Source of the DNA: Pseudomonadales bacterium
Lineage (GTDB): Bacteria > Pseudomonadota > Gammaproteobacteria > Pseudomonadales > Azotimanducaceae
Length of the DNA stretch: 64,000 nucleotides
Assembly (NCBI GenBank): GCA_028285415.1
Contig: JANQPF010000009.1
Coordinates: 806,001 to 870,000, forward strand
Direction: 5' to 3'
Shown here piece by piece: positions 1 through 64,000 of this stretch. The first letter of the stretch is position 1. Every line of letters begins with the position of its first letter. The notes under the pieces are model-generated. The model was not told the DNA's origin and did not search any database. It saw only the letters and a program-made list of their open reading frames with translations. The position numbers were made by a program, and so were the translations under genes.

Positions 1-1
1 C

Positions 2-463
2 GGTGCTTCCGACAACGCCAACGTGCGCAGCGCAGCCCTCCACGTAATGGGAGATCTGCTGGGTTCCGCCGCCGCCATCATCGCCGCCATCCTGGTGTAT
101 TTCTTCGGCTGGCTTTATGCCGATCCGGTGCTGACGCTGCTCATCATCGTCATACTGGGTCGAGGCGCTTACCGGGTGATCAAAGAATCCGCCCACATTC
201 TCCTGGAAGGCGTGCCGACGGGCGTGGATCTCAACGCGATCAAGCGCGAACTCAACGCATTGCCGCAGGTGGTCGACGTCCACCACGTGCATGCCTGGGC
301 GCTGACGGCGGAGCGACCGCTGCTGACCCTGCACGCGCTGGTGGCCGAGCACACGCCGGTCCACAGCGTCACGCAGGAGATCAAAACGGTCTTGAACGAG
401 AGCTTTGGCATCCATCATTCGACCATTCAGGTTGAGACCGGGCCCTGCCCGGACGATCACTGA
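2..463 (+). CDS. Cation diffusion facilitator (CDF) transporter, 3' part
   Basis: The gene starts before the window; 153 C-terminal residues are present. CDF proteins export divalent metals such as Zn2+, Co2+ or Fe2+ across the inner membrane in exchange for protons. The visible part opens with NVRSAALHVMGD, which carries the HxxxD metal-binding pair of transmembrane helix 5, followed by helix 6 and the cytoplasmic domain with the characteristic VDVHHVHAWAL segment. The protein ends with PCPDDH. The metal cannot be told from this fragment. dgkA follows 43 bp downstream on the same strand. Family assignment is firm; the specific substrate is not. Confidence 0.92.
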   Translation, partial: GASDNANVRSAALHVMGDLLGSAAAIIAAILVYFFGWLYADPVLTLLIIVILGRGAYRVIKESAHILLEGVPTGVDLNAIKRELNALPQVVDVHHVHAWALTAERPLLTLHALVAEHTPVHSVTQEIKTVLNESFGIHHSTIQVETGPCPDDH

Positions 464-506
464 CGGTTCAGGCAGTGCAGATAGCGGGCAGATAGAGGTA
501 CGGACA

Positions 507-884
507 ATGGCAAAACCCGGCTACACCGGATTGACGAGAGTCATCAAGGCGACGGGGTATTCCTGGAAGGGCTTTCGCGCCGCGTGGGAAAATGAATCGG
601 CGTTTCGTCAGGAATGTACGCTGGGGCTGCTCATGCTGCCGTTCGCATTTGTCATCGGCCAGAGCATGTTTCAGGTTGCGCTCCTGATTGCGGTGCTGGC
701 CGTGGTGCTGATCACCGAGCTCCTGAATTCAGCGGTTGAGGCGGTCGTCGATCGCGTTGGACACGAGCATCATGACCTCGCCGGACGCGCCAAGGACATG
801 GGCTCAGCCGCGGTGTTCGTCAGCCTGGCGCTTGTTGTCATCGTCTGGACGATGATGGCCATCAAGAATTTTGTCCTGCTCTAA
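507..884 (+). CDS. dgkA: Diacylglycerol kinase (DgkA)
   Basis: Predicted 125-residue inner-membrane diacylglycerol kinase that phosphorylates diacylglycerol to phosphatidic acid, recycling lipid left over from membrane-derived oligosaccharide or lipid A modification. Length matches the small prokaryotic DAGK family (about 120 residues). Diagnostic segments are AAWENESAFRQE near residue 28, ITELLNSAVEAVVDRV around residue 70 and the GRAKDMGSAAVFVS block after it; three hydrophobic helices follow the family pattern. The ATG giving MAKPGYTG is preferred over in-frame starts further upstream because those would run back into the preceding CDF gene. It lies convergent to the acyl-CoA synthetase with only 5 bp between stops. 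Confidence 0.95.
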   Translation: MAKPGYTGLTRVIKATGYSWKGFRAAWENESAFRQECTLGLLMLPFAFVIGQSMFQVALLIAVLAVVLITELLNSAVEAVVDRVGHEHHDLAGRAKDMGSAAVFVSLALVVIVWTMMAIKNFVLL

Positions 885-889
885 GCCCG

Positions 890-2431
890 CTAGACCGGCG
901 CTTTGTCCGGGAACTCCTCCCGCAGCACACGCTTCAGGATCTTGCCGCTCGGATTGCGCGGGATCTCGTCGACGAATACCGCTGCCTTGGGCTGCTTGTA
1001 ACCTGCCAGCTTACCCTGACAATAGTTGATGACGTCCGCCTCGGTGAGGTCCGGATCGCTCTTGACGACAATCGCCAGCGGGGACTCCCCCCATTTCTCA
1101 CTTTCCTGACCAATGACCGCCGCTTCGACGATGCCGGGATGAGAGGCCAGCACGCCTTCAATTTCCGCCGGATAAACGTTTTCGCCGCCGGATATGATCA
1201 TGTCCTTGATGCGATCCTGGATGGCAACGAAGCCCTCCTCGTCCATGGTGGCGACGTCACCGGTACGCAGCCAGCCATCGACGAGCGTTTCCGCCGTGGC
1301 ATCGGGGCGATTCCAGTACTCACGCATGATGTGCGCACCCTTCACCCAGACTTCACCCGCCTCGCCGATCGGCATGTCGCGACCGTCCTCGGCGGCAATC
1401 TTCACTTCCGTGTGAAAAAACGCGCGTCCGGTGGACTCGGGTTTGCGCAGCGCGTTGTCGGCATCCATGAGGCACGCGGGACCGCAGGATTCGGTCAACC
1501 CGTACACCTGCAGGACACCAACGCCGAGTTCGTGATATTTCTTGGTCAGAGACACCGGCACGGGCGCTGCGCCGGTCATCATCCAGCGCAAGGTGGAGTA
1601 GTCGTACTGATCGTACGGGACCTGCAGCATGAAATTGAGCATGGCCGGCACCGCGAGGCCCGTGGTGATCTGCTCGTCCTGGATGAGCTGCCAGGCGCGG
1701 TTCGGATCGAACGCGCGCATGACGATACTGGTTGCACCACGCCATACGTTCACCGCCAGCGGCGTCAGCGCGCCGACATGGAACATCGGCAGGCAGGCGA
1801 GATAGCGATCTTTGTCCTGATATTCCGCCGTCGCGCCAATGGTCATCAGTCCCCAGATGGCCGTGTTGTGGGTATGCACAACGCCTTTCGGCAGACCGGT
1901 CGTTCCCGAGGTATACATGATGTAGAGCATGTCGTCGTCGGAACCGCCAACGGTTGGCTCAGCGTCGTCTCCCGCGTCGCGGAACGCGCGGTAGTCGGTC
2001 GCGAAGTGCGCCGCTTCACCCTCGTCCACCACCTGCAGCCACTGCGTGATGTCGGTTTTGTCGCCTCGACTGTGCAACTCCGCGACGGTGTCGACGAATT
2101 CTTCGCCGAAGATCAGGCGCTTGGTGCCGCTGTCTTTCAGAATGAACTCGAGCTCGTCCGCCACCAGACGCCAGTTCAGCGGCACGACCACCGCACCGAT
2201 CTTGGCCAGGGCGAAGTAGGCTTCCATAAACTCCCGGGAGTTCATCAGAAGGAGCCCGACCCGATCGCCTTTCTCGATGCCGTCCGCAGCCAACGCGTTG
2301 CCCAGCCGATTGGCGCTGGCGTTGAGCTCCCGGTAGGTGAGACGGAAACTACCGTCACCTTCCACATAGCCTTCCAGCTCCGGGGACAGGAAAGCACGTT
2401 TGCTCAGGAAAAGACCAAGATTGTTCTGCAT
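890..2431 (-). CDS. AMP-dependent acyl-CoA synthetase/ligase
   Basis: A 513-residue adenylate-forming enzyme that activates a carboxylic acid through an acyl-AMP intermediate to its CoA thioester. It shows the P-loop-like motif [11 protein letters not shown] (residues 173-183), YGLTE (310-314), GWLRTGDVA and the C-terminal lysine of [11 protein letters not shown] (about K497) needed for adenylation. Length and motifs fit the long/medium-chain fatty acid-CoA ligase group (FadD3/FadD13-like), but the chain specificity cannot be read from motifs. It is transcribed alone, away from the structured-RNA region on its upstream side. Two overlapping antisense reading frames are shadows caused by GC-rich codons. 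Confidence 0.93.
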
Positions 2432-2623
2432 GGGCGTTCACTTCCGCTCGACAATTTCAAAAACCCATTGTGCTCGTGCAAAACGGAGTTGCAAGCCTCC
2501 ACGAGCCGCTGTTCGGACGCGCTGAAGTCGACGGACCGGGCCCTCTAACCGATACAATCTGCGGCCCATTCCGCAGCATGGCGCGGCTGAAACAATTGGT
2601 TACGAGTTTTTTACCTTTCTCGC
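2432..2623. other. Intergenic leader region with hairpin, no gene seen
   Basis: Together with the RNA candidate that follows, this forms a 487-bp gene-free interval between the acyl-CoA synthetase start and the MerR gene. Open frames here show no recognisable protein. A hairpin CTGCGG (2559-2564)/CCGCAG (2571-2576) sits just after a TACAAT box at 2553-2558. It could belong to the leader or promoter of the left-reading synthetase gene or be part of the regulatory area. Nothing else was recognised. Confidence 0.4.
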
Positions 2624-2651
2624 TTGCAATGAACAACCATGTCAATAGAAT
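2624..2651 (+). promoter_or_regulatory. Candidate sigma70 promoter for the first structured RNA
   Basis: TTGCAA (2624-2629) and TAGAAT (2646-2651) are separated by 16 bp, a reasonable -35/-10 pair. The predicted start is near 2658, a few bases before the first stem of the structured segment. No TGTACA box overlaps it, unlike the second RNA promoter. Inferred from sequence only. Confidence 0.4.
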
Positions 2652-2657
2652 GCGCGC

Positions 2658-2780
2658 CATCTTCCGCTGGCTCAGCAGTATTCGAGCCTGCATTAAGCGG
2701 CAAGACGGGGCGTGCACGGTGTTCTCTCCCCTTCCTCCCATACCGTGACACGCCCTACTCCATTTCTTTCAACAACGTCG
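2658..2780 (+). ncRNA. Candidate structured RNA 1, or 5' leader of the MerR gene
   Basis: No coding function seen. Two stems are visible. The first pairs CCGCT (2664-2668) with AGCGG (2696-2700) and, inside, GGCTC (2669-2673) with GAGCC (2684-2688). The second pairs GGGCGTG (2708-2714) with CACGCCC (2749-2755), then CACGGT (2715-2720) with ACCGTG (2742-2747), 13 pairs broken only by bulged A2748. Its 21-nt loop (2721-2741) is almost entirely pyrimidine and contains CUCCCC and CCUCCC. The closing strands GGCGTGCA and TGACACGCC recur exactly in the candidate RNA after the MerR gene. There is no clean U-run, so the 3' end is uncertain and it might be a leader continuing into MerR. Confidence 0.45.
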
Positions 2781-2814
2781 TTTTTTGGACCCATCCCGGA
2801 CGTGCCCGGACCCG

Positions 2815-2822
2815 CTGTACAG
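2815..2822. promoter_or_regulatory. CTGTACAG palindrome (upstream box)
   Basis: Perfect 8-bp palindrome. An identical copy lies exactly 60 bp downstream at 2875-2882, and related TGTACA boxes occur after the regulator gene. Repetition only in this locus suggests operator sites for the adjacent MerR-type protein. Confidence 0.45.
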
Positions 2823-2846
2823 TGCGATCGTTGGCGAACCCGTACC

Positions 2847-2882
2847 TGGACAAGCGCCAATAAATCTATACACTCTGTACAG
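2847..2882 (+). promoter_or_regulatory. Candidate MerR-gene promoter with overlapping CTGTACAG operator
   Basis: TGGACA (2847-2852) and TACACT (2869-2874) are spaced by 16 bp. The CTGTACAG palindrome at 2875-2882 covers the predicted transcription start near 2881, a place where a bound protein would block initiation. This fits negative autoregulation by the gene that starts at 2919. Inferred. Confidence 0.45.
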
Positions 2883-2918
2883 TTTTTGTATCTGGACAGC
2901 CCTGCCGCAGGCCCCCTT

Positions 2919-3818
2919 ATGGAAGACGACAATCTGTACCGGATCGGCACGGTCGCCTCGCTGACCGGTATTTCCGTGGAACGGCTGCGCGCCTGGGAGC
3001 GCCGCTACGACCTGAGCCCCGCCCACAAAGACGGTAAAACGCGCTTCTACAGCCGCCCGCAGCTCGAGCGGCTGAAGCTGATCAAACACCTGATCGATCA
3101 GGGCCACCCGATTTCGAGCCTCGCCCCGCTGGACGAGGCGCAGCTCGAAGCGCGCATCACCGCCGAGGCGCGGGATCCCGTCATCGTTTCCCTGCAGGCG
3201 CCCACCGTGGGTCTGATCGGGCCGAACCTGCTCACGCTGGAGCAGCAGGCACAGAAAGCAGACCTGCCGTCACGTATCGAAGTGGTGTCGCGCTGGGCCA
3301 ACGTGGATGCGTTCTTCAGCGAACAGACCGCCACCGACGATCCTCAGGTGCTCATTTTCCAGCTCCCGGTTCTTGCCACGCAAACCATTGAAAATATTAA
3401 AGAATTATACCCTTCAGCGAAGCTGATTGCGGTCTATCAGTTTGCCACGGCGGAAATGGTTTCCAACGTTCAGAGCACCGGCATTCCCACGCTGAAGTGG
3501 CCGGTGACCTGGACTGAGATCGAACACACAGCCATCAGCGAACGTGGCTTTCCCGCCCGCGCCGGGCGCAGCGTGCCGCGGCGCTACAGTGACGAGGAAC
3601 TGATTGCCATCGCCGCGCAGAGCGACGATGCCACCAACTGTCCCGAGTATCTGATCGAGGCAATCCATCAGCTGAACGCGTTTGCGACCTACGCTGCCGA
3701 TTGCAGCCAGACGGTCACCAGCCCGCTCCTTTATCAGCGCGTCAGCGCCGATGCGAGCCAGGCTCGGGCGCAGCTGGAACTGGCGCTCGAAACGCTGCTT
3801 GGTGACGTGGGCACGTAA
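2919..3818 (+). CDS. MerR-family transcriptional regulator, LitR/CarH-like without visible B12 motif
   Basis: A 299-residue regulator. Residues 6-75 form a MerR winged helix (YRIGTVASLTGISVERLRAWERRY, then TRFYSRPQLERLKLIKHLIDQGHPI), the version found in the CarA/CarH/LitR light-response group. The remaining 220 residues look like an alpha/beta sensor domain (VGLIGP, ADLPSRIEVV, PQVLIFQLPVL, SAKLIAVYQ), but I see no ExHxxG cobalamin-binding motif, so any signal is unlikely to be bound B12. The ATG at 2919 starts directly at the HTH; upstream in-frame starts would translate through the operator region. It lies between two structured-RNA candidates and near four TGTACA-type boxes, suggesting it controls itself and the RNA gene. 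Its signal is unknown. Confidence 0.85.
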   Translation: MEDDNLYRIGTVASLTGISVERLRAWERRYDLSPAHKDGKTRFYSRPQLERLKLIKHLIDQGHPISSLAPLDEAQLEARITAEARDPVIVSLQAPTVGLIGPNLLTLEQQAQKADLPSRIEVVSRWANVDAFFSEQTATDDPQVLIFQLPVLATQTIENIKELYPSAKLIAVYQFATAEMVSNVQSTGIPTLKWPVTWTEIEHTAISERGFPARAGRSVPRRYSDEELIAIAAQSDDATNCPEYLIEAIHQLNAFATYAADCSQTVTSPLLYQRVSADASQARAQLELALETLLGDVGT

Positions 3819-3831
3819 CGCTCATGGCTAT

Positions 3832-3839
3832 CTGTACAA
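3832..3839. promoter_or_regulatory. CTGTACAA box upstream of RNA promoter
   Basis: TGTACA (3833-3838) sits about 30 bp before the -35 box of the RNA promoter. It matches the core of the palindromes in front of the MerR gene and of the inverted repeat on the -10 box, and would allow a regulator to bind two sites around the promoter. Confidence 0.4.
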
Positions 3840-3865
3840 AACATGAACAAATTTTCAATAAAGTG

Positions 3866-3893
3866 TTGACAGGGCCCGTTTGTACTGTACAAT
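3866..3893 (+). promoter_or_regulatory. Strong sigma70-like promoter with TTGTAC-T-GTACAA operator on the -10 box
   Basis: A perfect TTGACA -35 (3866-3871) is followed after 16 bp by TACAAT (3888-3893), close to ideal. The inverted repeat TTGTAC (3880-3885), T, GTACAA (3887-3892) overlaps the -10 element, so binding of the neighbouring MerR-type regulator would occlude RNA polymerase or remodel the promoter. Predicted start is 3900-3901, where the structured RNA begins. No plausible coding start follows for more than 200 bp. Confidence 0.7.
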
Positions 3894-3899
3894 GGCTCC

Positions 3900-4014
3900 C
3901 GTAATTTAGTTACAAGGCGTGCAAGCAACTTCGTGCAGTCCTCCCTTTCAAGTGTCCTTCCCCCAGAAGAGAAGTTGCATTCAGAGGGTTCCCTCCCTCT
4001 GACACGCCTTTTTT
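3900..4014 (+). ncRNA. Candidate small RNA 2: three-way junction, C-rich loops, intrinsic terminator
   Basis: About 114 nt with no ORF, bounded by a near-consensus promoter and a T6 run. P1 pairs AAGGCGTG (3914-3921) with CACGCCTT (4003-4010). P2 pairs GCAACTTC (3925-3932) with GAAGTTGC (3971-3978). P3 pairs TCAGAGGG (3981-3988) with CCCTCTGA (3995-4002). The three perfect 8-bp stems make a three-way junction; P3, the P1 strand and TTTTTT (4009-4014) form the terminator. A short 5' hairpin GTAA/TTAC precedes P1. Unpaired loops hold UCCUCCC (3939-3945), UCCUUCCCCC (3955-3964) and UUCCCU (3989-3994), all complementary to Shine-Dalgarno-type purine runs. A trans-acting, translation-blocking RNA controlled by the adjacent MerR protein is the simplest reading. 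I do not recognise a known family. Confidence 0.72.
4009..4014 (+). terminator. U-run of the intrinsic terminator ending the candidate sRNA
   Basis: T6 immediately follows the 8-bp P3 hairpin (3981-4002) and the closing CACGCC strand. Stem plus U-run has the form of a factor-independent terminator. Between here and 4132 the sequence holds a long C-run, an AT-rich patch (4038-4057) and the palindrome CCAGCGCTGG (4064-4073), which may belong to the promoter of the next gene. Confidence 0.65.
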
Positions 4015-4132
4015 AATCCCCCCCCCTGACCCGCTCTTACAATTAACCCTCAAACTTGAACAGCCAGCGCTGGGAATGCGTGCCAGGGTTTGTATCATGG
4101 CGGCCTGATTGGATCCGAGAGAGAACCCTGCA

Positions 4133-7042
4133 TTGATCCCTCATGAAGTCTGGCGTCGTGCCAGCCGCTGTGCACTGTCCACTCCGGCGCTCATCCTGCT
4201 GCTCGCCGCCTGCGGCGGGGGCGGTGGTGGCGGCGGCAATCCAAACCCCGCGCCCGTCAATCAAACCCCTACAGCCAGCTTTACGATCAGCGCCACCACC
4301 GGCAACGCCCCTTTGAACGTGTCCGTCGACGCGGATGCCTCGGCGGACGCCGACGGCCAGATTGCCAGCTATGCGTGGGACTTCGACGGCACCCCCGGGA
4401 TCGGCGCTGTGGCGCAGCATACCTTCGAAGACCCCGGTACCTTCGAGGTGCGCCTTACCGTGACTGACGACGATGGCGCCACCAGCACAACAACCCGCAC
4501 CGTGACGGTGGAGGCCGCGGTGGTCACCTCCACACTGTCCGGCAAGGTGCGCATCCTGAGCTCTACCGCCGTTGATTCGGACGTGAACGACCGGCTGACC
4601 GTCCCGCAGAGCAACAACAGCTTCACCGAGGCACAGGATCTGCTCTCGCCGGTCACTCTCGGTGGTTTTGCCAACGTGGCTGGCACCGGTGAAAACACCG
4701 GGAATCTTTTCGCCGCCGGCGATCCACGCGACTTCTATCACATCAGTCTCGCCGGTAACGAAACCATTGTGCTGACAATTGCCGACGGCGATGCAGACCT
4801 CGATCTGCGCTTGTGGGACGACGGGTTCAATATTGTGGATGCTTCGCTGAACGTGAACTCCGAAACCGAGACCATCGAGGTCACTCAAGCCGGTACCTAC
4901 TACATCGAAGTTCTGCCTTTTTCCGGCGCAAGCAACTATGTGCTCTACGTCGGTCAGACCGCCGCTGCCTCGAGCACCAGCCTGCAACGCAATGCAGTGC
5001 GCCTCAGCGACCCGTTCATCGACAACCAGCTCATCGTCAAGCACCGGCAAAGTCAGCCCGTGCGGGCACCAGACGGCACCCGGGAGATGGTGGCACCGCT
5101 GCGGGCGGATCGCACCCGTCAACAGGCAGAGCTTGTCGGGCCTGAGCTGCCGGGGCTCTACCGCCTGACGAAGCACTCCCAGCACTCCCCTGCCCTGCCC
5201 CTACCGGCCGGGGCGCGCGTCAGCGCAGCCCAGCGGAGCCGCCTGGCGACGCTGTACCAATGGAAACGCCTGGCACAGGATCCGACCTACGAATACGCGG
5301 AGCTGAACCTCCTGCATCAACCGCATTTGACACCAAACGACGCATTCTACGCGAGCCAGTGGCACTATCCCGCCATCAACCTGCCGCTGGCATGGGATAC
5401 CGAGGTTGGAGACGCCAACGTCATCGTGGCCGTGGTCGATACGGGCGTGCTGCTGAACCATCCGGATCTGGCTCCCAAGCTGGTCGCCGGCTACGACTTC
5501 ATCAGTGATGCGGATCGCGCGCGCGATGGCGACGGCATCGACCCCAACCCGGACGACCCGGGTGATCTCGAGTTTGGCGGCTCCAGCAGCTTCCACGGTA
5601 CGCACGTTGCCGGTACCGTCGGCGCGGTCAGCAACAACGGTGAAGGTGTGGCAGGGGTGGCCTGGAATACATCGATCATGCCCCTGCGTGCGTTGGGCAC
5701 CGACGGCGGTTCAACGTTCGACATCGTCCAGGCTGTACGTTTTGCCGCCGGCTTGTCGAACAACTCAGGCACCGTACCGGCGCAGCGTGCCGACATCATC
5801 AACCTGAGCCTCGGCAGCAGCTTCTCCTCCCAGAGTGAGCAGGATGCCTACACTGCAGCCGTGCAGGCCGGGGTCATCGTGATCGCAAGCGCCGGTAACG
5901 AATCATCCGATCTGCCGTCCTACCCGTCCGCCTACGACGGCGTCGTCAGCGTCAGCGCAACCACCATCACCAACGATATCGCCACCTATTCCAACTCCGG
6001 CGCGACTATCGACATTGCTGCGCCCGGTGGATCCAACATCACCGACCTGAACGGCGACGGCATCGGTGACGGCGTCATTTCCACTATGGGCGACGACAGT
6101 GGCGGGGGTGCAATCGAGTTCGGCTATCTTGCAATCAGCGGCACTTCGATGGCCGCACCACACGTAGCGGGTGTGGCCTCTCTCATGAAGGCGATTCATC
6201 CGGGTCTGACGCCGGTCGAATTCGAAACGGCAATGGTTGCAGGCCAGCTGACCGACGACCTCGGCTCACCCGGCCGCGACGATGTCTTCGGCTATGGATT
6301 GATCAACGCGCAGAAAGCCGTATTCGTGGCACAGCAGCTCGCCAACGGCCAGGGTGTCGACCCCGGACCCATTCTTACCGCCTCGGCAAGCGTGCTGAAC
6401 TTCGGTGGTTTCATCGACAGCCTCAAGGTCACGCTGCAGAACGTCGGTAGCGGAACCGTGAACATAGCGAACGTCAGCAGCAGCGAACCCTGGTTGACCA
6501 CGGACGCACCCGGCAGCGCGGATGGACTCGGCGAATACACGGTCAACCTCGATCGCACGGGTCTCGCGGACGGTGCCTACCAGGCAACAATTACGTTTGC
6601 CTCGGACGCCAACGATGTGGAAGTGGGTGTCATCATGCAAGTCTCGAGCGCAAACGTGACTGCGGATGCGGGGCTCTTCTACATCATCCTGGTGGACGAA
6701 AACGGCGATACGCTGAACGCATTGACCGAGCTTGTGCTCGCCAATCAGGGTGAATACCCATTCACACTCACCGACGTACCGGCGGGACAGTACCGACTGT
6801 TCGCAGGCACTGATGCCGACGACGATGCACGCTTGTGCGATGCCGGTGAAGCCTGTGGCGCCTATCCGACGCTGGATGCGCCGGACTTTCTCGCCATCAA
6901 CGACGACCGGGACGATCTGGATTTCGAAGCGGGTTTCCGCGTGAATCTAACGACAACCACCAACGCGGTGACCAGCGACGCTGGAACGCCATCCGCGCCG
7001 ACCGTCAGCAAACCGCAGGAGCGCCCGCAGGATGCGCGTTGA
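4133..7042 (+). CDS. Lipoprotein subtilisin-like serine protease (S8) with PKD and PPC domains
   Basis: About 969 residues. A signal peptide ends in the lipobox LLAAC followed by an eight-glycine linker, so the enzyme is lipid-anchored. Then come a PKD domain (near residues 40-130), a bacterial pre-peptidase domain (DFYHISLAGNETIVL ... GTYYIEVLPF), a propeptide-like stretch and the subtilase domain with the triad D436 (VVDTG), H491 (FHGTHVAG) and S672 (GTSMAAPHVAG). The C-terminus has BACON/Ig-like beta repeats. The start is taken as TTG 4133, 10-15 bases after GAGAGA; an in-frame TTG at 4109 has no such site. The next gene overlaps by 11 bp and encodes a PrcB-like lipoprotein, suggesting a two-subunit surface protease. 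Target substrates are unknown. Confidence 0.88.
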   Translation: MIPHEVWRRASRCALSTPALILLLAACGGGGGGGGNPNPAPVNQTPTASFTISATTGNAPLNVSVDADASADADGQIASYAWDFDGTPGIGAVAQHTFEDPGTFEVRLTVTDDDGATSTTTRTVTVEAAVVTSTLSGKVRILSSTAVDSDVNDRLTVPQSNNSFTEAQDLLSPVTLGGFANVAGTGENTGNLFAAGDPRDFYHISLAGNETIVLTIADGDADLDLRLWDDGFNIVDASLNVNSETETIEVTQAGTYYIEVLPFSGASNYVLYVGQTAAASSTSLQRNAVRLSDPFIDNQLIVKHRQSQPVRAPDGTREMVAPLRADRTRQQAELVGPELPGLYRLTKHSQHSPALPLPAGARVSAAQRSRLATLYQWKRLAQDPTYEYAELNLLHQPHLTPNDAFYASQWHYPAINLPLAWDTEVGDANVIVAVVDTGVLLNHPDLAPKLVAGYDFISDADRARDGDGIDPNPDDPGDLEFGGSSSFHGTHVAGTVGAVSNNGEGVAGVAWNTSIMPLRALGTDGGSTFDIVQAVRFAAGLSNNSGTVPAQRADIINLSLGSSFSSQSEQDAYTAAVQAGVIVIASAGNESSDLPSYPSAYDGVVSVSATTITNDIATYSNSGATIDIAAPGGSNITDLNGDGIGDGVISTMGDDSGGGAIEFGYLAISGTSMAAPHVAGVASLMKAIHPGLTPVEFETAMVAGQLTDDLGSPGRDDVFGYGLINAQKAVFVAQQLANGQGVDPGPILTASASVLNFGGFIDSLKVTLQNVGSGTVNIANVSSSEPWLTTDAPGSADGLGEYTVNLDRTGLADGAYQATITFASDANDVEVGVIMQVSSANVTADAGLFYIILVDENGDTLNALTELVLANQGEYPFTLTDVPAGQYRLFAGTDADDDARLCDAGEACGAYPTLDAPDFLAINDDRDDLDFEAGFRVNLTTTTNAVTSDAGTPSAPTVSKPQERPQDAR

Positions 7043-7529
7043 CAAGTGCAGCCACCCAAAATGGCTGTTCATGGCACTCCTCCCGGTCATCGCCGCGGGG
7101 TGCCAGGCTGGCCCACCCGTGGAAGTGAGCGAAATTCTCAATCACGCCATGTGCAACACGCTGCGCAAAGGTCTGACGGTGGTCGAATACGACCAACTGG
7201 CGGACATTCGCGGCGCGCGGATGCTCAACGCCCCTGCCTCGGAGCCGACCCCGGAATCAGCAACCGGCACCCTGCTGGCAGTCTCCAACGGCTCACAGCC
7301 CACGCCCGGGTATGCGTTCGAACTGCGCGAAGCGCGGGCAGACGGCGCCAATCTCGTGCTCGACTACGCCTGGCGCGAACCGCCCGCCGACGCGGTGCTC
7401 GCCCAGGTGGTGACCTCACCGTGCTCTGTCGTACGAGTTGTCAACGCCACCAACGCACGTTCGGTTGCGGCGCTCCTGGACGGCGCGGAGATTGGTCGGG
7501 TTGAGCTGCAGCCCTCAGCCACTCAGTAG
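7032..7529 (+). CDS. PrcB-like lipoprotein, probable protease-complex partner
   Basis: A 165-residue protein with a lipoprotein signal peptide (lipobox IAAGC, Cys24). The C-terminal half matches my memory of the PrcB C-terminal domain: QPTPGYAFELREARADG, then LVLDYAWREPPADAVLAQ and VVTSPCSVVRV. In Treponema dentilisin, PrcB is needed for assembly of the subtilisin-like PrtP complex. Here the gene overlaps the end of the subtilase by 11 bp, so translational coupling and complex formation are likely. The family call rests on motif resemblance. It is convergent with the phosphotransferase, overlapping it by 15 bp. Confidence 0.75.
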   Translation: MRVDKCSHPKWLFMALLPVIAAGCQAGPPVEVSEILNHAMCNTLRKGLTVVEYDQLADIRGARMLNAPASEPTPESATGTLLAVSNGSQPTPGYAFELREARADGANLVLDYAWREPPADAVLAQVVTSPCSVVRVVNATNARSVAALLDGAEIGRVELQPSATQ

Positions 7530-8546
7530 CGCCAAGGCCGCTTCTGCGCGGGTGGTCACGCTCTCTTTGTAGACGTCGAGGTCCAGATCGCGATTCTCAC
7601 CCATGGCGCCGACCAGATAGCGCTTGTAGACACCTTGTCCGATCGCGGCGAGGCGCCAGTGCGAAAACGCGCGGTAATAGTCGATGGCCTGCAAATCCCT
7701 GCCGGTGGCTTCCGCGTAGCGCGCGGTCAGGACATCCCGGTCGGGGAAACCACCGGCCGCGGTAGGCGCGAGGTCCTCCTCCACCTCACCCGGCTGTATC
7801 CACGAGTTGAGTAAGTAGCCGACGTCCGCCAGCGGATCACCCAGGGTGCAGAGCTCCCAATCGAGCACCGCCTGGATGCGGCCCTCACCCACGATCATGT
7901 TGCCGAGGCGATAGTCGCCATGCACGATCGTCGCCCCAACCTGTTCCGGCATGCTCTCAGCCAGCAGGCGCGAAGTTTCGTCCATGGCGGGGATCTCGTG
8001 GGTCTTGGAGGCTTCCCACTGCTTGTTCCAGCGTTTCAACTGACGTTCGAGGTAGGCTTCTTTGCGCCCCAGGTCACCCAGACCCACGTCATCGGGATCA
8101 ATCTCATGAAGCGCGGCGAGAACGTCCACGACATTGAGACCGAGCGCCTGGCGCGCCTCATCTGACAATGCCGATGCCGTCTCGGCATCGTGCAGCACCG
8201 GCCCGGCAACGTACGCCATGACATAAAACGGCGCCTCGTTCACGTCGGTGTCTTTGCAGAGGCCGAGGGTCCGCGCGACGGGAACGTCAGTGTCGATGAG
8301 CGCGCTGATGATCCTGTGTTCGCGACCCATGTCGTGGGCGCTTTCCAGCACGTGGCCGAGCGGTGGTCGCCTTAGAACATAGACGTTGCCCTCGCTGTCC
8401 GTCACCGAGAAGGTCAGGTTGGAATGCCCGCCCGCAATCAGCTCAAACTCGAACGGCGGACTGACGCCTTCGACATTTGCCTCGAACCAGGCGGTGACGT
8501 TCGCGGCATGAATACCCGCAAGCTCTTGTTGGTCGTTTTGTTGCAC
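7515..8546 (-). CDS. APH-type phosphotransferase (acyl-CoA dehydrogenase-associated kinase family)
   Basis: A 343-residue kinase-like protein with the aminoglycoside phosphotransferase fold. The nucleotide loop region reads LIAGGHSNLTFSV, followed by YVLRRPP (likely ATP-binding lysine position occupied by Arg), the catalytic loop VHGDYRLGNMIV and the metal-binding VLDWELCTLGDPLADVGYLL. This version is common beside fatty acid oxidation genes (ACAD10/11 N-terminal type), where it may phosphorylate hydroxyacyl-CoA rather than antibiotics. A GTG start at 8546 is chosen because GGGGGA lies six bases upstream; the frame stays open a further 84 bp. Substrate unknown. Confidence 0.85.
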   Translation of the reverse strand: MQQNDQQELAGIHAANVTAWFEANVEGVSPPFEFELIAGGHSNLTFSVTDSEGNVYVLRRPPLGHVLESAHDMGREHRIISALIDTDVPVARTLGLCKDTDVNEAPFYVMAYVAGPVLHDAETASALSDEARQALGLNVVDVLAALHEIDPDDVGLGDLGRKEAYLERQLKRWNKQWEASKTHEIPAMDETSRLLAESMPEQVGATIVHGDYRLGNMIVGEGRIQAVLDWELCTLGDPLADVGYLLNSWIQPGEVEEDLAPTAAGGFPDRDVLTARYAEATGRDLQAIDYYRAFSHWRLAAIGQGVYKRYLVGAMGENRDLDLDVYKESVTTRAEAALALLSG

Positions 8547-8715
8547 CAGGCATCCCCCGTTTCTTCGCCGACACTGACTCTTCGCCGATACTTCCGGGGC
8601 GAATCTCGCCAGCGCAACCGGCCCATGCACGCGCCTGCGTGCTGGGTTTTGGCCGTAAAGCCCTTATACTGGCTGACTCTCACCAGCCCAGCCCGATTGC
8701 GAGGTTAACCTTAGC

Positions 8716-10410
8716 GTGCCTGCCCCCGCAAAGCCATTCAAGCCGCTACCGGCCCGTCTCCTCATGGGGATGACGGCGCTCGTCATGCTGGCTGCCGGAT
8801 GCAGCAGCGTTGACGTCGAGCGTCCGAAGGCGGAGCGCAGCGACCCGAACGCTGGCACCTTCACAACCGCGGACGGCGTGGTATTCAACGCATTGCCCGA
8901 GGATTTCGACTACACCGGCGCCGGCACCTACGTGCTACCCACCGGCATCCGTCAGGAAGGTTTTTTCCAGACCGGCCGCCTGCAGGGAATGGGCAGCGAA
9001 ACCGGCAACGGCGTCACGTACACCGGTCAGTGGCACAACGGCGTGCGTCACGGCCACGGTGAGCTGGTATCTGCCAACGGTGACCGCTACGTTGGCGACT
9101 TTGTCGAAGGCCAGCCGGAAGGCAAAGGTACAGCAACGACCAGCGCGGGGGTCTATCGCGGGACCTGGCAGGCGGGACGCTATGACGGCCAGGGTCAGTT
9201 CAACGACGCCGACGGCTCCGTGTATCAAGGTCAGTGGCAGGCGGGTCTGCGCCAGGGTTTCGGTTTCGAGACGGCGGTTGACGGCAGCAGCTACCAGGGA
9301 GAGTGGGCGGCGGATCTGCCCAACGGCTTCGGCAGGTTTTCTGGTCCCGCCGGAGAAACATTCGAAGGCAGCTGGATCAACGGCCAGCGGCAGGGCTACG
9401 GTGTCGCCACGCATCCGGCCGGCACCCGCTACGAAGGCACGTGGTTCGAAAACCTGCGCAACGGCTACGGCCGGGAAGATCGGCCCGACGGCAGCTACTA
9501 CGCGGGCGAATGGCAGGCCGGGCAGCGCCACGGCAAGGGCACGGAGGTGCACGCGGACGGCAGCAGCCACAAGGGCTTCTGGCAGTACGACGAGATCGCT
9601 GGCGAAGGCACCCGCACGAACACGGCGGGCATCCAGATCAGCGGTATGTGGCAAGGCAACCTGATCGAGAGAGGCACCCTCACGCTCCCCGCCGGGCAGG
9701 AGTACGCGGGCATGCTCTTCAGCATCAACGGCCGCGGCGTCGCCCCGGACCTGCTCCAGTGGCTCGTTGCGAACGCCCGCGACAGGGATCCAAACGCTGC
9801 GTATTTCCTCGGCTACGCCTACCTCGATTTCGAAGATCCACCACCCGATCCGCAGGCTGCGAGAGTCTGGCTGAGCCGCGCGGCAGAGCTCGGCCAGGCG
9901 GATGCACAGTTTCGGCTCTCCCAGCTGCTCCTGGAGGAAGATGCCAGCAACGCCCTCGACCTGCTGCGTGAAGCTGCAGCACAGAACCACCCGCTCGCTC
10001 ACGCCACGCTGGGCGAGTATCGTCACAGCGGACGTTACCTGGAGCGAGATTTCTCAGCTGCCATCACCCACTACGAATCCGCCTTCGCGCGTGGCAACGT
10101 TTCCGCGGCAAACAACCTGGCATGGCTCCTGGCGACAACCGATGACGCCCGCTACGCCGACGCGGAACGGGCCGTCACGCTGATACAGCCTCTGGTGTTG
10201 TACCTGGGCAACTGGCAGCATCTCGACACGCTCGCCGCTGCACATGCGCGTCTGGGGCAGACCGATCTCGCAGCTCGTCTACAAAAAGAGGCGCTCAGCA
10301 TCGCTGAGCGCCAGGCGGGGGAGGGAGAGTTGGTGCAGATGCGGGCGCGGCTCAGTTTGTATCAAGCCGCCCTGCCCTACATCGAAAACACAGTCAGTGA
10401 CGGTTATTGA
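8716..10410 (+). CDS. MORN-repeat lipoprotein with Sel1/TPR-like C-terminus
   Basis: A 564-residue lipoprotein (signal peptide with lipobox MLAAGC). Residues about 60-305 carry roughly ten 23-residue MORN repeats of the form YxGxWxxGxxxGxGxxxxxxG. From about residue 345, SLR/Sel1-like helices follow (AAYFLGYAYLDFE, AARVWLSRAAELGQADAQFRLSQLL, AAITHYESAFARGNVSAANNLAWLL). Such proteins usually act as envelope scaffolds; no catalytic motif is seen. The start is GTG 8716, preceded by GAGG; an internal ATG at 8764 would shorten the signal peptide. The 3' end overlaps the convergent repeat-protein gene by 17 bp. Confidence 0.85.
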   Translation: MPAPAKPFKPLPARLLMGMTALVMLAAGCSSVDVERPKAERSDPNAGTFTTADGVVFNALPEDFDYTGAGTYVLPTGIRQEGFFQTGRLQGMGSETGNGVTYTGQWHNGVRHGHGELVSANGDRYVGDFVEGQPEGKGTATTSAGVYRGTWQAGRYDGQGQFNDADGSVYQGQWQAGLRQGFGFETAVDGSSYQGEWAADLPNGFGRFSGPAGETFEGSWINGQRQGYGVATHPAGTRYEGTWFENLRNGYGREDRPDGSYYAGEWQAGQRHGKGTEVHADGSSHKGFWQYDEIAGEGTRTNTAGIQISGMWQGNLIERGTLTLPAGQEYAGMLFSINGRGVAPDLLQWLVANARDRDPNAAYFLGYAYLDFEDPPPDPQAARVWLSRAAELGQADAQFRLSQLLLEEDASNALDLLREAAAQNHPLAHATLGEYRHSGRYLERDFSAAITHYESAFARGNVSAANNLAWLLATTDDARYADAERAVTLIQPLVLYLGNWQHLDTLAAAHARLGQTDLAARLQKEALSIAERQAGEGELVQMRARLSLYQAALPYIENTVSDGY

Positions 10411-10774
10411 AGCGCTCTCCGCGGCGATCCAGCCGGTGATCCGCGCGGCTGCCGCGCCGGTCGAGCTTGTTGTCCACCCGTTGTCCACGCCGATCCAGGT
10501 TGCGATCCACCCGATCACCTTTGCGATCGAGGCGCGCAGCCAGCTTGTCATGGCCACGATCTTCCGCGCGATCTGACTGCCGATCCAGACGGTCATTGAT
10601 GCGATCACCCCGGTGATCCAGACGGTCTTCAACGCGGTCGCCGCGCTCATCGAGACGATCTTCAATGCGATCACCCCGGTGATCCAACCGATCTTCAACA
10701 CGATCGCCGACATCCGCCGCGGCGTTGCCACAGGCCAGCACACCGCTCAGTAACATTACATATCGAATCTTCAT
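10394..10774 (-). CDS. Exported highly charged 11-residue-repeat protein
   Basis: A 126-residue protein with an N-terminal signal peptide (MKIRYVMLLSGVLACGNAAA) and a mature part made almost wholly of 11-residue repeats of the form RLDRRGDRVED (for example RLDHRGDRIED, RLDERGDRVED, RLDHRGDRIND, then KLDRRGSRADH). Arg and Asp alternate with a hydrophobic residue at fixed places, as expected for an extended charged helix or hendecad coiled coil. The ATG at 10774 is chosen because AAGGAG lies five bases upstream. I recognise the repeat type from uncharacterised proteobacterial proteins but no function. It is convergent with and overlaps the MORN gene. Confidence 0.72.
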   Translation of the reverse strand: MKIRYVMLLSGVLACGNAAADVGDRVEDRLDHRGDRIEDRLDERGDRVEDRLDHRGDRINDRLDRQSDRAEDRGHDKLAARLDRKGDRVDRNLDRRGQRVDNKLDRRGSRADHRLDRRGERFNNRH

Positions 10775-10854
10775 CGCCACTCCTTACACTTACTGGGTCG
10801 ATGTCAATAAGAACGGACGACAACACGATCGGTTGACACAGGTGACGCTTTTTT

Positions 10855-11664
10855 TCAGACCCGCACGGTGCGCTTTGCCACTGTCAGGAGCGTCTCCCCC
10901 GTGCAGCGGTTGCGGCCGAGCTTCTTGCTCTTGTAAAGGAGTTCGTCCGCGCGATTCATCATGAGATCGAGGGGCGTTTCGCTGGTCTCGCAGGTCACGC
11001 AGCCTGCGCTCAGCGTAATGTTGAGCGTCGCTCCCGGCAGCTGGATCGGCGTTTCACGAACCTGCTGAAGAATGCGGCCCGCGAGGCTGAGCGCACCTTC
11101 TCTGGCCGTATGCGGCAGCAGCAGAATGAACTCCTCGCCGCCAAACCGCGCCAGCACGTCCGATTCCCGGATGACGGAGCGGACCACATCAATCGCATGC
11201 ACCAGCGTCTGATCTCCGGCCGCATGCCCGTGACGGTCGTTGACCTCCTTGAAGAAGTCGAAGTCCATCAGCACAACGCTGGTCGGCACGCAGTGACGCC
11301 TGGCAAGAGAGAGTTCGCGCGCTGCAACCTCCATGAAGCGCCGACGATTCAGCGTGTCCGTAAGCGGATCCGTTTCACTGAGGCTGCGCAACCGCTCGTT
11401 CGCGAGGCGCAGACGATAGGACAACGAAATATTGAAATAGCTCGCGCACGGGGCGATCAACAGCGGTGCCAGCGTGGCGATAATCAGGCCGTTCGTATCC
11501 GGACGCCAGACGCCGGACAGAAAGAAGCTGAGCAGGAACGTCAGACAAAGGGAGGCCACAACCGCTGCCGCGGTTATCTGGATCACGCGTTTGATCACCT
11601 CCCGGCGAATCTGCGGATCATCCGAAACCAGGCTGTCCTGCTCCTGCCCGTCCAAGCCGACCAC
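10855..11664 (-). CDS. Membrane diguanylate cyclase (GGDEF)
   Basis: A 269-residue enzyme making cyclic di-GMP from two GTP. Two transmembrane helices (about residues 27-50 and 58-82) without a sizeable periplasmic sensor precede a complete GGDEF domain: DPLTDTLNRRRF, LMDFDFFKEVNDRHGHAAGD, and the active-site signature GGEEF at 175-179. An inhibitory I-site RxxD (R166-D169) sits five residues before the signature, so product inhibition is expected. The start is GTG in GAACGAGAGTGG context; a slightly different start is possible. Neighbours give no hint of the signal. Confidence 0.92.
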   Translation of the reverse strand: MVGLDGQEQDSLVSDDPQIRREVIKRVIQITAAAVVASLCLTFLLSFFLSGVWRPDTNGLIIATLAPLLIAPCASYFNISLSYRLRLANERLRSLSETDPLTDTLNRRRFMEVAARELSLARRHCVPTSVVLMDFDFFKEVNDRHGHAAGDQTLVHAIDVVRSVIRESDVLARFGGEEFILLLPHTAREGALSLAGRILQQVRETPIQLPGATLNITLSAGCVTCETSETPLDLMMNRADELLYKSKKLGRNRCTGETLLTVAKRTVRV

Positions 11665-11803
11665 TCTCGTTCAGGGTACTGCAGCGCACCTTAGCAATAC
11701 CGCTGGACACGAACCGCAGACCAATCCCGAGAAAAGCGCTGATCCTGCCTGACCAGACTGAAATTTTGTGCGCTGGCGCACACTTCAAGGCAAGCGCGAC
11801 ACC

Positions 11804-12223
11804 TCAGGGTGGCAGGTTGCGATTGCGATGGGTGAGCACGCGGTTATAGGTCACCGACGCCGACCAGGCGATCAGACACAGACCCACCAGTGCCTCGGAG
11901 CCAGCCAGCATCTGAATGCCGTCATCCGGGACGATGTCACCGAAGCCGAGGGTCGTGTAGACCACCGCAGAGAAATACACGTAGTCGAGACTCGACGTCA
12001 TGCCGTAGAGGGTGCCCACGCCGAAGTGGTCACAGAGATAATAGGCAAGGCCGTAGAACCAGATTTCTATGATGTGCGCGGCAAAGAGTCCGCTCCAGGT
12101 TGCCAGCAGCGAAAGCCTTGCGCTCTTGATCGTCGCTACCATCCTCTCAACGAAATCAAGGGCTTCGAAGTGGAACAGAAAGCACAGGAGCGCCATCCCC
12201 AACGCCAATCCGAGATCCAGCAA
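11804..12223 (-). CDS. Two-TM potassium channel-like protein
   Basis: A 139-residue membrane protein. A hydrophobic N-terminal helix (LALGMALLCFLFHF) and two further helices surround a pore loop with TTLGFGD, the GFG variant of the K+ selectivity filter TxGYGD. This matches the Ion_trans_2 family of small ion channels; no cytoplasmic ligand-binding (RCK/TrkA) domain is attached. Which ion it passes is inferred from the filter. It has its own transcript, divergent from the NfeD operon 114 bp away. Confidence 0.85.
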   Translation of the reverse strand: MLDLGLALGMALLCFLFHFEALDFVERMVATIKSARLSLLATWSGLFAAHIIEIWFYGLAYYLCDHFGVGTLYGMTSSLDYVYFSAVVYTTLGFGDIVPDDGIQMLAGSEALVGLCLIAWSASVTYNRVLTHRNRNLPP

Positions 12224-12337
12224 CGCCTACTCCATCCGCGCATGCACAACGACGAAGGATGGTAGCAGCTTCCCGCGGCCGCTTTGAAGCTGCCGCTGAG
12301 CGCTGGTATTTGGCCCCCCTCGGCGTAAGATGAACTC

Positions 12338-13702
12338 ATGCGCCGTACAAGGTTCATTGTTGTCCTGATCGTCCTGGCGTGGACACCGCTAACGCAAAGT
12401 GCGAATGCCAGCGGCGAAGCATCGGGTGAGGTCTGGCTCGTCGACCTCAATGGCGCCGTCGGTCCTGCAAGCGTAGATCTGATCATCCGCACCCTGGAGG
12501 ACGCCGCCGGAGCGAACGCGGCCGCTTTGATCATCCGCATGAACACACCTGGCGGCCTCGACAAAGCCATGCGCGACCTGGTGCAGGCGATCCTGGCAAG
12601 CCCCATCCCGGTCGTCACGTACGTCGCGCCCAACGGCGCGCGCGCTGCAAGCGCCGGCACCTACATTGCCTATGCCAGTCACGTGGCGGCCATGGCGCCG
12701 GCAACCAACATCGGCTCATCTACGCCGGTCAGCATTGCGCCCGGACCTACCCCGGGAGCTCCCCCGTCCTCTGACGACAAAGAACCGGACGAAAATCCGA
12801 CGGACGCAATGGGCCGCAAAGTCGTCAACGATGCCGTTGCCTACCTGCAGAGTCTGGCCGAGCTGCGCGGCCGCAACATCGCGTGGGCAGAGAAGACCGT
12901 GCGTGAAGGCGCCAACCTGCGCGCTTCCGAAGCGCTCGAAGCCAACGTCATCGATCTGATTGCTGAGGATCTCCCGGCGCTTCTGGTTGCCATCGACGGA
13001 TTCGAGGTCAAAGGGAGCGATCACCCCATGACCCTCAACACCCGTGACGCTGTGGTCGTTGTCATCGAGTCTGACTGGTGGCACGACGTGCTGGAGACAA
13101 TCACCGACCCGAGCATCGCCTACGGCCTTCTGATCATCGGCCTGTATGCCCTCATCCTGGAGTTCTACAACCCGGGGCTCATCATTCCGGCGGTCACCGG
13201 CACCATTCTCATACTGCTGGGTGCGTACGGGCTGCAGCTTCTGCCGGTCAACTACGCAGGGCTTGCGCTGCTGTTGCTCGGCATTGCGCTCATGATCGCC
13301 GAGGTTGTCACACCCACTTTCGGCGTGTTCGGCATCGGCGGTCTCGCCGCGTTTGTGCTCGGATCGCTCATCCTATTCGACACGGAGTCGCCGGACTACC
13401 AGCTGCCGGCCGGCATCGTCGCCGCCTTTGCAGTCGCCACCGGCGCCACCGTATTTGCCGTTGTCGGCATGGCAGTGCGCGCGCGCGCAGGGAAAGTGGT
13501 CAGCGGTCCGGAGGCGATGATTGGCGGCCACGCGCGCACCACCGAAGCCTTCACCGCGTTCGATGACGCGTACGTCGGGGCGGTGTTCGCATTCGGCGAG
13601 CACTGGCAGGCACGCGCCGGCGAGCCGCTGGAGGCGGGCCAGGACGTGCGCATCGAAAGCCTCGATGGGCTCATCCTGGACGTTACGAAAGTGCCTCATT
13701 AA
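12338..13702 (+). CDS. NfeD family membrane-bound serine protease (ClpP/SppA-like)
   Basis: A 454-residue long-form NfeD protein. After a signal peptide (residues 1-24), the N-terminal domain has the ClpP-class protease fold: VWLVDLNGAVGPASVDLI, IIRMNTPGGL, and ARAASAGTYIAYASH with the predicted nucleophile Ser; the Lys of GRKVVNDAVAYLQSL would be its dyad partner. About four transmembrane helices follow and a C-terminal OB-fold (MIGGHARTTEAF ... DVRIESLDGLILDVTKV). These proteases typically cleave the partner stomatin, which is encoded 12 bp downstream. First gene of a four-gene operon. Confidence 0.93.
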   Translation: MRRTRFIVVLIVLAWTPLTQSANASGEASGEVWLVDLNGAVGPASVDLIIRTLEDAAGANAAALIIRMNTPGGLDKAMRDLVQAILASPIPVVTYVAPNGARAASAGTYIAYASHVAAMAPATNIGSSTPVSIAPGPTPGAPPSSDDKEPDENPTDAMGRKVVNDAVAYLQSLAELRGRNIAWAEKTVREGANLRASEALEANVIDLIAEDLPALLVAIDGFEVKGSDHPMTLNTRDAVVVVIESDWWHDVLETITDPSIAYGLLIIGLYALILEFYNPGLIIPAVTGTILILLGAYGLQLLPVNYAGLALLLLGIALMIAEVVTPTFGVFGIGGLAAFVLGSLILFDTESPDYQLPAGIVAAFAVATGATVFAVVGMAVRARAGKVVSGPEAMIGGHARTTEAFTAFDDAYVGAVFAFGEHWQARAGEPLEAGQDVRIESLDGLILDVTKVPH

Positions 13703-13714
13703 GGAGGAAAAGTT

Positions 13715-14488
13715 ATGGAAATTGTCACCCTTACCTTACTCGTGCTCGTCGTCGCCTTCCTGGCCTCGGCCTTTCGGATCCTCCGGGAATACGAGCGCGG
13801 CGTGGTCTTCATGCTGGGACGGTTCTACAAAGTCAAAGGCCCCGGCCTGATCATCATCGTGCCGATCGTCCAGCAGATGGTGCGCGTGGATCTGCGCACC
13901 CTGGTGGCCGACATACCGAGCCAGGACCTCATCACAAAGGACAATGTCTCCGTGAAGGTGAACGCGGTGCTCTACTACCGCGTGGTTGATTCCGAGCGGG
14001 CCATCATCAACGTGGAAAACTTCATGGAGGCCACCGGACAGCTGGCACAGACCACGCTGCGCTCGGTGCTCGGTCAGCACGAGCTGGATGAGCTTCTGGC
14101 GGAGCGCGACAGGCTCAACAAAGACATTCAGGCGATTCTCGACCAGCAAACCGATCAGTGGGGCATCAAGGTTTCCAACGTCGAGATCAAACACGTCGAT
14201 ATTGACGAAAGCATGATCCGCGCCATTGCCAAGCAGGCGGAAGCCGAGCGCGAGCGACGCGCGAAAATCATTCACGCTGACGGTGAAGAGCAGGCAGCTT
14301 CAAAACTCGTCGAAGCCGCCAACCTGCTCGCGCAGCAGAGCACGTCCATGCAGCTGAGGTACCTGCAGACCCTGACTGAAATTGCCGGCGAAAAAAGTTC
14401 GACAATCGTCTTCCCCCTGCCGGTTTCGTGGATGGAAGGCATAGAAAAAATCGTCCAAGATAGCGACACCAATCAGGAGCAGAATTAA
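13715..14488 (+). CDS. Slipin / stomatin-like SPFH protein
   Basis: A 257-residue membrane-anchored stomatin homologue: one N-terminal helix, then a full SPFH domain ([58 protein letters not shown]) and a coiled-coil tail rich in Glu/Arg/Ala ([17 protein letters not shown]). It forms oligomeric membrane microdomain scaffolds and is the expected partner and substrate of the NfeD protease just upstream. AAGGAGG precedes the ATG. The stop overlaps the start of the next gene by one base (TAATG). Confidence 0.94.
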
Positions 14489-15411
14489 TGCACAGACTCG
14501 GAGCTTGTCTCACGTTTGCCCTATCTCTCACGATGCTTGCCGCCTGCGGCGAGCCGGCTGCACCACCGCCCACGGCGGAGGAGGCGCCGGCCGCACCGGA
14601 AGCGCCGTTAGAGGAAACAACGCCGCAAACGTTGGCTGACATTCTCGACGCACAGCCGCAGGAGACCCAGGCGCGCTACGCCCACCGGCATCCGAAAGAA
14701 ACGCTGGAATTCATTGGCATCGAGCCGGGCATGACCGTCGTGGAAGCCTTACCCGGCGGCGGCTGGTACAGCAAAATTCTGCTGCCGTATCTCGGCAGCG
14801 ACGGTCAGCTGATCGGAGCCGACTATCCTTTCGCGATATGGCCGCTATTTGGCGGCTTTGCGACACCCGAGTTCATCGAGGGGAAAAAAACCTGGGTGAC
14901 GGACTGGACCGCTGGCGCAGAGGAGTGGCGCGGTGCGAGCGACGCACCGGTCAGCGCTTTCGTCTATGGCGAGTTGCCGGAAGAGGTGAAAGGGTCAGCT
15001 GACGCCGTGCTGCTCGTCCGTGCGCTGCACAACCTGGCACGCTTCGATGCGGAAGGCGCCTTCCTGCAGCAGGTCATCCAGGACAGCTTTGACGTTCTGC
15101 GTCCCGGCGGCATTGCCGGCATCGTCCAGCACGAAGCCCGGCCCGACATGCCGGACGAGTGGGCCAGCGGCGCCAACGGTTATCTCAAGAAAGATTTTGT
15201 GATTGCCGCCATGCAGCAGGCAGGCTTCGAGTACGTGGCGTCATCCGACGTCAACAACAATCCGAACGACATGCCTACCGAAAGTGACTTCGTCTGGCGC
15301 CTGCCGCCGTCTTTTCAGACCAGCCGCGACAACGAGGAGCTGAAGGCAGAAATGGAAGCCATCGGCGAATCCAACCGTATGACGCTGAAGTTCATCAAAC
15401 CGGCCGCCTGA
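14488..15411 (+). CDS. Exported lipoprotein with SAM-methyltransferase-like fold
   Basis: A 307-residue protein with a lipoprotein signal (lipobox LAAC) and an Ala/Pro/Glu-rich linker, then a domain of the predicted methyltransferase family COG4798: IEPGMTVVEALPGGGWYSKIL corresponds to the SAM-binding loop, followed by GADYPF and later LVRALHNLARF and VLRPGGIAGIVQHE. An extracytoplasmic methyltransferase is strange because SAM is cytoplasmic, so the fold may serve another job. Start overlaps the slipin stop and its own stop overlaps the EthD gene, indicating translational coupling. Confidence 0.8.
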   Translation: MHRLGACLTFALSLTMLAACGEPAAPPPTAEEAPAAPEAPLEETTPQTLADILDAQPQETQARYAHRHPKETLEFIGIEPGMTVVEALPGGGWYSKILLPYLGSDGQLIGADYPFAIWPLFGGFATPEFIEGKKTWVTDWTAGAEEWRGASDAPVSAFVYGELPEEVKGSADAVLLVRALHNLARFDAEGAFLQQVIQDSFDVLRPGGIAGIVQHEARPDMPDEWASGANGYLKKDFVIAAMQQAGFEYVASSDVNNNPNDMPTESDFVWRLPPSFQTSRDNEELKAEMEAIGESNRMTLKFIKPAA

Positions 15412-16145
15412 TGCCGCGACCCGCAGCCACCCCCGGCGCGAAAATGGTGTATCTGATACGCCGCCGCGCTGGTACGGCTCGGGAAGAGCTGGTTGCCCAC
15501 TGGTTCGCCAATCACATGCCCATCGTGATTGCGGCGCAACACGGTCAAGCCGCTCACGGCAAGCTCCACGCGGAGCGCTACGTCGCCACCCTGTTCGATC
15601 CGTTACCCGACGGCAGCCACCCCTGGGATGGCGTAGCCCAATTGTGGTGGCCAAAACCGCTCCGCTACCCGGACGTGGCGCACGGCACAGAACCCACGGA
15701 TACGTTTCAAGAGAAAGCGGTGCCGTACATGCCCTGGGCAACGACGGAATACGTGGTGACGGACGGATCCGGAAGGTTATCCAACGAGCCGCTGACGTTG
15801 AACGCACCCTACCCCACGACCCGCAGCGGCTTTTTGAAAATCACGTTCCTCGTGCGGGCAACGCCGGGTACGGACTACGAGGCGTTCTTTGCTCACTGGC
15901 TCGACGTGCACGTTCCCAACGTCGCCGCGACGCTTGCGGACAACGGAGGCTTTCGTTACGTCGTCAGCCATAGCCTGGCACCCGAAACCGAGGCCTACGC
16001 GGGGATGGCCGAGCTCTACTTCCCCGATGCTGACGGATGGCGCGCGTACAAAGCGGCCATCCGCGAGGACGGTATGCAGCAATGGGCCAGCAACGACGGC
16101 ACGCTGGTGCTGCGCAGTCACGTGGAGATGGTGGGCATCCCCTAG
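15411..16145 (+). CDS. Tandem EthD-domain protein
   Basis: A 244-residue protein with two ferredoxin-like EthD/dimeric alpha-beta barrel repeats: MVYLIRRRAGTAREELVAHWFANHMP in the N-terminal half and FLKITFLVRATPGTDYEAFFAHWLDVHVP in the second. EthD proteins accompany degradation genes (for example ether catabolism) and bind small hydrophobic compounds, but a reaction cannot be stated. It begins at the TGATG overlap with the methyltransferase gene and ends the NfeD operon, 22 bp from the convergent carotenoid oxygenase. Confidence 0.82.
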   Translation: MPRPAATPGAKMVYLIRRRAGTAREELVAHWFANHMPIVIAAQHGQAAHGKLHAERYVATLFDPLPDGSHPWDGVAQLWWPKPLRYPDVAHGTEPTDTFQEKAVPYMPWATTEYVVTDGSGRLSNEPLTLNAPYPTTRSGFLKITFLVRATPGTDYEAFFAHWLDVHVPNVAATLADNGGFRYVVSHSLAPETEAYAGMAELYFPDADGWRAYKAAIREDGMQQWASNDGTLVLRSHVEMVGIP

Positions 16146-16167
16146 TTCATCCCCCAGTTCATCGCAG

Positions 16168-17580
16168 TCAGGCGGGATCAGGCCGCCAGTTGCCGTGGAA
16201 ACCGAACGGCACGCGGTGATCCAGATAGGCTTTGGCCAGCGGACCTGCGTCGACATTCATCGCATCCAGAATGACCAGATGACTGGCCTGACGGTTGGCG
16301 TCGTAAACGTTGGCCAGGAGGAATCCTTCACCTTCAGGTGCATCGTCGGCCGCCGGCACGAAGATCGGCTCGTTCGTGGCGCAAGCTTCACCGACGTCAT
16401 AGTGTTTGATGCTGCCGGTTTGATGGTCGACGTGGGCAATCCCGTTGAAGCCGCCCACTTTGAATTCGGGATCGGTGTCACAGGCCATGAAGCCGTGGCG
16501 ATAGCTCAATCCCGTGCGCCGCTCGTCGAGACGTGGAAACTCGCAGGCGAGATCATCCAGACGCTCCCACTTGTAATCGTCGGTGTTACGACCGAGGTCG
16601 AAGGTCCAGCGAGTCAAGCGCGGCACGGCTTTGCTCGGATCACCTGGTGTGCCATCGGGTAGCGGGAACAGCGGCGCCTGCTCGAACTCGCAGACGTCAC
16701 AGGTGACGACGTCACCGTCCGAATGTGCGTTCATCGGATGGAACACATAGCCGGGCTCACCCCGGAACCAGCGCAGATCTGCAACGCTGCCGTCACGCGG
16801 CATGATGCCGATGTGAACCCCTTTCTCCGGTTCCCATGCATAAACGGGCGCGCCGCTCATGGCTCTTTCCATCGAGCCGGTCAGCGGCATGATCGGGAAG
16901 ATGACGTGATCTCTGGTGACCATGAAGTCGTGCACCATGGCGGCATACGGCGCCTTGAACGACTCCGAACGCGTCAGGCTGCCGTCTTTGTCGACCACCT
17001 GGAACGTCATGTGCTCGGAGATGAGACCGTCGGCGTTGTAGCCGAAAAACAGCATCTCCCCGGTCTCGTAATCGATCTTCGGATGCGCGGTCATCGGCCC
17101 GTTGAGCTTGCCGTCGTAGGTGTGGGGGCCAATGGACTCGAGCGTCACGGGATCCAGCTCGAACGGCGCATGCGCTTCCTCCAGCGCGAGCAGCTTGTCG
17201 CCGTGCCAGACGATGTTGGTGTTGGCCAGCCCGTCGGTTTCCAGACCCTGCACGCTGGGGTCGCTGTCCATGGGATTGAAAGCGGCGAAGAGCGAACGGT
17301 GTGCCTCATGCTCTTTGTGCCACTTCACCGTGCGTACCCAGCGGTTGCGGTAGCTGACGCGCCCGTCGGCAATGTGGAAGGCGTGAATCATGCCGTCGCC
17401 GCCGAACCAGTGATAGCTGCCGCGCGGGGCAAACTGCGGATTGGGGCCGTTGCGGTAAAACGTGCCGCGCAGCGCCTCGGGGATTTCTCCCTCGACGACG
17501 AGATCAGCGACGTCACACTCCATGTTGATGGGCGCGAACCCGCCTCTGAGATTCGGATGGTCAGGAAATGGGGTAGCCAT
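16168..17580 (-). CDS. Carotenoid oxygenase family dioxygenase (RPE65/CCO-like)
   Basis: A 470-residue non-haem iron dioxygenase cleaving a conjugated double bond of carotenoids, apocarotenoids or stilbenes. The seven-bladed propeller family is shown by NGPNPQF near the N-terminus and by the four iron-ligand regions: TAHPKID, MVHDFMVT, YVFHPMNAHSDG and the terminal FGFHGNW. The ATG at 17580 follows GAGG with an 8-base gap; an upstream in-frame start lacks such a site. No carotenoid synthesis genes are in view, so an external substrate such as lignostilbene is equally possible. Confidence 0.9.
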   Translation of the reverse strand: MATPFPDHPNLRGGFAPINMECDVADLVVEGEIPEALRGTFYRNGPNPQFAPRGSYHWFGGDGMIHAFHIADGRVSYRNRWVRTVKWHKEHEAHRSLFAAFNPMDSDPSVQGLETDGLANTNIVWHGDKLLALEEAHAPFELDPVTLESIGPHTYDGKLNGPMTAHPKIDYETGEMLFFGYNADGLISEHMTFQVVDKDGSLTRSESFKAPYAAMVHDFMVTRDHVIFPIMPLTGSMERAMSGAPVYAWEPEKGVHIGIMPRDGSVADLRWFRGEPGYVFHPMNAHSDGDVVTCDVCEFEQAPLFPLPDGTPGDPSKAVPRLTRWTFDLGRNTDDYKWERLDDLACEFPRLDERRTGLSYRHGFMACDTDPEFKVGGFNGIAHVDHQTGSIKHYDVGEACATNEPIFVPAADDAPEGEGFLLANVYDANRQASHLVILDAMNVDAGPLAKAYLDHRVPFGFHGNWRPDPA

Positions 17581-17652
17581 GATGCGTTCCTCGAGCCAAT
17601 TGAATGAGACCGTCAAGATTAGGGGATGGCACGCGTGGGCGCCAGCACGCCG

Positions 17653-18423
17653 TCAGCGGATGTCGACACCTACCGGACAGTGATCGGAGCCCGTCACCTC
17701 CGGCCAGATGAACGCATCCTCCACGCGTTTCGCCCCTGAAGCTGACGCAAGCACGTAGTCGATGCGCCAGCCGACGTTGTTCTCCCGGGCCCCGCCAAAC
17801 TGACGCCACCACGTGTAGTGGCCCTCTTCGTCAGGGTGTTGCCGGCGGAACGTGTCGACCCAGCCGGCGTCCAGCCAGCGCGTCAGCTCGGCACGTTCTT
17901 CGGGCAGGAAGCCGCTGGATTTGGTATTGGTCTTGGGACGGGCAAGATCAATTGCCTCATGTGCCGTATTGTAATCGCCGGTGACGAAGACGGGACCGCG
18001 CTTTTTGAGCGCTTCCACGCGCGCGAAGAGTTTCTTGTAGAAGCCAAGCTTGTAAGGTACCCGACTGTTGTCCCGATCTTTGCCGCTGCCCTTGGGAAAG
18101 TAGACCGAAGCCACCGCCATGCGCCCGAAATGCGCAATGATGAGTCGGCCTTCGATGTCATACTCGTCGACCCCCAGGATAGTCTCTATTTTGCTCGGTC
18201 GCTCGCGGCTGTAGATGGCCACGCCACTGTACCCCGGGCGCTCTGCCGGGCTGAACGCCGCGTGCCAGCCCGCGGGTTCACGCACCTCGGCCGGCAGCTG
18301 ATTTTCGAACGCGCGTACCTCCTGCAAACAGACAACGTCAGCCTTCGACGTTGCAAGAAAATCCAGAAACCCTTTTTTTGCACAGGCTCTGAGCCCGTTG
18401 ACGTTCCAGCTGATGATTCGCAT
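17653..18423 (-). CDS. xthA: Exodeoxyribonuclease III / AP endonuclease
   Basis: A 256-residue EEP-superfamily nuclease that nicks DNA at abasic sites and removes 3' blocks. Key residues are visible: N7 in SWNVNGLRA, the metal-binding Glu of CLQEVRAFE (E35), Tyr-Asp of VTGDYN, and the terminal TGSDHCPV with the catalytic Asp-His. Length (255-270) and the motif ATSKADVVCLQEV match the ExoIII/ExoA branch. It shares orientation with the membrane metallopeptidase upstream (42 bp), so may be co-transcribed. Confidence 0.94.
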   Translation of the reverse strand: MRIISWNVNGLRACAKKGFLDFLATSKADVVCLQEVRAFENQLPAEVREPAGWHAAFSPAERPGYSGVAIYSRERPSKIETILGVDEYDIEGRLIIAHFGRMAVASVYFPKGSGKDRDNSRVPYKLGFYKKLFARVEALKKRGPVFVTGDYNTAHEAIDLARPKTNTKSSGFLPEERAELTRWLDAGWVDTFRRQHPDEEGHYTWWRQFGGARENNVGWRIDYVLASASGAKRVEDAFIWPEVTGSDHCPVGVDIR

Positions 18424-18465
18424 TGTTGTCCTTTTCCGGGATCCTCTGATCCGATTTCAATTCGC

Positions 18466-19149
18466 TCAACGTCGCAGCAGCAGCGCCGCCCAACGCGCCA
18501 GGTTGAGCACATCGGCCAGCGCGGCCGCGACGTAAGTGAACGCCGCCGCGCGGAGGATTTTGCGTACGGCAGGCTCCTCAGCGGGCGCAATGTACTGTCC
18601 TTCCATGAGCACCGGTAACGCCTTACCGAAGCTCGCGTCCCATTCCGTCGGCAGCGTCACGAGGTGCACCATCATGCGGGCGACGAGTCCGCTCATACCG
18701 ATCAGCACCAGCGTGGAGAACGGCACCGGGTGACGGGTGATGAGGCCAACAATGGGCGCCGCCCAGATGAGTCCCGCACTGACGCGCGCAACACGGTCGG
18801 CAATCGGCACGAGGGCCGTGCGGGTTGCCAGGTTGTGGTCTGCCCGATGATGCTGCAGCGCATGGCCAACTTCGTGAGCGGCGATCGCCACGGCGGTCAA
18901 CGACTTGCCTTCGAAATTGTCCTGCGTCAGGCGCACCATGCGCTCGGTGGGGTCATAGTGATCGCCCATTTCGGTGAGCTCCACGCCCACTTCTTCCACC
19001 TCGTACTTCTCGAGTAAGTGTGCTGCAAGTTCACCACCCGTACCCGGCATACCTTCGATAGGCGCGCTGTAGGTGCGCATCACGAAGCGCACCCACAACG
19101 TCGGCCCGAACACGGCAGCAACGATGATGACCAGAAGGACTATCCACAC
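18466..19149 (-). CDS. Membrane zinc metallopeptidase (YugP-like)
   Basis: A 227-residue membrane peptidase of the Zn_peptidase_2 family. It has an N-terminal helix (WIVLLVIIVAAVFGPTLWV), the zinc motif HEVGH at residues 92-96, and further hydrophobic segments after it (residues about 118-160 and the C-terminal helix). DNFEGKSLTAVAIAAHEVGHALQHH is the diagnostic block. Length is typical of the family. Its biological substrate is unknown. It follows the aldolase gene by 5 bp and precedes exonuclease III. Confidence 0.9.
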   Translation of the reverse strand: MWIVLLVIIVAAVFGPTLWVRFVMRTYSAPIEGMPGTGGELAAHLLEKYEVEEVGVELTEMGDHYDPTERMVRLTQDNFEGKSLTAVAIAAHEVGHALQHHRADHNLATRTALVPIADRVARVSAGLIWAAPIVGLITRHPVPFSTLVLIGMSGLVARMMVHLVTLPTEWDASFGKALPVLMEGQYIAPAEEPAVRKILRAAAFTYVAAALADVLNLARWAALLLRR

Positions 19150-19154
19150 GGGAA

Positions 19155-19946
19155 CTAGTAGCCGGTGCTTTCGCGCTGCTGCTCCTGGGTGCCGCGCGCC
19201 GCTGCAAGCTCACGCGCCGCGTTTTTCATCATGTGCCCCGACTCACTGCCGAGCGTGACGAAGTTGAAGCCGAGCTCCAGGTATTTCTGCGTGTACTCGA
19301 GACTCGAGGTGTGAATCCCAATGGCGATACCAGCATCCCGACAGGCACTCTGGATGTGCTTGACCATCTCCAGATGCTCCTCCTGGGGCTGGTCACCGGA
19401 GACGGGCAGCCCCATGGCGAGCGCAAGGTCTGCCGGCCCGATGTAGACCGCGTCGAGGCCCGGCGTCGAGACGATCTCAGCGACGTTGTCGATCCCCTCT
19501 TTCGTTTCGATCATCGCAATACAGGCAATCTGTTCGTTGGCCTCCTGGGCATAACCGCGACCGCCGTAAAGGGCTGCGCGTATCGGTCCAAAGGAGCGAT
19601 TACCGAGCGGCGGATAACGGCAGGCGGCAACCGCCTGCTCCGCTTCCGCGCGGTTGTTGACCATCGGCACGATCACGCCGTAAGCACCGGCATCGAGCAC
19701 TTTCATGATCTCGTAAGGTTCATTCCACGGGACCCGCACGAGCGGCGTGGCCTCGCTGGTGGAGATGGCCGGGAGCATTCTGGCGAGGTCCGGGTAATCG
19801 ACCATGCCGTGCTGCAGATCGATGCAGACCCAGTCGAAACCGAGGTTGGCAATGGCTTCCGCCGAATACGTGTTGGCGAGGGACAACCAGCATCCCACTG
19901 TCTGTTCACCCCGGCGCCAGGCGCTGAGCGATGCATTTTCCCGCAT
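19155..19946 (-). CDS. HpcH/HpaI family class II aldolase
   Basis: A 263-residue metal-dependent aldolase that splits 4-hydroxy-2-oxo acids into pyruvate and an aldehyde. Motifs: GFDWVCIDLQHGMVDY, PLVRVPWNEPY, GAYGVIVPMVNNRAEAEQAV, AMIETKEGIDNV (metal-ligand Glu) and DAVYIGPADLALAMG (metal-ligand Asp). ATG 19946 is preferred, with AGGGAGA four bases upstream; a GTG 24 bp earlier is open. Substrate within the family (aromatic meta-cleavage product or sugar acid) cannot be told. Confidence 0.92.
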   Translation of the reverse strand: MRENASLSAWRRGEQTVGCWLSLANTYSAEAIANLGFDWVCIDLQHGMVDYPDLARMLPAISTSEATPLVRVPWNEPYEIMKVLDAGAYGVIVPMVNNRAEAEQAVAACRYPPLGNRSFGPIRAALYGGRGYAQEANEQIACIAMIETKEGIDNVAEIVSTPGLDAVYIGPADLALAMGLPVSGDQPQEEHLEMVKHIQSACRDAGIAIGIHTSSLEYTQKYLELGFNFVTLGSESGHMMKNAARELAAARGTQEQQRESTGY

Positions 19947-20007
19947 GGTTTCTCCCTGTCTTGAATTCACGAGTGACCCCGCATTTTTCTAGAAGGGTTG
20001 CCGTGCT

Positions 20008-22260
20008 TCAACCCTCGCTTGCAGTTTCCGGGGCACTCCCGGTCTCGGCTTCCGCCGCCGCAGCCCCGGCTTCGGGATCGCAGGCTGAGCCCGCGGTGAG
20101 CGCGCGCTTGGCGAGCCCTTCCGCCAGCACCGATATGCCGCCCGTCGAGAGCGCCGCGCTGACCGCGGCGCCGCTCGCAACGAGACCCATGGCATCAACC
20201 TCGGGAACCGGTTCCCGCAGCGTGCCACCAAGCTTCACGAACTTGACAAGGCTGCCCACGTTAAGACCGACGCCGGCTTTCGCGGTGGGACTGAACGTAA
20301 TGTCGAGATCTTCGCTGACGAGATCCAGCCGGCCGTCGCCCACAATCTCCATCTTCGAGGTTTCCACAACCAGCTGATTGTTCGACACGAGCGTACCGTC
20401 GGCCACGTCGAACTGGACCAGCGCACAGCTGATCTCAGTGGCCGGATCTTCCTGTCGAAACGGGTTCAGCTTGTTGAGCGTCTCCAGCAGCATGTCCGAG
20501 CCGACCATATCCGCAAGATCGTTCGCGAGGCGCGCATCTTCCATGCTCAGACGAATGGATCCCGCAAGACCTCCCGCAAGCTCCGCCGCCGACTGCCCGC
20601 GGGTGGCAAGCCCAATATCAACCTGCAGGTCCCCGCCGCTCAGCGATTCGGCGGGCAGGAGACCAAACTCCTCCATGCGCAGGCCGCTGGCGGCAAAGTC
20701 GAACCGGGATTCGACACTGCCGTCGCTCTGCAGGCGCAGGTCACCGGAACTGCGAAATCCGTGGGACGCATCACCCGCGCGCCAGTCACGCAGTGCAAGC
20801 ACCCCGTCCCCAACCTCGCTCTGCAGCACAAAGTCTGCAAGCGCTGCCGTGCCAAGCTTGAGCGTGCGCGCCTGCAGGTCGAGTTGCACGTCGGCACGCT
20901 CGAGCCATGTCCAGTCGAGAGGAGTCTCACCGAAAAGCGGAGCAGGCTCGTCCGTGTCCCCCGCCGCGGCCGTTGCCTGCGCCGGTTCGTCAACGGTTGC
21001 GGAATCCGAATCTGCTACGGCGTCCTCCTCCGTCGCTCCGCGCGGCAGCGGGATGTAGAGATCCTCAGCCGCGACGGTCACATGCAGAAGTACGCGCTCA
21101 GTCTGCTCGAGCCGCGCTTCCCCGCTGAGCTGGCTGGTTGGGGTTTCGAGCGTTGCACGCGTGATCTCGAATCTACCCGGCGCCAGCGTGAGGGCAACAT
21201 CTGCCGCCAGCGGGAACAGTTCCGCGGGTTGCAGGGGTGCGATGCTCACGAAGTCGGGCGCCCCCGTGCTCGTCAGCGCAACCTGCGCCGCCGCCGCTGC
21301 GTTTTCCAGATCGTAGCGTCCTTCCAGCACCACCCGACTTTCCGCCAGCACAAGCTCAGCGGTACCGCCAGGCGCCGTGCTGACTTCCGCCAGATCGGCA
21401 TCGAGCCGCAGATCGTGCGCGGCGCCGCCAATCGCGAGCGCGCCGATGAGGGAATCAACGGTCAACCGGTCACTTGCGGGATCATAGCCAACTCGCCCCC
21501 CGGCGATATCGACCGCCACCGGATCTGCAGCCACGCCTTCGAGCGCTACGCGTGAAGGCTCGAGCGCAAGCGCCAGCGCTGTGCCGACTTCCAGAGCCCC
21601 TCGCACGTCAAATTCAGCGCCTATTGAATCCGGCCCGGACTGCCCGCCCCAGTTCCCCTCCAGATGCAGGTCGGCACGGTCGGCTTCTACGTCACCCATG
21701 TGCCCCTGAACAAACAGCTCGTTACCGGCAACGACACCGGCAAGCGTGATCGAGAATCCTCGCTCGACGCTATCAGCCAGCACCTGCAGCACGAGGGCGT
21801 CGGTCACCACCACCTCGGGAAAAGCCAGATGCTGAAACGACGCAAGCTGGCGCAGATCCAGCGGTGCGGATTCACCCGGCTCTGCGGGTGCTGCAACCGT
21901 CTCCGATTCGACCCCCGATTCGGCAGCGTCCGTTGCCCGGGTCGTCACCAGCACACGCTCGCTGGCGGCAAACCAGAACGGCTCGTCGCGCCACCACGCG
22001 CCCGGTTCGAGCCCCGCATTCAGCGAGGCGAGCTCGAGCGTCATACCCGGAGACTCCACGTGCAGTTGCTCCGCGGTCAGTCGCGGCGGCAGAAGGTCGA
22101 GCTCGAGAGTGGGTGCTTTCACCACAGCCGCGCTCTGCACGCGGTTCACGATGTCCAGGGTCAGCTGCGGCGCCCACACCGCCAGCGTCACCACGAGGAC
22201 AACCAGGAGCAGCAGGGCCAGCAGCGTCCAGCCAGCGAAACGTACGACAGTAATGATCAC
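20008..22260 (-). CDS. AsmA family protein
   Basis: About 750 residues. An N-terminal membrane helix (GWTLLALLLLVVLVVTLAV) is followed by a long periplasmic beta-rich part and the AsmA C-terminal region (SLSGGDLQVDIGLATRGQSAAELAGGLAG, VDVADGTLVSNNQLV style repeat ending). AsmA/TamB-like proteins bridge the periplasm and are thought to move phospholipids to the outer membrane. An Asp/Glu/Thr-rich insert (residues about 400-450) interrupts it. The start is uncertain: GTG 22260 follows GAGGAG very closely, and the frame is open to 22323. Encoded downstream of the TPR/transglutaminase gene. Confidence 0.85.
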   Translation of the reverse strand: MIITVVRFAGWTLLALLLLVVLVVTLAVWAPQLTLDIVNRVQSAAVVKAPTLELDLLPPRLTAEQLHVESPGMTLELASLNAGLEPGAWWRDEPFWFAASERVLVTTRATDAAESGVESETVAAPAEPGESAPLDLRQLASFQHLAFPEVVVTDALVLQVLADSVERGFSITLAGVVAGNELFVQGHMGDVEADRADLHLEGNWGGQSGPDSIGAEFDVRGALEVGTALALALEPSRVALEGVAADPVAVDIAGGRVGYDPASDRLTVDSLIGALAIGGAAHDLRLDADLAEVSTAPGGTAELVLAESRVVLEGRYDLENAAAAAQVALTSTGAPDFVSIAPLQPAELFPLAADVALTLAPGRFEITRATLETPTSQLSGEARLEQTERVLLHVTVAAEDLYIPLPRGATEEDAVADSDSATVDEPAQATAAAGDTDEPAPLFGETPLDWTWLERADVQLDLQARTLKLGTAALADFVLQSEVGDGVLALRDWRAGDASHGFRSSGDLRLQSDGSVESRFDFAASGLRMEEFGLLPAESLSGGDLQVDIGLATRGQSAAELAGGLAGSIRLSMEDARLANDLADMVGSDMLLETLNKLNPFRQEDPATEISCALVQFDVADGTLVSNNQLVVETSKMEIVGDGRLDLVSEDLDITFSPTAKAGVGLNVGSLVKFVKLGGTLREPVPEVDAMGLVASGAAVSAALSTGGISVLAEGLAKRALTAGSACDPEAGAAAAEAETGSAPETASEG

Positions 22261-22368
22261 GCTCCTCAGTTCAGACGGACCGATAAGCGTAATTGGCGGA
22301 AGTTCAAGGTGCCACCTCAGCACGTAAAAGAATGCAAAATTTCTGCGGTGGGAGGATCTATCGGCGAC

Positions 22369-23598
22369 TCAATGCCCGGTAACCGGTCCGACGTCTGCTG
22401 CCTCCCGCGTGCTCACCTCAATCCTGCCGTAACGTCGGATGAGATCGTCATATTTACCGTAGTCGAGCGCGCGGTAACGCTGTGCCTTGCGCAGGCTCCG
22501 GGATGCCGCCGTCTGGTCCTCCAGCGCCAGATGCACGAGGCTTTCCATGTAGTGAAAGCGCGGGTTGCGCCGCTTCAGCCGCTGCGCTTCGAGAATCGCT
22601 CGCAGCGAGCGGGCATAGTCACCCGCATCGTAGGCCGTCTGCGCCAGTGCAAAGTGGTAGAACGGATTTCTCAGGCGATAGCGCCGCACCGCCCCTGCCA
22701 GCTCATCCGCCCTGAGCGTGTTGCCGAGCGCCCGATGACTGCGCTCGAGACCGGACAGGATCAGCTTTTCCCGGGGCTTGAGTGCCTGTGCAATGTGGTA
22801 GCTCTCCAGCGCCTCCTCGTGCGCACCATGGCGGGAATAGAACGCACCGAGGTTAATCCAGAGATCCGCGTTTTCCGGCGCGATATCGATGGCGCGGCGC
22901 AGATACGCAAACGCGCGCCGCTCGTTGCCGGCGAGGATCTCATCCACGGAAAGATTTGCGTAAAAAAGCGACTCCGCGTAGGCATCGGAAATCCGCCGCA
23001 GCCGCGCGTCGACATCGGGATTCACCTCATTGAAGTCGATGGTGTAGCCGTCAGGCCGGCTGCGATCAAAACGCGCGCCGTCCACCAGCACGTTGATGTG
23101 GTTGTTGCGAATCAGGAGCCCCGTGTAGGCGTTCCATGTCGGATAGGGGATCTCAGCCAGCTGATAGTGCACCGTGAGGCCTGACAGGCGTGCCAATGCC
23201 ACGAAGAGATTGGTATAGGAAATGCAGTTACCGACCTGCGCCTCGAACGTCTCCGCCGCTGTACGGGTCACACTGGCGTCATAGCGATTGTCGAAGAAAC
23301 CGCTGTCCTGCAGCCGGCGCAGGAGACGCGTGAAGCGCATGACAGACAGCCGCGCCTCCCCGATGTCACCAACGTAGTCGATCATTTCCGGCGTAACGCC
23401 GAGCACGTCGTGGCTGGGTGCTTCATCCGCCGCTACCGCCGTGCCAAAGATGGCCGCACCGCTGACCAGCGCCGGATCATACGCCGGTACTGCGGGTGTC
23501 GTTTGCGACGCGACGCAGCCCATCGTACCGGCCGCTGCACAGAGCGGCAGGAGGACGAGCCTGGCCAGCAGCGCGATGTAGAGATGCAACGTCCTCAT
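22369..23598 (-). CDS. Exported transglutaminase-like protein with TPR repeats
   Basis: A 409-residue protein with a signal peptide; a Cys at position 28 could be a lipidation site but the lipobox is weak. Residues about 60-200 form a transglutaminase-like/Cys-protease domain with C125 (VGNCISYTN), H167 (RNNHINVLV) and D188 (YTIDFNE) as the likely triad. TPR helices fill the rest (AFAYLRRAIDIAPENADLWINLG, ALESYHIAQALKP, ARSLRAILEAQRLKRRNP). It probably processes or cross-links periplasmic peptides. A second, unrelated transglutaminase-like protein is encoded divergently 161 bp away. Confidence 0.82.
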   Translation of the reverse strand: MRTLHLYIALLARLVLLPLCAAAGTMGCVASQTTPAVPAYDPALVSGAAIFGTAVAADEAPSHDVLGVTPEMIDYVGDIGEARLSVMRFTRLLRRLQDSGFFDNRYDASVTRTAAETFEAQVGNCISYTNLFVALARLSGLTVHYQLAEIPYPTWNAYTGLLIRNNHINVLVDGARFDRSRPDGYTIDFNEVNPDVDARLRRISDAYAESLFYANLSVDEILAGNERRAFAYLRRAIDIAPENADLWINLGAFYSRHGAHEEALESYHIAQALKPREKLILSGLERSHRALGNTLRADELAGAVRRYRLRNPFYHFALAQTAYDAGDYARSLRAILEAQRLKRRNPRFHYMESLVHLALEDQTAASRSLRKAQRYRALDYGKYDDLIRRYGRIEVSTREAADVGPVTGH

Positions 23599-23759
23599 AT
23601 CATCGACTCACACCGTCCGCAGACGAATATAAACCCGATTGCCCGCCAAGACGATACGTCCCGGCAAGATGCGGTGGCACCGCCCATCCTGCCGCAACTA
23701 TTTTGTCGAACAATCAGCACAAGTTGCGCCTCGGGGAGCCGTTGGCCCATCATGACAAC

Positions 23760-24452
23760 ATGTTTCTGCTCCGCTCCCTGGGCCTGGTATTGCTGTTCGG
23801 CGCGCCGACGCTGGCGGTGGCGGCCAACGCGTATCCGTTTTCAGCCGCGGAAGACTATCTGGCGCCGGCCGACGCGCTCGACGGCTGGGCGAACACGCTG
23901 GCGCGCCACAACGCGCAGCAATCCGATCTGTATCGCTGCCCGCAGGAGCGCAAAGCCTGCCGCGGGCGCCTGCGCTCATTCAACAAAGCCATGATCCGCG
24001 CGGCGGCACTCAGCGCCGATGAGCAGATTGAGCTCGTGCACTTTTACGTCAACCGCACAGACTACGACGATGACAGGGTACAGCGCGTCTACGACGAACA
24101 CGGTAAGCGCGCCGGCGTCATCCGCAATCATTGGAGCACGCTGTACGACTTTCTCGTCGATGGCGGGGACTGCGAAGACTTTGCAACGGCAAAGTACTTC
24201 ATGCTGCGCGATCTGGGTTTCGCGGCGCAGGATCTCCGGGTGGTGGTCGTCTACGAGCGCAAGCTGCGTGGTTACCACGCCATTCTTGCGGTACGCCGCG
24301 CTGACGGCACGGTCTGGCTGCTCGACTCGGACAACTTCATCCGCCGCCGTGGCCACCGCGGCTATCGCTACGTCTACGCCATGAACGAGACGTCAATCTG
24401 GGACCATCGCGCAGATTTTGAACCGTCGAGTCTTCCCACCGCGGAACAATGA
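23760..24452 (+). CDS. Transglutaminase-like cysteine peptidase (BTLCP, LapG-like)
   Basis: A 230-residue periplasmic cysteine peptidase: signal peptide of about 21 residues, then the BTLCP domain with C138 (GGDCEDFATAK), H173 (RGYHAILAVR) and D189 (LLDSDN). LapG of this family cuts giant surface adhesins after a di-alanine when c-di-GMP falls. No LapD receptor or LapA adhesin is in the window, so a LapG role is only a possibility. The ATG at 23760 starts the signal peptide; upstream frame has no homology. A small exported protein follows 44 bp downstream. Confidence 0.85.
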   Translation: MFLLRSLGLVLLFGAPTLAVAANAYPFSAAEDYLAPADALDGWANTLARHNAQQSDLYRCPQERKACRGRLRSFNKAMIRAAALSADEQIELVHFYVNRTDYDDDRVQRVYDEHGKRAGVIRNHWSTLYDFLVDGGDCEDFATAKYFMLRDLGFAAQDLRVVVVYERKLRGYHAILAVRRADGTVWLLDSDNFIRRRGHRGYRYVYAMNETSIWDHRADFEPSSLPTAEQ

Positions 24453-24496
24453 GAGGATACTCGGTGGAGAGAGGATCAAGTCACGAGGATCAGGGT

Positions 24497-24748
24497 ATGA
24501 AGAAACTTGCAGTCATGCTTGCCACACTGTTGCTACCCGTGGCCGGCTTCGCCGACGGCACCGTGGCGGTGTCCAGCCTCGAGGTCAAAGAGCGCATCCG
24601 CAGTATCGAGCAGATCAACGTCACCGCGGAAAAGGAACCGGCTGATATCGCGCCGGAGAGCCAGCGCGTGGCAGATATTCTGCGCGAACTCGACGAGGCA
24701 GAGGACAAGGCTGAACAGCCGTCCGCCGACGAGCGTCACTCGGACTGA
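24497..24748 (+). CDS. Small exported protein, unknown function
   Basis: An 83-residue protein with a clear signal peptide (MKKLAVMLATLLLPVAGFA) and an acidic mature part ending DEAEDKAEQPSADERHSD. The motif SLEVKERIRSIEQINVTAEKEP has helical character. The ATG is preceded by GAGG and CAGGG. No family is recognised. It lies directly behind the LapG-like peptidase on the same strand and may be its partner or substrate. Its end overlaps the convergent small gene by 13 bp. Confidence 0.65.
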   Translation: MKKLAVMLATLLLPVAGFADGTVAVSSLEVKERIRSIEQINVTAEKEPADIAPESQRVADILRELDEAEDKAEQPSADERHSD

Positions 24749-25185
24749 CACACGCCGTATTCGACAAAAATCGAATCGCCGGCGCTGCTGTCTCCGGCGA
24801 ACGTCCAGCCGCCTATGGAAGTACGGGTGAAGCGCAGGTTGTTCAAGTTGATCAGCAGGAGCTGCGCCGGCGGGTCGTTGGTGCAGCTGAGTCCCGGCGT
24901 GTCCGCGCTGCCTCTGACCTGCACACATCTGAGTTCCTGCAGGTCATCGTCATCCTCACCAGCCAGCGTTACGAATAGATCGGCACCGTCACCGGCAAGG
25001 TGGCGCGTCAGCGCCGCGTTGACCTCGAGCAGGAAGCTGCTTTCGAAAAACACCACCGGCTCGTACGTCTGTTCGTTGTGGGGATAGTCGTGCAGACCCG
25101 CCGTCTGCTCGGCAGTACAGCGCAGCGGCGAAGGCAGCTCAGCGGCGGTGAGCGCAGCCATCAACAACAGTTCCAATCCCGTCAC
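24736..25185 (-). CDS. Small exported protein, unknown function
   Basis: Predicted 149 residues from GTG 25185, or 141 from ATG 25161, with a short hydrophobic N-terminus (LELLLMAALTAAE) consistent with a signal peptide. Five cysteines could form disulfides. The segment LLLINLNNLRFTRTSIGGWTFAGDSS is beta-rich. No family recognised. It is divergent from the metallopeptidase gene with at most about 45 bp between likely starts, and convergent with the 83-residue protein. Codon pattern and the signal peptide support it being real, but support is modest. Confidence 0.55.
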   Translation of the reverse strand: MTGLELLLMAALTAAELPSPLRCTAEQTAGLHDYPHNEQTYEPVVFFESSFLLEVNAALTRHLAGDGADLFVTLAGEDDDDLQELRCVQVRGSADTPGLSCTNDPPAQLLLINLNNLRFTRTSIGGWTFAGDSSAGDSIFVEYGVCQSE

Positions 25186-25206
25186 GGGGCAATCCTCTGC
25201 CTGGTA

Positions 25207-26628
25207 TTGAGCCTGATCTTGCCGCTATCGGCCGGCGAGGTCCATGCAGACTGGGCGCAGTACGCAAGCGCCGACTTCACCATCACCAGCGATCTCGGGC
25301 TGGATGAGGTCACCGGGATTGCCACCGCCCTGAACGCGCTGCGGCAAAGCGTCACAGACCTGCCTGGCCTGCGCGCGGATCCCGACGCCGAACCGAGGCG
25401 CTACCCGCCTCTGCAGATCTTGATTTTTTCGCGCCGCAAAGACTTCACCCGGATCACCAGGAAGCCGGTGTTCGCGGCGTTCACCCAACCGGGCCTGACA
25501 CAGACGCTGCTGGTGGTCGGCCCCAGCGGTACCCGCACAAGCCTGACGCACAACACGCTGCACGAATACACGCACTACCTCCTGCGCCTGCAGGCACAGA
25601 ATTACCCGCCCTGGTACGAGGAGGGTGTTGCGACGCTGCTTGGCCACACCCGCATGAAAACGACGGCAAACGGCCTCCGAGTGGAAACACGGTTGCCCCG
25701 CCGGCTGGCTGACGACGGCATGAGCGTCGAGGCCCTCTTTGGCGTGCGCTACTACATCGACATGCCCGCGCGCCGCTTGCAGAACTTCTACGCCTCCAGC
25801 GCAGAGCTCGTGAATTTCCTGCTCTTTGCCAACCTTGCAAGCTATCCGGACTACCGGCCGGCGCTGGAGCGGTATCTCGCTACCCGCGATGTCAGCGCCT
25901 GGACAACTGACGAACTGAGCCTGGGCTCGCTGATCAAACATGCGCGCGCCTACGAACGGCGGCGCAGCGAGCTCAGCCGGAGCGTCGATATCGAGACGAG
26001 CCGGCCCGTGCTCGAGCGGACGCCGCTGACAGAAAACGAAGCGCTGCGACGTATCGCGCAGAGTGCCGAAGCGATCAACCCCGCTGAGTCGGCCCGCATA
26101 TACGGCACGCTCATCGCCGCCGCACCCGACGATCTGACCCTACAGAATGCCAGAATTCGCAGCCTCATCGAGGTAGACATAGAAGCGGCGCGCCGCGCGC
26201 TGGATGAGCTCAAGCAGCTGGCTCCTGAAGACACGGGCCTGCTCATCAACGACGCCGCAATTCTCACGCGCGACTGCCTGCTGAGATCGGGCCCGGACTG
26301 CCGGGAACTGTGGCGGAGCGCGAGCGCCCTGCTCAGACGCGCTCTGCGACAAGATCCCGAACGAATCGACGCCGTGTTGCTGCTCGGGGTCGCGGAACTC
26401 TATAGCGGACGGCCCGGACGGGCAGTCAACTACCTCAAAGCCACGCTCAATCGCGTGCCCTGGTCACCGGTCGTGAATTTCTACTACGGCGAATGTCAGC
26501 GCCTGCTCGGCACCACCCAGGCACGGCCTCACCTCGAAAAAGCCCGTAGCTGGGCCCTCCTGGACTATATCCGCGAGCTCGCCGAAGCATCGCTCGCGGA
26601 GCTCGACGGTACTGCCGAGCCCGGCTGA
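25207..26628 (+). CDS. HExxH metallopeptidase-like protein with TPR-like C-terminus
   Basis: About 473 residues. A hydrophobic N-terminal segment reads MSLILPLSAGEVHA if TTG 25207 is the start; no ATG lies near and the frame is open further upstream, so the start is uncertain. The catalytic domain has HEYTH (residues 119-123 in this numbering) and WYEEGVA sixteen residues later, whose Glu139 would be the third zinc ligand of a gluzincin (peptidase MA type). Helical repeats follow (AESARIYGTLIAAAPDDLTLQNARI, ALRQDPERIDAVLLLGVAELYSG). Likely periplasmic. It sits next to two transglutaminase-like proteins, a cluster of exported peptidases. Confidence 0.78.
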   Translation: MSLILPLSAGEVHADWAQYASADFTITSDLGLDEVTGIATALNALRQSVTDLPGLRADPDAEPRRYPPLQILIFSRRKDFTRITRKPVFAAFTQPGLTQTLLVVGPSGTRTSLTHNTLHEYTHYLLRLQAQNYPPWYEEGVATLLGHTRMKTTANGLRVETRLPRRLADDGMSVEALFGVRYYIDMPARRLQNFYASSAELVNFLLFANLASYPDYRPALERYLATRDVSAWTTDELSLGSLIKHARAYERRRSELSRSVDIETSRPVLERTPLTENEALRRIAQSAEAINPAESARIYGTLIAAAPDDLTLQNARIRSLIEVDIEAARRALDELKQLAPEDTGLLINDAAILTRDCLLRSGPDCRELWRSASALLRRALRQDPERIDAVLLLGVAELYSGRPGRAVNYLKATLNRVPWSPVVNFYYGECQRLLGTTQARPHLEKARSWALLDYIRELAEASLAELDGTAEPG

Positions 26629-26631
26629 GGC

Positions 26632-27222
26632 TCAGCGCGGATCGAGACCCCGGCGCTCGCGCTCCTTGTTCATGCGCTCTAGATCACTCTCCAGACGCTC
26701 GCCCAGATCTGACTCCTCTGCGGTGCCGGCCATGTGCGCACCGGCGGTTTTGCCGTTGTACATGATTTTCTTCACCGGCGTGACGGCAAGGATGGTGCGC
26801 AGGGGTGAGTCGAGGAGATTGTAGAAAAACTGTTCGCCCTCGGCGCTGTCCGGGTTGAGCTTCTGCGAAAGCGCCGTGTAGAACCAGTGTTTGGTCTCGT
26901 CGTCGTCGAAAAACTCGCCCGTACCTTTGAACGTAATCGCGCCCTGTGGGAGCTCGTCGTTGGGTACGGCATAACCTTTCGAGCTGACGTTGACCGATAC
27001 CCGGTTGTCCCGCCGAATGGCCGACGCGCGGTGACGATGCGACGCAAACGTGATCCAGATTTTGCCGTCGTGCCACACGTAGGCGTGGGTCACGCCCACC
27101 GGCCAGCCATCCTTCGTTCCCCACATCAGGACACATTCCACAGAGTTGTCCATCATCTGGTCGACCTCTGCGTCGGTGAACGGATAGATCGATACGATCT
27201 CATGATCGAGCGTCTGCGCCAT
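26632..27222 (-). CDS. Pyridoxamine 5'-phosphate oxidase-like FMN-binding split-barrel protein
   Basis: A 196-residue member of the PNPOx-like flavin split-barrel superfamily (F420/FMN-dependent oxidoreductase type). Typical segments: ECVLMWGTKDGWPVGVTHAYVWHDGKIWITF, HRHRASAIRRDNRVSVNVSS and AITFKGTGEFFDD. It binds FMN or F420 and probably reduces or oxidises a small molecule; the exact reaction is unknown. ATG 27222 is chosen because GGGGGAG lies shortly upstream. A 500-bp gap with a 16-bp palindrome lies on its upstream side. Confidence 0.85.
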   Translation of the reverse strand: MAQTLDHEIVSIYPFTDAEVDQMMDNSVECVLMWGTKDGWPVGVTHAYVWHDGKIWITFASHRHRASAIRRDNRVSVNVSSKGYAVPNDELPQGAITFKGTGEFFDDDETKHWFYTALSQKLNPDSAEGEQFFYNLLDSPLRTILAVTPVKKIMYNGKTAGAHMAGTAEESDLGERLESDLERMNKERERRGLDPR

Positions 27223-27724
27223 GGTGCTCCCCCGGAAAAAAATGATTAACAATCCGTAGCTTAACCGTCCAGGATCGGCAAAACCATCACGCGCGACGGT
27301 TTTCCCGAATTGCCGGACAAACCCGGACGGTCACAACGATGTGAAAATGAGCCGTTGACGATGGTACCAATCGGTACTTTCCGGACCCGTCCTACTGGCC
27401 AACGGCAGCCTCGCCGCCGCTGGTACACCACGCCAGTATTCTGCGGTGTCACCCCGAAATGGGACCCGGACTCCTCCCAGAATCCATCCAGCCTCCACGC
27501 ACATCTGCGCAGGGTACCGTGGGCCGTACATGCTGCCATCCTGCAGCGATACCATCATCAAATCAGACGTCACCTGAAACCGGATTCCCCGTTGTCTGCT
27601 CTCTCCCGGGCAGACCACCCGCTGACGCGGCAGCGGACGGTAACGTCTTCAGCTCTTGGTGTTCCCCAATTAACTCCGAATGTAGTTAACTACATAGAAA
27701 TAGGCAGTTCAAGCCACCTGTCAG
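27223..27724. other. 500-bp intergenic region, no convincing gene
   Basis: Between the FMN-barrel gene start and the serine-hydrolase stop. Leftward frames of up to 95 codons exist but match nothing I know and lack good start sites. Visible elements are AAAACC...GGTTTT inverted sequences near 27279-27302, and a palindrome at 27680-27695 (separate entry). The region may be a long leader for the FMN-barrel gene, hold an untranslated RNA read leftward, or be decayed sequence. Confidence 0.45.
27680..27695. promoter_or_regulatory. 16-bp perfect palindrome ATGTAGTTAACTACAT
   Basis: Perfect dyad typical in size of a TetR- or MarR-type operator. Read leftward, TTGAAC lies 17 bp before TTAACT within the palindrome, so it could overlap the -10 of a promoter firing toward the FMN-barrel gene 460 bp away. 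No TetR/MarR gene lies next to it in this window. Confidence 0.5.
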
Positions 27725-29017
27725 TCAGTCGACGAGTGTCTGATAGACCGCGGTACGCAGTTCGCGCCGGATCGGATAGCTCGAAGACGGCATGAGCTGC
27801 GTGAAGAACACCACATACAGATCTTCCGTCGGGTCCAACCAGAAGAACGTGCTTGCGGCACCACCCCAGTGATGCTCGCCGGGCGAAGTGACGATATGGG
27901 CCTTCACCGGATCAACCACAACGGCAAAGCCGAGACCAAATCCGATGCCATCGTAGCTCGTTTCGCTCCAGACGGGCTGCCCCATGGCTGCCATGTCACG
28001 ATTGTCAGGCAGGTGATTCTGGCGCATGTATTCAACCGTCTTTCGGCCGAGAATACGGACACCGTCAAGCACCCCGCCGTTCAACATCGCCTGACAAAAG
28101 CGCCCGTAGTCGCCAATGCTGCCAGTCAACCCACCACCACCGGAGTAGAGCCGGGCCGGTTCGAGAAAACGGCTGCCTACCGCGCTTTCCTGCAGCTTCA
28201 AGCCACCGCGCGCAAGCGCCGCTGTCGGGTCCGCCGCCGCTTTGCCGACGCTCGACATGTCGCCGCCCGTCGCCGGCGCATAAAGCGCGGCAAAACGCGC
28301 ATGGTTGTCTGGTGCCACATGAAAGCCGGTGTCAGTCATGCCGAGTGGCTCAAGCAACGCTTCCTGCAGGTAAACTGCCAGGGACTTACCCGACCAGACT
28401 TCGATCAGCCTGCCGAGCACGTCCGTTGCGACGCTGTAGTTCCACTGCGAACCGGGCTGGCACAGGAGCGGTACGCTCGCCACCCGTCGCGTCAACTCCT
28501 CGAGCGTTGCTGCCGTGCCCGGAAACTCGATGTCCGCCGCACGGTACGCTTCGTCCACCACGTTGGTCTGCATGAAGCCGTAGGTGAGTCCGGCGGTGTG
28601 GGTCATCAAATGGCGGATCGTCATCGGCACCTCCTGGGCGACGACCACGTCCAGCGGCGCATCGCCGCCACACCATACCGGCGTGTCGGCAAACTCGGGC
28701 AGATACAAGCTGACAGGGTCGTCGAGCTGAAACGCGCCCTGTTCGTAGAGCGTCATTGCAGCCACCGTCGTGAGCGCCTTTGTCATCGAATAGATGCGCA
28801 CGATCGTGTCCAGACCGAATGGTCTGTCGTTTTCGATATCGGCTTTACCAACCGCGGCAGAAAACGCAACGCGGCCGCGCCGTCCGATGAGCACGCTGCA
28901 GCCCGCCAGCCGCTCGCTGTCAACCTGAGCCTGCAGCCAGTCACTCACGCGCTGCAATCGATCGGGGCACAGTCCCACGGTCTCGAGATCTTCGGACACC
29001 CGGACGTCTGCAAGCAT
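27725..29017 (-). CDS. Serine beta-lactamase-family hydrolase (class C-like esterase)
   Basis: A 430-residue enzyme of the penicillin-binding/beta-lactamase fold. The SxxK nucleophile motif is SMTK (residues 77-80), the second motif is in WNYSVATDVLG, and HWGGAAS replaces the KTG box, the pattern of EstB-like esterases rather than true beta-lactamases. There is no signal peptide, so it acts in the cytoplasm, probably on small esters. A related enzyme (57890-59155) occurs later in the window. It is divergent from the MFS gene 115 bp away. Confidence 0.9.
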   Translation of the reverse strand: MLADVRVSEDLETVGLCPDRLQRVSDWLQAQVDSERLAGCSVLIGRRGRVAFSAAVGKADIENDRPFGLDTIVRIYSMTKALTTVAAMTLYEQGAFQLDDPVSLYLPEFADTPVWCGGDAPLDVVVAQEVPMTIRHLMTHTAGLTYGFMQTNVVDEAYRAADIEFPGTAATLEELTRRVASVPLLCQPGSQWNYSVATDVLGRLIEVWSGKSLAVYLQEALLEPLGMTDTGFHVAPDNHARFAALYAPATGGDMSSVGKAAADPTAALARGGLKLQESAVGSRFLEPARLYSGGGGLTGSIGDYGRFCQAMLNGGVLDGVRILGRKTVEYMRQNHLPDNRDMAAMGQPVWSETSYDGIGFGLGFAVVVDPVKAHIVTSPGEHHWGGAASTFFWLDPTEDLYVVFFTQLMPSSSYPIRRELRTAVYQTLVD

Positions 29018-29132
29018 AATGAGTCCCCACCACTTCCCGCATCACTATACCGCAAAGCGACGCGGACACTCCCTTGAGCCCGCGCCCTTGCAAGGGCACA
29101 CTCACTGCTGGAGAGGGGAGTTGAAACCGTTT

Positions 29133-30425
29133 ATGAGCCAATCTGACGCTGGCGCGTTTACGCCTGCTTATCGAGCCTACGCGCTCGGCCTTCTCGTTGT
29201 CGTCTATATCTTCAACTTCATCGACCGCTCGATCCTGGGCATTCTCGTCGAACCCATCAAGCAGGATCTCGGCGTCTCCGACACCATGATGGGCTTTCTC
29301 GGCGGTATCGCCTTCGCCACGTTTTACACGTTCCTCGGTATCCCCATAGCGCGTCTGGCTGACAACGGCTCACGCCGGAACGTTCTGGCGGTCTGTCTGG
29401 CGCTCTGGAGCGCCGCCACGGCGCTCTGCGGACTGGCGCAGAATTTTTTCCACCTGTTGGCGGCGCGTATCGGCGTCGCCGTGGGTGAAGCCGGTGGCAG
29501 CCCGCCTTCGCATTCCATGATTTCCGACATGTTTCCGGCAGACAAGCGCGCCACGGCACTTGCAATTTATGCCCTCGGCATCCCAATCGGCACCATGCTC
29601 GGCAACCTCGGCGGTGGCTGGATCAACGAAGTCTTCGACTGGCGCTCGGCATTTCTCGTCGTCGGTCTGCCGGGCGTATTGCTCGCGCTGATTGTCCGCT
29701 TCACCTTGCGAGAACCGCCCCGCGGGGCCGCGGAGGGATTGGAAATGGGACGCGGCGAAGCACCGCCCGTCATGGAGGTCTTCAAATATCTCTGGGAACG
29801 GAAAAGTTTCAAGCTGATGGCGCTCGGCGGCAGCCTGCACGCCTTCGTCGGCTACGGCGTAGGCTACTGGATCCCCGCCATGTTCAACCGCAGCCATGGC
29901 CTCACGACGGGAGAAATGGGCGTCGCCCTCTTCTACCTCGGCTTTGCCTCCATTGCGGGAACCTTCCTAGGCGGCTATCTGGGTGACAAGTTCGGTAAGA
30001 AAGACGTTCGCTGGTACCTGTGGCTGCCAGGTCTTGCCACGTTGATCTCGGTGCCCTTCAGCACGTTTGTCTACCTTTATCACGCCCCGTATACAGCGCT
30101 CTGGGTACTGTCGATATCGTACTTCCTCGGAGCCTACTATCTCGGCCCCACTTTTTCGCTGACGCAGGGCCTGGTCGGGCTGCGCATGCGCGCGCTGGCG
30201 TCGAGCATATTGCTCTTCATTCTGAACATCATCGGCCTTGGCCTGGGCCCTCAGTTCACCGGCATCGCCTCCGACGTTCTGAACGTCACCACGGATCTCG
30301 GCCCGGATTCTCTGCGCTGGGCACTTGTCATCAGCCTGGTGTTCAACGTCTTGTCAGCCTTCTTTTACCTGCTGGCCAGCCGTACGCTCAAAGAAGACAT
30401 GGAGGCAAGCGCGGAGATGAGCTGA
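29133..30425 (+). CDS. Spinster-type MFS transporter
   Basis: A 430-residue twelve-helix major facilitator. The first helix has YIFNFIDRSILGILVEPIKQDLGVSD and the loop after helix 2 FLGIPIARLAD, both hallmarks of the spinster subgroup, related to lipid/sphingolipid exporters. ATG 29133 is taken; TTG 29121 lies nearer to a GAGAGGGG purine run. Two paralogues occur at 36804-38456 and 56016-57299. The substrate is unknown, likely amphipathic. Confidence 0.9.
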   Translation: MSQSDAGAFTPAYRAYALGLLVVVYIFNFIDRSILGILVEPIKQDLGVSDTMMGFLGGIAFATFYTFLGIPIARLADNGSRRNVLAVCLALWSAATALCGLAQNFFHLLAARIGVAVGEAGGSPPSHSMISDMFPADKRATALAIYALGIPIGTMLGNLGGGWINEVFDWRSAFLVVGLPGVLLALIVRFTLREPPRGAAEGLEMGRGEAPPVMEVFKYLWERKSFKLMALGGSLHAFVGYGVGYWIPAMFNRSHGLTTGEMGVALFYLGFASIAGTFLGGYLGDKFGKKDVRWYLWLPGLATLISVPFSTFVYLYHAPYTALWVLSISYFLGAYYLGPTFSLTQGLVGLRMRALASSILLFILNIIGLGLGPQFTGIASDVLNVTTDLGPDSLRWALVISLVFNVLSAFFYLLASRTLKEDMEASAEMS

Positions 30426-30497
30426 CGCGTCGGCGCTGACTGCGCCTGTCCGCGCTCGGGCCAGCAGAGGCATCGACGACGCAGACTTGATAGTCTG

Positions 30498-31058
30498 ATG
30501 TGCATGTTACCCGAAGTCATTCAGACCTCGCGCCTTGCCTTGCGGCCGTTCCGCTTTGCCGACGTCCCGGAGTTCTTCGCCTGTCTGCAGGACCCGGATA
30601 TGGGCCAGTATCTGGAAGGCTCGGGCAAGCCACCGACCCGGGAGCAAACCGCGCACATCGTCGCGCGCCATATCCTGGCAGATCGCAACGAGCGCTGCGT
30701 CTGGGCAATCACCATCGACGATGTCGTGGTCGGCGCCATCACGATCAGCTTCGCAAAGGAACAGCGGATTGCCGAGATCGGCTACAGCGTGAAAAAACCG
30801 CTATGGGGCCAGGGTATCACCAGCGAAGCGGCCGGCGCCGTCGTGGATGCAGCCTTCGCGCACATGCCGGATCTACAACGTATTCAGGCGAGTATTCATC
30901 CCGGCAACGCCGGGTCTATTCGCGCAGCAGCCAAAGCGGGGCTCGCCTACGAAGCCACGCTACGCGCTTACTCGTTTGTCCACGGCGAAGTCAGCGACGA
31001 GGTGATCTGCGCGATCGTGAGGTCCGACTGGCAGCAGTCTCAGGATCCGAATCGGTAG
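30498..31058 (+). CDS. GNAT N-acetyltransferase (RimJ/RimL type)
   Basis: A 186-residue acetyltransferase of the Acetyltransf_3 group: TSRLALRPFRFADVPEFFACLQD at the N-terminus, EIGYSVKKPLWGQGITSEAAGAVV for the acetyl-CoA loop (the usual Q/RxxGxG/A is represented by GQGITSEA) and IQASIHPGNAGSIRAAAKAGL at the C-terminus. It transfers acetyl to an amine, possibly a protein N-terminus. Either of two ATGs (30498, 30504) may start it. Convergent with the DUF5916 gene, overlapping its end by 19 bp. Confidence 0.92.
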   Translation: MCMLPEVIQTSRLALRPFRFADVPEFFACLQDPDMGQYLEGSGKPPTREQTAHIVARHILADRNERCVWAITIDDVVVGAITISFAKEQRIAEIGYSVKKPLWGQGITSEAAGAVVDAAFAHMPDLQRIQASIHPGNAGSIRAAAKAGLAYEATLRAYSFVHGEVSDEVICAIVRSDWQQSQDPNR

Positions 31059-33886
31059 CGAATCTTGAACACCAGCACATCCGCCAGCGGTTCGTCCCAG
31101 GCGTTCTGCAGGAGATCACTGAACTCATCCTGACCCAGCGCCGTACGCAGGTCCGCCTGACGAGTGTAGACGAGGAAGATGTCCGACAGCGGCGCCAGTT
31201 CCCAGCGGTAGCGGGCCTGTAACGCATACTGACTGACGGAGAAGTTGTAGTTGGCACGCGCCCCCGGACCTGTGGGTTTGGCCGTGGGAATCAGATCGCC
31301 CGGACGGGCGGGGATACGGTAAAAGTCTCTTTCTTTCGCGCGGATACCCACCCACTGCAGCGACAGGCGCAGCTGCTGACGAGCGCTGATGTAATATTCC
31401 ACCGACATCCTGGGCTGCCACTGCTCCGCATCGAAGGTCGCAAAGAGATCGCCCGTTTGATGGAGGAGCCATTCCTTGCGGTCGAAATACTTGACCGCAA
31501 ACTCGACGGCAAAACGATCGCTGGGGCGCCAGTTCAACGCTGCGTCGTAGTAGTACGAGTCACCCCCCAGGTTCTCACCGGCATAGCCGGCGCCCACGCC
31601 GTAGCTCCATACGCGGGTCGAGTCGCTGGTCCAGTTGATGCTGGTATCGATCTTGTCTTCGATCTTGAACGTGCCGTTGCCAAAGCTGTTGAGATCGTCG
31701 TAGACGCTCAGGAAATAGTTGAAGCGCGCGACAATCTGCGAAAGGTCGTTCATGCGCAGGCGATCCGACAGGAAAATCCCACCGCCGTTGGTCAGAGACT
31801 CGGTCACGCTCTTCTGATAGAAGCCGCGCAGGTCAAACTGATTTTCGCGGGCAAAGCTCAGGTCCGAGCGCGTCCACTGCAGCGAGCTGCGCACGCGGTA
31901 TTCGTTGTTGCGTTGCAGAAAACCCAGATCGTTGATATCGATGTTCTCATCGAAGTACTCGAGGCCTATGCGATGCTTGAGGCCCTGCCGATAGGTCAAC
32001 TCGAAATCGAGGAAGCCGCCGTAGCCTTTTTCGTCGACGTCGTCGATGTCCGACATCATGTACTGGCCGTCGACCTTCAAACCACCCGTCGGTGAAAGGT
32101 AGTGCCAGTCTACGCCGTGGACGATGGCGTCCCGCTCAGGGTTCAACACCGCGGTCGAGAGCATGCCGAGAGCGCGGTAGCCCCGGCTGTCGCTGTTTTC
32201 GTAAAGCAGTCTGGCGACGGCGTAGTCGTTACCGTCCTGGGCGAGATTGCGCGGTTGTGAACCGTCCAGCACGTCGAATTTGACGTCTTCCTCCACCGCT
32301 CCCAGAACGCCGTAGCGGAACCTGCCCAGCTGACCCGTCGTTTTGAAGGCACCGGCGAGCTCCGTCGGCTGCACCAGCTCCCGCTCCGGGATCGTGATGC
32401 CAGGCGCAACCGCAGGCTCGCGCGGGCGGCCCCCGATCCGCCGGGTGTTGACCATCGTGTAGGGCAGGCCCGCATTACCCACGCCCCGCCCTCTGGTATC
32501 GGCACGAGGAGACGCAACAAATATCTCCTGACCTTCCAGGAAGAAGAGCCGCTTTTCCGGGAAGAACGTCTCCGTTGCGGTCAGGTTGATCACCACCTCA
32601 TCGGACTCGACGTTGCCAAAATCCGGGTTGAGGGTGGCGTTCAGCTGGAAGTTGCTGGACGGCCGCCAGAATACGTCCACCCCGGCCCGATAGAGCTGAT
32701 CCGAGTCGATACGGTCGTACGCCGTCGCGAAGAACGGATACACGTTGTATTGCTGGCGAGGTTCGACGTTGCGTAACGTCATGGGCTGCAGTGCCGACAT
32801 GAACTTTGCCTGCGTTGGCGGCAGCGCCGGCCAGCCCCAACGTTGATCGAGATAGGCGACCTTGCGCGACACGTAGATCCCCATGGTGCGCTCTTCGGCT
32901 GAAGCTGGCATCGACACGACACCCCATGGAATGAAGAACTCTGCAGACCAGCCTTTGTCCGTGCGCTGACTGCGCCCGTACCAGGGTCCGTCCCAGTCGC
33001 TGGTGAATTTGCGCTCTGGCAAAACGGTGCCGTCCATGAGCGAGTCGCCGAGATTGATGCCGAACCAGAAGCCGTAGCGGCCTTCGCCGGACGTATCGAT
33101 CGTGACGCTGAAGCTGTCGCGATTGTCGCGTACGTCGCGACCGGAGAGACGCTGCACCAGCGAATCGACCGGCTGCTCCATGTCGACGCCGAGATAGAGA
33201 CCCTTCTCGGTGTAGGCCACTCTGAGGTATGTGTCATGCGCACCCGGAACCAGCGTATCGGGTTCGAGCACGAGAAACTCGTCGATGGCCGGCACACGCT
33301 GCCAGACGGCTTCGTCCAGAATGCCATCTACCTTAATGGGATCTACCAACGGGTCCAGGCGGAGCAAAGGTATGGCGGCGCCGCTGAGATCCGCCATGGC
33401 GATACTCGACGGCAGCTCGGCTGGCCTTGCGGCTGCCTCGGTAACAATCGCATCGCCCACGGGCGCGACGGTTGACCGGATGGGTGCGGGCAGCGGTGAC
33501 GTTGAGGGTGGTTTCACCGACGTCACCCGGGATTGTTCAGCAGGGTCCGTCGCTGCTGATGCCGCGGCGGCGACCAGCCAGGCGGATTCGAAACCCTGGT
33601 GCCGCGCCTGTGCCACCAGCTCGCGGGCCTTTGCCTGCGTTTCCTGCCGTGCGGACATCACGCGGTACACTTCAGCGTCGCCAACTCTGACGGGCCGCAC
33701 CTGCATGGGTATGCCGAACCGTGCCGCTGCCTCGAGACGAGCCTGCTCGGCATTTTCCGGACGGCTGAAACTGGCGACACCCAGGTAGTACTCGTCCGCG
33801 ATCGCTGAAGACGTCACGGCAAGCGTCAACAACGCAACGAACACCAACAACCAACGCGAAATGGCGACTACCCCTGCTCTCTCCAA
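31040..33886 (-). CDS. SPOR-domain / CBM9-like / DUF5916 outer-membrane protein
   Basis: A 948-residue exported protein. After a signal peptide (to about residue 30) comes a SPOR-like domain (EYYLGVASFSRPENAEQARLEAAARFG ... VYRVMSARQ), which in other proteins binds denuded peptidoglycan at division sites. A linker leads to a CBM9-like domain (IKVDGILDEAVWQRVPAIDEF, residues about 185-350) and a DUF5916 region of some 500 residues with beta-strand alternation ending in KIRYRFGS, an outer-membrane barrel. The start TTG 33886 follows GAGG. DUF5916 proteins are usually not fused to SPOR domains. Role unknown; tethering a barrel to septal peptidoglycan is a guess. Confidence 0.85.
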   Translation of the reverse strand: MERAGVVAISRWLLVFVALLTLAVTSSAIADEYYLGVASFSRPENAEQARLEAAARFGIPMQVRPVRVGDAEVYRVMSARQETQAKARELVAQARHQGFESAWLVAAAASAATDPAEQSRVTSVKPPSTSPLPAPIRSTVAPVGDAIVTEAAARPAELPSSIAMADLSGAAIPLLRLDPLVDPIKVDGILDEAVWQRVPAIDEFLVLEPDTLVPGAHDTYLRVAYTEKGLYLGVDMEQPVDSLVQRLSGRDVRDNRDSFSVTIDTSGEGRYGFWFGINLGDSLMDGTVLPERKFTSDWDGPWYGRSQRTDKGWSAEFFIPWGVVSMPASAEERTMGIYVSRKVAYLDQRWGWPALPPTQAKFMSALQPMTLRNVEPRQQYNVYPFFATAYDRIDSDQLYRAGVDVFWRPSSNFQLNATLNPDFGNVESDEVVINLTATETFFPEKRLFFLEGQEIFVASPRADTRGRGVGNAGLPYTMVNTRRIGGRPREPAVAPGITIPERELVQPTELAGAFKTTGQLGRFRYGVLGAVEEDVKFDVLDGSQPRNLAQDGNDYAVARLLYENSDSRGYRALGMLSTAVLNPERDAIVHGVDWHYLSPTGGLKVDGQYMMSDIDDVDEKGYGGFLDFELTYRQGLKHRIGLEYFDENIDINDLGFLQRNNEYRVRSSLQWTRSDLSFARENQFDLRGFYQKSVTESLTNGGGIFLSDRLRMNDLSQIVARFNYFLSVYDDLNSFGNGTFKIEDKIDTSINWTSDSTRVWSYGVGAGYAGENLGGDSYYYDAALNWRPSDRFAVEFAVKYFDRKEWLLHQTGDLFATFDAEQWQPRMSVEYYISARQQLRLSLQWVGIRAKERDFYRIPARPGDLIPTAKPTGPGARANYNFSVSQYALQARYRWELAPLSDIFLVYTRQADLRTALGQDEFSDLLQNAWDEPLADVLVFKIRYRFGS

Positions 33887-33947
33887 GCCAGCCTCATAGT
33901 GTAACGAAATCGTTGGATTCGTGTTCTACGCGAAAATGCGTAAACGC

Positions 33948-34982
33948 TCATGCCGCATCGGGATCGACGACAACCAGAGTTTTTCCGAAGTTTCTGCCTT
34001 CCAGCATGGCGCGAAACGCCATCGGCGCCTGCTCCAGCCCGTTCCAGCGATCTTCCCGGTACTGAACCTGACCGCTGCGAACGTATTCACCCATCTCTTC
34101 CAGAAACCGGGCTTGATGCGAATCAACAAAGTTGCCGACAAAAAGGTCGTGCACGCTGACATCGAGCCGGTCGAAATCTGCCTGGCCCGTGGCCTGCCAG
34201 CGTTTGCGCATGTCCGTCAGGTCCGTGCCATATTGGGAAATCATCCCGCACAGAGAAATGCGCGCCCCTTGATTGAGCTGTTGCAGGACTGCGGCAAAGA
34301 CCTCGCCACCGACGTTCTCGAAATACACGTCGCAACCGTCCGGACAGGCGCTCTTCAGATCGGCCGCAATGTCGTCCTGCAGGTGCGAAACGCAGGCATC
34401 GAATCCCAGCTCTTCGACGACAAACCGGCACTTCTCCGGCGCCCCGGCGATCCCGACCACCCGGCAGCCACGCAGCTTTGCAAGCTGCCCGACAATCTGT
34501 CCTACGCCTCCGGAAGCGGCCGAAACCACTACCGTTTCTCCAGCCTGCGGGTTGCACTGCACAATGAGCCCGGCATACGCGGTGAGCCCCAGCATGCCGA
34601 GGACGCCGATGGCAGTAGACAAGGGGGCGGCAGCCGGATCCAGCCGGCGCGGGTACATGTAGCCAAAAGGGTCGATCCCATCGCCCGTCAAGCCAAACTG
34701 CTGCCAGCCATTGGTGTTGAAGAGGTAGTCCCCTTCCGCAAATTGGTCATGGCGGCTTTTGACCACCTGTGCCACGGTCCGCCCATGGCAGACCGCTCCG
34801 GGCGCTTCAACACCTGAGCGACGACGCACCCACTGATAGGGATCCATGGAAAGGAACAGGGTGCGAGTGAGCACCTGGCCCGACTGCGGCTCCGGCGCTG
34901 ATTCTTGTGACCAGGCAAAGTCCTCACGCTCCGGCAGCTCACCCGGCGGCGTGCGCGCCAGCCGCCACATCTCATTGTTCAT
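33948..34982 (-). CDS. MDR-family NADP-dependent oxidoreductase (CurA/LTB4DH-like)
   Basis: A 344-residue zinc-free medium-chain reductase. The NADP-binding segment reads ETVVVSAASGGVGQIVGQLAKLRGCRVVGIAG (AxxGxxG), followed by CDVYFENVGGEVFAAVL and a C-terminal FGKTLVVVDPDA. Such enzymes reduce alpha,beta-enone double bonds, for instance of curcumin or prostaglandin derivatives. GGGGAAG lies four bases before the ATG. Divergent from the nitroreductase gene; a shared 80-bp promoter region lies between. Confidence 0.93.
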   Translation of the reverse strand: MNNEMWRLARTPPGELPEREDFAWSQESAPEPQSGQVLTRTLFLSMDPYQWVRRRSGVEAPGAVCHGRTVAQVVKSRHDQFAEGDYLFNTNGWQQFGLTGDGIDPFGYMYPRRLDPAAAPLSTAIGVLGMLGLTAYAGLIVQCNPQAGETVVVSAASGGVGQIVGQLAKLRGCRVVGIAGAPEKCRFVVEELGFDACVSHLQDDIAADLKSACPDGCDVYFENVGGEVFAAVLQQLNQGARISLCGMISQYGTDLTDMRKRWQATGQADFDRLDVSVHDLFVGNFVDSHQARFLEEMGEYVRSGQVQYREDRWNGLEQAPMAFRAMLEGRNFGKTLVVVDPDAA

Positions 34983-35062
34983 TTACTTCCCCTGTCGATA
35001 CACATCTCTGCAGCCACGTCCGTCTGGTACGATGATCACAGCTTCAAGGAACAACAGAAACT

Positions 35063-35797
35063 ATGACATCACTCGCCGAAACACCAATTGCCGCAGACAG
35101 CGTGGGCCTGCTGGAGGGCATTGCAAGCACGCGTGCCATCCGCCGCTATCTGGACGAGCCGCTTCCTCCGGAGGCACTCCGAGATATCCTGTTTGCCGCA
35201 ACAAGAGCGCCCAGCGGCTCAAATCGCCAACCGTTTCGGTTCGTCGTGCTGGAGGACTCACCCAAAGCGCGCGAGGCTAAAGCACTCATCGGCCAGTCGG
35301 CACGGAAATTCTGGGAGTTGAAGCGTGCCAACGATCAGTACGACAAAGGCAGCGGCGCGGATCCCAACTCTCCGAAATCCCGTATGGCGCGCACCATGCA
35401 ACACTACGTCGACAGCTTCGATACCGCTCCCTGCCTGATTCTGCCTTGCCTCGTCCGCTACCGCGAACCCACGCCCTCCGAAGGCGCATCCGTCTATCCC
35501 GCCGTGCAGAACCTGCTCCTGGCCGCCCGTGGGCTCGGCTATGGCGGCGTCATCACCGGCTTTCACGGCCCCGTCGAGAACGAGCTCAAAGCGCTGCTCG
35601 GCATTCCCGAGGACGTATTCATTACGTGCACGCTTACGCTGGGCAAACCGGCAGGCAAACACGGTCCCGTGCGCAGACGACCTATGACTGAGCTCGTTTT
35701 TGGCGATACCTGGGAGGAGGCGCCAGCCTGGGCGGTGGACCCACCGGGCACGCGGCATACCAGCGCCGGGCCACCCAAGAGCGTCAAGGTCATCTGA
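35063..35797 (+). CDS. Nitroreductase family FMN oxidoreductase
   Basis: A 244-residue FMN enzyme. ASTRAIRRYLDEPLPPEALRDILFAATRAPSGSNRQPFRFVVLED carries the phosphate-binding RxxR and the FMN loop SGSNRQP; VYPAVQNLLLAARGLGYGGVIT contains the second FMN motif, and GKPAGKHGPVRRRP closes the barrel. Such enzymes reduce nitro groups, quinones or enones with NAD(P)H. Start ATG 35063 has AAGGAA upstream. The stop overlaps the next ATG (TGATG), so both products probably act together on the same enone or quinone. Confidence 0.93.
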   Translation: MTSLAETPIAADSVGLLEGIASTRAIRRYLDEPLPPEALRDILFAATRAPSGSNRQPFRFVVLEDSPKAREAKALIGQSARKFWELKRANDQYDKGSGADPNSPKSRMARTMQHYVDSFDTAPCLILPCLVRYREPTPSEGASVYPAVQNLLLAARGLGYGGVITGFHGPVENELKALLGIPEDVFITCTLTLGKPAGKHGPVRRRPMTELVFGDTWEEAPAWAVDPPGTRHTSAGPPKSVKVI

Positions 35798-36783
35798 TGC
35801 AGATCGTTTGTTGTGAGACGTTCGGTCCACCGGAAACGTTGTCCCGTCTCGAACAGCCCCCACCGCAGCCCCGTTCTCACGAAGTTCAGGTAGACGTGGC
35901 TGCCGCTGGCGTCGGTTTTGTGGACGGCCTGATGATTCAAGGCCTCTACCAGGTCAAACCACCGCTTCCATACTTTCCCGGCAGCGAGTTTGCGGGCACG
36001 ATCAGCAACGTGGGGGAGGATGTCACGGAGCTTTCCGTTGGCCAACGTGTCATGGGGCTGGCTGGCGGAGGCGCATACGCAGACACAGTCTGCGCAGCCG
36101 CGCACAGCGTCGTTCCCATTCCCGATGCGTTGGACGACGCCACGGCAGCGGGTTTTTTCATCAACTATGCCACGGCGCTTTACGGTCTGAGAGACTGCGG
36201 GCGCCTGCAATCCGGTGAGACCCTGCTCATTCCAGGTGCAGCCGGCGGAGTGGGATCAGCTGCAATTGCTGTCGGTAAAGCCATGGGCGCTTACGTGGTT
36301 GCCGCCGCCTCCACGCCGGCCAAACGCGACGCTGCGTTGTCTTTCGGCGCTGACGCCGCCGTGGACTACACCGTGGACGACTGGCGTGATGCGCTCAAGC
36401 AGACGCTGGACGGGCGCCCATTGAACCTCGTCTACGATCCCGTCGGCGGCAGCACGGCGGAACCGGCTTTCCGTTCGCTGTCGCCGGGTGGGCGCTACCT
36501 GGTGGTCGGGTTTGCGCAGGGTGAAATCCCGAAGCTTGCGTTCAACCTGGCGCTGCTCAAGCGCGCATCACTCATCGGCGTCGACTGGGGCGGGGAAATG
36601 CGCGCCCATCCGGACATCAACGCTGAGCTCATGGCAACGCTCATGAGCTGGGTAAGCGCCGGCACGCTCGACTGCGCGCCCGTCACCACGCGCCCGATGG
36701 CGGAATTCCGCACCGCCCTGACGGAGCAGCTGGCGGGTAACATCATCGGCAAGCTGGTGCTCGTCAACGAACGATCCGGATAA
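35797..36783 (+). CDS. NADPH:quinone reductase-like MDR oxidoreductase
   Basis: A 328-residue medium-chain reductase of the quinone oxidoreductase branch. Features: PPLPYFPGSEFAGTISNVGEDV, the NADPH loop LLIPGAAGGVGSAAIAVGKAMGAYVVAAAS, and LVYDPVGGSTAEPAFRSLSPGGRYLVVGFAQGEIP. It lacks the zinc-ligand set of alcohol dehydrogenases. Translationally coupled to the nitroreductase, convergent with the MFS gene that follows. Confidence 0.94.
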   Translation: MQIVCCETFGPPETLSRLEQPPPQPRSHEVQVDVAAAGVGFVDGLMIQGLYQVKPPLPYFPGSEFAGTISNVGEDVTELSVGQRVMGLAGGGAYADTVCAAAHSVVPIPDALDDATAAGFFINYATALYGLRDCGRLQSGETLLIPGAAGGVGSAAIAVGKAMGAYVVAAASTPAKRDAALSFGADAAVDYTVDDWRDALKQTLDGRPLNLVYDPVGGSTAEPAFRSLSPGGRYLVVGFAQGEIPKLAFNLALLKRASLIGVDWGGEMRAHPDINAELMATLMSWVSAGTLDCAPVTTRPMAEFRTALTEQLAGNIIGKLVLVNERSG

Positions 36784-36803
36784 GCGGCGTACGACGGAGC
36801 CCT

Positions 36804-38456
36804 TCAGGCCTGCACCACCTCTTCACCGAACTTGCGCGCTCGCTCGAGGCGTGACGCCTCGTCCTTCGGCAGATGCCGCCAGGCAAGCGTCAGAAAGACC
36901 AGCGTTACGCCGAACATCAGCAGCGAAACCGCAATGGCCGTCTGCAGGCTCTCTGCCGAATCCATGCCCGAAGCGGCAAACACGTCTGACAGCTGCCCCA
37001 TCACAAACGGTCCCATGGCTAGACCAATCATGGTGTTGACCAGAATGTAATACGCCCCGGCAATTGCACGCATGCGCGGCAGCACCAGATCCGATGCGGT
37101 GCTCGGCGGAATGCCCGGCCAGCAGGCACTGAAGAGGTGATGGGCAAAATTCAGGAAAAACGCCAGCATCAGGCTCGGCGTATAGATCATCCACAGGACA
37201 AGCGGCGCGGTGCCGAATACCGCCGCGTAGCCAATGATCAGGCGGCCGGAGCCATGACGCGCCTTGAAGCGATCTCCAAAATAGCCGCCGAGCGTCACGC
37301 CAATGAGGCCGCCGGCAGCATTGCCGAGCCCGATGTACATGCCCACCTCGGTGGCGGAGGTGTCGTGCAGACGCAGGAGCAGCGGCGCGGTCCAGTAGCC
37401 GACGCCATAGGTGACGAACGATATGGTCGGAAAGGCGATCATGGTGTAGACCATCGCCTTCGTCTTGAAGATCATCTCGAAGGTCGCCGGATCGCGCGCC
37501 TTCAACGACTGGGCCCAGGAGAAGACCACGTAGACACCAATGCCGAGCGCAACCCACTGGGGAATGTTGTTGGTGATGATCATCAAAGCGTACGAGATGA
37601 GAGCAATCACGAGCGCGGCCAGGCCATTGACCTTGAGCGACGCACCCTGACGCTTCAGCGGCACGAGGTTGAAAATTGGCAGCACCGCGGAGAGCTCGGT
37701 GGCGAGCACTGAGAACGGCGCCGGGTGCTGCTCCGTCACGATGCCTTCGCTGATGCCTCGCACCGGCTCTTTCAACGAACGCACCCAGAAGGCCATCAGA
37801 AGCCCCGGGATGCCGACGGCAAGAAACGCGGCATGCCAGCCTTTTAGATTCAGCGGCGCGGCTGCCGGATCCGGATAGGCGCCGTTCCATGTCTCCATGA
37901 TGAATCCACCGAGAAAGAGCCCGATGCCGCCGCCGATGTAAACACCGGAAGAGTAGATCGCCAGCACCGTGGCGCGCAGGCGTGTCGGATAGTAGTCCGA
38001 AAGCATCGAATACGCCGCTGGAGACGCGCTCGCCTCCCCGATACCGACCCCAATGCGGAAGGCTGCCAGTACGGGGTATGACCGCGCAAAGCCGGACAGC
38101 GCCGTCATCAGACTCCAGAAGAACAACCCCACCGAAATGAGACTGCGGCGAACCCAGACGTCGGCAAATCGCGCGAGCGGGATTCCGAACACCGCATAGA
38201 ATACGGCAAACACAGTCCCGTACAGAAAACCCATCTGCGCGTCGGTGACACCCAGGTCAGCCTGGATGTCCTGCGAGAGGATCGAGAGTATCTGCCGGTC
38301 GATGAAGTTGAAGACGTAGACGATGACCAGAACAATCAGAACGTAGTGCGCATACTTACCGCCGATCCGTGACTTCGCTTGTTCTCGTTCTTCTTCGGTG
38401 ATGCCGGACACAGACTGATCCGTGGACCCGGATGGCCCTGGGTTCTGATCACTCAT
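36804..38456 (-). CDS. Spinster-type MFS transporter, long form
   Basis: A 550-residue transporter, the longest of three spinster paralogues here. A polar 50-residue N-terminal extension (MSDQNPGPSGSTDQS ...) precedes helix 1 (YVFNFIDRQILSILSQDIQADLGVTD). An added stretch with two extra hydrophobic helices between residues about 270 and 340 (GLAALVIALISYALMIITNN, WVALGIGVYVVFSWAQSL) explains its length; a total of 14 helices is possible. ATG 38456 follows GGGGAGATTTC. Substrate unknown. Confidence 0.9.
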   Translation of the reverse strand: MSDQNPGPSGSTDQSVSGITEEEREQAKSRIGGKYAHYVLIVLVIVYVFNFIDRQILSILSQDIQADLGVTDAQMGFLYGTVFAVFYAVFGIPLARFADVWVRRSLISVGLFFWSLMTALSGFARSYPVLAAFRIGVGIGEASASPAAYSMLSDYYPTRLRATVLAIYSSGVYIGGGIGLFLGGFIMETWNGAYPDPAAAPLNLKGWHAAFLAVGIPGLLMAFWVRSLKEPVRGISEGIVTEQHPAPFSVLATELSAVLPIFNLVPLKRQGASLKVNGLAALVIALISYALMIITNNIPQWVALGIGVYVVFSWAQSLKARDPATFEMIFKTKAMVYTMIAFPTISFVTYGVGYWTAPLLLRLHDTSATEVGMYIGLGNAAGGLIGVTLGGYFGDRFKARHGSGRLIIGYAAVFGTAPLVLWMIYTPSLMLAFFLNFAHHLFSACWPGIPPSTASDLVLPRMRAIAGAYYILVNTMIGLAMGPFVMGQLSDVFAASGMDSAESLQTAIAVSLLMFGVTLVFLTLAWRHLPKDEASRLERARKFGEEVVQA

Positions 38457-38502
38457 GAAATCTCCCCTCAACTGGGCCGGAGCATACCGCACCCGGTTCG
38501 AT

Positions 38503-40218
38503 TTAGAACCCCATCTCCTTTTTCAACGCCTGATCGATCCACAAACGTGCATAGATCGGTCCCGACCGCTGCGCGCCCACTCTGAGTTCCCCGCCATAGT
38601 TTTTGACCCACGGCCACCACGCCGTATAGACGTATTGGATCGGCAGCCACAGGTATGGCGCTTCATCGAGAATTTCCACCGTCAGCTGACGGGCCAGCGC
38701 AATGCGCGCCTCTTCATCCCTGAGCGTGTGGAGCTTTTTGATGCGTGCGTCGTAGTCCGGCTTGGAATACATCGCCGGATTCCAGGTCTGACCCGTAAGA
38801 AAGCTTTTCCGCAGCGTGGTCGTCGGATTGACATGTCCGCTGCCCATCAGATATCCCGGGCCGTGATTGCGCGTCGTCATGAGCGACAGAAACGACGCAT
38901 ACTCCATGGGCTGGATATCCATCCGTATACCCACCGCGGAGAGGTACCCTTCCAGCAGCGGGATCAGGTCCATGTCGCTCGGGCTGCAGGAGCAGACCTG
39001 CACCTTGAAGCTGAATCCGTCCGGATACCCCGCCTCCGCGAGGAGGCGCCGGGCGGCGTCGGGGTCGTAACCAAAGAGCGCCTGCACCGATGCAGGCATT
39101 TCGGAAAGCGGCTGATAGTAGTCGCCGAATCCCGGATGCTGCGGATATGCCATGAGCTCCGCATGGCCGCCGTAGAACTTGTCGACAATTTCTTGATGAT
39201 TGATAGCCATGTTCATGGCGCGGCGTACCCGCACGTCGGAGAACGGCGGAAAGTCGAGCCGGAGCGCCATGAAGTTCCCCGTGCTCGACAGCCAGCGCCG
39301 CCACTCGAGCTCCGGCGTCGTTTGTTTCAAATGATCGACGGCGATCCAGCGTATGGCTTCGAGAATGTCGAGCTTGCCGGTTCGCAAGGCAGTCAGAAAC
39401 GTGGCTTCGTCCTTGATGATGCGATAGGTGACGCTGTCGACGAACGGTATCGAGTGGCGCACGCCCGCCAGCTCTTCGTGGCCCCAGTAGCGATCGTTGC
39501 GCCGATACTGCTGGGAGTTCCCCTGGATATAGCGGCCCATGACAAAAGGTCCGCTGCCGACGACGTTGCGCCAGTCTTTCGGATCCACCTCGGCGTACTC
39601 GCGCGGGAAGATGGACGAGTAATAGCCGTAACCATAACGATAGGCCCACTCCGCGTTGTACTCCCTGAAGTGAAACACCAGCGTGTGGTCGTCGCGCGCT
39701 TCGAGACGGTCGATGTGATCAAAGTAGGTGGGAATGCGTCGCGGGCTCTGGTTGACATAGTCAAAGCTGAACACGACATCCTGCGCAACGAACTCGCGTT
39801 CCGCCATGACGCCCTTCCGGGCAGGAAACACCACACCGCGCCGCAGGTTCATCACCAGCGTGAGATCGTCTTCCCAGAACCACGACTCCGCCAGCTCACC
39901 CGTCAACGCTTCCGGCGGTAGATAGGCTTCCGAGCGGAAATCATACTTACCACCGCGATCTTTGCTTTTCTTGAGATCCCCCACGAACAGCTGCTCGCGG
40001 ATCATGCCGGTGTCATGGTTGGACTTCCAGGTCCAGTCAGCCGGATCCCACGACAGAGCACTTAGCGTCACGACGAACGTACCCACGTTGAGATCTCCAC
40101 CGTATTGCGGCGATTCCTCGGCAGCGCTGGAGCCGGTGGGGGCGATCAGCGCAAAAGCGATGATCAAGAAACGAGTGTTGATGGCGTCCACCTGTTGCGA
40201 GCAGTAGCTGCCGGCCAT
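38503..40218 (-). CDS. Orphan ABC-type peptide/nickel solute-binding protein
   Basis: A 571-residue family-5 extracellular solute-binding protein: signal sequence (residues about 15-33), then GGDLNVGTFVVTLSALSWDPADWTWKSNHDTGMIREQLF, HFREYNAEWAYRYGYGYYSSIFPREY, DVRVRRAMNMAINHQEIVDKFYGG and YPDGFSFKVQVCSCSPSDMDL. Such lobes bind peptides, opines, nickel or sugars and hand them to an ABC permease. No ABC permease or ATPase gene is in the window, so it either works with distant genes or has another role. Confidence 0.88.
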   Translation of the reverse strand: MAGSYCSQQVDAINTRFLIIAFALIAPTGSSAAEESPQYGGDLNVGTFVVTLSALSWDPADWTWKSNHDTGMIREQLFVGDLKKSKDRGGKYDFRSEAYLPPEALTGELAESWFWEDDLTLVMNLRRGVVFPARKGVMAEREFVAQDVVFSFDYVNQSPRRIPTYFDHIDRLEARDDHTLVFHFREYNAEWAYRYGYGYYSSIFPREYAEVDPKDWRNVVGSGPFVMGRYIQGNSQQYRRNDRYWGHEELAGVRHSIPFVDSVTYRIIKDEATFLTALRTGKLDILEAIRWIAVDHLKQTTPELEWRRWLSSTGNFMALRLDFPPFSDVRVRRAMNMAINHQEIVDKFYGGHAELMAYPQHPGFGDYYQPLSEMPASVQALFGYDPDAARRLLAEAGYPDGFSFKVQVCSCSPSDMDLIPLLEGYLSAVGIRMDIQPMEYASFLSLMTTRNHGPGYLMGSGHVNPTTTLRKSFLTGQTWNPAMYSKPDYDARIKKLHTLRDEEARIALARQLTVEILDEAPYLWLPIQYVYTAWWPWVKNYGGELRVGAQRSGPIYARLWIDQALKKEMGF

Positions 40219-40333
40219 GATAACGACCCATGCGGGTCGGAAATCAAGGGGTCAGCCCGAAATGCCGGACGAGCTCGACCCGGGCGACGCGGAGATATGC
40301 GATCTCTAAGCCGCGAGCATGGAGTGCGGCTGG

Positions 40334-40963
40334 CTAGTAGCTGATCGACGCAAGGGTTTGATCAAGACGATCGAGCTCGTATTCCGCGGCTGCCAGTTCA
40401 CGTTCGAGCTCAGGCAGCTCCTCTTCGATCTCGGCGCGTTCGCTGATCAACTGCTCGAGCTTGGCAACGAGGCCAATGCGCTCTTCAGGCGTGAGATCGG
40501 GAACCAGCTGCGCGGTGGTTGCGCCAACAATTTCCTGCTTGAGCTGATCGAGGCGGGCTTCCTTGTTGTTGATCAGACGGTTCAACCGGTTGACCTCCGA
40601 GCGGGCCAGATAAAGCTGCCGGCCGTCGTGATAGGCAGTCGCAAAAGGCTCCGCCATGTCCCGGGCGCACACCGTGTTGAACGACGCGCCGCGGTTACCG
40701 AGGTTGAACCCGTTGTCCGCCGTGCAGAAGTTCGTCAGTCCGTCCTGCCACCCTTTGAGATACGCCGTGCGCTCCGGCACGATGGCAAACTCTCCGCAAG
40801 CTTCCTGGTGGGCGAGCAGCCGCGTGCTGCTGAAGCCGTTGGCGCCATCCCGGAACCCGATGGTCTGCCAGTCGCCAGCGCGACATTGGTTTTCCGAGAC
40901 GCTGGGGTTACCGGCACATCCGCCGAGCACCAGCGCGGCGGTGATGATCAAGATACGGGTCAT
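40334..40963 (-). CDS. DUF2799 lipoprotein
   Basis: A 209-residue lipoprotein (lipobox VLGGC). The first half resembles DUF2799: DWQTIGFRDGANG, YLKGWQDGLTNFCTADNGFNLG, with conserved aromatic and cysteine residues. The second half is a long charged coiled coil (SEVNRLNRLINNKEARLDQLKQEI ... ELPELERELAAAEYELDRLDQTL). Function of the domain is not established. Monocistronic by the look of its spacing. Confidence 0.85.
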   Translation of the reverse strand: MTRILIITAALVLGGCAGNPSVSENQCRAGDWQTIGFRDGANGFSSTRLLAHQEACGEFAIVPERTAYLKGWQDGLTNFCTADNGFNLGNRGASFNTVCARDMAEPFATAYHDGRQLYLARSEVNRLNRLINNKEARLDQLKQEIVGATTAQLVPDLTPEERIGLVAKLEQLISERAEIEEELPELERELAAAEYELDRLDQTLASISY

Positions 40964-41062
40964 GTCGAACCTCGTGTTCGCTTTTCTGCATTCGACAGCC
41001 TAAAGCGAGCCGCCCGATCAAACGGTGACCCGGCTCGCAAATTATTGATTCTGTGAGACTTT

Positions 41063-42229
41063 TTAGTGCTGCAACTGCCGATGCTGACGCAACAGATCTT
41101 TGCCGTAGTCGTTGCCGTTTGGCGTACGTATCACGACATGGATGTGATTGCGCTGCGGGCCGTCGGTTTCAGCAAGATGGCCGAGGCCAATGGGACCCTG
41201 ATGATCGAACTCGATCAGCACAACCGGGCTGTGAATGCGGTAGTAGAACACCGAATCTGGCGCCGTGCCGCCGACCCAGCTGAAATAGGTATCGCTCAGA
41301 TGCCGCGCAACTTCCTCCAGCTTGACCTCAGCGTGCGGTGCGCGCAGGTAGCCGATAAAGACGTTTGCCAACCCGATCAAAGCCATGCGTTGGTCGGCGT
41401 TCAGCTCGTCGCCTCGAATGCCGGCGTACGGCACGACCACGTTGTCCGAGTAAAACTCACCGACGTTGTTACTCCCGGTCTTCTCTTCTGCCTGAATCGC
41501 CACAGCTTTCTGCTCGTCGCTCAACATGTTGACGAACGCCAGGCCCCGATCCTGCTCTACCTGGAGAACAGCCGTGCCGGCATGCCGGCCTGATTCGGCA
41601 ATCACCGGCTCCGCGCCGAAAAACACCGGCGACATCACCACCTGATTGCCGAGCACAAAGTAGTTGATCACCAGGTGGTGACCGTCAATCTGCCAACCCC
41701 AGGGTTTGTCATGGTCCGGCTCACCCATAAGGGTCAGCCAGAACCGCTCTTCGCCGTACCATTCGAAATCATCACCCCTGAGCTCGCCCAGCGTCGTATC
41801 GAGCTTCATGATATCCCGTGCCTGGTTGTATCCCGTCGGGCTGAGGCTCGCCTCGAGCAGCCCATAGCCTGCTTCTTTCTGCACATCGTTCATGTTCAAA
41901 AACCCGGCGCCGCGGCGATCGTAGAGATGAATGTTCATCCAGCGCCGCCACTCATCGTCATCCACCGCAAACAGGGTTTCGGCCCGCTGCGCGTCATCGA
42001 GGCTCGCCAGGAACTCCCGCGCGGCTTCGACAACGCCGTAAGTGCTGGGACCCGAGGCAACAATGGGGAAGAGATCAGGCTGCAGCTGTCCATCTGCGGT
42101 CACGCCGACAAACGGTTCCGACAATCCCCGCCAATCGACGATGAACGTGACCACGGTACCGCGATTGAAGTACAGAAACGCAGCCGTGAGTGCCGTCAAT
42201 ACCAGAACAATCAACAGTACGCGCTTCAT
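41063..42229 (-). CDS. DUF3500 domain protein
   Basis: A 388-residue protein with an N-terminal membrane anchor or signal ([18 protein letters not shown]). Hallmarks: [57 protein letters not shown] and [17 protein letters not shown] with histidines possibly binding metal; [17 protein letters not shown]-like end ([16 protein letters not shown]). DUF3500 has no established function. The ATG overlaps the YgiQ stop by four bases (ATGA), so it is co-translated with that enzyme. Confidence 0.86.
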
Positions 42230-44382
42230 TTGCGTGCCCTCCGCCTTTTTGCAGCTTGCCGCCCGCCGTGCGTGTGCTGAGTGCGAAACTCCTGACGATG
42301 GCGCCCGCCTTCCGCCACGCCACCGGTTCCCGCCGGCTGATACGTCGGCACCAGATGCTTCTTACCGTTGCCGATGAGATCTTCGCGCCCCATACGCCCC
42401 AACGCTTCGCGCAGGAGCGGCCAGTTGTTCGCGTCGTGGTAGCGCAGGAAGGCCTTGTGCAGCCGTCGCTGCCGCGCGCCTTTGGGGACGTAAACCGCTT
42501 CGCCGTCGCGACTGACCTTGCGCAGCGGATTCGCGGCGCTGTGATACATTGCGGTGGCCGTGGCCATTGGCCCAGGCAGGAACGCCTGCACCTGATCAGC
42601 ACGAAAGCCGTTGGCTTTGAGCCAGAGGGCAAGCTCGAGCATGTCCTCGTCGGTGGTTCCCGGATGGGCGGCGATGAAGTACGGAATCAGGTACTGCTCC
42701 TTGCCTGCCGCTTTGGAATACTTGTCAAAGAGCTCCTTGAAACGGTAGTAGGTGTCCATGCCGGGCTTCATCATCTTCGAGAGCGGTCCTTCGCCGAGCG
42801 CTTCCGGCGCAATTTTCAGATAGCCACCCGTGTGATGGGCGGCCAGCTCCTTGATGTATTCCTCGGATTCGTTGGCCAGGTCGTAGCGCACCCCTGACGC
42901 AATCAGCACTTTCTTGACGCCTGGCAGCGCTCTGGCCTTGCGGTAGAGGTGGATGAGCGGCTTGTGGTCGGTGTCCAGATTTGGACAGATACCGGGATAA
43001 ACACACGAGGGCCGCCTGCAGGCAGCCTCGATGGTTTTACTTTTGCACGCGAGGCGGTACATGTTCGCGGTCGGGCCGCCCAGATCGGAAATCACCCCGG
43101 TGAATCCAGGTACGGTATCCCGGATCTCTTCCACTTCACGGAGAATGGACGCCTCGGACCGGGATTGGATGATGCGGCCCTCGTGCTCGGTGATCGAGCA
43201 GAACGTGCAACCGCCGAAACAGCCGCGCTGTATCGCCACGGAGAAACGGATCATCTCGAAGGCCGGGATTTTCGCGTCACCGTAGTGCGGATGAGGCACA
43301 CGCGTGTATGGCAGCTCGTAGACCGCGTCCATCTCTTTGGTCGACAGCGGAATCGGCGGGGGATTGATCCATACGTCGACATCGCCGTGGCGCTGCACCA
43401 GCGCCCTGGCGTTACCCGGATTGGATTCGACGTGCAGCACCCTGGAGGCATGGGCGTAAAGCACGGGATCTTCGCGGACCGCTTCGAACGACGGCAGGCG
43501 AATCACCGAGCGGCTGCGATCCGCGGTGGGTACGTCGCGCACGAAGCGCACCACCTGCACGTCCGCATCATCCGCATCTTCCGCCGCCGCTGTCTGCCGT
43601 TCTGCGGACGGACCCATCGCATACGGATCTGGATGAGCGTCGATTCGGCCAGGCGTGTCCAGGTGCGTCGAATCGACTTCAATCCACCCACCGGGTGTCG
43701 TGCGCCTGAGCGCCGTGCCGCGAACGTTGTCGATCGCGCGCACGTTCTCTCCTCTGGCGAGACGATGTGCCACTTCAGCCAGCGCGCGTTCCGCGTTGCC
43801 GAACAGCAGGATGTCCGCCTTGGCATCGAGGAGCACGCTGCGCCGAACCTTGTCAGACCAATAGTCATAGTGAGCAATGCGCCGCAGGCTTGCTTCGATA
43901 CCGCCCGCCACTATCGGCACGCCGCCGTACGCTTCGCGCAGCCGGTTCGCGTAAACGATGACGCTGCGATCCGGACGCTTGCCGCCTGCCCCGTCAGGTG
44001 TGTAGGCATCATCCGAGCGCACTTTGCGATCGGAGGTATAGCGGTTTACCATGGAGTCCATGTTGCCGCCGGTGATGCCGAAAAACAGATTCGGTCTGCC
44101 AAGCGCTTCGAAGTCTCGCGTGCTGCGCCAATCCGGCTGGGCAATGATGCCAACCCGAAAACCCTGAGCTTCGAGAAAACGCCCGACAATTGCCATGCCG
44201 AAACTCGGATGGTCCACATAGGCGTCGCCGGTCACGATGATGACGTCACAGCTGTCCCAGCCGAGCTCGTCCATTTCCGCACGGCTCATGGGCAACACGG
44301 GCGCCGGCGTCAGCCGGTGCGCCCAGTATTTGCGGTAGCTGAACAGCCCCGCAGGCGTTTCTGACAGCGCGGTATTAGTCAT
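42226..44382 (-). CDS. YgiQ family radical SAM protein
   Basis: A 718-residue radical S-adenosylmethionine enzyme. The [4Fe-4S]-binding CxxxCxxC is in [12 protein letters not shown], and the B12-like N-terminal domain includes [73 protein letters not shown]-type C-terminal pieces and [10 protein letters not shown] are typical. YgiQ is widespread but its chemistry is not known. First gene of a two-gene operon with DUF3500. Confidence 0.96.
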
Positions 44383-44446
44383 GGCGCCACATTCTACCTG
44401 TCTCTATGATAGAGCGCGCCAAATAACAATAGATCCGGGGGAGAAC

Positions 44447-44830
44447 ATGATCCGAGCACTTCTCGCTGTCAGCATGCTGACATTGAGCGCAGCTGCGGCC
44501 GCCGACAACCACGGCATGCTCTACGAGCTTCGCACCTACACCGCCAACGAAGGCAAGCTCGACGCGCTGCACGATCGTTTCCGCAACCACACCATGCGCA
44601 TTTTCGAGAAGCACGGAATGCAGAACGTCGCTTACTGGTTACCGGCAGACACCACAGACACCCTCATCTACGTTATTGGGCACAAAGACGCAGACGCCGC
44701 CAAGGCGAGCTGGCAGGCGTTTGTTGCAGACCCTGAATGGCAGGAAGTTTACGCGGATTCGATAGCCGACGGCCGCCTGGTCAAGAACATCGAAAACGTG
44801 TTCATGAGCAAAACCGACTACTCTCCCTGA
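44447..44830 (+). CDS. Exported NIPSNAP family protein
   Basis: A 127-residue protein: signal peptide (MIRALLAVSMLTLSAAAAA) and one NIPSNAP domain (MLYELRTYTANEGKLDALHDRFRNHTMRIFEKHGM ... VIGHKDADAAKASWQAF). NIPSNAP domains are dimeric ferredoxin-like folds often next to catabolic genes; the function is unclear. The ATG is preceded by GGGGGAGAAC. Divergent from YgiQ with 64 bp between starts. Confidence 0.87.
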   Translation: MIRALLAVSMLTLSAAAAADNHGMLYELRTYTANEGKLDALHDRFRNHTMRIFEKHGMQNVAYWLPADTTDTLIYVIGHKDADAAKASWQAFVADPEWQEVYADSIADGRLVKNIENVFMSKTDYSP

Positions 44831-44862
44831 GGTTGATCAACCGCCAGGACTGAGCTGATCCC

Positions 44863-44885
44863 GGCCGTGCGCTGATATCACGGCC
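44863..44885. terminator. Inverted repeat GGCCGTG/CACGGCC between convergent genes
   Basis: GGCCGTG (44863-44869) and CACGGCC (44879-44885) form a 7-bp hairpin with a 9-nt loop between the NIPSNAP and GST genes, whose 3' ends face each other. No U-run follows in either direction, so a terminator role is only suggested by position. Confidence 0.35.
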
Positions 44886-44894
44886 TCAACCTCG

Positions 44895-45635
44895 TCAGGC
44901 TTCGAGCCCACCGGTTTCCGGTGCCGGCCGCGCGCGCTGGTTGTAGAGCAGTTTGCGCAACGCGTCTATCTCTTCCGCAGAGAGTTTCGAGTAGTCATTG
45001 TTCATGTCGCTGCCGACGTTCATGCCTCGTTGCACCGCCGGGCGTTCACTCAGCTCTTCGAACCAGCGTTTGAAATACTTGAACTCGTTGATGTCCTGCC
45101 CCTGCCCTTCCCAGTTGACGGTCCAGGGATAGCAGATCATGTCGGCGATGGTGTACTCGTCGCCACAGAGATAGCGCTGGTTGTAGAGCTGATTGTTGAG
45201 TACCCCGTAAAAACGGTTCACCTCGTCGGTAAAGCGCCGGATTGCATAACTCTGATCACCCTCGCCGTCGCCGAGCCGTTTGAAGTGACCGCATTCACCG
45301 GTTTTGGGTCCCTGGTTTGCCATCTGCCACATCACCCATTGGATGACGTCGTACTTGCCACGCGCGTCCGACGGCATGAACTGCCCGGTTTTCTCGGCGA
45401 TGTACAGCATGATCGCGCCGGACTCGAACACCGATAGCGGACCTTTGCCGTCTTCGGGCGCGTGATCGACGAGGGCCGGCATGCGGTTGTTGGGATTGAT
45501 GGTAAGGAACTCGTCGGTGAACTGATCACCTTTGCCGATGTTGCACTCGACAACGTTGTACTCGAGGCCACATTCCTCGAGCTGAATGGTCACTTTCTTC
45601 CCGTTCGGCGTCGGCCAGTAGTGCAGGTCCAGCAT
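44895..45635 (-). CDS. Glutathione S-transferase family protein (YfcG/Ure2p-like)
   Basis: A 246-residue thioredoxin-fold transferase: N-terminal PTPNGKKVTIQLEECGLEYNVVECNI, cis-Pro region NNRMPALVDHAP, and LSVFESGAIMLYIAEKTGQFMP, followed by the helical C-terminal domain (FYGVLNNQLYNQRYLCGDEYTIADMICYPW). The TPNG motif in place of a catalytic Ser/Cys is typical of YfcG-like disulfide reductases. It is divergent from the thiolase-fold operon (131 bp), suggesting related use in catabolism. Confidence 0.92.
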   Translation of the reverse strand: MLDLHYWPTPNGKKVTIQLEECGLEYNVVECNIGKGDQFTDEFLTINPNNRMPALVDHAPEDGKGPLSVFESGAIMLYIAEKTGQFMPSDARGKYDVIQWVMWQMANQGPKTGECGHFKRLGDGEGDQSYAIRRFTDEVNRFYGVLNNQLYNQRYLCGDEYTIADMICYPWTVNWEGQGQDINEFKYFKRWFEELSERPAVQRGMNVGSDMNNDYSKLSAEEIDALRKLLYNQRARPAPETGGLEA

Positions 45636-45766
45636 TGGTCTCCCCTGGTGTTTTCGTCACCCCAGTGTGCCACCGATGGCGGCCGGGACGCCATGGCAAT
45701 TGCTACCCGCGGCGTGCCGATTTCGGTATGGTCTCGGATTGAGAGGACTTTCGAGGGGACATCTCT

Positions 45767-46936
45767 ATGTCGCTACGCGGCAGCGTCGCTATCGTGGGCA
45801 TGGGCGAGACACCGGTCGGCGCCCTGCCCGATCGCGGATCAACAGAGCTCAGCGCCGAAGCCGCGCGCCTGGCGCTTGCCGATGCCGGGCTGACGAAGGC
45901 AGACATCGACGGGCTCATTACCTGTAATCCCTGGGTGGAGCCACACCTCTACCACGCGGAGATGTTCAGTGAATACATGCAGATTTTCCCACGCTTCTGC
46001 ATGACGCTGAACGCCGGCGGCGCAACAACGTTGACCGCCGTGTTGCGTGCCGCCAGCGCCATTGCGACGGGTGTCTGCGATACGGTGCTGATGACCCACG
46101 GCGACAATCCGCGCACCGGCATGACCGGTCTCGAGACGCTCGCCAAGATGACCACGACTATGAATCCCCAGTTTGAGCTGACCTACGGTGTACCACTGAC
46201 CAATGGGTATGCCATGGCCGGGCGCGCACACATGCACGAGTACGGTACAAAGCCGGAACACTTTGCGCAGGTTGCGGCATCAGCCAGAGCCCACGCGAGT
46301 CTGAATCCCGCGGCCGAGATGCGCGAACCCATCACGGTCGAAGACGTCCTGAATTCACGTGTGGTCGCCGACCCCCTGCACGCGCTCGACTGCTCACTGT
46401 GGTCCGACGGCGGCGCGGCTGTGGTCATCGTGGCGGCTGAGCGGGCCCGAGACTTTCCGAACAGGCCCGTCTTCTTCCTCGGCTGTGGCGAGGCGCACTG
46501 GCACGAGCACCTGTTCCAGGCCCGCTCGCTCACGACCTCAGCGGCATCAGAGTCCGCACCACGTGCTTTCGAAATGGCCGGAGTCGGTCCAGCTGACATG
46601 GATTTCGCTCAAGTCTACGACTGTTTCACGCCGGTGCTTTTGATGGAGCTCGAAGATCTCGGTTTCTGCGCCAAAGGTGAAGGTGGACCGTTCGTCGAAA
46701 ACGGCAACATCGAGCTCGGCGGCACAATCCCGGTGAACACCCACGGCGGGCTCCTGTCACACTCACACACGGGCCATCCGGGTTCCATGTTCGCGCTGAC
46801 AGAGGCGGTCACGCAACTCAGAGGTGCCGGTGAGGCGCGCCAGGTTGAGGGCGCCGAGGTTGGCCTGGTCCACGGTCAAGGCGGCGTGTTGTCGAGTCAT
46901 GCAACCCTCATCCTCGGCACGGAGGCGGCGCTATGA
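45767..46936 (+). CDS. Thiolase-fold (SCP2/Ltp2-like) protein lacking both catalytic cysteines
   Basis: A 389-residue thiolase-superfamily protein. The usual nucleophile motif N-x-x-C-x-S-G is replaced by NAGGATTL (residues 82-89), and the second cysteine motif near the C-terminus reads HGQGGVLSSHATLIL. The His loop GHPGSMFALTEA is kept. Loss of the cysteines with a DUF35 partner matches the Ltp2/ChsH2-type lyases that cleave steroid side-chain aldol CoA esters, where a Tyr acts in catalysis. It probably performs a retro-aldol step rather than thiolysis. GAGGGG precedes the ATG. Overlaps the DUF35 gene by four bases (ATGA). Confidence 0.85.
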   Translation: MSLRGSVAIVGMGETPVGALPDRGSTELSAEAARLALADAGLTKADIDGLITCNPWVEPHLYHAEMFSEYMQIFPRFCMTLNAGGATTLTAVLRAASAIATGVCDTVLMTHGDNPRTGMTGLETLAKMTTTMNPQFELTYGVPLTNGYAMAGRAHMHEYGTKPEHFAQVAASARAHASLNPAAEMREPITVEDVLNSRVVADPLHALDCSLWSDGGAAVVIVAAERARDFPNRPVFFLGCGEAHWHEHLFQARSLTTSAASESAPRAFEMAGVGPADMDFAQVYDCFTPVLLMELEDLGFCAKGEGGPFVENGNIELGGTIPVNTHGGLLSHSHTGHPGSMFALTEAVTQLRGAGEARQVEGAEVGLVHGQGGVLSSHATLILGTEAAL

Positions 46937-47334
46937 GCAAACCGATTCCGAAACCAACGCCGGAAACGGCCCCATTCTGGGCCGGCTGTGCGGAAGATGA
47001 GCTGCGTCTGCAACACTGCAACAACTGCGGGCACGTTCAGTTTCCACCGCGCAAACTCTGCTCCAGCTGTTTCAGCGAAGACGTGACCTGGCGGACCGCA
47101 TCGGGTCGCGGTACCGTGCGCAGCTGGAGCGTGGTCACGCTGCCGGGCGCGCCAGGCTTCGAGGAAGAGGTACCTTACATCGCCGCTCTCGTGCGCCTCG
47201 AAGAAGGTCCCACCATGCTGTCCGTGCTGCGTAATTGTGACGCGGAAGCCGTCGATTTCGACATGCCAGTCAGCGCAATTTTCGAAGACAGAGGTGAAAC
47301 CAAGGTGCCCTATTTCATTCCAGACGGAGCGTAA
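46933..47334 (+). CDS. DUF35 zinc-ribbon / OB-fold partner protein
   Basis: A 133-residue protein. Residues 29-46 form the rubredoxin-like zinc ribbon (HCNNCGHVQFPPRKLCSSC, four cysteines), followed by the OB-fold (GRGTVRSWSVVTLPG, PYIAALVRLEEG, VSAIFED). Such subunits bind CoA esters and pair with thiolase-fold enzymes; the gene starts inside the last codons of its partner. Essential for the predicted lyase activity by analogy with Ltp2-DUF35. Confidence 0.93.
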   Translation: MSKPIPKPTPETAPFWAGCAEDELRLQHCNNCGHVQFPPRKLCSSCFSEDVTWRTASGRGTVRSWSVVTLPGAPGFEEEVPYIAALVRLEEGPTMLSVLRNCDAEAVDFDMPVSAIFEDRGETKVPYFIPDGA

Positions 47335-47335
47335 T

Positions 47336-47704
47336 ATGACTGCCATGACCATCGATCACGGCTACTTCGAAACCCACGCCGACGTCATGGCGGACATCGC
47401 GAAGACCGGCTTCTGGCCAACCACGTATCTGTCCACCGCCTCTCCGGAACTGCCGGTCCACTATCACAACTACGACATCATCGGCTATGTCTTGAGCGGC
47501 AGCACCTACGTGCTGGACGAGAACGGCACGCGTATCGACATTCGCGCCGGTGACCGTCTGAACATCCCCAAAGGTGCCTGGCACGCGGAAGGTGAGGTCA
47601 GCGAAGAAGTCACCTACATCGTCACCATCAGCTCGCCGGTCCCTTTCCTGGAAGCGCTGATGCCGATGGAACCGCGGGGACCCTGGCCGGAGATGAGTCC
47701 TTGA
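47336..47704 (+). CDS. Single-domain cupin protein
   Basis: A 122-residue cupin with the first metal motif in LPVHYHNYDIIGYVLSG (HxHx4 variant) and the second in AGDRLNIPKGAWHAEGEV. It may be a small dioxygenase/isomerase or ligand-binding accessory. It begins one base after the DUF35 stop and its stop overlaps the next start by four bases, so it is co-translated with the putative lyase. Confidence 0.88.
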   Translation: MTAMTIDHGYFETHADVMADIAKTGFWPTTYLSTASPELPVHYHNYDIIGYVLSGSTYVLDENGTRIDIRAGDRLNIPKGAWHAEGEVSEEVTYIVTISSPVPFLEALMPMEPRGPWPEMSP

Positions 47705-48720
47705 CAGACCGCTGGCTGCACTCTGAGGCAGTCGACGGCGACTTGAGCGAAGCACAGATCGAACGCTGGCGGGCGAGCGGTGCGCTGCTGGTTCACAATC
47801 TCCTGCCCCGCGCGCTGGTCGATACGCTCGTTGCCGAAGCTGAAGGGCACTATCCGGCGCCCGGGAGTGAAGCGGCAGCGGAGTTCCAGCAGTTCGGCAG
47901 CGCGCAGAAGTTCGTATTCCCTTCCCGCTCAGACGTTTTCAACGACGTTACTCTGCATCCTGAGCTCTTGAAATGCGTTGCCAGCCTGCTCGGTGTCGCG
48001 GTCCAGGATCTGCGCCTCACACAATCCGACCTTTGGCCGAAGTACGGCAGGGGGGCGAGCGCGCACGACTACTCCAACCGCGATCAACGCATACATTGCG
48101 ACTATCCGAACCACATGCTGGTGCACCCGCCACCGTGGGAACGCCCGGCGGCGGTCGAGATGATCATTTATCTGTCGCCGTTCGAGCGCGGTGGCGGCAC
48201 CGCGGTGGTGCCTCGTCAGGGCGCGGCCGATCCGGCCTACGCCTGGCCGATGATCCACACCCCCGGGGTAGCGGGCATGCGCTACGTGAACGACCGAACA
48301 CAGGCGGAAGCCTACCTGCGGGAAGCGAATCCCGAAGCGGCCAACTTTCGCGCGGAACACCTTTACCCGCGAGAGTGCCACGCGCGCTATGAACAGGGCT
48401 CGGTGCTGTTCTACCGCCACGACGTCTGGCACCGCGGCACACCCGTGACGGAGGGTTCACTCCGCCTGGTGCAGAACCTCACTTTCCGCCGTGCGGACTG
48501 CGAATGGATTGGCACGCTGCATCCCGCCTGGTCTTGGTCCATGTACCACCCGGACCAATACGCGGAAAGGCTCATTGCCCGGCTGAGCCCTGAGCAGAGA
48601 TGCGTGCTCGGTTTTCCCGCGCCGGGCGCCGACTACTGGTGTGAGGCAACCGTCAATGCCGTCGAGGCACGCTACGCCGCACACGGGATCGACATGCAAC
48701 CCTACCGGGAGCAGCCGTAG
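47701..48720 (+). CDS. Phytanoyl-CoA dioxygenase family (PhyH) oxygenase
   Basis: A 339-residue Fe(II)/2-oxoglutarate dioxygenase. The iron ligands are the HxD in RIHCDYPNHML and the distal His of DVWHRGTPVTEGSLRLVQN, whose Arg likely binds 2-oxoglutarate. The gene starts with TTG overlapping the cupin stop (TTGA). Substrate is presumably the same CoA ester or isoprenoid handled by the upstream lyase. A second PhyH protein occurs at 62462-63415. Confidence 0.9.
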   Translation: MTDRWLHSEAVDGDLSEAQIERWRASGALLVHNLLPRALVDTLVAEAEGHYPAPGSEAAAEFQQFGSAQKFVFPSRSDVFNDVTLHPELLKCVASLLGVAVQDLRLTQSDLWPKYGRGASAHDYSNRDQRIHCDYPNHMLVHPPPWERPAAVEMIIYLSPFERGGGTAVVPRQGAADPAYAWPMIHTPGVAGMRYVNDRTQAEAYLREANPEAANFRAEHLYPRECHARYEQGSVLFYRHDVWHRGTPVTEGSLRLVQNLTFRRADCEWIGTLHPAWSWSMYHPDQYAERLIARLSPEQRCVLGFPAPGADYWCEATVNAVEARYAAHGIDMQPYREQP

Positions 48721-48726
48721 CGACGT

Positions 48727-49524
48727 TCAACCCGCCCGTCGTTGACGCAGGTATCGACGCGTCTTCAACCAGTATCTGAACTGTACGTCGAGCTTGTTCA
48801 AGCCGCGCTCGGTACCGTCCTTGTAACTCGACCCTGACGGCGCAATGCCTTCCAGCTCCGCAAGCCAGCTGTCGTCAGGCTCGTACCCGAACTCGATCAG
48901 CGAACGGGTAAACTCGGGATTGGCGCGCACCTCAGCCGCAACCCGGCCAAGGTGCTCTCGCCACGCGGCAACACGCTCCGTCTCAAACGGACGCACGCCG
49001 TTCAGCGCCTTGGTGGCATGGTGATGCAGCGTTTCAATGCCTTCCGGATAAGCGTCGAAACGCCGCCTGCGTTCCAGAAACGGCAGGTGTGCATCCACCC
49101 GATCCTGTTCCGTTGCAGGATCTTCGAGCAGGCTTTCGTATCGCACCACAAGACAGCGAGGATGGGACGCGTAACGCTTGATGACTTCGGCATAGGCAAG
49201 CCACCGCGCAAATCCCACAAAGTAGGTATCCGGCTGCGACCAGTGCACGCTCGTGACCACCGCTCGAGGGTCGCGGACGAGCGCCACCACATAAAGTTGA
49301 TCGTCGCGCTCGAATGCGCGGCCAATGCGAATCGTGTCAGCCGGCTTTTTCGTCAGGTAGGGCGACAGCCCGTCCGGCAGCGCGTCGAACAGCGACTGTT
49401 CGTGATCTGAGCCACCGGCAAACGCGTAGCTGTAGCGCAGCAGTTCCGTCATCAGCGTCGTCCCGCTACGCGGACAGCCGACAACATGAACGCGCTTGAC
49501 GATCTGGAGGGGTTCATGGCTCAT
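48727..49524 (-). CDS. PAPS-dependent sulfotransferase
   Basis: A 265-residue sulfotransferase. The 5'-phosphosulfate loop is VVGCPRSGTT (residues 14-23); the 3'-phosphate part fits VALVRDPRAVVTSVHW with the conserved RDPR. It moves sulfate from PAPS to a hydroxyl on lipid or carbohydrate. It lies between the PhyH and BVMO genes but on the other strand, converging on PhyH with 6 bp between stops. Confidence 0.9.
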   Translation of the reverse strand: MSHEPLQIVKRVHVVGCPRSGTTLMTELLRYSYAFAGGSDHEQSLFDALPDGLSPYLTKKPADTIRIGRAFERDDQLYVVALVRDPRAVVTSVHWSQPDTYFVGFARWLAYAEVIKRYASHPRCLVVRYESLLEDPATEQDRVDAHLPFLERRRRFDAYPEGIETLHHHATKALNGVRPFETERVAAWREHLGRVAAEVRANPEFTRSLIEFGYEPDDSWLAELEGIAPSGSSYKDGTERGLNKLDVQFRYWLKTRRYLRQRRAG

Positions 49525-49639
49525 CGGCCCACATTAGGGGGCAAATGTTACAGAACCATGGTTGCCGTTCTCCGTCACGGCGAAAACGATGGCCTGCCGC
49601 GAGGTATAATCGTCGCCGACGTTGTTTCACGGCACACTC

Positions 49640-51256
49640 ATGACCGATCCACACCACTACGAGGTAATCGTGCTGGGCGCCGGCGTATCCGGCATCTACC
49701 AGATCAAGCGGCTCATCGATCTCGACATTTCCGCCGTTGTCCTGGAGGCGGACGACGATCTCGGTGGCACCTGGTATCGCAATCGCTACCCTGGCGCACG
49801 TTTCGATTCCGAGAGCTATACCTACGGTTATTCATTTTCGCGAGAAGTCCTGGACGAATGGCATTGGCAGGAACGGTTTTCGGCGCAGCCGGAAAACCTG
49901 CGATATCTGAACTTTGTCGCGGACAAGTTCAATCTGCGCGAGCACATGCGCTTCGACGCCCGGGTAAAAGAGATGGTCTGGGACGAACCCGACCGTCAAT
50001 GGCGTCTCAAACTCGCAGGCGGCGATACGTATACCGCACGCTTCGTCGTCACGGGTATTGGCGTGTTGTCCGCACCAACGCCGCCGCGCTACCCCGGCAT
50101 GGACGAATTTCAAGGCGAGTCTTTCCACACCTACTGGTGGCCAAAAGAACCTGTGCCACTGGCGGGTCGCCGGGTGGGCGTGATCGGCACCGGAGCAACC
50201 GGCATCCAGGTCATTGCCGAAATCGCCGACAAGGTCGGCGAGCTGACCGTCTTCCAGCGCCGCCCCAACTGGAGCACACCGCTCAATAACTCCCCGATCT
50301 CGAGCGCGGAGATGGCGGAAATCCGCGAGCGCTATGACGAGATATTTGCCAACTGTGCCTTGTCTCCAAACGGTTTCGAGCACGTGCCCGATCGCCGCGG
50401 TTTTCACAACCTGAGCGCTGATGAGCGGCGTGCGTTCTGGGACGAGCTGTACGCCAGTCCCGGCTTCGCCATCCTCGCTGGTAACTTTCCGGAAATCTTT
50501 CTCGACGAAGCCGCCAACAAGGAGATATCGGATTACATTGCCGATCGCATCCGCCAGCGAGTCGACAACCCGGAGACCGCCGAGAAGCTCATCCCCAGGG
50601 ACCATGGTTTCGGGACGCAGCGTTTACCCCTGGAATCGCACTACTTCGAAGCGTACAACCGTGACAACGTGCACCTGGTCGACATCACCGAGGCACCGAT
50701 TGAGCAAATCACCTCCACCGGAATCCAAACCGCGGACACTCACTACGATCTCGACGTCATCGTCTATGCGACCGGTTTCGACGCCATCACGGGCGCTTTC
50801 GATCGCATGAAGATACAGGGTACTGGTGGTGATGCACTTCGCGACAAGTGGCGCGACGGACCAAGCACTTACCTGGGTATTTTGAGTCACGGTTTCCCCA
50901 ATCTGCTGATGGTTGCCGGTCCGCAAAGCGTGTCGGGATCAACCAACTTTCCCCGCGCCATCGAAGGCGGCGTCGACTGGGTCACCAACCTGCTCGTGCA
51001 TGCCCGGACCGGCCAGATCAGCCGTATCGAGGCCAGACCCGAAGCAGAGCAGGCGTGGGGGGAAGAGGTTGTGGAGGCGCACGAGCGCCTGCTGGCAAGG
51101 CGCAGCCGCGGCTGGTTTACCGGCTACAACTCGAACGTGGCCGGTCACGACACGGGCAAGGTCAGGTACCAGGCTTACTTTGGCGGTGGACCGAAGTACG
51201 CCGCCACGCTCGCAGCTGCAGCCGCCGGCGGCTACGCCGAGCTCGACATGAGTTGA
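49640..51256 (+). CDS. Baeyer-Villiger-type flavin monooxygenase
   Basis: A 538-residue FAD/NADPH enzyme inserting oxygen next to a ketone. It has the N-terminal FAD loop GAGVSGIYQIKRL, LGGTWYRNRYPGARFD, the diagnostic BVMO fingerprint FQGESFHTYWWP (residues 157-168, FxGxxxHxxxWP) and the NADPH loop GVIGTGATGIQ. Likely substrates are cyclic or steroid ketones, which fits a ring- or side-chain degrading cluster. ATG 49640 gives MTDPHHYEV; an ATG 18 bp earlier is possible. Confidence 0.94.
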   Translation: MTDPHHYEVIVLGAGVSGIYQIKRLIDLDISAVVLEADDDLGGTWYRNRYPGARFDSESYTYGYSFSREVLDEWHWQERFSAQPENLRYLNFVADKFNLREHMRFDARVKEMVWDEPDRQWRLKLAGGDTYTARFVVTGIGVLSAPTPPRYPGMDEFQGESFHTYWWPKEPVPLAGRRVGVIGTGATGIQVIAEIADKVGELTVFQRRPNWSTPLNNSPISSAEMAEIRERYDEIFANCALSPNGFEHVPDRRGFHNLSADERRAFWDELYASPGFAILAGNFPEIFLDEAANKEISDYIADRIRQRVDNPETAEKLIPRDHGFGTQRLPLESHYFEAYNRDNVHLVDITEAPIEQITSTGIQTADTHYDLDVIVYATGFDAITGAFDRMKIQGTGGDALRDKWRDGPSTYLGILSHGFPNLLMVAGPQSVSGSTNFPRAIEGGVDWVTNLLVHARTGQISRIEARPEAEQAWGEEVVEAHERLLARRSRGWFTGYNSNVAGHDTGKVRYQAYFGGGPKYAATLAAAAAGGYAELDMS

Positions 51257-51270
51257 GCGGGTTCAGGGCC

Positions 51271-52281
51271 CTACTTGTAGCCCCCTTCCAGGAAGCGTTT
51301 GAAAGCCGGATTGACCCACACGGTGTCGACACGCACCTCCCAGGGGAAGCTTGCGAGCCGCTCGACCACACGCTGCGTGTTCTCTTCGAGCACGGTCAAG
51401 GTGGCTTCCTGCTCACCAGCGCTCACGACCACCAGGGAAATTTTCTCGAAACCCTCCAGCAACCCGTCCGTGTAATAAAACGGCTGCCACCACGAATCCG
51501 CTAGTAGACCCGGTTCATCGTCGGAGTCCTTCTTGGCGTACTGCATGATGAGCTCGTGGAAACGGGCACGGTCATCAGGCGCATCGAACTCGAACAGCAC
51601 CGCCATTTCCCGCGCCTGCACAATCCGCTGCCCTGTGGGCAGCGTTGCCAGGTTCGAGGGATCCCCGCCCCATCCGTCACGGTAGAGAAATGCAGAAACC
51701 TTTGGCGTGATGTAGAGCCAACCTCCGACGCCTTCACGGCGCAGCAGCGCGACGAGCTGGCGCAGGTGACGCCAGCTGGAATGTGAGTAGACGAAGCCGT
51801 GGGATTCCGGAATCTCTTCGTATACCCCAAGGCGGCGCAGATCGTAGCCGGTAAGGACACCCTCTGCGAGCAGCTCACCAAGTCCCGTAAGCAACGCGTT
51901 CGCTGCCAGGAGCTCATCGTATGTTTGCCGCAGCGCAATATCAGCCGGCATCGAAGCATCTTCGATACGTCCTCTGAAACCCGGGTGACGAGATCGCAGT
52001 GCGGTGGCAAAGCGTGCTGTCTTCTGCGCGATCCGAGCCGGATCGCCGAGGTCGGATGCTCGCAGCACGCCGGCGGAAATCAGAACCGCGGCCGCTTCCT
52101 GCTGCCGGGGCGGCAACTCACCGCCTCGTCCGTCGAGCAACGCCGAGATCTGCGTTGCCGTGAGCGTAGCGGCAAGCTCTTCGAGCTGCAGAGTGACAAC
52201 AGCGTCCCGCAATTTGTCAGCAGTGGCGGGGAAGGTGCCAATAAGCAGGATGATCAGCGCCAGGCCGCGGCATGGTTTCAT
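51271..52281 (-). CDS. Exported protein of unknown function
   Basis: A 336-residue protein with a signal peptide (MKPCRGLALIILLIGTFPATA). The mature part has an all-helical N-terminal portion (AATLTATQISALLDGRGGELPPRQQEAAAVLI) and two repeated-looking alpha/beta segments (GFVYSHSSWRHLRQLVALLRREGVGGWLYITPKVSAFLYRDGWG). It contains WQPFYYTDGLLEGFEKI followed by SLVVVSAGEQEATLTVLEENTQRVVE. I do not recognise a family. The ATG 52281 fits the signal peptide better than in-frame codons up to 52359. Its 3' end faces the BVMO gene. Confidence 0.75.
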   Translation of the reverse strand: MKPCRGLALIILLIGTFPATADKLRDAVVTLQLEELAATLTATQISALLDGRGGELPPRQQEAAAVLISAGVLRASDLGDPARIAQKTARFATALRSRHPGFRGRIEDASMPADIALRQTYDELLAANALLTGLGELLAEGVLTGYDLRRLGVYEEIPESHGFVYSHSSWRHLRQLVALLRREGVGGWLYITPKVSAFLYRDGWGGDPSNLATLPTGQRIVQAREMAVLFEFDAPDDRARFHELIMQYAKKDSDDEPGLLADSWWQPFYYTDGLLEGFEKISLVVVSAGEQEATLTVLEENTQRVVERLASFPWEVRVDTVWVNPAFKRFLEGGYK

Positions 52282-52479
52282 ACAACCGGTCCAGTGGTAG
52301 TGGTATCTGTACCGGATGGTCCCACATTTGGCCGGACGCGCCGAGTTTGTAATACGCACGGCAGGTGCCCCGCGCCGACCTCGTCAAACCTTCGCAACGG
52401 GGCTAGCAGGCAAACCTGCGAGGTTTCTCCAGCTCGAGAGACGGGGTTAACATGCAGACAGAACCAACGGGGAGAAATT

Positions 52480-53343
52480 ATGAAAATTGGCGTATTCGGC
52501 ACCTTCATGTCACCCATCGGCACGCCTGAGATCATCGCAAAAGTAGCGGCGCAGGTTGAGCAGGCGGGGATCGATTCACTGTGGATGGGTGAACATGTGG
52601 TGCTCTTCGACGAGATGGAGTTCGGCTACCCGGCATCGAAAGACGGCAAGATACCGGTTCCCGACGGTGGCGGCATGCTGGACCCGGTAGCCACGTTCGG
52701 TTTCATTGCGAACGCGACGACTACCTTGCGGATGGGCACAGGCATTACGCTGATTTCTCAGCGTCACCCGCTGTACACCGCCAAAGAGTTTGCCACGCTC
52801 GACTGGCTTTCCAACGGACGCGTCGATTTTGGCGTAGGCGTCGGCTGGTGCAAAGAGGAAGTGATCTCGAGCGGCTTCAGCTGGGAAGACCGGGGCCCCC
52901 GGGCGGATGAGTTTCTCGACGTCGTCGGGAAGCTATGGACGCAGGAGCTGACCACCTACGACGGCAATCACTTCAAGCTGCCTTATCCCTGCCGCCTCGA
53001 TCCCAAACCGGTGCAGCCACGGATGCCGGTACTGGTCGGCGGACACAGTGCACCGGCGCTGCGACGCGCTGCGGAATACGGCACGGGCTGGTACGGCTTT
53101 GCCCTGAACTCAGAGATGACCGCCGCAATGCTGAACCGGCTGGACCAGGCGCTGGCGGCAGCCGGACGCAGCCGGGGTACGTTCGAGATTGTCATCACGC
53201 CGCTCCAGGAAACGCCGGAAGAGATCGACGCGTTCGCCAGCATGGGCGTGGATCGGCTTGTTTTACACATGGGTTCACAGCGCGCAGAACGGCTTGAACC
53301 GAGACTGCTGGAAATGGAGCGTATATCGGGCGAGGTTGCCTGA
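52480..53343 (+). CDS. Luciferase-like (LLM class) F420-dependent oxidoreductase
   Basis: A 287-residue TIM-barrel enzyme of the bacterial luciferase-like superfamily, F420-type (TIGR03619-like). Features: VEQAGIDSLWMGEHVV, FIANATTTLRMGTGI, HPLYTAKEFATLDWLSNGRVDFGVGVGWCKEEV and PVLVGGHSAPALRRAAEYGTGWYGFAL. It would use F420 or FMN to reduce or oxygenate a small organic. GGGGAGAAATT precedes the ATG. Presence of F420 synthesis elsewhere in the genome would support F420 use; not seen here. Confidence 0.92.
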   Translation: MKIGVFGTFMSPIGTPEIIAKVAAQVEQAGIDSLWMGEHVVLFDEMEFGYPASKDGKIPVPDGGGMLDPVATFGFIANATTTLRMGTGITLISQRHPLYTAKEFATLDWLSNGRVDFGVGVGWCKEEVISSGFSWEDRGPRADEFLDVVGKLWTQELTTYDGNHFKLPYPCRLDPKPVQPRMPVLVGGHSAPALRRAAEYGTGWYGFALNSEMTAAMLNRLDQALAAAGRSRGTFEIVITPLQETPEEIDAFASMGVDRLVLHMGSQRAERLEPRLLEMERISGEVA

Positions 53344-53469
53344 CTTCAGGGAGCACAAGCCATCGTGGCGCCCGGTCCCCAAAGGCGCGCGCTGGCCCGG
53401 AAGTTCACAACGACGTGAATGCGTAGAGTTACGTATGCCCACGCCCGCTCATTGATCTAATCTCGCCGC

Positions 53470-54738
53470 ATGGACGCAGCGCAGTTTTTCATACAGCTGG
53501 CCGGCATTCTCGTCGCCGCGCGTCTCGCCGGTGAGCTCGCCACCCGCCTCGGCGCACCGTCGGTGATCGGCGAGCTCGTGGCCGGGATTGTTCTCGGGCC
53601 CAGCGTGCTCGGTTGGATAGCACCCACCGAGGTCATACGTCTTCTTGCCGAAATCGGCATCATCCTGCTCCTCTTCGAAGTGGGGCTGGAAACCGACATC
53701 AGCCGCTTGGCGAAATCCGGCGGCCGCTCCATAACCGTTGCCCTTGGCGGCTTTGTTGTCCCTTTTGCCATGGGGTACGCCGCGAGCCGATACTTCTTCG
53801 ATCACGACAACCTGCTTGCTTTGTTCGTTGGTGGCACGCTGACCGCTACCAGCATCGGCGTCACGGTGCGGATCCTTCGCGACGTCGGACGCCAGAGCAG
53901 TCGCGAAGGACAGATTGTGCTCGGTGCGGCAGTGATCGACGATCTGCTGGGCGTTTTGCTCCTCGCTGTCCTTTACGAGTTTTCCAGGAGCGGCGAAGTG
54001 AGCCTCGCAAGCCTCGGCAGGCTCTCCATTTTCATCGCAATTTTCTTCGTGATCGCTCCGGTTGCGGCAAAGTGCGTGTCCTACCTCATTGGGCACTATC
54101 GGTTCGCAACCCAGATACCGGGCCTGGTGGCAACGTCCTTCGTTTCGCTGGTGTTGACTTTCGCCTGGCTGGCTCACGCCATTGGTGCGCCCGAACTGCT
54201 CGGCGGCTTCGCAGCGGGACTTGCCTTGTCACGACGCTTTTTCCTGCCGTTCGGCGCCGCCCTTGCACGCAATCCACGCTTCGCCGAAGAGGTGGAACGT
54301 GACATGAAGCCCATAGTGCAGCTGTTTACGCCGATCTTTTTCGTTACCGTCGGCTTGTCACTGGACCTCAGAGAGGTGGAATGGACCTCCGGGTTCATCT
54401 GGCTGTTTTCGTTGTCCGTTGGATTTGTTGCCATTGCCGGCAAAATCGCCGGGGGTTATCTACTCGTCAAAGAACACTGGCTCATGAAAAGCGCGGTCGG
54501 CATGGCCATGGTGCCTCGCGGCGAGGTGGGTCTCATTTTTGCGGAGCTGGGTCGCGCGGCGGGGATCTTCGACGGTGCAATGTATGCCGGCGTGGTGCTG
54601 GTTGTCGCTTACACGACGCTCTTTTCCCCTTTCTGGATCAAGCTATTTTACCGCCTGTACGGGCACCGCCCGGAACTCGTCGAAACGGCGCATGTCGAGG
54701 ACGCCGTCCCAGCGCGACCACCCAAACCACCCGATTGA
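53470..54738 (+). CDS. CPA2 family cation:proton antiporter
   Basis: A 422-residue, 12-13 helix antiporter of the NhaP/Kef type without a RCK domain. FIQLAGILVAARLAGELATRLGAPSVIGELVAGIVLGPSVLGW starts it; TATSIGVTVRILRDVGRQSSREGQIVLGAAVIDDLLGVLLLAV contains the ion-binding D-D pair; MKPIVQLFTPIFFVTVGLSLDL is the matching late helix. It exchanges Na+ or K+ for protons. Divergent promoter not obvious; it is convergent to the selenoprotein gene with two bases between stops. Confidence 0.93.
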   Translation: MDAAQFFIQLAGILVAARLAGELATRLGAPSVIGELVAGIVLGPSVLGWIAPTEVIRLLAEIGIILLLFEVGLETDISRLAKSGGRSITVALGGFVVPFAMGYAASRYFFDHDNLLALFVGGTLTATSIGVTVRILRDVGRQSSREGQIVLGAAVIDDLLGVLLLAVLYEFSRSGEVSLASLGRLSIFIAIFFVIAPVAAKCVSYLIGHYRFATQIPGLVATSFVSLVLTFAWLAHAIGAPELLGGFAAGLALSRRFFLPFGAALARNPRFAEEVERDMKPIVQLFTPIFFVTVGLSLDLREVEWTSGFIWLFSLSVGFVAIAGKIAGGYLLVKEHWLMKSAVGMAMVPRGEVGLIFAELGRAAGIFDGAMYAGVVLVVAYTTLFSPFWIKLFYRLYGHRPELVETAHVEDAVPARPPKPPD

Positions 54739-54740
54739 CT

Positions 54741-55850
54741 TCAGTACGGATCGGGCTCGTTTTGAAACTGACGGTGAATTTCGACAAGACCCGGTGTCAG
54801 CACGGCAATCCAGATGAGCGCGGCGATACCTACCCACATCAGAGGCAACAGGACGAGCGCCAGGAGCCACAAGGCAACAAACACGTAGACCCGTCGCATC
54901 GCGTCCACTGGCGACACCTCATCCTTGCCACCGTCGCGCAGGAGCGGGAACGCCTTGGGGCGGATGAACCAGCCATGCGCCGTCAGAATCAATAGAAAGC
55001 GAAACCAGGAAAGCTGCTCCGCACCCAGAGCCGGGCTGGTGTCGAGATCCGCATCCCCTTCACCATCGATCACTTCACGCATCCGCTCCCAGGTATAGCG
55101 CGCTTCCGGTCGCGCGCCGGCGCCGCTCATGTTGCTGTACTTCGGCACGCACCGCCACCGGTAGAGCACGCGGGCGTTGCAATCGAGCGCAATGACCGCA
55201 GGCTGGTAGTAGCCTTTCGGATGGCTTGCCCAGCCGCGCTCGCGCAGATGACCGTAATCTTCGTTGTAGAAGATATCCAGCCAGCCTCGCGCTTTGAGCT
55301 CATCGCGAATCTCGTGGTGTGGATCACCTACTACCGGGATGCTCATGCCCCAGGCGCCTTCCGCCTCGGCCGCCAGTGAGTGGGGTTCACTCGTGATGCC
55401 GTAGACTTCTCCACCGGCAGCACGGATTTCGTCCAAGACACCCGACGTTTCGTAGCTCCGTAACTCGAAGCGGCACGGCGGTCACCAGAGTCCGCGGTAA
55501 AAGAGCAGCAGAACAAATTTGTGCTTGCTGATCGCCTCGTCTAGCCAGGCGCGACGGACACCTTCGGGCGGATCCAGCAACGGTGGGATCTCGCGGGCAG
55601 CCGCTGCCACGAGACTGAACTCGAAGCCCGCCGCCGTGGGGGTGACACGCACCTGCTCGCGTGCGCAAAGCTCACCATCACAGAGCACAAGACCCAGCTC
55701 GTAGGGCATACCGGATTCGGTCGCCAACGCGCCTTCGTAGTCAACCAGACCGGTCAGCTCGAACGAGCGGGTTTGGCTGGCGTTGATCCACGCAAGCGCT
55801 TCGCTCGCGGGCTGCTGCAGTTCGGATGGGATCTCGACGGATGTCTGCAC
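54741..55850 (-). CDS. Membrane-anchored peroxiredoxin-like selenoprotein (in-frame TGA as Sec)
   Basis: Read through one in-frame TGA (55482-55484) this is a 369-residue protein with Sec at 123. On both sides of the TGA the frame encodes one AhpC/TSA-like fold: FVLLLFYRGLW-U-PPC-RFELRSYE, where the family has FYRGxWCPxC, then VLDEIRAAGGEVYGITSE and AWGMSIPVVGDPHHEIRDEL. The U-x-x-C pair (Sec123, Cys126) would be the redox centre. The C-terminus has two transmembrane helices (VYVFVALWLLALVLLPLMW and a second). GTG 55850 follows AGGGAGG. A hairpin suiting a bacterial SECIS begins 10 nt after the TGA. Alternative: nonsense-mutated pseudogene, but both halves look intact. Confidence 0.78.
55455..55484 (-). 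promoter_or_regulatory. Candidate bacterial SECIS hairpin after the Sec UGA
   Basis: On the minus strand TGA (55484-55482) is followed by ten bases, then GCTTC (55471-55467), a 7-nt loop GAGTTAC starting with G (55466-55460), and GGAGC (55459-55455), a 5-bp stem including one G-U pair. The loop starts 16 nt after the UGA, within the range seen in known bacterial SECIS elements. An alternative pairing CCGT/ACGG is also possible. Sequence is compatible, not conclusive. Confidence 0.5.
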
Positions 55851-56015
55851 TGAAACCTCCCTTCTCACCGAGACATAGTGGCAAAGGTGCAGATCACCTT
55901 CAAATCACAAGCGTGTCCGACAGTTTTCTTTCAACGGCATTTTCGCGGTATAACTACGTCTTGAGGTTTCACCGCGCGCACGCGCCGCCATAGCAATAAG
56001 AAAAAAGGGCAGACA

Positions 56016-57299
56016 TTGTCAGTAACAACTCCCCTCGTCAGCGACGCCGTCAAGCGTTACACCCTCGGCGTCCTGGTTGTCGTCTACACGTTCAACTTCA
56101 TCGACCGCCAGATCCTGTCGATCCTCATCGAGCCAATTAAAGCTGATCTCGACGTCACCGATTTCGGCATGGGGTTACTGTCCGGGACCGCGTTCGCCAT
56201 CTTCTACGCGACGCTCGGCATGCCGCTGGCGCTCATCGCCGACCGCTGGAACCGGCGCAACCTGATTGGTCTGTCGCTCGCCGTCTGGAGCGGCATGACG
56301 GCGCTGTCGGGGCTGGCCATGAACTTCTGGCAGCTGGCCGCTGCGCGCATTGGCGTTGGCATCGGTGAAGCGGGCTGCAGCCCTTCCGCGCATTCCATGC
56401 TGGCGGATCTGTATCCGGCCAGCGAGCGGGCAACCGCGCTCGGAATCTATTCCCTGGGCATTCCGTTCGGCATCATGTTCGGCCTCTTTGCTGGCGGTGC
56501 CATTGCCGACGAGTTCGGCTGGCGCATGGCCTTTTTTATCGTCGGCATTCCGGGTTTGCTGCTGTCCGTTCTCGTTTTCATGACGGTGAAGGAGCCACCC
56601 CGCGGCCACGCAGACGGCCACTCGCCAGTCAGCGGCAGTGATCACGCTTCCATCCTCGAGGTGTTTCGTTTTCTCGCGAAACGCAAATCGTTCGTGCACC
56701 TTGCCGTTGGCGGCGGTCTCACCGCCTTTGTGGGCTACGGCCTCATCACCTGGGCACCCACGTTCTTCGTGCGCAGTCACGAGATGAGCCTGACCGAAGC
56801 GGGTTTCTGGCTGGGACTGGTGCTCGGCATCCCCGGTGGGCTTGGCATCGTCGCCGGAGGCTGGGTTTCCGATCGCTACGGTGCAAAAGACACCCGATGG
56901 TACCTGTGGGTGGTTACCATAGCGCTCGCAATTGCCGTTCCCACCGGCGCCGCCGCCTTCCTGGTCGACGCCTGGTGGGCGTCTCTGTTACTCCTGAGCC
57001 TGCCGGTGATGCTGGGGAACTTCTATCAAGGCACCACCTTCGCTCAGACCCAGGGCCTGGCGCCCGTGCGCATGCGCGCCGTCGCGGCAGCAATTCTGCT
57101 TTTCATCCTGAATTTCATCGGCTTCGTCTTCGGCCCGCCCGCGGTGGGCTTCCTGTCAGATCTCCTCGTTCCCACATTCGGCAACGACGCGCTGCGCTAC
57201 AGCCTCTTCACATGGGGTTTCTTCAACCTCTGGGCCGCCTTCCACTACTGGCGCGCCGGCAGCTTCCTGCCCGGAGATCTGGCTCGCGCCGACGACTGA
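56016..57299 (+). CDS. Spinster-type MFS transporter
   Basis: A 427-residue, twelve-helix major facilitator, close to the paralogue at 29133-30425 (YTFNFIDRQILSILIEPIKADLDVTDFGMGLLSGTAFAIFYATLGMPLALIAD). Starts with TTG 56016 after an AAAAAAGGGC purine stretch. It sits divergent from the selenoprotein gene, with 165 bp between the starts that presumably hold both promoters; a TATAAC box at about 55949 could serve this gene. Substrate unknown. Confidence 0.9.
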   Translation: MSVTTPLVSDAVKRYTLGVLVVVYTFNFIDRQILSILIEPIKADLDVTDFGMGLLSGTAFAIFYATLGMPLALIADRWNRRNLIGLSLAVWSGMTALSGLAMNFWQLAAARIGVGIGEAGCSPSAHSMLADLYPASERATALGIYSLGIPFGIMFGLFAGGAIADEFGWRMAFFIVGIPGLLLSVLVFMTVKEPPRGHADGHSPVSGSDHASILEVFRFLAKRKSFVHLAVGGGLTAFVGYGLITWAPTFFVRSHEMSLTEAGFWLGLVLGIPGGLGIVAGGWVSDRYGAKDTRWYLWVVTIALAIAVPTGAAAFLVDAWWASLLLLSLPVMLGNFYQGTTFAQTQGLAPVRMRAVAAAILLFILNFIGFVFGPPAVGFLSDLLVPTFGNDALRYSLFTWGFFNLWAAFHYWRAGSFLPGDLARADD

Positions 57300-57359
57300 A
57301 GTCCCGCACGCCGGTGTCGCTTGACGCCGGCTTCACATTGCTCGCCGCAACGTCGAGCA

Positions 57360-57893
57360 ATGACAGTCCTTCTGGTAGCTTCCATGGCATCTGCATTGGC
57401 CAACCCCGCCGACATCCTGACATCGTTCGACGACAAGGCGGACGCTTTCGAGTGGTACGTGGTGAACGACAGCGTCATGGGCGGCCGCTCCATCGGTGGC
57501 TTCGAGATCAGTCACGGCTATCTGCGCTTCAGCGGCGCTCTGAATACCAACGGGGGCGGCTTCGCCTCAATCCGCACACAGCCCGTTGCAGCCGATCTGA
57601 GCGGTACAAGGCGGTTCCAACTGAGTGTGCGCGGTGACGGGCGTACCTACAAGTTGCGCCTGATGACCGGAACATCGCCCGTAGGCTACTCCGCGGAGTT
57701 CATCACCACACCGGGTGAGTGGCTGGACGTGACGCTCGATATCGATGCGTTCGTGCCGACGCGGCGCGGACGGCGTCTGGACCTGCCCGCCATTAACCCG
57801 GCGGATATCGACAGTATCGGCTTCATGATCGCCGACGGCGTCGACGGTCCATTCCGCCTGGAGGTCGACAAGGTTGGCGTCGAGCGCGGCTAG
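57360..57893 (+). CDS. CIA30-like exported protein
   Basis: A 177-residue protein with a short signal-like N-terminus (MTVLLVASMASALA). It matches the CIA30 (complex I intermediate-associated protein 30) beta-sandwich domain: WYVVNDSVMGGRSIGGFE, GYLRFSGALNTNGGGFASIRT, FQLSVRGDGRTYKLRL and ADIDSIGFMIADGVDGPFRLEVDKV. In bacteria this fold is galactose-binding-like and its role is unclear. ATG 57360 follows the MFS gene by 60 bp. The stop overlaps the convergent hydrolase by four bases. Confidence 0.85.
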   Translation: MTVLLVASMASALANPADILTSFDDKADAFEWYVVNDSVMGGRSIGGFEISHGYLRFSGALNTNGGGFASIRTQPVAADLSGTRRFQLSVRGDGRTYKLRLMTGTSPVGYSAEFITTPGEWLDVTLDIDAFVPTRRGRRLDLPAINPADIDSIGFMIADGVDGPFRLEVDKVGVERG

Positions 57894-59155
57894 CGCGCCA
57901 GCGCGTCAAGGCATTCGACCACCGCTTTCTGATACGCCTTGCCCCGCTCGTTGACAATGTCGAGCACGTTCAGCGACGTCGGCACGTACGCAAATCCGAT
58001 CCGCCGCTCCGGATGCCATTGGAAAATGGAGCCACCCAGGCCCATCCAGCCGTAAAAGCCTTCGCGGCCGCTGTTGAGTCCGACATCCAGCGGTCCGTCG
58101 GCAGCAGCCGAGTCGAATCTCGCCAGCCCGCCCTGGGTGAAGGTTGTGTTCAACGCCATCATGTTGCGCGTAACCGGTTTGTCGTGGAGCGCTTCGTGGG
58201 CGCTTGCGCTCAGAATCTCCGTATCCGCAAAACGGCCACCACCCGCCATCGTGGCGGCAAGCTTCGCCAGACCCCGGGCCGAACACTTGGCGCCGGCAGA
58301 CGGGATCTCACCCATCGCAACCGCCGGTGAATCGATGACCGTCAGCTTCTGCATCCCTTCTATGGGTACCGGCGCACGCAGCCGGGTGCGGCCTTTGAGC
58401 CCGGCGCGCATGCGCCACCCTTTGGCAATCATCTGCGCAACGTTGAGCTCAATCTTGCGCCCCATGGCTCGCGGCACAAATCCCTGGCGAAACTGATAAC
58501 CAAAACCAAGCATGGCAACCGGGTTGATGCGTGCCAGCTCATGTTCGTGCAGGCCGATGTAGACGTCTGCGTCGAGCGGGGCGCTGACTTCCTCGCGCAG
58601 GAATTGGCCCATGGTTCGTCCTTCCGGATCCACACGACGGAAAACCTCATTGGCAATCCAGCCGCGGGTGATGGCGTGGTATTCGCGCTGATTGCCGTCA
58701 CCTTCGCGAAACTTCTGCGTGTGCCCTTCAATGACCGCCCCGATGGCGTTCTCGCGAATCTGATCTGGATGCAGACTCACCGGATCCAGGGTCGTGTCGA
58801 AGGCGGAGATGCCTGCCTCGTGACGCATGAGATCGGCAACGGTGGTTTCGTGCTTGTCGTTGGCGGCGAACTCCGGCCAGTAGTCGGCAATCCTCGCGTT
58901 GAAGTCCAGCAGTCCCCGATCCACCAGCATCGCCAGCGTGATCGCCTCGAGACTTTTACCACTGCTGAATACGTTGACCAGCGAGTCACCGGAGAAATCC
59001 TTGTCATCGATGGCGCTCGCCCACAAGTCGACGACGCAGGTGTCGCCGACGTAAATACAGAGCTGGGTGTTGCGCTCGGCAAGTCCATGCATGCGTTCTT
59101 CGTAGAGCGCTCTGATCGGTTCGAAACCCGGAGCTACGTTGCCTTCAATGATCAT
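57890..59155 (-). CDS. Serine beta-lactamase-family hydrolase
   Basis: A 421-residue penicillin-binding-like esterase. The SxxK motif is in VFSSGKSLEAI (S64-K67), preceded by VVDLWASAIDD; YHAITRGWIANEVFRR holds the Y-x-x motif and YGWMGLGGSIFQWHPERRIG the third box. This is the EstB/LACTB-like group that hydrolyses esters, common next to lipid and polyester catabolism. Start ATG 59155 is chosen; the frame is open to 59188. Divergent from katG, 265 bp apart. Confidence 0.9.
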   Translation of the reverse strand: MIIEGNVAPGFEPIRALYEERMHGLAERNTQLCIYVGDTCVVDLWASAIDDKDFSGDSLVNVFSSGKSLEAITLAMLVDRGLLDFNARIADYWPEFAANDKHETTVADLMRHEAGISAFDTTLDPVSLHPDQIRENAIGAVIEGHTQKFREGDGNQREYHAITRGWIANEVFRRVDPEGRTMGQFLREEVSAPLDADVYIGLHEHELARINPVAMLGFGYQFRQGFVPRAMGRKIELNVAQMIAKGWRMRAGLKGRTRLRAPVPIEGMQKLTVIDSPAVAMGEIPSAGAKCSARGLAKLAATMAGGGRFADTEILSASAHEALHDKPVTRNMMALNTTFTQGGLARFDSAAADGPLDVGLNSGREGFYGWMGLGGSIFQWHPERRIGFAYVPTSLNVLDIVNERGKAYQKAVVECLDALAR

Positions 59156-59420
59156 CCGTTGTCGCCATGCCGGTGAGGCCCAACTCAAGGCCGGGCAAAG
59201 CCTTTAATAATCAATGATTTAGTGCTTCATATCCAGACCCCGTCAGACAGGCTCAGGCACGCTGTCGCGCGGCCGCACCGTCGATAACCAGGGACTATTG
59301 TTTCGTTAGATACAAACGATTGTACCTATTTAGAGCCAGCCCCTACTTTACCTTCAAAGCGGAATCGTTTGCGCAAGCGTCGGCTTCATCCGCACCACCG
59401 AACCAATCAGAGGAACAGAC
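59156..59420. promoter_or_regulatory. Regulatory region between hydrolase and katG, with OxyR-like site
   Basis: Holds the divergent upstream regions. The stretch 59284-59320 reads ATAA-N7-CTAT-N7-TTAG-N7-CGAT, matching 13 of the 16 half-site bases of the OxyR consensus ATAG-N7-CTAT-N7-ATAG-N7-CTAT, with correct spacing. The site is about 100-135 bp ahead of katG and its sequence to the right (TTGTACCTATTTAG) is AT-rich enough for a -10. This predicts peroxide-induced katG. Confidence 0.6.
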
Positions 59421-61691
<2,271 letters not shown>

Positions 61692-61706
61692 GGCGGCGTC
61701 TCCCCT

Positions 61707-61737
61707 GGATTGCAGTGGCTCTACGCCACTGCAATCC
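61707..61737 (+). terminator. Long hairpin after katG
   Basis: GGATTGCAGTGGC (61707-61719) and GCCACTGCAATCC (61725-61737) are a perfect 13-bp inverted repeat with a 5-nt loop, 15 bp after the katG stop. There is no U-run, so it is not a canonical intrinsic terminator. It may protect the katG 3' end or form a cruciform. Confidence 0.5.
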
Positions 61738-61869
61738 CACTTCCGGGCCGCGCTCTTTATTACCGCAAGTTCAGCCGTCAGCCACGCTATCTAACGGAAA
61801 GATCTTTCACACCGGGCCTGTGCATCAGGCATGATCGATCCCAGGTCACACCTGTGCCGGGAGGTTGGC

Positions 61870-62451
61870 ATGGCATCTGCTCACGCGCTCCGCACCTATC
61901 CGCTCGACGAAGCGAACCACTTGGCCACGCCATCGACGAGCCTGGACGCATCCATGGCCACGCCGGGCCGCGAGATCCTGACAGACTATTCCCGCTACCG
62001 GCCGCTGCTGGTGGAGAGCACTCTGCCGGTACCGCGCTGCGAAGAGCTCATGCGCAAATCCCACGTCAAGCTGATGCTGGTCGTCGATACCCAGGACCAT
62101 CTCCTTGGCATCGTGGATCTGGTTGATCTGGTTGGGCCGAAGCTACAGAAGATGATTGGACCCGACCTGCCGAAAACCGAGGTTGCCGTAGGCAGCTTGA
62201 TGACAAGCCGGGACGAGCTGAAATCCATTGCGTACGAAGACTTACAGCACGCGACCATCGGCGACCTGGTCGTGACGCTGCAGCACGAGCATTGTCCGCA
62301 CATTCTCGTGCAGGACCGCAGCCGCAACGAGATTCGCGGGGTCATCTCCGCCGCCGACATTGCACGCTGCCTCGACGTCCCGTTGGATATCACCTACTCG
62401 CCGACGTTCGCCGACATCTGCCACGTCACACAGGAGCACCTGTACACGTAA
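61870..62451 (+). CDS. CBS-domain pair protein
   Basis: A 193-residue protein. Two CBS modules: residues about 50-105 (LPVPRCEELMRKSHVKLMLVVDTQDHLLGIVDLVDLVG) and about 115-175 (VGSLMTSRDELKSIAYEDLQHATIGDLVVTLQHEHCPHILVQDRSRNEIRGVISAADIARCLD). Such pairs bind adenosine nucleotides and act as energy sensors on partner proteins. A GGGAGG site seven bases before ATG 61870 decides the start over an upstream ATG at 61831. It converges on the PhyH gene with 10 bp between stops. Confidence 0.88.
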   Translation: MASAHALRTYPLDEANHLATPSTSLDASMATPGREILTDYSRYRPLLVESTLPVPRCEELMRKSHVKLMLVVDTQDHLLGIVDLVDLVGPKLQKMIGPDLPKTEVAVGSLMTSRDELKSIAYEDLQHATIGDLVVTLQHEHCPHILVQDRSRNEIRGVISAADIARCLDVPLDITYSPTFADICHVTQEHLYT

Positions 62452-62461
62452 GCGCGTACGC

Positions 62462-63415
62462 TCAATCAGGCAGGCGCTGGCGCGCGGCGAAGGCTTCGCT
62501 ATAGCCCCCGTCGTTGTTCTGCACCGCGCCCGACCAGTCCCGCCACATGTCCCCATCCGGAGGGGCAGCCCGATACTGATCCAGCTCGAGCTTCCAGAAA
62601 TCGGCCAGCACGGCCTGGCGAATGACGCTGGAGTAGTTGTGACCCGCCATGTGTGCCAGCCGGTGATGCCAGAACACGATGTCGCCCGCCCTGCCCCAGC
62701 ACTCCACCGGAGTGACCGTCTCGTTCAGCGCTTCGATTTCCTCGAGATAGGCGTCGGTGTGCACGATGCCTTTGAAACTCGGCAAATGGGCGTAGTACGG
62801 AATCCGCGGTTGATCGTAGCGCAGCTGGAAGGTGGGATAGAGACGTCGATGCGAACCCGGCCAGACCTTGAACGCGCCGCCATCTTCAGGGATGTCGTCG
62901 ATGAGCCCCACAACGCCCAGCTGGAACGGATGACCATCGGTATGACAGGCATCCGGCTCGCGTGCTTTAGCGCCGTAGGGGAGCGTGCAGTAAACGCCGC
63001 GCGCCCCTTCGTTGGCCAGGGCCGGGTCGGTGGGCCCGCCGGGCCAGGCCGGCCCTTCACTGCCCATGGGACTGCCGTCGACTACCGCCTGGCGCAGGGG
63101 ACCACCCAGGAGCGCTTCCGCCATCGCCGAGATGCGCTCCGAGTAGATGAGATCGATGACGGTCTCGCTGACGCCCAACGCTCTGTTCAGCCAGCGATGA
63201 CCCTGCCGGAAGAGGATTGAGTCATCGCTGCTCTCCTCGTCGGCAAACGGGCCTGTGTGCGTGGCAGCGTCTTCGCGGTTGAGAGCCACCGAATCCGGCA
63301 GCGCCGCCCACATCTCGTCCCGGACCCGCGCGCAGAGATCAACGTCCATTGCGCCCGGCACCAGGAGATACCCCTGCGTTTTAAAAAATCCGATCTGCTC
63401 CGCGTTGAGACTCAC
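62462..63415 (-). CDS. Phytanoyl-CoA dioxygenase family (PhyH) oxygenase
   Basis: A 317-residue Fe(II)/2-oxoglutarate oxygenase. Iron ligands are in DACHTDGHPFQL (HxD) and in IVFWHHRLAHMAGHNYSSVIRQAVL (distal His and 2-oxoglutarate Arg). GTG 63415 is chosen with AGGGGGG five bases upstream; an ATG at 63442 is in frame. Shares the short divergent region with the GMC gene, so both may be part of one regulon. Confidence 0.9.
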   Translation of the reverse strand: MSLNAEQIGFFKTQGYLLVPGAMDVDLCARVRDEMWAALPDSVALNREDAATHTGPFADEESSDDSILFRQGHRWLNRALGVSETVIDLIYSERISAMAEALLGGPLRQAVVDGSPMGSEGPAWPGGPTDPALANEGARGVYCTLPYGAKAREPDACHTDGHPFQLGVVGLIDDIPEDGGAFKVWPGSHRRLYPTFQLRYDQPRIPYYAHLPSFKGIVHTDAYLEEIEALNETVTPVECWGRAGDIVFWHHRLAHMAGHNYSSVIRQAVLADFWKLELDQYRAAPPDGDMWRDWSGAVQNNDGGYSEAFAARQRLPD

Positions 63416-63479
63416 GCTCACCCCCCTGCTGTTCCCAGCCATTCTAGCCTGACGGGACGACGCCCACTAACATGCCGCT

Positions 63480-64000
63480 ATGGGCAGCAACTACCTCATT
63501 GTCGGCGCAGGTTCTGCCGGCTGCGTCATGGCTAACCGGCTGAGCGAGAATCCGGATTGTTCCGTCGTCCTGCTGGAAGCTGGTGGCAGCGACCGGCGTC
63601 TCATGGTGCGCATGCCGTCCGCGTTCTACATGCCGGTACGTCACCCGAAGCTCAACTGGGGGTACGTCTCCGAGCCGGAGACACATCTCAACGGACGGCG
63701 GCTGCTGTGTCCGCGCGGCCGGGTGCTCGGTGGTTCGTCATCCATCAACGGGATGGTCTACGTGCGCGGGCATCGCGACGACTTCGACCGCTGGCAAGCC
63801 CTCGGTGCCAGGGGGTGGAACTACGACACCGTCCTGCCCTACTTCAGGAAGGCGCAGCGTTTTGCCGGCCAGACCGAACCGCATCCGAGCAAGGGTCACA
63901 ACGGCCCGCTCGCAGTCACCAACGGACAAATGGAAAACCCCCTCTACCAGGCATTCCTCTCGGCAGCGGCGCAAGCGGGTCATACACTGCGCGATGATCT
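63480..64000 (+). CDS. GMC-family FAD oxidoreductase, 5' part
   Basis: The gene runs off the right edge; 173 residues are visible. The FAD dinucleotide loop is YLIVGAGSAGCVMANRL and the GMC signature follows as LLCPRGRVLGGSSSINGMVYVRGHRDDFDRW. GMC enzymes (choline dehydrogenase, glucose-methanol-choline family) oxidise alcohols. Start ATG 63480 is the only one upstream of the FAD motif. Substrate unknown; the family is often found in alkane/isoprenoid alcohol oxidation clusters. Confidence 0.92.
   Translation, partial: MGSNYLIVGAGSAGCVMANRLSENPDCSVVLLEAGGSDRRLMVRMPSAFYMPVRHPKLNWGYVSEPETHLNGRRLLCPRGRVLGGSSSINGMVYVRGHRDDFDRWQALGARGWNYDTVLPYFRKAQRFAGQTEPHPSKGHNGPLAVTNGQMENPLYQAFLSAAAQAGHTLRDD

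Follow-up and report, generated by a model that had tools for sequence, protein, structure and literature searches.

RNA-B, a conserved structured RNA linked to a MerR-family regulator in a family of marine gammaproteobacteria

Downstream of a MerR-family regulator gene in the window (the whole 64,000-nt stretch of DNA analysed), we found a small structured RNA, RNA-B, which represents a new RNA family without a match in Rfam 15. Its conservation, with compensatory changes far beyond those of the controls, confirmed that RNA-B is real. With a second C-rich RNA (RNA-A), there are now two covariation-supported RNAs without an Rfam 15 match in a marine bacterial family whose members are mostly uncultured; RNA-B, the main one, is strictly linked to a one-component regulator. 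In our judgement it is fairly likely that the regulator and RNA-B form a module, in which the MerR protein, as a repressor, would switch an antisense RNA with C-rich loops that lowers translation of targets with G-rich or Shine-Dalgarno sequences.

Structure, conservation and distribution of RNA-B

The elements of RNA-B in the window are as follows.

3900-4014, plus strand: RNA-B small RNA (matched by model R2 at 3893-4014, E=1.1e-32; the window copy is included in R2)
3914-4010, plus strand: closing stem P1, AAGGCGTG (3914-3921) paired with CACGCCTT (4003-4010); conserved part GGCGUG/CACGCC
3925-3978, plus strand: stem P2, GCAACTTC (3925-3932) paired with GAAGTTGC (3971-3978), bearing the C-rich loop
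3936-3964, plus strand: C-rich unpaired core CAGUCCUCCCUUUCAAGUGUCCUUCCCCC, highly conserved; longest-kept part UGUCCUUCCC
3981-4002, plus strand: stem P3, TCAGAGGG (3981-3988) paired with CCCTCTGA (3995-4002)
4009-4014, plus strand: T6 at the end of RNA-B, seen in the sequence

The 5' end was placed from the promoter and the 3' end from the U-tract. The three 8-bp stems, the promoter TTGACA-N16-TACAAT, the inverted repeat on its -10 box and the T6 were all located where the preliminary description of this DNA had put them. The predicted free energy of RNA 3900-4016 was -37.9 kcal/mol (z -5.5), and none of 200 shuffled sequences was equally stable. The end of RNA-B was not among the matches of a terminator scan; there, the U-tract trails the stem that closes the junction instead of the stem of a simple hairpin.

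When 58 related genomes were searched at the DNA level, the element was recovered in the same genus. Covariance model R1, built from an alignment (A1) of 29 copies, matched 94 of 206 genomes and 18 of 37 genera of this uncultured marine gammaproteobacterial family; a second model, R2, was built from 95 copies. RNA-B was found in a single copy per genome, except for two copies in G498. An order-wide search with R1 gave matches in 9 of 390 genomes, two of which (L038 and L039) lay outside the family, and a class-wide search with R2 gave matches in 2 of 369 genomes, namely the window's own genome and L175. The three matches outside the family are weak, and none was counted as RNA-B; by tblastn, there is no MerR gene beside L038 or L039. 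As far as sampled, RNA-B is confined to one family. The core pattern occurred in 49 named records, MAGs titled Gammaproteobacteria, Pseudomonadales, Pseudomonadaceae and, once, K189A clade bacterium; in the taxonomy, the K189A clade falls within the OMG group and includes HTCC2089.

In A1, 97.4% of the cells were paired and two-sided changes occurred in 7 of 23 pairs. With 95 copies, 96.8% of the cells were paired and the number of pairs with two-sided changes rose to 15 of 23, including all modelled pairs of P2 (7/7) and of P3 (6/6). The covariation score was 0.340, compared to at most 0.106 for slid versions, although this alignment had been adjusted to the structure. When the 93 distinct copies were aligned by sequence only, the same three main stems resulted. 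Compensatory changes in the stems, one of the tests that the preliminary description had set itself, are thus present. The three-way junction proposed there is supported, but P1 is shorter than drawn: it has 6 bp (GGCGUG/CACGCC) in the consensus of relatives, and the outermost A-U pairs are unsupported. An inner CUUC/GAAG hairpin in the loop (89.6% of cells paired) was disrupted or lacking in some of the 95 copies and missing from the sequence-only fold; it was dropped as a conserved feature.

RNA-B varies least in its unpaired C-rich core, particularly in GUCCUUCCCC, so the C-rich loops noticed in the preliminary description are conserved in the aligned copies. Even a strongly diverged copy in G013 (L226), missed by the model and recognized by eye, retains GAUGUCCUUCCC between new stems. 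A U-tract ends 92 of the 95 copies. GGA is absent from the window RNA-B and from 77 of the 95 copies, while 18 have one or more.

On the other strand, positions 3910-4098 contain a 62-aa ORF, and the region might in principle code for a small protein. We consider this extremely improbable: no reading frame is conserved, each frame on either strand being open through the RNA in at most 54 of the 95 copies; the lengths of the copies are spread over the three classes modulo 3 (38/30/27); and the stems vary by compensatory substitutions. Nor had the preliminary description recognized a described RNA family, and indeed the window RNA-B had no match in Rfam 15 at the gathering threshold; relaxed E-values gave none, or weak ones far below the cut-offs. 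The titles and abstracts searched contained no report of RNA-B, which is no proof of its absence from the literature.

The MerR regulator and the RNA-B promoter

The regulator gene and the sites around it are as follows.

2864-2893: half-sites CTATACACTCTGTACA and TGTATC before the MerR gene
2919-3818, plus strand: MerR-family regulator of 299 aa, with an N-terminal HTH nearest to CarH/MlrA, a central Rossmann-like domain and C-terminal helices
3832-3849: half-sites CTGTACA and ATGAACA at 11-bp spacing, a CarH-like direct repeat, degenerate here
3866-3893, plus strand: sigma-70-type RNA-B promoter, TTGACA (3866-3871), N16, TACAAT (3888-3893)
3880-3892: inverted repeat TTGTACTGTACAA over the -10 box, presumed MerR operator

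The MerR gene lies upstream of RNA-B on the same strand at all 95 loci, with 73-266 nt between the end of the BLAST match and the start of the model. Five genomes showed a close MerR (E<=4e-85) but no R1 match. In G349 and G562, RNA-B was recovered with R2; in G027 and G563, the contig stops 53 and 110 nt past the MerR frame; in G497, the MerR match begins at base 6 of the contig, on the minus strand. In G426, G429 and G026, the MerR match contains one stop codon each and the RNA is retained.

The RNA-B promoter scored 11/12 and was the sole sigma-70-like match in 3000-5000 (shuffle mean 0.4). Within the 75 nt before P1, TTGAC was found at 80 of the 95 loci (6.6 in mononucleotide shuffles), GTACNGTAC at 74 (0.1 in shuffles) and GTAC at all 95 (20.1 in shuffles), whereas control windows 400-475 nt upstream (n=93, mostly within the MerR gene) gave 1, 0 and 20, respectively. 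These counts support both the separate promoter and the MerR-type operator that the preliminary description had assigned to RNA-B. The exact 11-bp TnnAC repeat occurred at 42 of 95 loci; shuffles gave 3.6, and windows 400-520 nt upstream gave 1. The strict tandem pattern CTRTACANNNNCTRTACA was matched in 5 of the 38 genomes searched; its same-genus matches (4 of 25 genomes) are all at the MerR/RNA locus by coordinates, and it was not matched in the window's own genome, whose site is degenerate. CarH operators are described as 11-bp direct repeats nAnnTnnACAn (PMC8156234), and the sites of PplR1/PmlR2 as T(G/A)TACA pairs 12 bp apart, PmlR2 being a repressor (PMC9758184). By their motifs, the predicted operators fit the adjacent MerR protein. 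The half-sites at 2864-2893 may indicate autoregulation of MerR.

Membership in the MerR family and an operator within the promoter would also suit activation of RNA-B, in the manner of metal-sensing MerR proteins. Classical MerR-activated promoters have a spacer of 19-20 bp. That in the window is 16 bp, and a site on the -10 box together with CarH-like repeats fits repression; activation seems to us clearly unlikely. We infer that RNA-B is transcribed from this promoter and repressed by MerR.

The position of RNA-B close behind the MerR gene on the same strand at every locus, and its U-tract end, could also be read as those of a cis structure, namely a leader, a riboswitch or a 3' UTR/terminator belonging to the MerR mRNA, and not of a free RNA. 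A conserved promoter and operator of its own, however, lie between MerR and RNA-B. An aminoglycoside-phosphotransferase-like (APH) gene on the opposite strand follows within 1.5 kb at 21 of 28 oriented loci; in the window, a PKD/PPC subtilase and a PrcB-like gene (4109-7529) separate RNA-B from the APH-type gene. Because the downstream gene varies between loci and is convergent in those 21 of 28, a role of RNA-B as a cis leader is unlikely, and we regard any cis structure as quite improbable compared with a free RNA.

In a PDB search with a profile of 45 MerR proteins, the best hits were 3whp ('Probable transcriptional regulator', 2.7e-13) and CarH 5c8d (2.9e-13), both over the HTH only. CarH and MlrA also came out on top in NCBIfam, far below their own cut-offs. 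The predicted structure (mean pLDDT 90.4, pTM 0.58) comprises the HTH, the Rossmann-like domain and the C-terminal helices; CarH headed the Foldseek ranking at TM-scores of about 0.2, and receiver-like domains were among the matches to the middle part. Class I CarH/LitR proteins possess a B12-binding domain with a ligand histidine. The alignment of the 45 MerR proteins contained no invariant or nearly invariant histidine, and none of the 13 Pfam families that they matched is a B12-binding family. The protein thus shares the HTH and the operator type with the CarH/LitR family but not the B12 domain with its histidine. Since a conserved histidine is absent, sensing or binding of B12 as in CarH is unlikely, and the idea of a B12 photosensor was set aside. 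By eye, paralogous MerR genes are followed by photolyase/cryptochrome-type-looking frames at L189, L194, L195 and L228, and by a DNA glycosylase-looking frame at L192, in the window's own genome.

RNA-A and the RNAs of sister genera

Upstream of the MerR gene there is a second C-rich RNA.

2624-2651, plus strand: probable RNA-A promoter TTGCAA-N16-TAGAAT, followed by GCGCGCC
2708-2755, plus strand: RNA-A, with P1 (2709-2714/2749-2754), P2 (2715-2720/2742-2747) and loop GUUCUCUCCCCUUCCUCCCAU (2721-2741)

The preliminary description covered neither RNA-A nor the relationship of the regulator to CarH/LitR-type proteins, nor did it mention the additional RNAs that follow related MerR genes of sister genera. 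The window RNA-A, which lacks P3, was matched by model R3 with E=1.1e-9 (the window copy is included in R3). In its alignment (A4, 27 copies), two-sided changes occurred in 10 of 21 pairs, and the covariation score was 0.154, compared to at most 0.073 when slid, the structure having been drawn on the same alignment. At E<=0.01, R3 located RNA-A upstream of MerR at 29 of the 95 loci, of which 27 had contributed their sequences to the model; six further matches in this search were RNA-B copies. At least 83 of the 95 loci include at least 350 nt before MerR; the absence of RNA-A is therefore genuine at many loci. An RNA-A copy from another genus had no match in Rfam 15 above the gathering threshold. 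Because R3 ranked the window RNA-B third (E=0.1), behind a chance match, RNA-A and RNA-B are probably, but not certainly, related.

The window RNA-A promoter has no GTAC site. Since GTAC was found in just 8 of 27 of the 110-nt regions upstream of RNA-A, control of RNA-A by MerR is not indicated. A GTTAC..GTAACAA-like repeat upstream of the RNA-A promoter (2590-2630 in the window, also at L002, L004 and L009) is perhaps the site of another regulator. A further R3 match in the window, at 61486-61551, was judged a chance hit and rejected; it lies antisense inside a catalase-peroxidase-like gene (59421-61691, KatG-like, named by eye).

Other putative RNAs lie behind the related MerR genes of sister genera (E about 1e-62 to 1e-43 for MerR). 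R3 matched behind three of six MerR genes in genus g28 (L182, L186 and L221; not L187, L220 and L222) and behind five of five in g164 (L184, L185 and L223-L225), with E-values of 7e-7 to 9e-5; these RNAs have C-rich loops with a different seed. In g24, stretches with repeated GGA were seen by eye behind related MerR genes at ten loci (L180, L181, L183, L188, L190, L214, L215 and L217-L219); L216, which ends too early, was left outside this reading. Five of these loci were folded and contain 4 to 6 ANGGA in 290-330 nt, including UACAAGGAUGU in L180 and L181. The g24 stretches have hairpins such as GCUC-AAGGAU-GAGC, and L180, L181, L183, L188 and L190 had no Rfam match at E<=1. None of nine sister loci scored above the gathering threshold in Rfam 15. 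The consensus of CsrA sites is given as RUACARGGAUGU (PMC7652899), and by its motifs the GGA-rich stretch of g24 is a candidate CsrA sponge of the CsrB type.

Hfq (PF17209) was found in 174 of the 206 family genomes. It was present in 89 of the 94 RNA-B genomes and, among the 112 family genomes in which RNA-B was not matched, in 85, which makes its association with RNA-B weak. The RNA-B genomes without an Hfq match are G012, G023, G478, G560 and G567, four of them at most 81% complete. Canonical Hfq was not found in 17 of 18 g24 genomes (15 of the 18 being >90% complete) nor in either of the two g144 genomes; the lone g24 match, in G440, is weak (1.1e-6), and G440 also has a GGA-rich stretch. 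Hfq loss concerns one clade and therefore represents at most one or two independent events.

Tentatively, these loci might reflect one sensor lineage with many RNA outputs. A CarH/LitR-type MerR repressor with mainly non-coding RNA output would, in genera with Hfq, have controlled a single C-rich RNA at first, until a paralogous C-rich RNA joined it on the other side of the regulator gene. In the genus that lost canonical Hfq, the output would instead be a GGA-rich RNA resembling a CsrA sponge, the circuit being rewired from antisense pairing to CsrA capture upon loss of the chaperone. As a natural experiment, these sister genera could show in what way a circuit changes its RNA type upon Hfq loss.

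Proposed mechanism and comparison with known systems

In the module that we propose, the MerR-family protein, which belongs to the CarH/LitR/MlrA lineage, would act as a repressor: it would bind the TGTACA half-sites over the RNA-B -10 box and the upstream 11-bp repeats, and would thereby keep the RNA-B promoter off. MerR would be released by a signal, for which light, photo-oxidative stress and a partner protein are plausible candidates, and an RNA-B of about 115 nt with a terminator end would then be produced. The junction of RNA-B would expose a strand that is constant and rich in pyrimidines (GUCCUCCC and GUGUCCUUCCCC); this strand could pair, probably with Hfq, with G-rich or Shine-Dalgarno stretches of target mRNAs and reduce their translation. 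In some genera, RNA-A, which is similar but has a different C-rich loop and its own promoter, would act alongside RNA-B.

By analogy, RNA-B most likely acts like sX13 of Xanthomonas, its C-rich loops pairing with G-rich or Shine-Dalgarno sequences. sX13 is described as a strongly structured RNA of 115 nt, whose C-rich (4C/5C) loops repress via G-rich motifs near the start codon (PMC3771888), and RNA-B likewise has conserved C-rich unpaired loops. sX13 differs in being described with three stem-loops and as acting without Hfq, and the account of it consulted mentions no MerR neighbour (PMC3771888).

Targets were sought with patterns in which 9 to 11 nt complementary to the seed stand ahead of an ATG. 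GGGGAAGGACAN{2,9}ATG gave 5 matches in 4 of 38 genomes (reversed control, 2) and AGGGAGGACTN{2,9}ATG gave 2 matches in 2 of 38 (reversed control, 7), neither with a recurrent gene. For GGGAAGGACN{2,9}ATG, there were 44 among the matches listed, in 23 of 40 genomes (reversed control, 30); 29 loci from these 44 (L230-L258) were read, and the 12 frames of at least 50 aa, compared with each other, share no gene. As the matches did not converge on any gene and hardly, if at all, outnumbered those of the reversed controls, the proposed target step was drawn from analogy. hfq mRNA, as in the case of sX13, was considered as a target and rejected: in 14 genomes, with 12 starts found, only ordinary Shine-Dalgarno-like sites were seen.

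The lack of a recurrent long mRNA site, together with the high conservation of the C-rich core across 18 genera, would also suit an RNA-B (and RNA-A) that mainly pairs with or displaces one constant partner, such as a GGA-rich CsrA-binding RNA or a protein, instead of many mRNAs. CsrA was found in 8 of 9 genomes tested, and a sister genus has the GGA-rich RNA-like stretch behind a related MerR gene. Yet G561 has RNA-B and no CsrA match, and seeds of many-target sRNAs can be strongly conserved too. We consider a constant partner rather unlikely and retain pairing with many mRNAs as our reading.

The regulatory RNAs CsrB/RsmZ (PMC7652899) find a resemblance in g24, where many ANGGA motifs occur in the RNA-like stretch behind a related MerR gene. 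The window RNA-B, however, does not show the several GGA motifs in hairpin loops that mark CsrB/Rsm RNAs; its loops are complementary to such motifs.

With CarH and the class II LitR proteins PplR and PmlR2, the window MerR shares the DNA-binding domain, TGTACA half-sites, the 11-bp repeats of CarH and, as proposed here, the repressor logic (PMC8156234, PMC9758184). The half-sites of PplR/PmlR2 have N12 spacing, unlike the repeats at RNA-B (PMC9758184). Further differences are the missing conserved B12 histidine and, in the modelled protein, the Rossmann-like domain before the C-terminal helices. The CarH/LitR-lineage regulators covered in these accounts are described as switching protein-coding genes (PMC8156234, PMC9758184), whereas the conserved predicted target of the window MerR is an RNA gene. 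A regulator of this lineage with an RNA gene as its conserved target would represent a new output.

The CcsR RNAs contain a pyrimidine-rich motif, CCUCCUCCC, in which they resemble RNA-B. CcsR1-4 of Rhodobacter sphaeroides are small RNAs of the photo-oxidative stress response; they differ from RNA-B in that there are four homologous copies, which are transcribed together with ccaF1 under the control of RpoHI/RpoHII, and in that they belong to alphaproteobacteria (PMC8307010).
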